Below are positions 1 to 13,278 of a stretch of DNA of 13,278 nucleotides, in pieces. This stretch comes from an uncultured Gemmatimonadota bacterium (GTDB lineage Bacteria > Gemmatimonadota > Gemmatimonadetes > Gemmatimonadales > Gemmatimonadaceae). Both the position numbers and the translations under genes were made by a program. The stretch covers positions 1 to 13,278 of the forward strand of contig CAMLHT010000099.1 of NCBI GenBank assembly GCA_946479895.1, in the 5' to 3' direction. The notes below the pieces were generated by a model. That model was given only the letters and a program-made list of their open reading frames with translations, was not told where the DNA came from and ran no database searches. The stretch's first letter is position 1, and every line of letters begins with the position of its first letter.

Positions 1-9
1 CTGGCGATC

Positions 10-48
10 CCGGTTCGTTGTTTCCGCGTTCATCAGCGAAATCCGCGA
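10..48 (-). repeat. Dispersed intergenic repeat, family A, copy 1
   Basis: Read on the minus strand, this 39-nt stretch matches 13211-13249 at 34 of 39 positions. The shared core is cgctgatgaacgcggaa and the shared end is aacgaaccgg. The two copies are in opposite orientation near the two ends of the window and both lie outside genes. Similar 'gctgatgaacgcgga' strings are, from memory, common between genes in several GC-rich phyla; their function is unknown. This copy lies upstream of sbcD, before its likely promoter. Confidence 0.7.
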
Positions 49-134
49 GCTACAGCTCTCTCCCCGCGAATGACCCGGAGGGAAAACCTGAACCGACCGT
101 CCTCCGCCGCTATCGAGCACTGACGATCTGCCGC

Positions 135-140
135 TATCTT
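135..140 (+). promoter_or_regulatory. Probable -10 box of a leaderless sbcD promoter
   Basis: TATCTT ends 6 nt before the GTG start codon at 147. No Shine-Dalgarno sequence is present, because the six bases before GTG are all C. This spacing would put the transcription start on or next to the start codon, giving a leaderless mRNA. No convincing -35 is visible. The same arrangement occurs before otsA and before the phosphoribosyltransferase gene. Confidence 0.45.
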
Positions 141-146
141 CCCCCC

Positions 147-1331
147 GTGCGCCTCGTCCACCTCGCCGACCTGCACCTCGGGTTCCGACAGTATCAGCGC
201 CTGACGCCTGGGGGCATCAACCAGCGCGAGGCGGATGTCGCCCGGACCTTCGAGGCGGCGATCGACCGCGTGATCGAGCTCGCGCCGGAAGTCGTCCTCT
301 TCGCCGGTGACATCTTCCACGCGGTGAGGCCGAGCAACCCGGCCATCCTGCACGCGTTCATCCACTTCTCGCGGCTCATGCAGAGCCTGCCCAACTCGAG
401 AGTGGTGATGGTCGCCGGCAACCACGACACGCCCCGGTCGGCCGAGACGGGCAGCATTCTCCAGCTCTTCTCCCGGCTCGGCATGGACGTCGTCGAGCGC
501 GAGCCGCTGAGGGTGGAGATCCCCGAGTTCGACCTCTCGGTGCTTGCCGTCCCCGACGCTCCCGGCATCCTGCCGAAGTTCGAGCCCGATCCGCGGTTCA
601 AGCACAACGTCCTGCTGTTCCACGGCGAGGTCGAGGGCGTGATTCCCGCAGTCGGGGCGACGCCGGAGCGCGCCGCGCGCATCGTCACCCTTCGCGACCT
701 CAACGCCGCCGCGTTCGACTACTGCGCGCTCGGCCACTACCACGTGATGCGGAAGGTCGAGGAGAACGCCTGGTACGCCGGCGCGACGGACTACACCAGC
801 ACCCACGTGTGGTCGGAGCTCAACGAGGAGCGCGTCTCCGGCATCGAGGGCAAGGGATTCATCGAGTGGCACTTCGAGTCGGCCACCGCGATTCCGCGCT
901 ACCTCCGCCCCTCGCGCCAGTTCGTCGATCTCCCGCCGATTTCCGCCGAAGGCCTCGCTGTGCTCGAGCTGGACGAGCGCATCCGCACGACGGTGGAGCT
1001 GGCGCCTGGCGGCATCGACGACAAGGTCGTTCGCCTCCGCCTGCACGACGTGCCGGCGCACCTCGCCCGCGAGCTGGACCACCGCGCGATCCGGGAGTTC
1101 AAGAAGCGCGCGCTGAACTTCTTCCTCGACGTCCGCCGTCCCGACCGCACGCGCCGCTCGGCTTCGGGCGCCGCGGGGCGTCGTCCGTCGCTCGACGAAG
1201 TGCTGAAGGAGACGCTCACCACGCGCCTCCTGCCTGGCGACATCGATCGCAACCGCCTCATCGAGCTCGGCGCGCGCTACCTCGGCCAGGCCGACTCCCT
1301 CGCGGCGACCGCCGCGCTGCCGGAGGTCTGA
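147..1331 (+). CDS. sbcD: SbcD/Mre11-family DNA exonuclease subunit
   Basis: This is the nuclease subunit of the SbcCD (Mre11-Rad50) complex, a Mn-dependent enzyme that trims DNA ends, opens hairpins and clears protein-blocked ends. All phosphodiesterase motifs are present in a 394-residue protein: D8-x-H10 in DLHLG, GD at 54-55 in GDIFH (the Mre11-like form), GNHD at 91-94, H159 in FHGE, and GHYH at 196-199. The C-terminal third is the more variable DNA-binding/capping region. GTG at 147 is chosen because the family begins with MRLVHLADLHLG at this point. The frame stays open upstream to about position 18, but that extension covers a repeat and the promoter. The stop lies 3 nt before sbcC, so the two are translated as a pair. 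Confidence 0.93.
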   Translation: MRLVHLADLHLGFRQYQRLTPGGINQREADVARTFEAAIDRVIELAPEVVLFAGDIFHAVRPSNPAILHAFIHFSRLMQSLPNSRVVMVAGNHDTPRSAETGSILQLFSRLGMDVVEREPLRVEIPEFDLSVLAVPDAPGILPKFEPDPRFKHNVLLFHGEVEGVIPAVGATPERAARIVTLRDLNAAAFDYCALGHYHVMRKVEENAWYAGATDYTSTHVWSELNEERVSGIEGKGFIEWHFESATAIPRYLRPSRQFVDLPPISAEGLAVLELDERIRTTVELAPGGIDDKVVRLRLHDVPAHLARELDHRAIREFKKRALNFFLDVRRPDRTRRSASGAAGRRPSLDEVLKETLTTRLLPGDIDRNRLIELGARYLGQADSLAATAALPEV

Positions 1332-1334
1332 CCG

Positions 1335-3782
1335 GTGCGCATCCACTCGATCCGCCTCCTCAACTTCCGCCAGCACGCCGATACCTCGATCGAGCTCGAC
1401 TCGGGGCTGACGGGGATCGTCGGCGCGAACGGCACCGGCAAGTCGACGATCCTCGAGGCGATCGCCTGGGCGCTCTATGGATCGTCCGCCGCGCGCGGCA
1501 ATCGCGAGTCCATCCGCTCCCTGCGCGCCGCGCCCAAGGCGCCGGTGCGCGTCGAGCTGGAGTTCGAGCTCGGCATCCACCGGTATCGGGTCGTCCGCGG
1601 GCTCACCAACGCCGAGCTGTATCTCGACCGCGCCGCCGCGCCGATCGCGAACTCCACCAGCGGCGTGACCGACGTGCTCCGCCGCCGGCTGGGCATGACG
1701 CGCGACGAGTTCTTCAACACGTACTTCACGGGGCAGAAGGAGCTGAGCGTCATGGCGGCCATGGGGCCGACCGAGCGCGCCCAGTTCCTCTCCCGCCTCC
1801 TGGGGTACGAGCGCCTTCGCGTCGCCCAGGAAATCGCCCGCGACAGGCGCAAGGCGATCGTCGCCGAGGCGACGGGGGTGCGTACCGGCATGCCTGAGCC
1901 CGACGCCGTCCAGAAGGCGGCGTCCGAGGCGCGCATCCAGGTCGCCGATACCGAGCAGAAGCTCGAGAAGGCCCAGGCCGCGAGGACGACGGCCGTCGCC
2001 GCCGCCGACCTGCTCACGCCGCAGTGGGAGGAAGTCCAGGCCGAGCGTGAGCTGCTCAAGCGCATCGACAGCGACCTCCGCGTGGCCGAGAGCGAGGAGG
2101 CGGCGCGGCGTCGCGAGGTCGAGCGTCAGGACGCGGAGCTGGCGCAGCTCGCGACGGCGCAGACGGAGATGGCTGCCGTTCGCGCGGCCATCGCGCCGCT
2201 GCTCCCGTTGCGCTCCGAGCTCGACACGATGGACCGCCTCGCCCGCGATGAGGGCCGTCGCCAGACGCTCCTCAAGCAGGAGCGCGAGCTCACCGCCGAC
2301 CTCGCCGCGCTGCGCGAGCGCCGCGGCCAGATCGAGACGGCGCCAAAGCTCGACAAGGAGACGACCGCGGAGCTCAAGCGTCGCCGCGCCGACCTCGCCG
2401 AGGTGGAGAAGAAGTACGAGGCCGCGCGCACCGAATGGGTGCGTGACGCGCAGGAGGTCTCCACGAAGATCGAGACCATCAAGACCTCGCTCGCCGAGTA
2501 CCGGCATCAGCGGGAGCTGCTCCTCAGGGAAGGCGAGAACGGGACCTGCCCGATCTGCTCCCGCTCGCTCGGCGACCACTACCAGAGCGTGCTCACGCAC
2601 CTCGACGACCAGATCGAATCGCAGACCGAGGAGGAGAAGTACCTGCGGTCCCGCGCCACGCAGCTGAAGAAGGCGCCGAAGGACGTCGTCGAGGCCGAGA
2701 CGGCGAAGCGCGACGCTACCGAGGCCGTGGCGAAGCTCGAGAAGAAGCTCGCGAAGATCCAGCTCGCCGTTCAGGAGCTGGCGAAGATCGACGTGGACTT
2801 CGCCGCGCAGACGGCGAAGCACGCCACCGTCGTCGCTGAGCTGGCCGACATCCCAGGCGGGTATGTGGCCGAGCGGCATCTCGAGCTGCGGACGCGGGTA
2901 GCCGAGCTCCAGCAGCTCGAGTCGCGCGCGAGCAAGCTCGCCGGCGCCGTGGAGCGGGAAGGGCAGTTGCGCGCCGACCGGGAGCGCGGCGCGGCGGCCC
3001 TCGCCGTCATCAGCGCGCGGCTCGAGGAGCTGCGCGCCGAGCGCGCGGGAATGTCCGGTGGAGACGATCGGTTCGAGAGCGTGCGCCAGTCGTACGAGTC
3101 GGCCCTGGCCGTGCTCCGTGCCGCGGACGTCGAGCTGGCGACGGCGAAGGCCCGCCACACGAGCGCGCTCGCCGCGGTCGCCGTGGCCGAGCGTGCCATC
3201 GTGGAGCTCGAGCGCGCCGAGGCGCGGCTGGAGGAGCTGAATCAGGAGCGCAGGCTGCACGAGGAGCTCGACCGCGCCTACACCGACCTGCGCACCGACC
3301 TCAATCTCCAGCTTCGCCCCGAGATCTCGGATCGCGCGAGCCTGCTGCTGAACGAGCTCACCGACGGCCGCTACAGCGAGTTCGAGCTCGACGAGAACTA
3401 CAACATCGTCCTCCACGAGGACGGCCTGCCGAAGCACGTCATCTCCGGCGGTGAACAGGACCTCGCGAACCTCATCCTGCGCATCGCCATCTCCGAGATG
3501 ATCGCCGAGCGGGCCGGACAGCCGCTGTCGCTGCTGATCCTCGACGAGGTGTTCGGGTCGCTCGACGAATCCCGTCGCGCCAACGTCATCGCGCTGCTGC
3601 GCAGCATGCACGAGCGGTTCGACCAGGTCATCGTCATCACCCACGTGGATCTCGACAGCCCCGAAGTCGAGCACATGTTCGACGTGTCGTACGACAAGGA
3701 CACCGGCTCGTCGCGCGTCACGCGCCGCACCGACGCGCCCGTTCGTCCCGACGACGACCAGCTCGAGATCGGGGCCGCCTGA
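1335..3782 (+). CDS. sbcC: SbcC/Rad50-family ATPase subunit
   Basis: This is the SMC-like ATPase partner of SbcD. It has 815 residues, shorter than E. coli SbcC (about 1050) and nearer archaeal Rad50, so the coiled-coil arms are short. Features in order: Walker A GANGTGKST at 30-38; a heptad-rich, Glu/Arg/Ala-rich coiled coil from about 170; zinc hook CPIC at 405-408; the returning coiled coil to about 650; signature ISGGEQ at 703-708; Walker B LLILDE at 733-738; and the H-loop histidine at 770 in ITHVD. The GTG start at 1335 has a GGAGGT ribosome-binding site at 1322-1327 inside the end of sbcD. Its TGA overlaps the ATG of the next gene by one base. All catalytic elements are intact. Confidence 0.94.
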   Translation: MRIHSIRLLNFRQHADTSIELDSGLTGIVGANGTGKSTILEAIAWALYGSSAARGNRESIRSLRAAPKAPVRVELEFELGIHRYRVVRGLTNAELYLDRAAAPIANSTSGVTDVLRRRLGMTRDEFFNTYFTGQKELSVMAAMGPTERAQFLSRLLGYERLRVAQEIARDRRKAIVAEATGVRTGMPEPDAVQKAASEARIQVADTEQKLEKAQAARTTAVAAADLLTPQWEEVQAERELLKRIDSDLRVAESEEAARRREVERQDAELAQLATAQTEMAAVRAAIAPLLPLRSELDTMDRLARDEGRRQTLLKQERELTADLAALRERRGQIETAPKLDKETTAELKRRRADLAEVEKKYEAARTEWVRDAQEVSTKIETIKTSLAEYRHQRELLLREGENGTCPICSRSLGDHYQSVLTHLDDQIESQTEEEKYLRSRATQLKKAPKDVVEAETAKRDATEAVAKLEKKLAKIQLAVQELAKIDVDFAAQTAKHATVVAELADIPGGYVAERHLELRTRVAELQQLESRASKLAGAVEREGQLRADRERGAAALAVISARLEELRAERAGMSGGDDRFESVRQSYESALAVLRAADVELATAKARHTSALAAVAVAERAIVELERAEARLEELNQERRLHEELDRAYTDLRTDLNLQLRPEISDRASLLLNELTDGRYSEFELDENYNIVLHEDGLPKHVISGGEQDLANLILRIAISEMIAERAGQPLSLLILDEVFGSLDESRRANVIALLRSMHERFDQVIVITHVDLDSPEVEHMFDVSYDKDTGSSRVTRRTDAPVRPDDDQLEIGAA

Positions 3783-4753
3783 TGGCCGTCTCCCGCTGGC
3801 GCTCGGTCGGCATCGTCGACGGTCCGCAGCGCGCGACCGTGCGGGACATCTCCGAGCTCAATGAGGTGTTCAGCGCCGCGTTCACCGATCGTTACCGGCG
3901 CGACGGCCTCTCCGGCGTTCGCGTGCCGTACCTGAATCCGGTGATCTGGCGCTACGCCATCGAGGATGCCGCCGACGGGGCGCTGATCTGGCGCGACGAG
4001 CGCGGCGGCGTCGCCGCGTTCAACATGGTCCATCAGTCGGGCGAGGAAGGCTGGATGGGGCCGCTCGCGGTGCGCTCCGACCAGCAGGGCCACGGCGTGG
4101 GCAAGGAGGTCGTGTCGCGCGGCGTCGGCTGGCTGCGCGAGCACGGCGCGCGCGTCATCGGCCTCGAGACGATGCCGCGCACGATGGACAACATCGGCTT
4201 CTACTCGCGGCTCGGCTTCACGCCGGGCTACCTGACGGTCACGCTTTCACTCGAGGCGTACCGGCACGAGTCCGACGTCCAGGCGCTGAGCCGGCTGCCC
4301 GCGGCGGCGCGGGACGCGGCGATCGCCGAATGCGCGGCGCTCCTGGGCACCGTGGCGCGCGGCGCCGACTACACCCGCGAGATCATCCTGACCGGCGAGC
4401 TCGATCTCGGCGAGACGCTCCTGCTGCGCGAGAAGGACCGGCTCGTCGGCTTCGCGCTCGCGCACACCGCGCCGCTCGTGGAAGGGCGCACGCGTGACGA
4501 GCTGCGTGTGCTGAAGCTCGTCCTCGACGACCAGGCTCGGTTCGGCGGCTTCGCGCGCTCCATCTCCGGCTACGCGCGCCAGGCGGGCGTTCGCCGGGTG
4601 AGCTTTCGCATGCAGGGCGAGTATGCCGATGCGTATCGCCAGGCGACGGCGATGGGCATGCAGGTCCGCTGGACCGATCTGCGCATGGCGCTCGATGGCT
4701 ATCGCGACGTGGTGCCGCCGAAGGGGATGGTCCTCTCGAACTGGGAGATCTGA
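3782..4753 (+). CDS. GNAT-family N-acetyltransferase, probably two GNAT domains
   Basis: This 323-residue cytoplasmic protein has a clear GNAT fold in its first half. The acetyl-CoA loop is Q102-G-H-G105-V-G107, following the strand WMGPLAVRSD. It is followed by DNIGFYSRLGF near 136-146, a typical motif B. The second half (about 200-310, around RLVGFALAH and LRVLKLVLDD) looks like a second, degenerate GNAT domain. The substrate cannot be told from sequence. ATG overlaps the sbcC stop by 1 nt, so it is translationally coupled to sbcCD, which is an unusual partner. It could acetylate a small molecule or protein unrelated to repair. Family assignment is firm, role unknown. Confidence 0.85.
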   Translation: MAVSRWRSVGIVDGPQRATVRDISELNEVFSAAFTDRYRRDGLSGVRVPYLNPVIWRYAIEDAADGALIWRDERGGVAAFNMVHQSGEEGWMGPLAVRSDQQGHGVGKEVVSRGVGWLREHGARVIGLETMPRTMDNIGFYSRLGFTPGYLTVTLSLEAYRHESDVQALSRLPAAARDAAIAECAALLGTVARGADYTREIILTGELDLGETLLLREKDRLVGFALAHTAPLVEGRTRDELRVLKLVLDDQARFGGFARSISGYARQAGVRRVSFRMQGEYADAYRQATAMGMQVRWTDLRMALDGYRDVVPPKGMVLSNWEI

Positions 4754-4793
4754 CCGCTCGGGTCGCTGCGGGAGCCCGTAATGGGGTCCCACG

Positions 4794-4799
4794 TATATT
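4794..4799 (+). promoter_or_regulatory. Probable -10 box of a leaderless otsA promoter
   Basis: TATATT ends 5 nt before the ATG at 4805, in an otherwise very GC-rich stretch. There is no Shine-Dalgarno before that ATG. The placement would start transcription at the start codon. No good -35 is seen, so the call rests on the -10 and on the parallel cases at 135 and 12654. Confidence 0.5.
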
Positions 4800-4804
4800 G
4801 CGGC

Positions 4805-6217
4805 ATGTCAGGCGGCCGACTCCTCATCGTCTCCAACCGTCTTCCAGTCAGCGTCAGCGTCGATGACGGCCGGCCGGTGGTTCGCCAGAGCGTCGGCGGA
4901 CTCGCGACCGGAATGAAGGGACCGCACGAGTCGCGCGGCGGTCTCTGGATCGGCTGGCCTGGTTCGATCGACGGCCTCGACGAGGACGGGCGGGCCGAGC
5001 TCGCGAAGCAGCTCGATGGAATGCGCGCCGTTCCGGTCGACCTGACGCCGCGCGAAGTCGAGGTCTTCTACGAAGAGATCTCCAATGCCGTGCTGTGGGC
5101 GATCTGCCACGACCGCATCGACCGGCTCCCGCTCCGCGTCACCGGATGGGACGTGTACGAGCAGGTCAACGCGCGATTCGCCGACGTCGTCGCCGCGCAC
5201 TGGCGACCCGGGGACACGATCTGGGTCCACGACTATCAGCTGATGCGCCTCCCGGCGCTGCTCCGCGAACGGCTGCCCAACGCGCGCATCGGGTTCTTCC
5301 TCCACGTGCCGTTCCCGAACCCCGAGGTCTTCTTCACGCTCGCGAAGCGCCGCTGGCTCGTCGAGGGCATGCTCGGGGCCGACCTGATCGGGTTTCACAC
5401 CCGGCGGTACCGCGGCCACTTCACCGGCGCGCTGCGCCGCCTGCTCGGCCTCGAGATGAACGCGCGCGAGGAAGTCGACTACGGCGGTCGGCCCGTCCGG
5501 CTCGGCATCTTCCCGATGGGCGTGGACGCCGCCGACTTCGCGAGCCGCTCGACGTCGCGCGCGGTGAACGGACTGCGGCTCGAGCTGCGTCCGCCCGCGC
5601 AGCGCCTGATCGTCGGCATCGACCGGCTCGATTACAGCAAGGGCATCAGCCGCCGGCTGCTCTCGTTCGAGCAGCTGCTCCTCCGCCATCCGGAGCTGCG
5701 CGAGCGGGTGCGGCTCCTCCAGGTCGCCGTGCCGTCGCGGGGGCGGGTGAACGAGTACCAGCGTTTCCGGCGGGAGGTGGAGCGCCTCGTCGGCCGCATC
5801 AATGGCGAATACGCCACGCCGGCGTGGACGCCGATCCAGTACATGTTCCAGAGCGTCCCTCCCGACACGCTGCTCGCGATCTACCGCGCGGCCGACGTCA
5901 TGCTGGTGACGCCGCTGCGCGACGGGATGAACCTGGTGGCGAAGGAGTTCGTGGCTTCACGCACGGATGAGGACGGCGTGCTCGTCCTCAGCGAGTTCGC
6001 CGGCGCGGTGGACGAGCTCCACGACGCGATCATCGTGAACCCGTACGACGTGGACGCCGTCGCCGACTCGATCCAGCAGGCGCTGACGATGGATGGGGTG
6101 GAACGCCGGGCTCGCATGCGGAGGCTGCGCACTCAGGTGTTCGAGCACGACGTGCATCGCTGGGCCGACCGATTCCTCTCCGCGCTCGACGCGCGCCCGG
6201 CGTCAGCTCCGGCCTGA
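4805..6217 (+). CDS. otsA: Trehalose-6-phosphate synthase (UDP-forming type)
   Basis: This GT20 glycosyltransferase joins a nucleotide-sugar glucose to glucose-6-phosphate, giving trehalose-6-phosphate for osmotic or desiccation protection. The 470-residue length matches E. coli OtsA (474). Visible signatures in order: [10 protein letters not shown] at the N-terminus, the GGLATGM loop, [49 protein letters not shown] (phosphate-binding Arg and Lys), [12 protein letters not shown] and [15 protein letters not shown] 4805 is preferred to ATG 4781 because the family begins at the [10 protein letters not shown] strand and the upstream codons contain the -10-like box. No trehalose phosphatase (otsB) lies in the window. 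The last 15 nt overlap the minus-strand small gene. Confidence 0.95.
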
Positions 6218-6385
6218 CTTCCCGGCCGGCGGCGTGTCGGGCGTGCCGCGCTTCACCACGCGCCAGATGAGCAGCGTGACGCCGGCGGTGAGGAAGAAGT
6301 GCACCCAGCCGGGCGCGTCGAAGAAGAAGGTCGCGATCGCCCATCCCGCCAGCATGACGACGGCGCCGATGATACCGATATCCAT
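6203..6385 (-). CDS. Small two-helix membrane protein, unknown function
   Basis: A 60-residue protein with two hydrophobic segments: about 3-22 (rich in I, V, A, G and F) and 28-44 (HFFLTAGVTLLIWRVV). These are joined by a short turn with FDAPGWV and followed by a positively charged tail (KRGTP...GKSGRS). It resembles the many short two-helix membrane proteins of unknown function in bacteria. No Shine-Dalgarno is evident before its ATG. Its end overlaps otsA tail to tail by 15 nt. Its start lies 3 nt from the -35 of the divergent RNA promoter, so the two transcripts probably share a regulatory region. The hydrophobic pattern makes it more likely real than a shadow frame. Confidence 0.6.
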   Translation of the reverse strand: MDIGIIGAVVMLAGWAIATFFFDAPGWVHFFLTAGVTLLIWRVVKRGTPDTPPAGKSGRS

Positions 6386-6388
6386 TTA

Positions 6389-6417
6389 TTGACCGAAGTG
6401 ATGGTTGGCCCTAAATT
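6389..6417 (+). promoter_or_regulatory. Sigma-70-type promoter of the structured RNA
   Basis: TTGACC (6389-6394, 5 of 6 to consensus) and TAAATT (6412-6417, 4 of 6) are separated by exactly 17 nt. Transcription should begin near 6424. It is the best two-box promoter I can see in the window and points into the non-coding region that ends in an intrinsic terminator at 6640. Confidence 0.6.
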
Positions 6418-6430
6418 GCGGGAAGCAATT
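6414..6430. promoter_or_regulatory. Inverted repeat across the -10 and start site
   Basis: AATTGC (6414-6419) and GCAATT (6425-6430) form a perfect 6-bp inverted repeat with a 5-nt spacer. It covers most of the -10 and the predicted start of transcription. This is where a repressor operator would sit. It could equally be a short RNA hairpin or chance. No regulator is identified. Confidence 0.35.
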
Positions 6431-6640
6431 CGAGAGATTCTTCTCGGGACGGAGATTCACGTTTTCGAGCCGATAAGTCCTTCGATAGGGTGCGATAATC
6501 TATGCTGACGTCATGCCCCCAGTGCGGGGGAAGGCGGAAAGCATGGTGAGTGCCTCAGTTTTCGACTGGGCTTCGCAAAACCCTCTTCGCTCCCGATCTT
6601 TGAAGGCCCCGCAGGGAAACCTGCGGGGCCTTTCTCTTTC
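6424..6640 (+). ncRNA. Structured RNA, 6S-like long irregular hairpin (identity unproven)
   Basis: Between a promoter and an intrinsic terminator, with no credible protein, the sequence folds on itself as one long hairpin. Pairings found by eye: 6444-6455 with 6584-6596 (12 pairs, one bulge); 6461-6471 with 6569-6581 (11 pairs, two bulges); 6476-6479 with 6564-6567; 6504-6508 with 6555-6559; 6509-6516 with 6541-6548; and a C-run/G-run tip at 6517-6529. A bubble near 6480-6503 sits opposite 6560-6563. The body before the terminator is about 175-180 nt. Size, rod shape, central bubble and own terminator fit 6S RNA, the RNA that binds housekeeping RNA polymerase. A cis-acting leader of the pterin gene is the main alternative. 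Base composition is less GC-rich than the neighbouring genes. Confidence 0.6.
6603..6640 (+). terminator. Intrinsic terminator just before the PTPS gene
   Basis: A perfect 13-bp stem (6603-6615 with 6620-6632), closed by a GAAA tetraloop, is followed by TCTCTTT. Its 3' side ends 15 nt before the start codon at 6655, leaving no room for a separate promoter between terminator and gene. It therefore either ends the RNA at 6424-6640, with read-through feeding the gene, or acts as an attenuator. Confidence 0.9.
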
Positions 6641-6654
6641 AGCCGGGATGCGCC

Positions 6655-7068
6655 ATGCCTACCGTCACCGTCACCCGCCGCCTGCACTTCAACGCCGCCC
6701 ACCGCGTGCACAACCCCGCGCTCAGCGACGCCGAGAACAACGAGCTGTTCGGCAAGTGCAACAACCCGAACTGGCACGGCCACAACTACATCCTCGACGT
6801 CTCGGTCCGCGGCGAGATCTCGGCGAAGACGGGCTACGTCGTGGACCTGTCCCGCGTGAAGGAGATCGTCACGCGCGAGGTCATCGACAAGGTCGACCAC
6901 AGGAACCTCAACGTCGAGGTCGACTTCATGAAGGGGAAGATCCCGACGACCGAGAACATCGTGGTCGCGATGTGGGACGTGCTGAAGCCGGCGGTGGCGC
7001 CGGCCACCCTCGAGCGTCTGGTGCTGTGGGAGACGCAGAACAACGCGGCCGAGTACCGGGGCGAGTGA
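6655..7068 (+). CDS. 6-pyruvoyltetrahydropterin synthase (PTPS-II type, COG0720)
   Basis: This zinc enzyme of the QueD/PTPS family turns dihydroneopterin triphosphate into 6-pyruvoyltetrahydropterin. The 137 residues carry zinc ligands H16 (FNAAHR), H41 and H43, catalytic C35, the D81-H82 pair (DHRNLN), T99-E100 and E126 (ETQNN). The spacing C35-X5-HGH is that of true biopterin-type enzymes, whereas QueD has C-X3-HGH. CNNPNWHGHNY and the ETxNN near the C-terminus look like the mammalian enzyme. This favours tetrahydrobiopterin synthesis over queuosine. ATG 6655 has a GGGATG ribosome-binding site just upstream. The SDR gene begins 2 nt after its stop, probably supplying the next step. Confidence 0.9.
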   Translation: MPTVTVTRRLHFNAAHRVHNPALSDAENNELFGKCNNPNWHGHNYILDVSVRGEISAKTGYVVDLSRVKEIVTREVIDKVDHRNLNVEVDFMKGKIPTTENIVVAMWDVLKPAVAPATLERLVLWETQNNAAEYRGE

Positions 7069-7070
7069 CG

Positions 7071-7778
7071 ATGCTGAGCGGGAAGACGGCCGTCGTCACC
7101 GGCGGATCGCGCGGCATCGGCCTCGCGACGGCGTCGGCGCTGGCGAAGGCCGGCGCGAAGGTGGTGATCGTGGCGCGGCAGGCATCCGCCCTCCGGTCGG
7201 CGGCGAAGTCCCTCGGCGCCGCGACGGCGACGGTGTCGTGCGACCTCGGCGACCGCGCGGCGGTGGAGCGGGCGATCGAGGCCATTCGCGCGAGCCACGG
7301 CACGCCGGACATCGTCGTGAACAACGCCGGCATCTTCCGCGTCGCCCCGCTGCACGGCACCGACGCCGACGACTTCGCCGCGGCGCTCCAGGTGAACCTC
7401 TTCGCCCCGTTCCTCTTCATCCGCGCCTTCGTCGCGGACATGAAGGCGCGGAAGACCGGGCACATCGTGACGATCGGCTCGATCGCCGACCGCGTGATCT
7501 TCCCGGAGAACGCGGCCTACGCGGCGAGCAAGTTCGGCGCGCGGGCGATGCACGAGGTGCTGCGCGCGGAGCTCAAGGGCTCCGGCGTCCGCGCGACGCT
7601 CGTCTCGCCCGGCCCCGTGAACACCGCGCTCTGGGACGAGGTGGATCCCGATAACCAGCCGGGCTTCACGCCCCGGTCGGCGATGCTCTCGCCTCACGCC
7701 GTCGCCGACGCAGTGCTGTTCTGCACCACCCGGGCGCCGGACGTGAATGTCGACGAGCTCCGACTATCCCGGTCGTAA
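7071..7778 (+). CDS. Short-chain dehydrogenase/reductase, possible sepiapterin-type reductase
   Basis: A 235-residue classical SDR that uses NAD(P)H. It shows the glycine-rich loop TGGSRGIG at 10-17, NNAG at 84-87 and the catalytic set S137, Y150 and K154 (YAASK). The PGPVNTALW segment follows the active site. SDRs are too diverse to read a substrate from sequence, but the gene starts 2 nt after the PTPS stop. Sepiapterin reductase, which completes tetrahydrobiopterin, is itself an SDR, so pterin reduction is the most economical guess. Annotation by similarity alone could give a 3-oxoacyl-ACP reductase-like name. ATG 7071 is chosen because the Rossmann strand begins directly after it; the longer open frame upstream runs through the PTPS gene. 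Confidence 0.88.
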   Translation: MLSGKTAVVTGGSRGIGLATASALAKAGAKVVIVARQASALRSAAKSLGAATATVSCDLGDRAAVERAIEAIRASHGTPDIVVNNAGIFRVAPLHGTDADDFAAALQVNLFAPFLFIRAFVADMKARKTGHIVTIGSIADRVIFPENAAYAASKFGARAMHEVLRAELKGSGVRATLVSPGPVNTALWDEVDPDNQPGFTPRSAMLSPHAVADAVLFCTTRAPDVNVDELRLSRS

Positions 7779-7810
7779 GTCATCCTGAGCGAAGCGAGGG
7801 ATCTGCTTTC
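7779..7810 (+). repeat. Dispersed intergenic repeat, family B, copy 1
   Basis: GTCATCCTGAGCGAAGCG and following bases closely match 10479-10511 in the same orientation, with about three substitutions and one indel over 32 nt. The copy fills exactly the space between the SDR stop codon (7776-7778) and the next ATG (7812). Its GAGGGA lies about 10 nt before that ATG and may serve as the ribosome-binding site. TCC and GGA flank the core and could form a short stem. Confidence 0.75.
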
Positions 7811-7811
7811 G

Positions 7812-8429
7812 ATGTTCATAGAACTGATCGACTCCCTCCGCTGCCCCGCGGACCATCCGCCCTCCGTCCTCGTCGCCGCCTTCGAGAAGATCGTCGACCG
7901 CGACGTCGTCGAAGGCATGCTCGGCTGCCCCGTCTGCCGGTCGGAGTTCCAGATCGCCGGCGGTGAGCTGCGGCTGGTCACGACCGCCATGCCGGCGCCG
8001 GCGACCCGGGCGCTGAATCCCGACGAGGACGCGCTGCGCCTCGCCGCGTCGCTCGACCTGCGCCACGACACCGGCTTCGCCATCCTCCGCGGCGCCTGGT
8101 GCGCGCTCGCCGAGCGGATCGTGGACATCGCGCCGACGCACCTGGTCCTGCTCGACCCGCCGCTGAACACGCCGCGCGGCCCGGGACGCTCGATCATCCA
8201 CGCCGGCGGCACGGTGCCCTTCGCTCCGGCGAGCGCCGTCGCCGCAACGATCGACGACGACGAGCGGGCCTACGCGCTCGCCGTGTCGGTCAGGACCGGC
8301 GGCCGCCTGGTGGGCCCGTCGAATCTCAGGCTGCCGTCATCGGTGAAGGAGCTCGCCCGGGATGACCGCTGGTGGGTCGGCGAAAAGGAGAACGCGACGG
8401 CGCCGATCGCGCTCGGGCGAGCGCGGTAG
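7812..8429 (+). CDS. Trm112-like zinc-ribbon protein with uncharacterised C-terminal region
   Basis: A 205-residue protein whose first 50 residues look like the Trm112/UPF0434 zinc domain: IDSLRCP (C11), then RDVVEGMLGCPVCRSEFQI with C39 and C42. H15 or a second cysteine elsewhere would complete the site. In other organisms Trm112 is a small partner that activates methyltransferases. The remaining 150 residues contain a hydrophobic strand (THLVLLDPP) and a final basic stretch; I do not recognise a family. It follows the SDR by 33 nt, so it is probably in the pterin operon, although a repeat sits in the gap. It ends 15 nt before the long palindrome. Function unknown. Confidence 0.75.
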   Translation: MFIELIDSLRCPADHPPSVLVAAFEKIVDRDVVEGMLGCPVCRSEFQIAGGELRLVTTAMPAPATRALNPDEDALRLAASLDLRHDTGFAILRGAWCALAERIVDIAPTHLVLLDPPLNTPRGPGRSIIHAGGTVPFAPASAVAATIDDDERAYALAVSVRTGGRLVGPSNLRLPSSVKELARDDRWWVGEKENATAPIALGRAR

Positions 8430-8444
8430 TCGGGAGTCGCACGC

Positions 8445-8585
8445 GCCGGGAGGTCGGGAGGGTGCGCGGACAGCGGGTATCCAGAATTGGATAATCGTCG
8501 GATGCGAATCACGAGCCGGTGCGCTGCGAACGATTATCCAATTCTGTGATACCGCGTATCCGCGCACCCGCCCCGACCTCCCGGC
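8445..8585. repeat. 141-bp interrupted palindrome between convergent genes
   Basis: Left arm 8445-8498 and right arm 8530-8585 are complementary in four blocks: 8445-8458 with 8572-8585 (14 bp), 8460-8470 with 8559-8569 (11 bp), 8476-8481 with 8548-8553 (6 bp), and 8482-8498 with 8530-8546 (17 bp, perfect). The spacer is 31 nt. The innermost arm CAGAATTGGATAATCGT is AT-rich and unlike its surroundings. The palindrome begins 15 nt after one stop codon and ends 18 nt before the other. Neither side has a T-run, so it is not an ordinary intrinsic terminator. It may be a MITE-like mobile element or a bidirectional transcript-end structure. Confidence 0.9.
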
Positions 8586-8603
8586 CGACGGCCACCCCGA
8601 GGC

Positions 8604-10436
8604 CTACTCGCTCCCGCCCTCCGCGTACAGCGCGTCGATCTGCGCCTTGTACGCCTTGTCCACCACCTTGCGCTTGACGCTCAGCTTCGGCGTCAGCTCG
8701 CCGCGCTCCACCGAGAAGTCGTGCTCCAGGAGCGCGATCTTCTTCGGCACCTCGAAGTGCGCGAAGCCCGTGAGGCCGCCGAGGACCTCCTTCTCCATCT
8801 TCTTCTGGATCGTCGGCATCGAGAGCAGGTTCTTCCGGTCCGGCCAGATGATGTTGTTGCGCTGCGCCCACTTCTCGAGGTTGTCGAAGTTCGGCACCAC
8901 GAGCATGATCGGGAACTTCCGCTTGTCGCCGATCATCACCGCCTGGCTGACGTACTTGTTCGTCTTCACCACGTTCTCGATCGGCTGCGGCGCGATGTTC
9001 TTGCCGCCCGCGGTCACGATGATGTCCTTCTTGCGGTCGGTGATGCGCAGGAAGCCGTCCTCGATCGTCCCGATGTCGCCCGTATGGAACCACCCCTCGG
9101 CATCGATCGCCTCGGCCGTCGCCTGCGGCTTGTTGTAGTAGCCCTTCATCACGTTCGGGCCCTTCGTCAGGATCTCGCCGTCCTCCGCGATCCGTATCTC
9201 CGAGCCCGGCGCCGCCGGCCCGACCGTCCCGATCCGGAACTTCGTCGGCGAGTTCACCGAGATGAGCGGCGACGTCTCCGTCAGGCCGTAGCCCTCGAGG
9301 ATCACCATCCCCGCCGCGAAGAAGAACTTGTTGATCTCCGCCGCCAGCGGCGCGCCGCCCGAGACGAAGTACCGCAGGCGGCCGCCCGTCCGCGCGTGCA
9401 GCTTCGAGAAGACCAGCTTGTGCGCGAGCTTGTACTGCATCGCGAGCAGTCCCCTCGGCTCGCCGCCGGCCAGCTTCACGTCGGCCCAGCGGTCGGCCAC
9501 GTCGCGCGCCCAGAAGAAGATCCGCGCCTTCACGGCGCCGCCGGACAGCGCGTTGTCGAGCACGCGGGCGTACATCTTCTCGTAGAGGCGCGGCACCGAG
9601 AGGACCAGCGACGGCTTCACCTCGGACATGTTGAACGCCACCGTGTCCATGGACTCGGCGTAGGCGATCGACGTGCCCGTGTGCATCATCAGGTAGTGGC
9701 CGGCCATCCGCTCGAAGATGTGCGAGAGCGGGAGGAAGCTGAGGCAGCTGTCCCGTCCCTCGAACGGCACGACGCTCGCCGCGGCCATCACGTTCGAGTA
9801 GATGTTGTCGTGCGTGAGCATCACGCCCTTGGGATCGCCGGTCGTGCCCGACGTGTAGATCAGCGTCGCGAGGTCGTCCGGCTTCACCGACAGGGCGCGC
9901 TCGCGGTACTTCGCCTGGCGCGCGGGATCGTCGACGGCCTTCCCCTTCGCCTCCAGCTCGGCCAGGGTCATGTCCTCGCCCGGCTGCCGCGACGCGCTGA
10001 AGCCGATGACGTGCTTCAGGCTCGGGCACTTGCCCCGGATCTCCGCCAGCTTCGCCGACTGGGCCGCAGTCGAGCAGAAGATGACCGACGAGCCGGAATC
10101 GTTGATCAGGTAGGGCAGCTGTTCCGCAGGCAGGTTCGGATAGAGCGGAACGTCCGTGAGCGCCGACGTGAGGCACGCGTAATCCGCGATCGCCCACTCG
10201 GGCCGGTTCTCGGACAGGATCGCGACGCGATCCCCCGGCTGCAGCCCGAGCTCCTGGAGCCCGAGCGCGACCCGGCGGACGCGGTCCGCGAGCTCCCGGT
10301 GCGAGATGGGCTTGTACGACCCGCCTTCCTTGTACTGCAACGCATCCGGCCGGTTGTACTTCTCGACCGCGTCGAAGAACAGACGGGTCAAGGTGCCGGG
10401 CGCGGAGTTCCGCGGGCCGCCTGATACCTGCTGCAT
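8604..10436 (-). CDS. Long-chain fatty acid-CoA ligase (AMP-forming, COG1022)
   Basis: This enzyme activates long-chain fatty acids with ATP to acyl-CoA through an acyl-adenylate, probably at the inner membrane face. The 610 residues match full-length FAA1/FadD15-type enzymes. Key motifs: P-loop IYTSGTTGDPKG at about 193-204, EGYGLTETSP at 381-390, FHTGD at 450-454, and TDRKKDIIVTAGGKNIAP at about 467-483. The last is the fatty-acyl-CoA-synthetase signature, with the conserved Arg and Lys. ATG at 10436 is preceded by GGAGG at 4 nt, which decides it against a longer open frame reaching back to 10721. It lies 121 nt downstream of the lipoprotein gene on the same strand and converges on the palindrome. 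Confidence 0.94.
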   Translation of the reverse strand: MQQVSGGPRNSAPGTLTRLFFDAVEKYNRPDALQYKEGGSYKPISHRELADRVRRVALGLQELGLQPGDRVAILSENRPEWAIADYACLTSALTDVPLYPNLPAEQLPYLINDSGSSVIFCSTAAQSAKLAEIRGKCPSLKHVIGFSASRQPGEDMTLAELEAKGKAVDDPARQAKYRERALSVKPDDLATLIYTSGTTGDPKGVMLTHDNIYSNVMAAASVVPFEGRDSCLSFLPLSHIFERMAGHYLMMHTGTSIAYAESMDTVAFNMSEVKPSLVLSVPRLYEKMYARVLDNALSGGAVKARIFFWARDVADRWADVKLAGGEPRGLLAMQYKLAHKLVFSKLHARTGGRLRYFVSGGAPLAAEINKFFFAAGMVILEGYGLTETSPLISVNSPTKFRIGTVGPAAPGSEIRIAEDGEILTKGPNVMKGYYNKPQATAEAIDAEGWFHTGDIGTIEDGFLRITDRKKDIIVTAGGKNIAPQPIENVVKTNKYVSQAVMIGDKRKFPIMLVVPNFDNLEKWAQRNNIIWPDRKNLLSMPTIQKKMEKEVLGGLTGFAHFEVPKKIALLEHDFSVERGELTPKLSVKRKVVDKAYKAQIDALYAEGGSE

Positions 10437-10478
10437 GCGTCCTCCGTGTTCGGTGACCAGGGTGGTGGTCGACCTTGC

Positions 10479-10511
10479 TGTCATCCCGAGCGCAGCGAGG
10501 GACCTGCTATT
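10479..10511 (+). repeat. Dispersed intergenic repeat, family B, copy 2
   Basis: GTCATCCCGAGCGCAGCG and following bases match copy 1 at 7779-7810 in the same orientation. It lies in the gap between the lipoprotein gene and the acyl-CoA ligase, antisense to the direction of those genes, about 40 nt upstream of the ligase start. TCCC and GGGA flanking the core could make a small hairpin. Similar strings are, from memory, scattered in many genomes of several phyla. Confidence 0.75.
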
Positions 10512-10533
10512 CCGGTGACCCCGGGAACATACG

Positions 10534-10552
10534 CCGCCCCGCCGAAGGGCGG
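10534..10552 (-). terminator. Possible GC hairpin after the lipoprotein gene
   Basis: CCGCCC (10534-10539) and GGGCGG (10547-10552) form a 6-bp stem with a 7-nt loop, starting 5 nt after the stop codon of the minus-strand lipoprotein gene. There is no T-run after it, so termination is uncertain; it may only stabilise the mRNA end. Confidence 0.3.
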
Positions 10553-10557
10553 AAAGG

Positions 10558-11352
10558 TCAGGGCTTCCGGGACACCGGAATGATGAACTCCACGGGGCTC
10601 CCCGGCACGTCGGTGCCAAGATACTTGACGGTTGCCCGCACGATGATCGTGTCGGTCTTCGTTCCCTCCCGCAGCGGATCCTCGACGGCGGCCTGGCGCA
10701 GGACCACGATCCGCGAGGCAACGCCCTTCGTGTCGGTCGTGTCGCGCGGCATGGGCTTGCCCGCGGCGTCGGCGATGAACGCGGTCGGCGTGCCCGCCAC
10801 CTTCGGTGCCGGCGTGCGCTCGATGGAGTACGTGACGACGTAGCCCTGCGGCGCGCCCGCGTCGCCCGTCAGCGTCAGCTCGAGGGCGGGTGACCAGTTC
10901 TGCTTTTCACTCGTGTCGGGCAGCGCGGCGTCGAACGCGATCGCCGTGGCCGCCGCGCTCTTCGTCGCCCCTGTGGGCGCATAGGTGACGATGATCCGGT
11001 GCGTCGGCGTCTGGAGGCCTCCCGCGCCCGCGACCACACGCCCCCCGACACTGTCGCGAAACCGCCCGCGCACGAAGCCATCCGCGTCCACCGAAATCGT
11101 CGTGTCGAGCGCGACAAACGTGATCGGCTCGGCGTTCAGGGAATCGCCGTTCGGCCCGAACGCCGCGATCCGCAGCGGGGTCGCGACGCCGAGCGAGTCG
11201 CGCAGCAGGTCGCCGATGACGACGGACGGGTAGGGCAGCCGCAGGTTGGAGATCGCGACGACGCCTTCCTTCGGCCCGCCCAGCTCGACGCAGGCGACGG
11301 CCAGCCCCAGGACCGCGCACGCCACGAGCGCGCGGCGAGCCGCGCGCGTCAT
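10558..11352 (-). CDS. Predicted exported lipoprotein with Ig-like (Big-type) repeats
   Basis: This 264-residue protein starts with a basic n-region (MTRAARRA) and a hydrophobic stretch, then C21 in LAVAC. It is a plausible lipoprotein cleavage site, though Ala rather than Leu sits at -3. The mature part is beta-rich and repetitive in style, for example SNLRLPYPSVVIGDLLRDSLG, ISVDADGFVRGRF and GTPTAFIADAAGK. Two or so Ig-like domains of the bacterial Big/invasin kind are suggested, and no enzyme motif is seen. The ATG overlaps the parA stop by 4 nt (ATGA), so it is translationally coupled to the ParA gene. The envelope role is inferred from the signal peptide. Function unknown. Confidence 0.75.
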   Translation of the reverse strand: MTRAARRALVACAVLGLAVACVELGGPKEGVVAISNLRLPYPSVVIGDLLRDSLGVATPLRIAAFGPNGDSLNAEPITFVALDTTISVDADGFVRGRFRDSVGGRVVAGAGGLQTPTHRIIVTYAPTGATKSAAATAIAFDAALPDTSEKQNWSPALELTLTGDAGAPQGYVVTYSIERTPAPKVAGTPTAFIADAAGKPMPRDTTDTKGVASRIVVLRQAAVEDPLREGTKTDTIIVRATVKYLGTDVPGSPVEFIIPVSRKP

Positions 11353-12116
11353 TGCAGCCGCGTCGCGAGCCGGGCGGCGAGCTCCGCGTACGCCTTCGAC
11401 GCGCGGTCGTCCGGCGAGCGGAGCACCAGCGGCTGCGACGCGCCGAACGCCTCCGACGCCGCCTGGGTCCGCGGAACCACGACGTCGAGCACGAGGCCCG
11501 GCGGCAGCGTCTCGCGCACGTAGCTGGCGACGCGCTCCGAGACCGGATTGCCCTCTTCCACCATCGTCAGCAGGATGCCCTCGAGCTCGAGGTTCGGGTT
11601 CGTCGCGATCGCCGCGCGGAGCCCGCGCAGCATCTGCGACGTCGTCTGCAGCGCGAGTGGCTCGCACTGGAGCGGGATGATCGCCGCCTGCGCGTTGTGG
11701 AGCACGGTGTGGACCACCGGCCCAAGGCCCGGCGGCGTGTCGACGACGACGAGGTAGCCCTTCTCGCGGGCGCGCACGATCAGCTCGGCCAGGCGCGCCG
11801 AGTGCGAGAGCTGGTCGGCGTAGTCCTCGTGGCGGCCGGCGTCGCTGACGCTGCCGGCCGCGACCACGCGCAGCCACGGCAGCATCGTCGGCCGCACGAC
11901 GTCCTGCATCATGTGCGTGCCGGCGAGGAAATCCGAGAGGCCCACGCGATCCTCGGGCGCGTGCATCCCGAGGCCGTAGCGAACCGAGCCCTGCGGGTCG
12001 GCGTCGATGAGCAGCGTCTTCACGCCGCGCTGGCCCAGCGCCGCGGCGATGTTCACCGCCGTGGTGGTCTTGCCGACTCCGCCCTTCTGGCTGACGACCG
12101 CGAGAACCTTGCCCAT
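11349..12116 (-). CDS. ParA/MinD-family ATPase, orphan (no ParB)
   Basis: A 255-residue Walker-type ATPase of the Soj/ParA group. It has the deviant P-loop KGGVGKT at 11-17, Walker A' IDADPQGS from 37, and Walker B VVVDTPPG with D126. It is short, lacking the N-terminal DNA-binding domain of plasmid P1-type ParA. ParA proteins bind DNA non-specifically and position chromosomes, plasmids or protein cargo by ATP cycling. No ParB gene or parS-like site is seen nearby, so cargo positioning or another role is as likely as chromosome partition. ATG 12116 fits the family start (MGKVLAVVSQKGG) and overlaps the TPR gene stop by 1 nt; an upstream in-frame ATG at 12191 would lie inside the TPR gene. Confidence 0.9.
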   Translation of the reverse strand: MGKVLAVVSQKGGVGKTTTAVNIAAALGQRGVKTLLIDADPQGSVRYGLGMHAPEDRVGLSDFLAGTHMMQDVVRPTMLPWLRVVAAGSVSDAGRHEDYADQLSHSARLAELIVRAREKGYLVVVDTPPGLGPVVHTVLHNAQAAIIPLQCEPLALQTTSQMLRGLRAAIATNPNLELEGILLTMVEEGNPVSERVASYVRETLPPGLVLDVVVPRTQAASEAFGASQPLVLRSPDDRASKAYAELAARLATRLQ

Positions 12117-12568
12117 CAGGATTGCGGACCGGCTGAAGTCTCGGCGGATTCCATGAGAGAATCGAGCGTCTCGCGCGCGTGCTGGATCCATCGCTCGGCC
12201 TCGGCGCCCTTCGGCGGGTTCTCGAGGAAGGCCGCGAGGTGATGCGCGGCCTCCTCCCGCTCGTCGCGCTTGAGCAGCAGGAACGCGAGGCCGTAGTGCG
12301 CGCCAGACAGGTCGGGCGCGATCTCCAGCGCGCGCCGGTAGGAGCGGATCGCTTCCTCGTGGCGGCCCGTCCGCGAGAACGCGATCGCCATGTTCATGTG
12401 GATCTTGGGCTCGTTCGGGCTGTCCCGGAGCGCGAGCCGGTACGACGTCAGGGCGGCGTCGTAATCACCCTGTCGCTCCAGCGTCAAAGCCTCGCTGAGG
12501 TAATCGAGGCGCTTCGGCTTGAGTTCGCCGTCGGACTTGTCGCCCAGGAGGCGACTCCACCATGACAT
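12116..12568 (-). CDS. Tetratricopeptide-repeat protein
   Basis: A 150-residue soluble protein with about three TPR units: LTLERQGDYDAALTSYRLAL (about 29-48), MAIAFSRTGRHEEAIRSYRRALEIAP (about 60-85) and GLAFLLLKRDEREEAAHHLAAFL (about 93-115). The second and third show the usual small-residue and Pro-ending pattern. TPRs bind protein partners, and no enzyme motif is seen. It is the first gene of a tight minus-strand operon with ParA and the lipoprotein, so the likely partner is ParA or its cargo. No Shine-Dalgarno precedes the ATG at 12568. It diverges from the phosphoribosyltransferase gene across a 98-nt gap. Confidence 0.88.
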   Translation of the reverse strand: MSWWSRLLGDKSDGELKPKRLDYLSEALTLERQGDYDAALTSYRLALRDSPNEPKIHMNMAIAFSRTGRHEEAIRSYRRALEIAPDLSGAHYGLAFLLLKRDEREEAAHHLAAFLENPPKGAEAERWIQHARETLDSLMESAETSAGPQS

Positions 12569-12653
12569 GCGGCGAGGGGTTCGTGAACGGCTGAGGAAGG
12601 AGGAAGGCGAACCGCAAAGCTAATTCGTGGCTTCCCGGCGGGGGAGATCAGGC

Positions 12654-12659
12654 TACGTT
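12654..12659 (+). promoter_or_regulatory. Possible -10 box of a leaderless phosphoribosyltransferase promoter
   Basis: TACGTT ends 7 nt before the ATG at 12667, and no Shine-Dalgarno is present in that space. It is a weak TANNNT match, taken seriously only because sbcD and otsA show the same spacing. Confidence 0.35.
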
Positions 12660-12666
12660 TGAGCCC

Positions 12667-13194
12667 ATGGCGCGCCGCGTGAAGGCCGAGCGAAGCAAGG
12701 GGGTTTTCGAGGTCGACTGGCCGCTGTTCGGCGAGCTGTCCCGCGGCCTCGCCCTGCGCGTCGCCCGCTCCTACGATCCGGAGATCGTGATCGGGATCGC
12801 CACGGCCGGGGTCGTGCCGGGCGCCGTGATCGCCGCGATCCTCGATCGCGAGTTCGCCTCGATCGTCGTCAGCCGCCGCTTCGGCAGCGACACGGTGCGC
12901 GAGACGCCCGCCGTCCTCAGCTCGGCCCCGGCGCAGGTGCGCGGCAAGCGGGTGCTGATCGTGGACGAGACCTGCGACTCCGGCGCCACCGTGCGCCTCG
13001 CGGTCGGCGCGATCGTGAACGCGGGCGCGAAGGAAGTGCGGACGGCGGTCTGCTTCAAGACGGGCTCGTACAACCCGGACTTCCACCAGCTCGCGACGGA
13101 GAGCGCGATCATCCTCCCGTGGGATCGCGAGGTGCTGATCGACGGGGAGCTGATGCCGAATCCCCTTTACACGGATGTGCTGAACGGGGATTAG
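12667..13194 (+). CDS. Type I phosphoribosyltransferase
   Basis: A 175-residue enzyme using PRPP, with the type I phosphoribosyltransferase core. The PRPP loop is VLIVDETCDSGAT at 96-108 (D100-E101 acidic pair, DSG in place of DTG), preceded by IGIATAGVVPGAVIA, which resembles the pyrophosphate loop region. A hood region follows, ending IILPWDREV. The length and IILPWD ending suggest a purine-salvage or xanthine-like enzyme, or a predicted phosphoribosyltransferase of COG2236 type, but the base substrate cannot be read. It stands alone on its strand. The start is the first ATG after the -10-like box. Confidence 0.85.
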   Translation: MARRVKAERSKGVFEVDWPLFGELSRGLALRVARSYDPEIVIGIATAGVVPGAVIAAILDREFASIVVSRRFGSDTVRETPAVLSSAPAQVRGKRVLIVDETCDSGATVRLAVGAIVNAGAKEVRTAVCFKTGSYNPDFHQLATESAIILPWDREVLIDGELMPNPLYTDVLNGD

Positions 13195-13210
13195 CCGTTA
13201 CAGAGGGGGG

Positions 13211-13249
13211 GCGCGGATCACGCTGATGAACGCGGAAGAAACGAACCGG
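13211..13249 (+). repeat. Dispersed intergenic repeat, family A, copy 2
   Basis: The inverted partner of 10-48 (34 of 39 identical; five substitutions). It lies 16 nt after the phosphoribosyltransferase stop. A G-run (13205-13211) precedes it. No gene is seen from 13195 to the end of the window. Confidence 0.7.
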
Positions 13250-13278
13250 AGGGTTGGCGCTCAGCGATCACCGAGCGC

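Follow-up and report, generated by a model that had tools for sequence, protein, structure and literature searches.

The 174-nt gap between the stop codons of two converging genes (positions 8430-8603) is almost wholly occupied by one imperfect hairpin, which is probably a REP/MITE-like mobile element inserted at the converging junction in this lineage. All positions refer to the window, namely the whole stretch of 13,278 nt that was analyzed from an uncultured Gemmatimonadota bacterium. The features of the junction are listed in Table 1.

Table 1. Features at the converging junction of the window, with the basis of each assignment
Feature	Positions	Strand	Basis or remark
Full complementarity, including both TAG stops and the last codons of both genes	8419-8612		Folds of both strands
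Core interrupted palindrome	8445-8585		Folds, block pairing, arm alignment
Left arm	8445-8498	+	Inner part (8476-8498) AT-rich, with a nested small inverted repeat TATCCA-GAAT-TGGATA
31-nt spacer	8499-8529		Weakly structured in folds
Right arm, repeating the left arm imperfectly in inverted orientation	8530-8585	-	Arm alignment
GTAG holding the left gene's TAG stop; complement of the CTAC at 8604-8607	8426-8429	+	Folds
CTAC (minus-strand GTAG) with the TAG stop of the right gene	8604-8607	-	Folds
Gene of the 205-aa protein, converging from the left	7812-8429	+	Without Pfam or NCBIfam match
Gene of the AMP-binding acyl-CoA ligase, converging from the right	8604-10436	-	Domain match, gene calling

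An earlier note on this DNA had described an interrupted palindrome with arms pairing in blocks of 14, 11, 6, and 17 bp around the spacer, and with AT-rich inner arms that differ in composition from the rest. On re-examination, the palindrome was found to be genuine and to be the most stable fold seen in the window. All four blocks and the spacer were present, the fold added a 3-bp block between the second and third blocks (8473-8475 with 8555-8557), and the GC content of the inner arms was 32-40% compared with 69% for the window. In the alignment of the arms (8445-8499 against 8530-8585), 51 positions were identical, 2 were mismatched, and 5 were gaps; because the arms differ by both substitutions and indels, they are unlike a simple fold-back assembly artefact. 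The calculated fold energy of the gap was -123.7 kcal/mol on the plus strand and -126.1 kcal/mol on the minus strand (z of -11.7 and -11.3, respectively), and none of 200 shuffles of each strand was as stable. The inverted-repeat score of the gap was 35, whereas the best of 1276 other 174-nt segments of the same sequence scored 13.

Complementarity extends outward from the core through GTAG and CTAC to about 8419-8612, so that the palindrome takes in both TAG stop codons, although the outer pairing is weaker than that of the core. The fold energies of the segment 8418-8615 were -136.5 and -139.1 kcal/mol for the two strands. GTAG and CTAC each occur once within 8350-8700, and both coincide with the stop codons. 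The inverted repeat measures 141-194 nt depending on the limits taken, and the codon-usage gene caller found no gene inside it. A sigma-70-like promoter pattern was also noticed in the left arm (8467-8495, plus strand; CGGACA, 17 nt, GATAAT), for which shuffling gave an expectation of 0.0 (sd 0.1); it is probably incidental to the AT-rich inner arm.

The gene on the left encodes a protein that may be Trm112-like. By eye, the ends of both window proteins lie within a few residues of those of most of 15 displayed relatives; the exceptions are longer, among them the ligase of L118 and the 205-aa homologue of L127. Among the best 80 ligase matches listed, the closest seven include five named gemmatimonads, at identities of at most 75%. 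The 179 genomes of the family and the 288 genomes of the order that were searched were entered via one of these ligase relatives. A ligase match was detected in all 179 family genomes and a match to the 205-aa protein in 166 of them. The converging pair was measurable in 118 of the 179 genomes, where the median stop-to-stop distance was 15 nt. The gap was 60 nt or less in 88 genomes (overlapping in 34), 61-130 nt in 5, 131-330 nt in 9, and more than 330 nt in 16. The other 61 genomes stand outside this count owing to a missing protein match, location on another contig or on the same strand, a distance of many kb, or absence from the matches listed; in one batch of junction loci, 7 of 67 were without one of the two proteins. 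The corresponding site is thus near-empty in 88 of 118 relatives, which were compared beyond the genus level. This near-empty state makes an insertion specific to the lineage the most likely origin of the palindrome, rather than a conserved terminator, in which case the hairpin would have been added between, or so as to include, the two stop codons.

The 14 relatives with gaps of 61-330 nt hold mostly unrelated sequences. An all-against-all comparison of these inserts (E<=0.001) yielded matches only between G125 and G128 (45 nt, 84%) and between G123 and G125 (35 nt, 80%), and the window gap matched none of the 14 at the same threshold. A conserved orthologous terminator was rejected because 88 of 118 gaps are small or negative and none of the 14 inserts of middle size is similar in sequence to that of the window. 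As judged from raw fold energies and stem counts, many of the inserts are long hairpins. At least two (G040 and G127) consist mainly of short tandem repeats, and that of G175 is weakly folded.

Dispersal within the own genome was examined for six of the 14 inserts, a hand-picked and non-random set, and five of the six proved to be repeats dispersed through their genome. Since the matches count both strands of a palindrome, the number of distinct places is the better measure; it is a lower bound, as it covers at most 30 loci per search, with 40 candidates scored per genome in several of the searches. With the junction included, the insert of G099 gave 34 matches at no fewer than 17 distinct places, that of G013 90 matches (at least 28 places), that of G121 49 matches (at least 14 places), that of G089 30 matches (at least 9 places), and that of G092 11 matches (at least 5 places, several of them matching in part only). 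The sixth insert, the hairpin of G128, was found at two places in G128, at one in G126, and at the orthologous place in G125, and was not found in the other six genomes of the same search; this low copy number indicates that not every hairpin at the junction is a high-copy repeat. The repeats of relatives are often specific to one genome: the repeat of G092 had no match in G093, and that of G089 matched neither G086 nor G088 and matched G087 once, weakly. The repeat of G121 is common to G122 (25 matches); among 15 copies of this G121/G122 repeat, changes on both sides were seen in 6 of 31 pairs, with a covariation term of about zero.

Two side observations concern these inserts. Four hairpins have a common apical loop, GGC[GT]TATGGGTCATGGA, around positions 1480-1590 of their loci (L313 and L316 in G128, L314 in G125, and L315 in G126). 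Their long arms differ from one another and each is nearly perfectly complementary; two of them lie at the studied junction, while the remaining two occupy a different convergent gap and a tandem gap, respectively, and they possibly form a family with a fixed loop and free arms. The loop motif of G125/G126/G128 gave 12 hits in viral contigs, none of which folded with similar arms as judged by eye. By eye, the hexamer AACTGC and its complement GCAGTT recur in the otherwise different junction inserts of G011 (L120), G092 (L239), G093 (L250), and G121 (L183), and AACTGC was also seen in a hairpin that lies in a convergent gap of G004 (L358, from 2233).

The gene context of the repeats was assigned with a home-made codon-usage caller, which recovers the genes of the window, and 6 of 84 places, which lay at a locus edge, were excluded from the orientation counts. 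Five relatives supplied the background, 400 kb in 20 regions of equal length (20 kb), in which 44 of 336 gene gaps were convergent. Among the intergenic places of each repeat, convergent gaps accounted for 13 of 26 in G013, 4 of 4 in G092, 5 of 9 in G089, 4 of 13 in G121, 2 of 10 in G122, and 3 of 16 in G099. A binomial test, with one convergent place deducted for the query junction, gave six single-test P values: 2.5e-5 for G013, 0.0022 for G092, and 0.013 for G089, and 0.2, 0.72, and 0.6 for G121, G122, and G099, respectively. The places of G122 do not include the query junction, and its P value without the deduction was 0.38. A preference for convergent gaps is therefore seen in three of the six repeat sets and is not significant in the other three. 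With -0.71 kcal/mol per nt, the stability of the window gap was unmatched among the 135 background gaps of at least 60 nt, the best of which (-0.69 kcal/mol per nt) is a divergent gap of G016. Convergent gaps elsewhere, such as those seen in G138 and G004, also hold hairpins of about 20-33 bp. As a separate observation, when the intergenic folds of the five-genome background are ranked by stability, 8 of the top 10 belong to G016 (L365-L369).

Further copies of the window palindrome were sought in several collections. The rest of the window holds no second copy, the best other match being 25 nt long (E 0.007). When the whole gap was compared with the 179 family genomes, with a few best candidates scored per genome, no copy was recognized; 31 genomes gave matches at E<=0.01, the best of 41 bits, all of them short and taken as chance. 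An inner 15-mer, allowing one mismatch, occurred at 12 places in 10 of the 179 genomes, every one with a mismatch. A search of the order (288 genomes) likewise gave no DNA copy, again with a few best candidates scored per genome. The sole order-wide match at E<=0.001, 33 nt on the spacer side that fell inside a called gene of G161, and matches to 12 plasmid records, with E values of 0.1-0.5 and 15-24% of the query covered in each, were also taken as chance. An inner 18-mer was absent from the viral contigs, the translated palindrome used as a protein query gave no candidate, and Rfam gave no match over the window. Because the relatives are distant, with ligase identities no higher than noted above, and such repeats are often genome-specific, absence there says little about the own genome, and we infer that the palindrome may be a repeat with further copies in that genome.

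The earlier reading of a MITE-like element that landed in a safe convergent site is strengthened by the near-empty sites and by the dispersed inserts of relatives, but is unproven for this palindrome, of which no second copy was found. According to PMC3733652, bacterial MITEs such as RUP, NEMIS, ERIC, and others are non-coding, 70-300 nt long, and gene-adjacent, and have inverted-repeat ends and a robust hairpin. The window element resembles them in all these respects, including its length, its inverted-repeat ends, and its lack of coding sequence. It differs from the MITEs as described there in that only their ends of 15-30 bp are complementary, whereas the window element is complementary almost throughout, and in that no second copy was found and no target-site duplication was recognized in its flanks by eye. 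The closest parallels are the dispersed hairpin repeats of G099, G089, G121, G092, and G013, which occupy the same junction, are similar in size (queries of 127-197 nt), and have long imperfect arms like those of the window, shorter in G013. They have no sequence similarity to the window element, and dispersal, which is shown for them, is inferred for it. The window hairpin is unusual in size and familiar in kind; REP/MITE-like hairpin insertion is the most fitting label for it, although that it belongs to either class is unproven.

Under this favored account of a mobile insertion, a non-coding hairpin element of about 170-190 nt would have landed where the stop codons of relatives usually adjoin or overlap, and the inserted element itself may provide both TAG stops. 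Read from either side, it would form a hairpin at the 3' end of each of the two mRNAs and could obstruct exonucleases there. It could also position the collision of the converging polymerases, acting in this way as a bidirectional terminator without a U-run. The bidirectional transcript-end function proposed earlier may accordingly be considered putative, and a role of the palindrome as a source of regulatory double-stranded RNA, also putative, is possible. If a mobile insertion is the right explanation, the junction would present, across more than 100 species, a near-zero gap that repeatedly gains unrelated hairpins. Such a natural series could be used to ask whether converging genes do no more than tolerate mobile hairpins between them or have recruited these as portable ends for transcripts from both sides.

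It is rather unlikely, though worth weighing, that the palindrome arose locally as a bidirectional terminator or mRNA-end hairpin in single copy, has been maintained in this lineage by selection for its RNA structure, and is not mobile. The very stable fold on both strands speaks for such an origin, as do the low-copy hairpins of G128 and G125 at the same junction, the arms of which have changed and yet remain complementary. In vitro, when a sequence that encodes a hairpin is placed between converging promoters, it sets the position of head-on polymerase collisions and stabilizes the collided complexes (PMC13082048, preprint). In our reading, a T-run would be unnecessary under such a collision model. 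The bidirectional terminator YnaJ-UspE of that preprint is similarly a hairpin between converging genes that can be read on both strands; the window hairpin, a putative terminator, differs from it, as presented there, in not being conserved between relatives. Against local evolution, most measured relatives cope with a near-zero gap, which leaves little room for a hairpin, and the long arms have inner parts that are AT-rich unlike the genome. Five of the six examined inserts of relatives, moreover, are dispersed repeats. The palindrome also does not have the short GC-rich hairpin followed by a T-run of an intrinsic terminator: in agreement with the earlier note, a scan of 7700-9000 placed the only terminator-like sites, two overlapping ones at 8390-8414, outside it.

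A special form of the mobile insertion, a RAYT-mobilized head-to-head pair of GTAG-tagged REPs (a BIME-like dimer) forming one big stem-loop, appears improbable. REPs mostly sit between convergent and tandem genes, their GTAG termini often supply TAG stops, and head-to-head dimers can form a single large stem-loop (PMC3733652); REPs are also reported as frequent between convergent genes (PMC1525189). The window element is comparable to the GTAG REPs and dimers of PMC3733652 in its convergent location, its single stem-loop, and its outer ends (8426-8429 and minus-strand 8607-8604), each of which has an outward-facing GTAG with the TAG of the flanking gene. It differs from those described there in its much longer arms and in the stretches beside the tags, which form none of the 5-13-bp hairpins that define REPs (fold z of +2.31 for the 35 nt next to one tag and of -0.61 for the 38 nt next to the other). 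Furthermore, its units would be 70-80 nt instead of 20-40 nt, no other copies were seen in the rest of the window, the 179 family genomes, or the 288 order genomes, and it may be coincidental that each of the two TAG stops is preceded by a G.

A replication accident, that is, a neutral and functionless inverted duplication or template switch at the junction, would fit a sequence that is unique in everything searched and has imperfect arms, but it is very improbable, since the only matches of the arms elsewhere in the window are stretches at chance level and hence no source for a local duplication was seen, complementarity has been kept despite several indels, and hairpin-forming inserts recur at the same junction in relatives.

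A broader and decidedly speculative proposal, which we regard as unlikely, is that convergent junctions in Gemmatimonadaceae-like genomes serve as docking sites, where unrelated mobile hairpins are time and again swapped in and domesticated as interchangeable, stop-supplying bidirectional terminators. If so, the window would represent one such event, with a hairpin family that the search of 288 genomes did not find.

The persistence of the palindrome had been considered notable because sbcCD is encoded 4.7 kb away, an argument that fails, as the same gene order stands beside short or overlapping junctions. The order sbcD, sbcC, acetyltransferase, PTPS, SDR, and junction recurs in G004, G118, and G016, with junctions of -4, -4, and 29 nt, respectively; the proximity of sbcCD reflects old synteny, and a link between SbcCD and the palindrome was rejected. 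The SbcC of the window matched SbcC_Walker_B over the cut-off, and its SbcD match was under the curated cut-off (62.3 against 77.65 bits). In Escherichia coli, as reported in PMC3315005, an 85-bp interrupted palindrome was judged to be no target of SbcCD during replication, and SbcCD expression was lethal without RecA in cells with a 246-bp palindrome; the imperfect palindrome of the window is intermediate between the two in length.

Other apparent repeats were noticed in the window and count in favor of the mobile insertion. Its ends hold a 38-nt inverted pair (10-47 and 13212-13249, 89% identical), which has a 12-mer in common with the hairpin repeat of G121; this points to a dispersed repeat, at which the assembly may have broken off. 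Two similar short motifs of the GTCATCCtGAGCGaAGCGAGGGAtCTGCT type lie in intergenic gaps at 7779-7807 and 10480-10508, and a sequence related to them was seen by eye in the L001/L110 junction.
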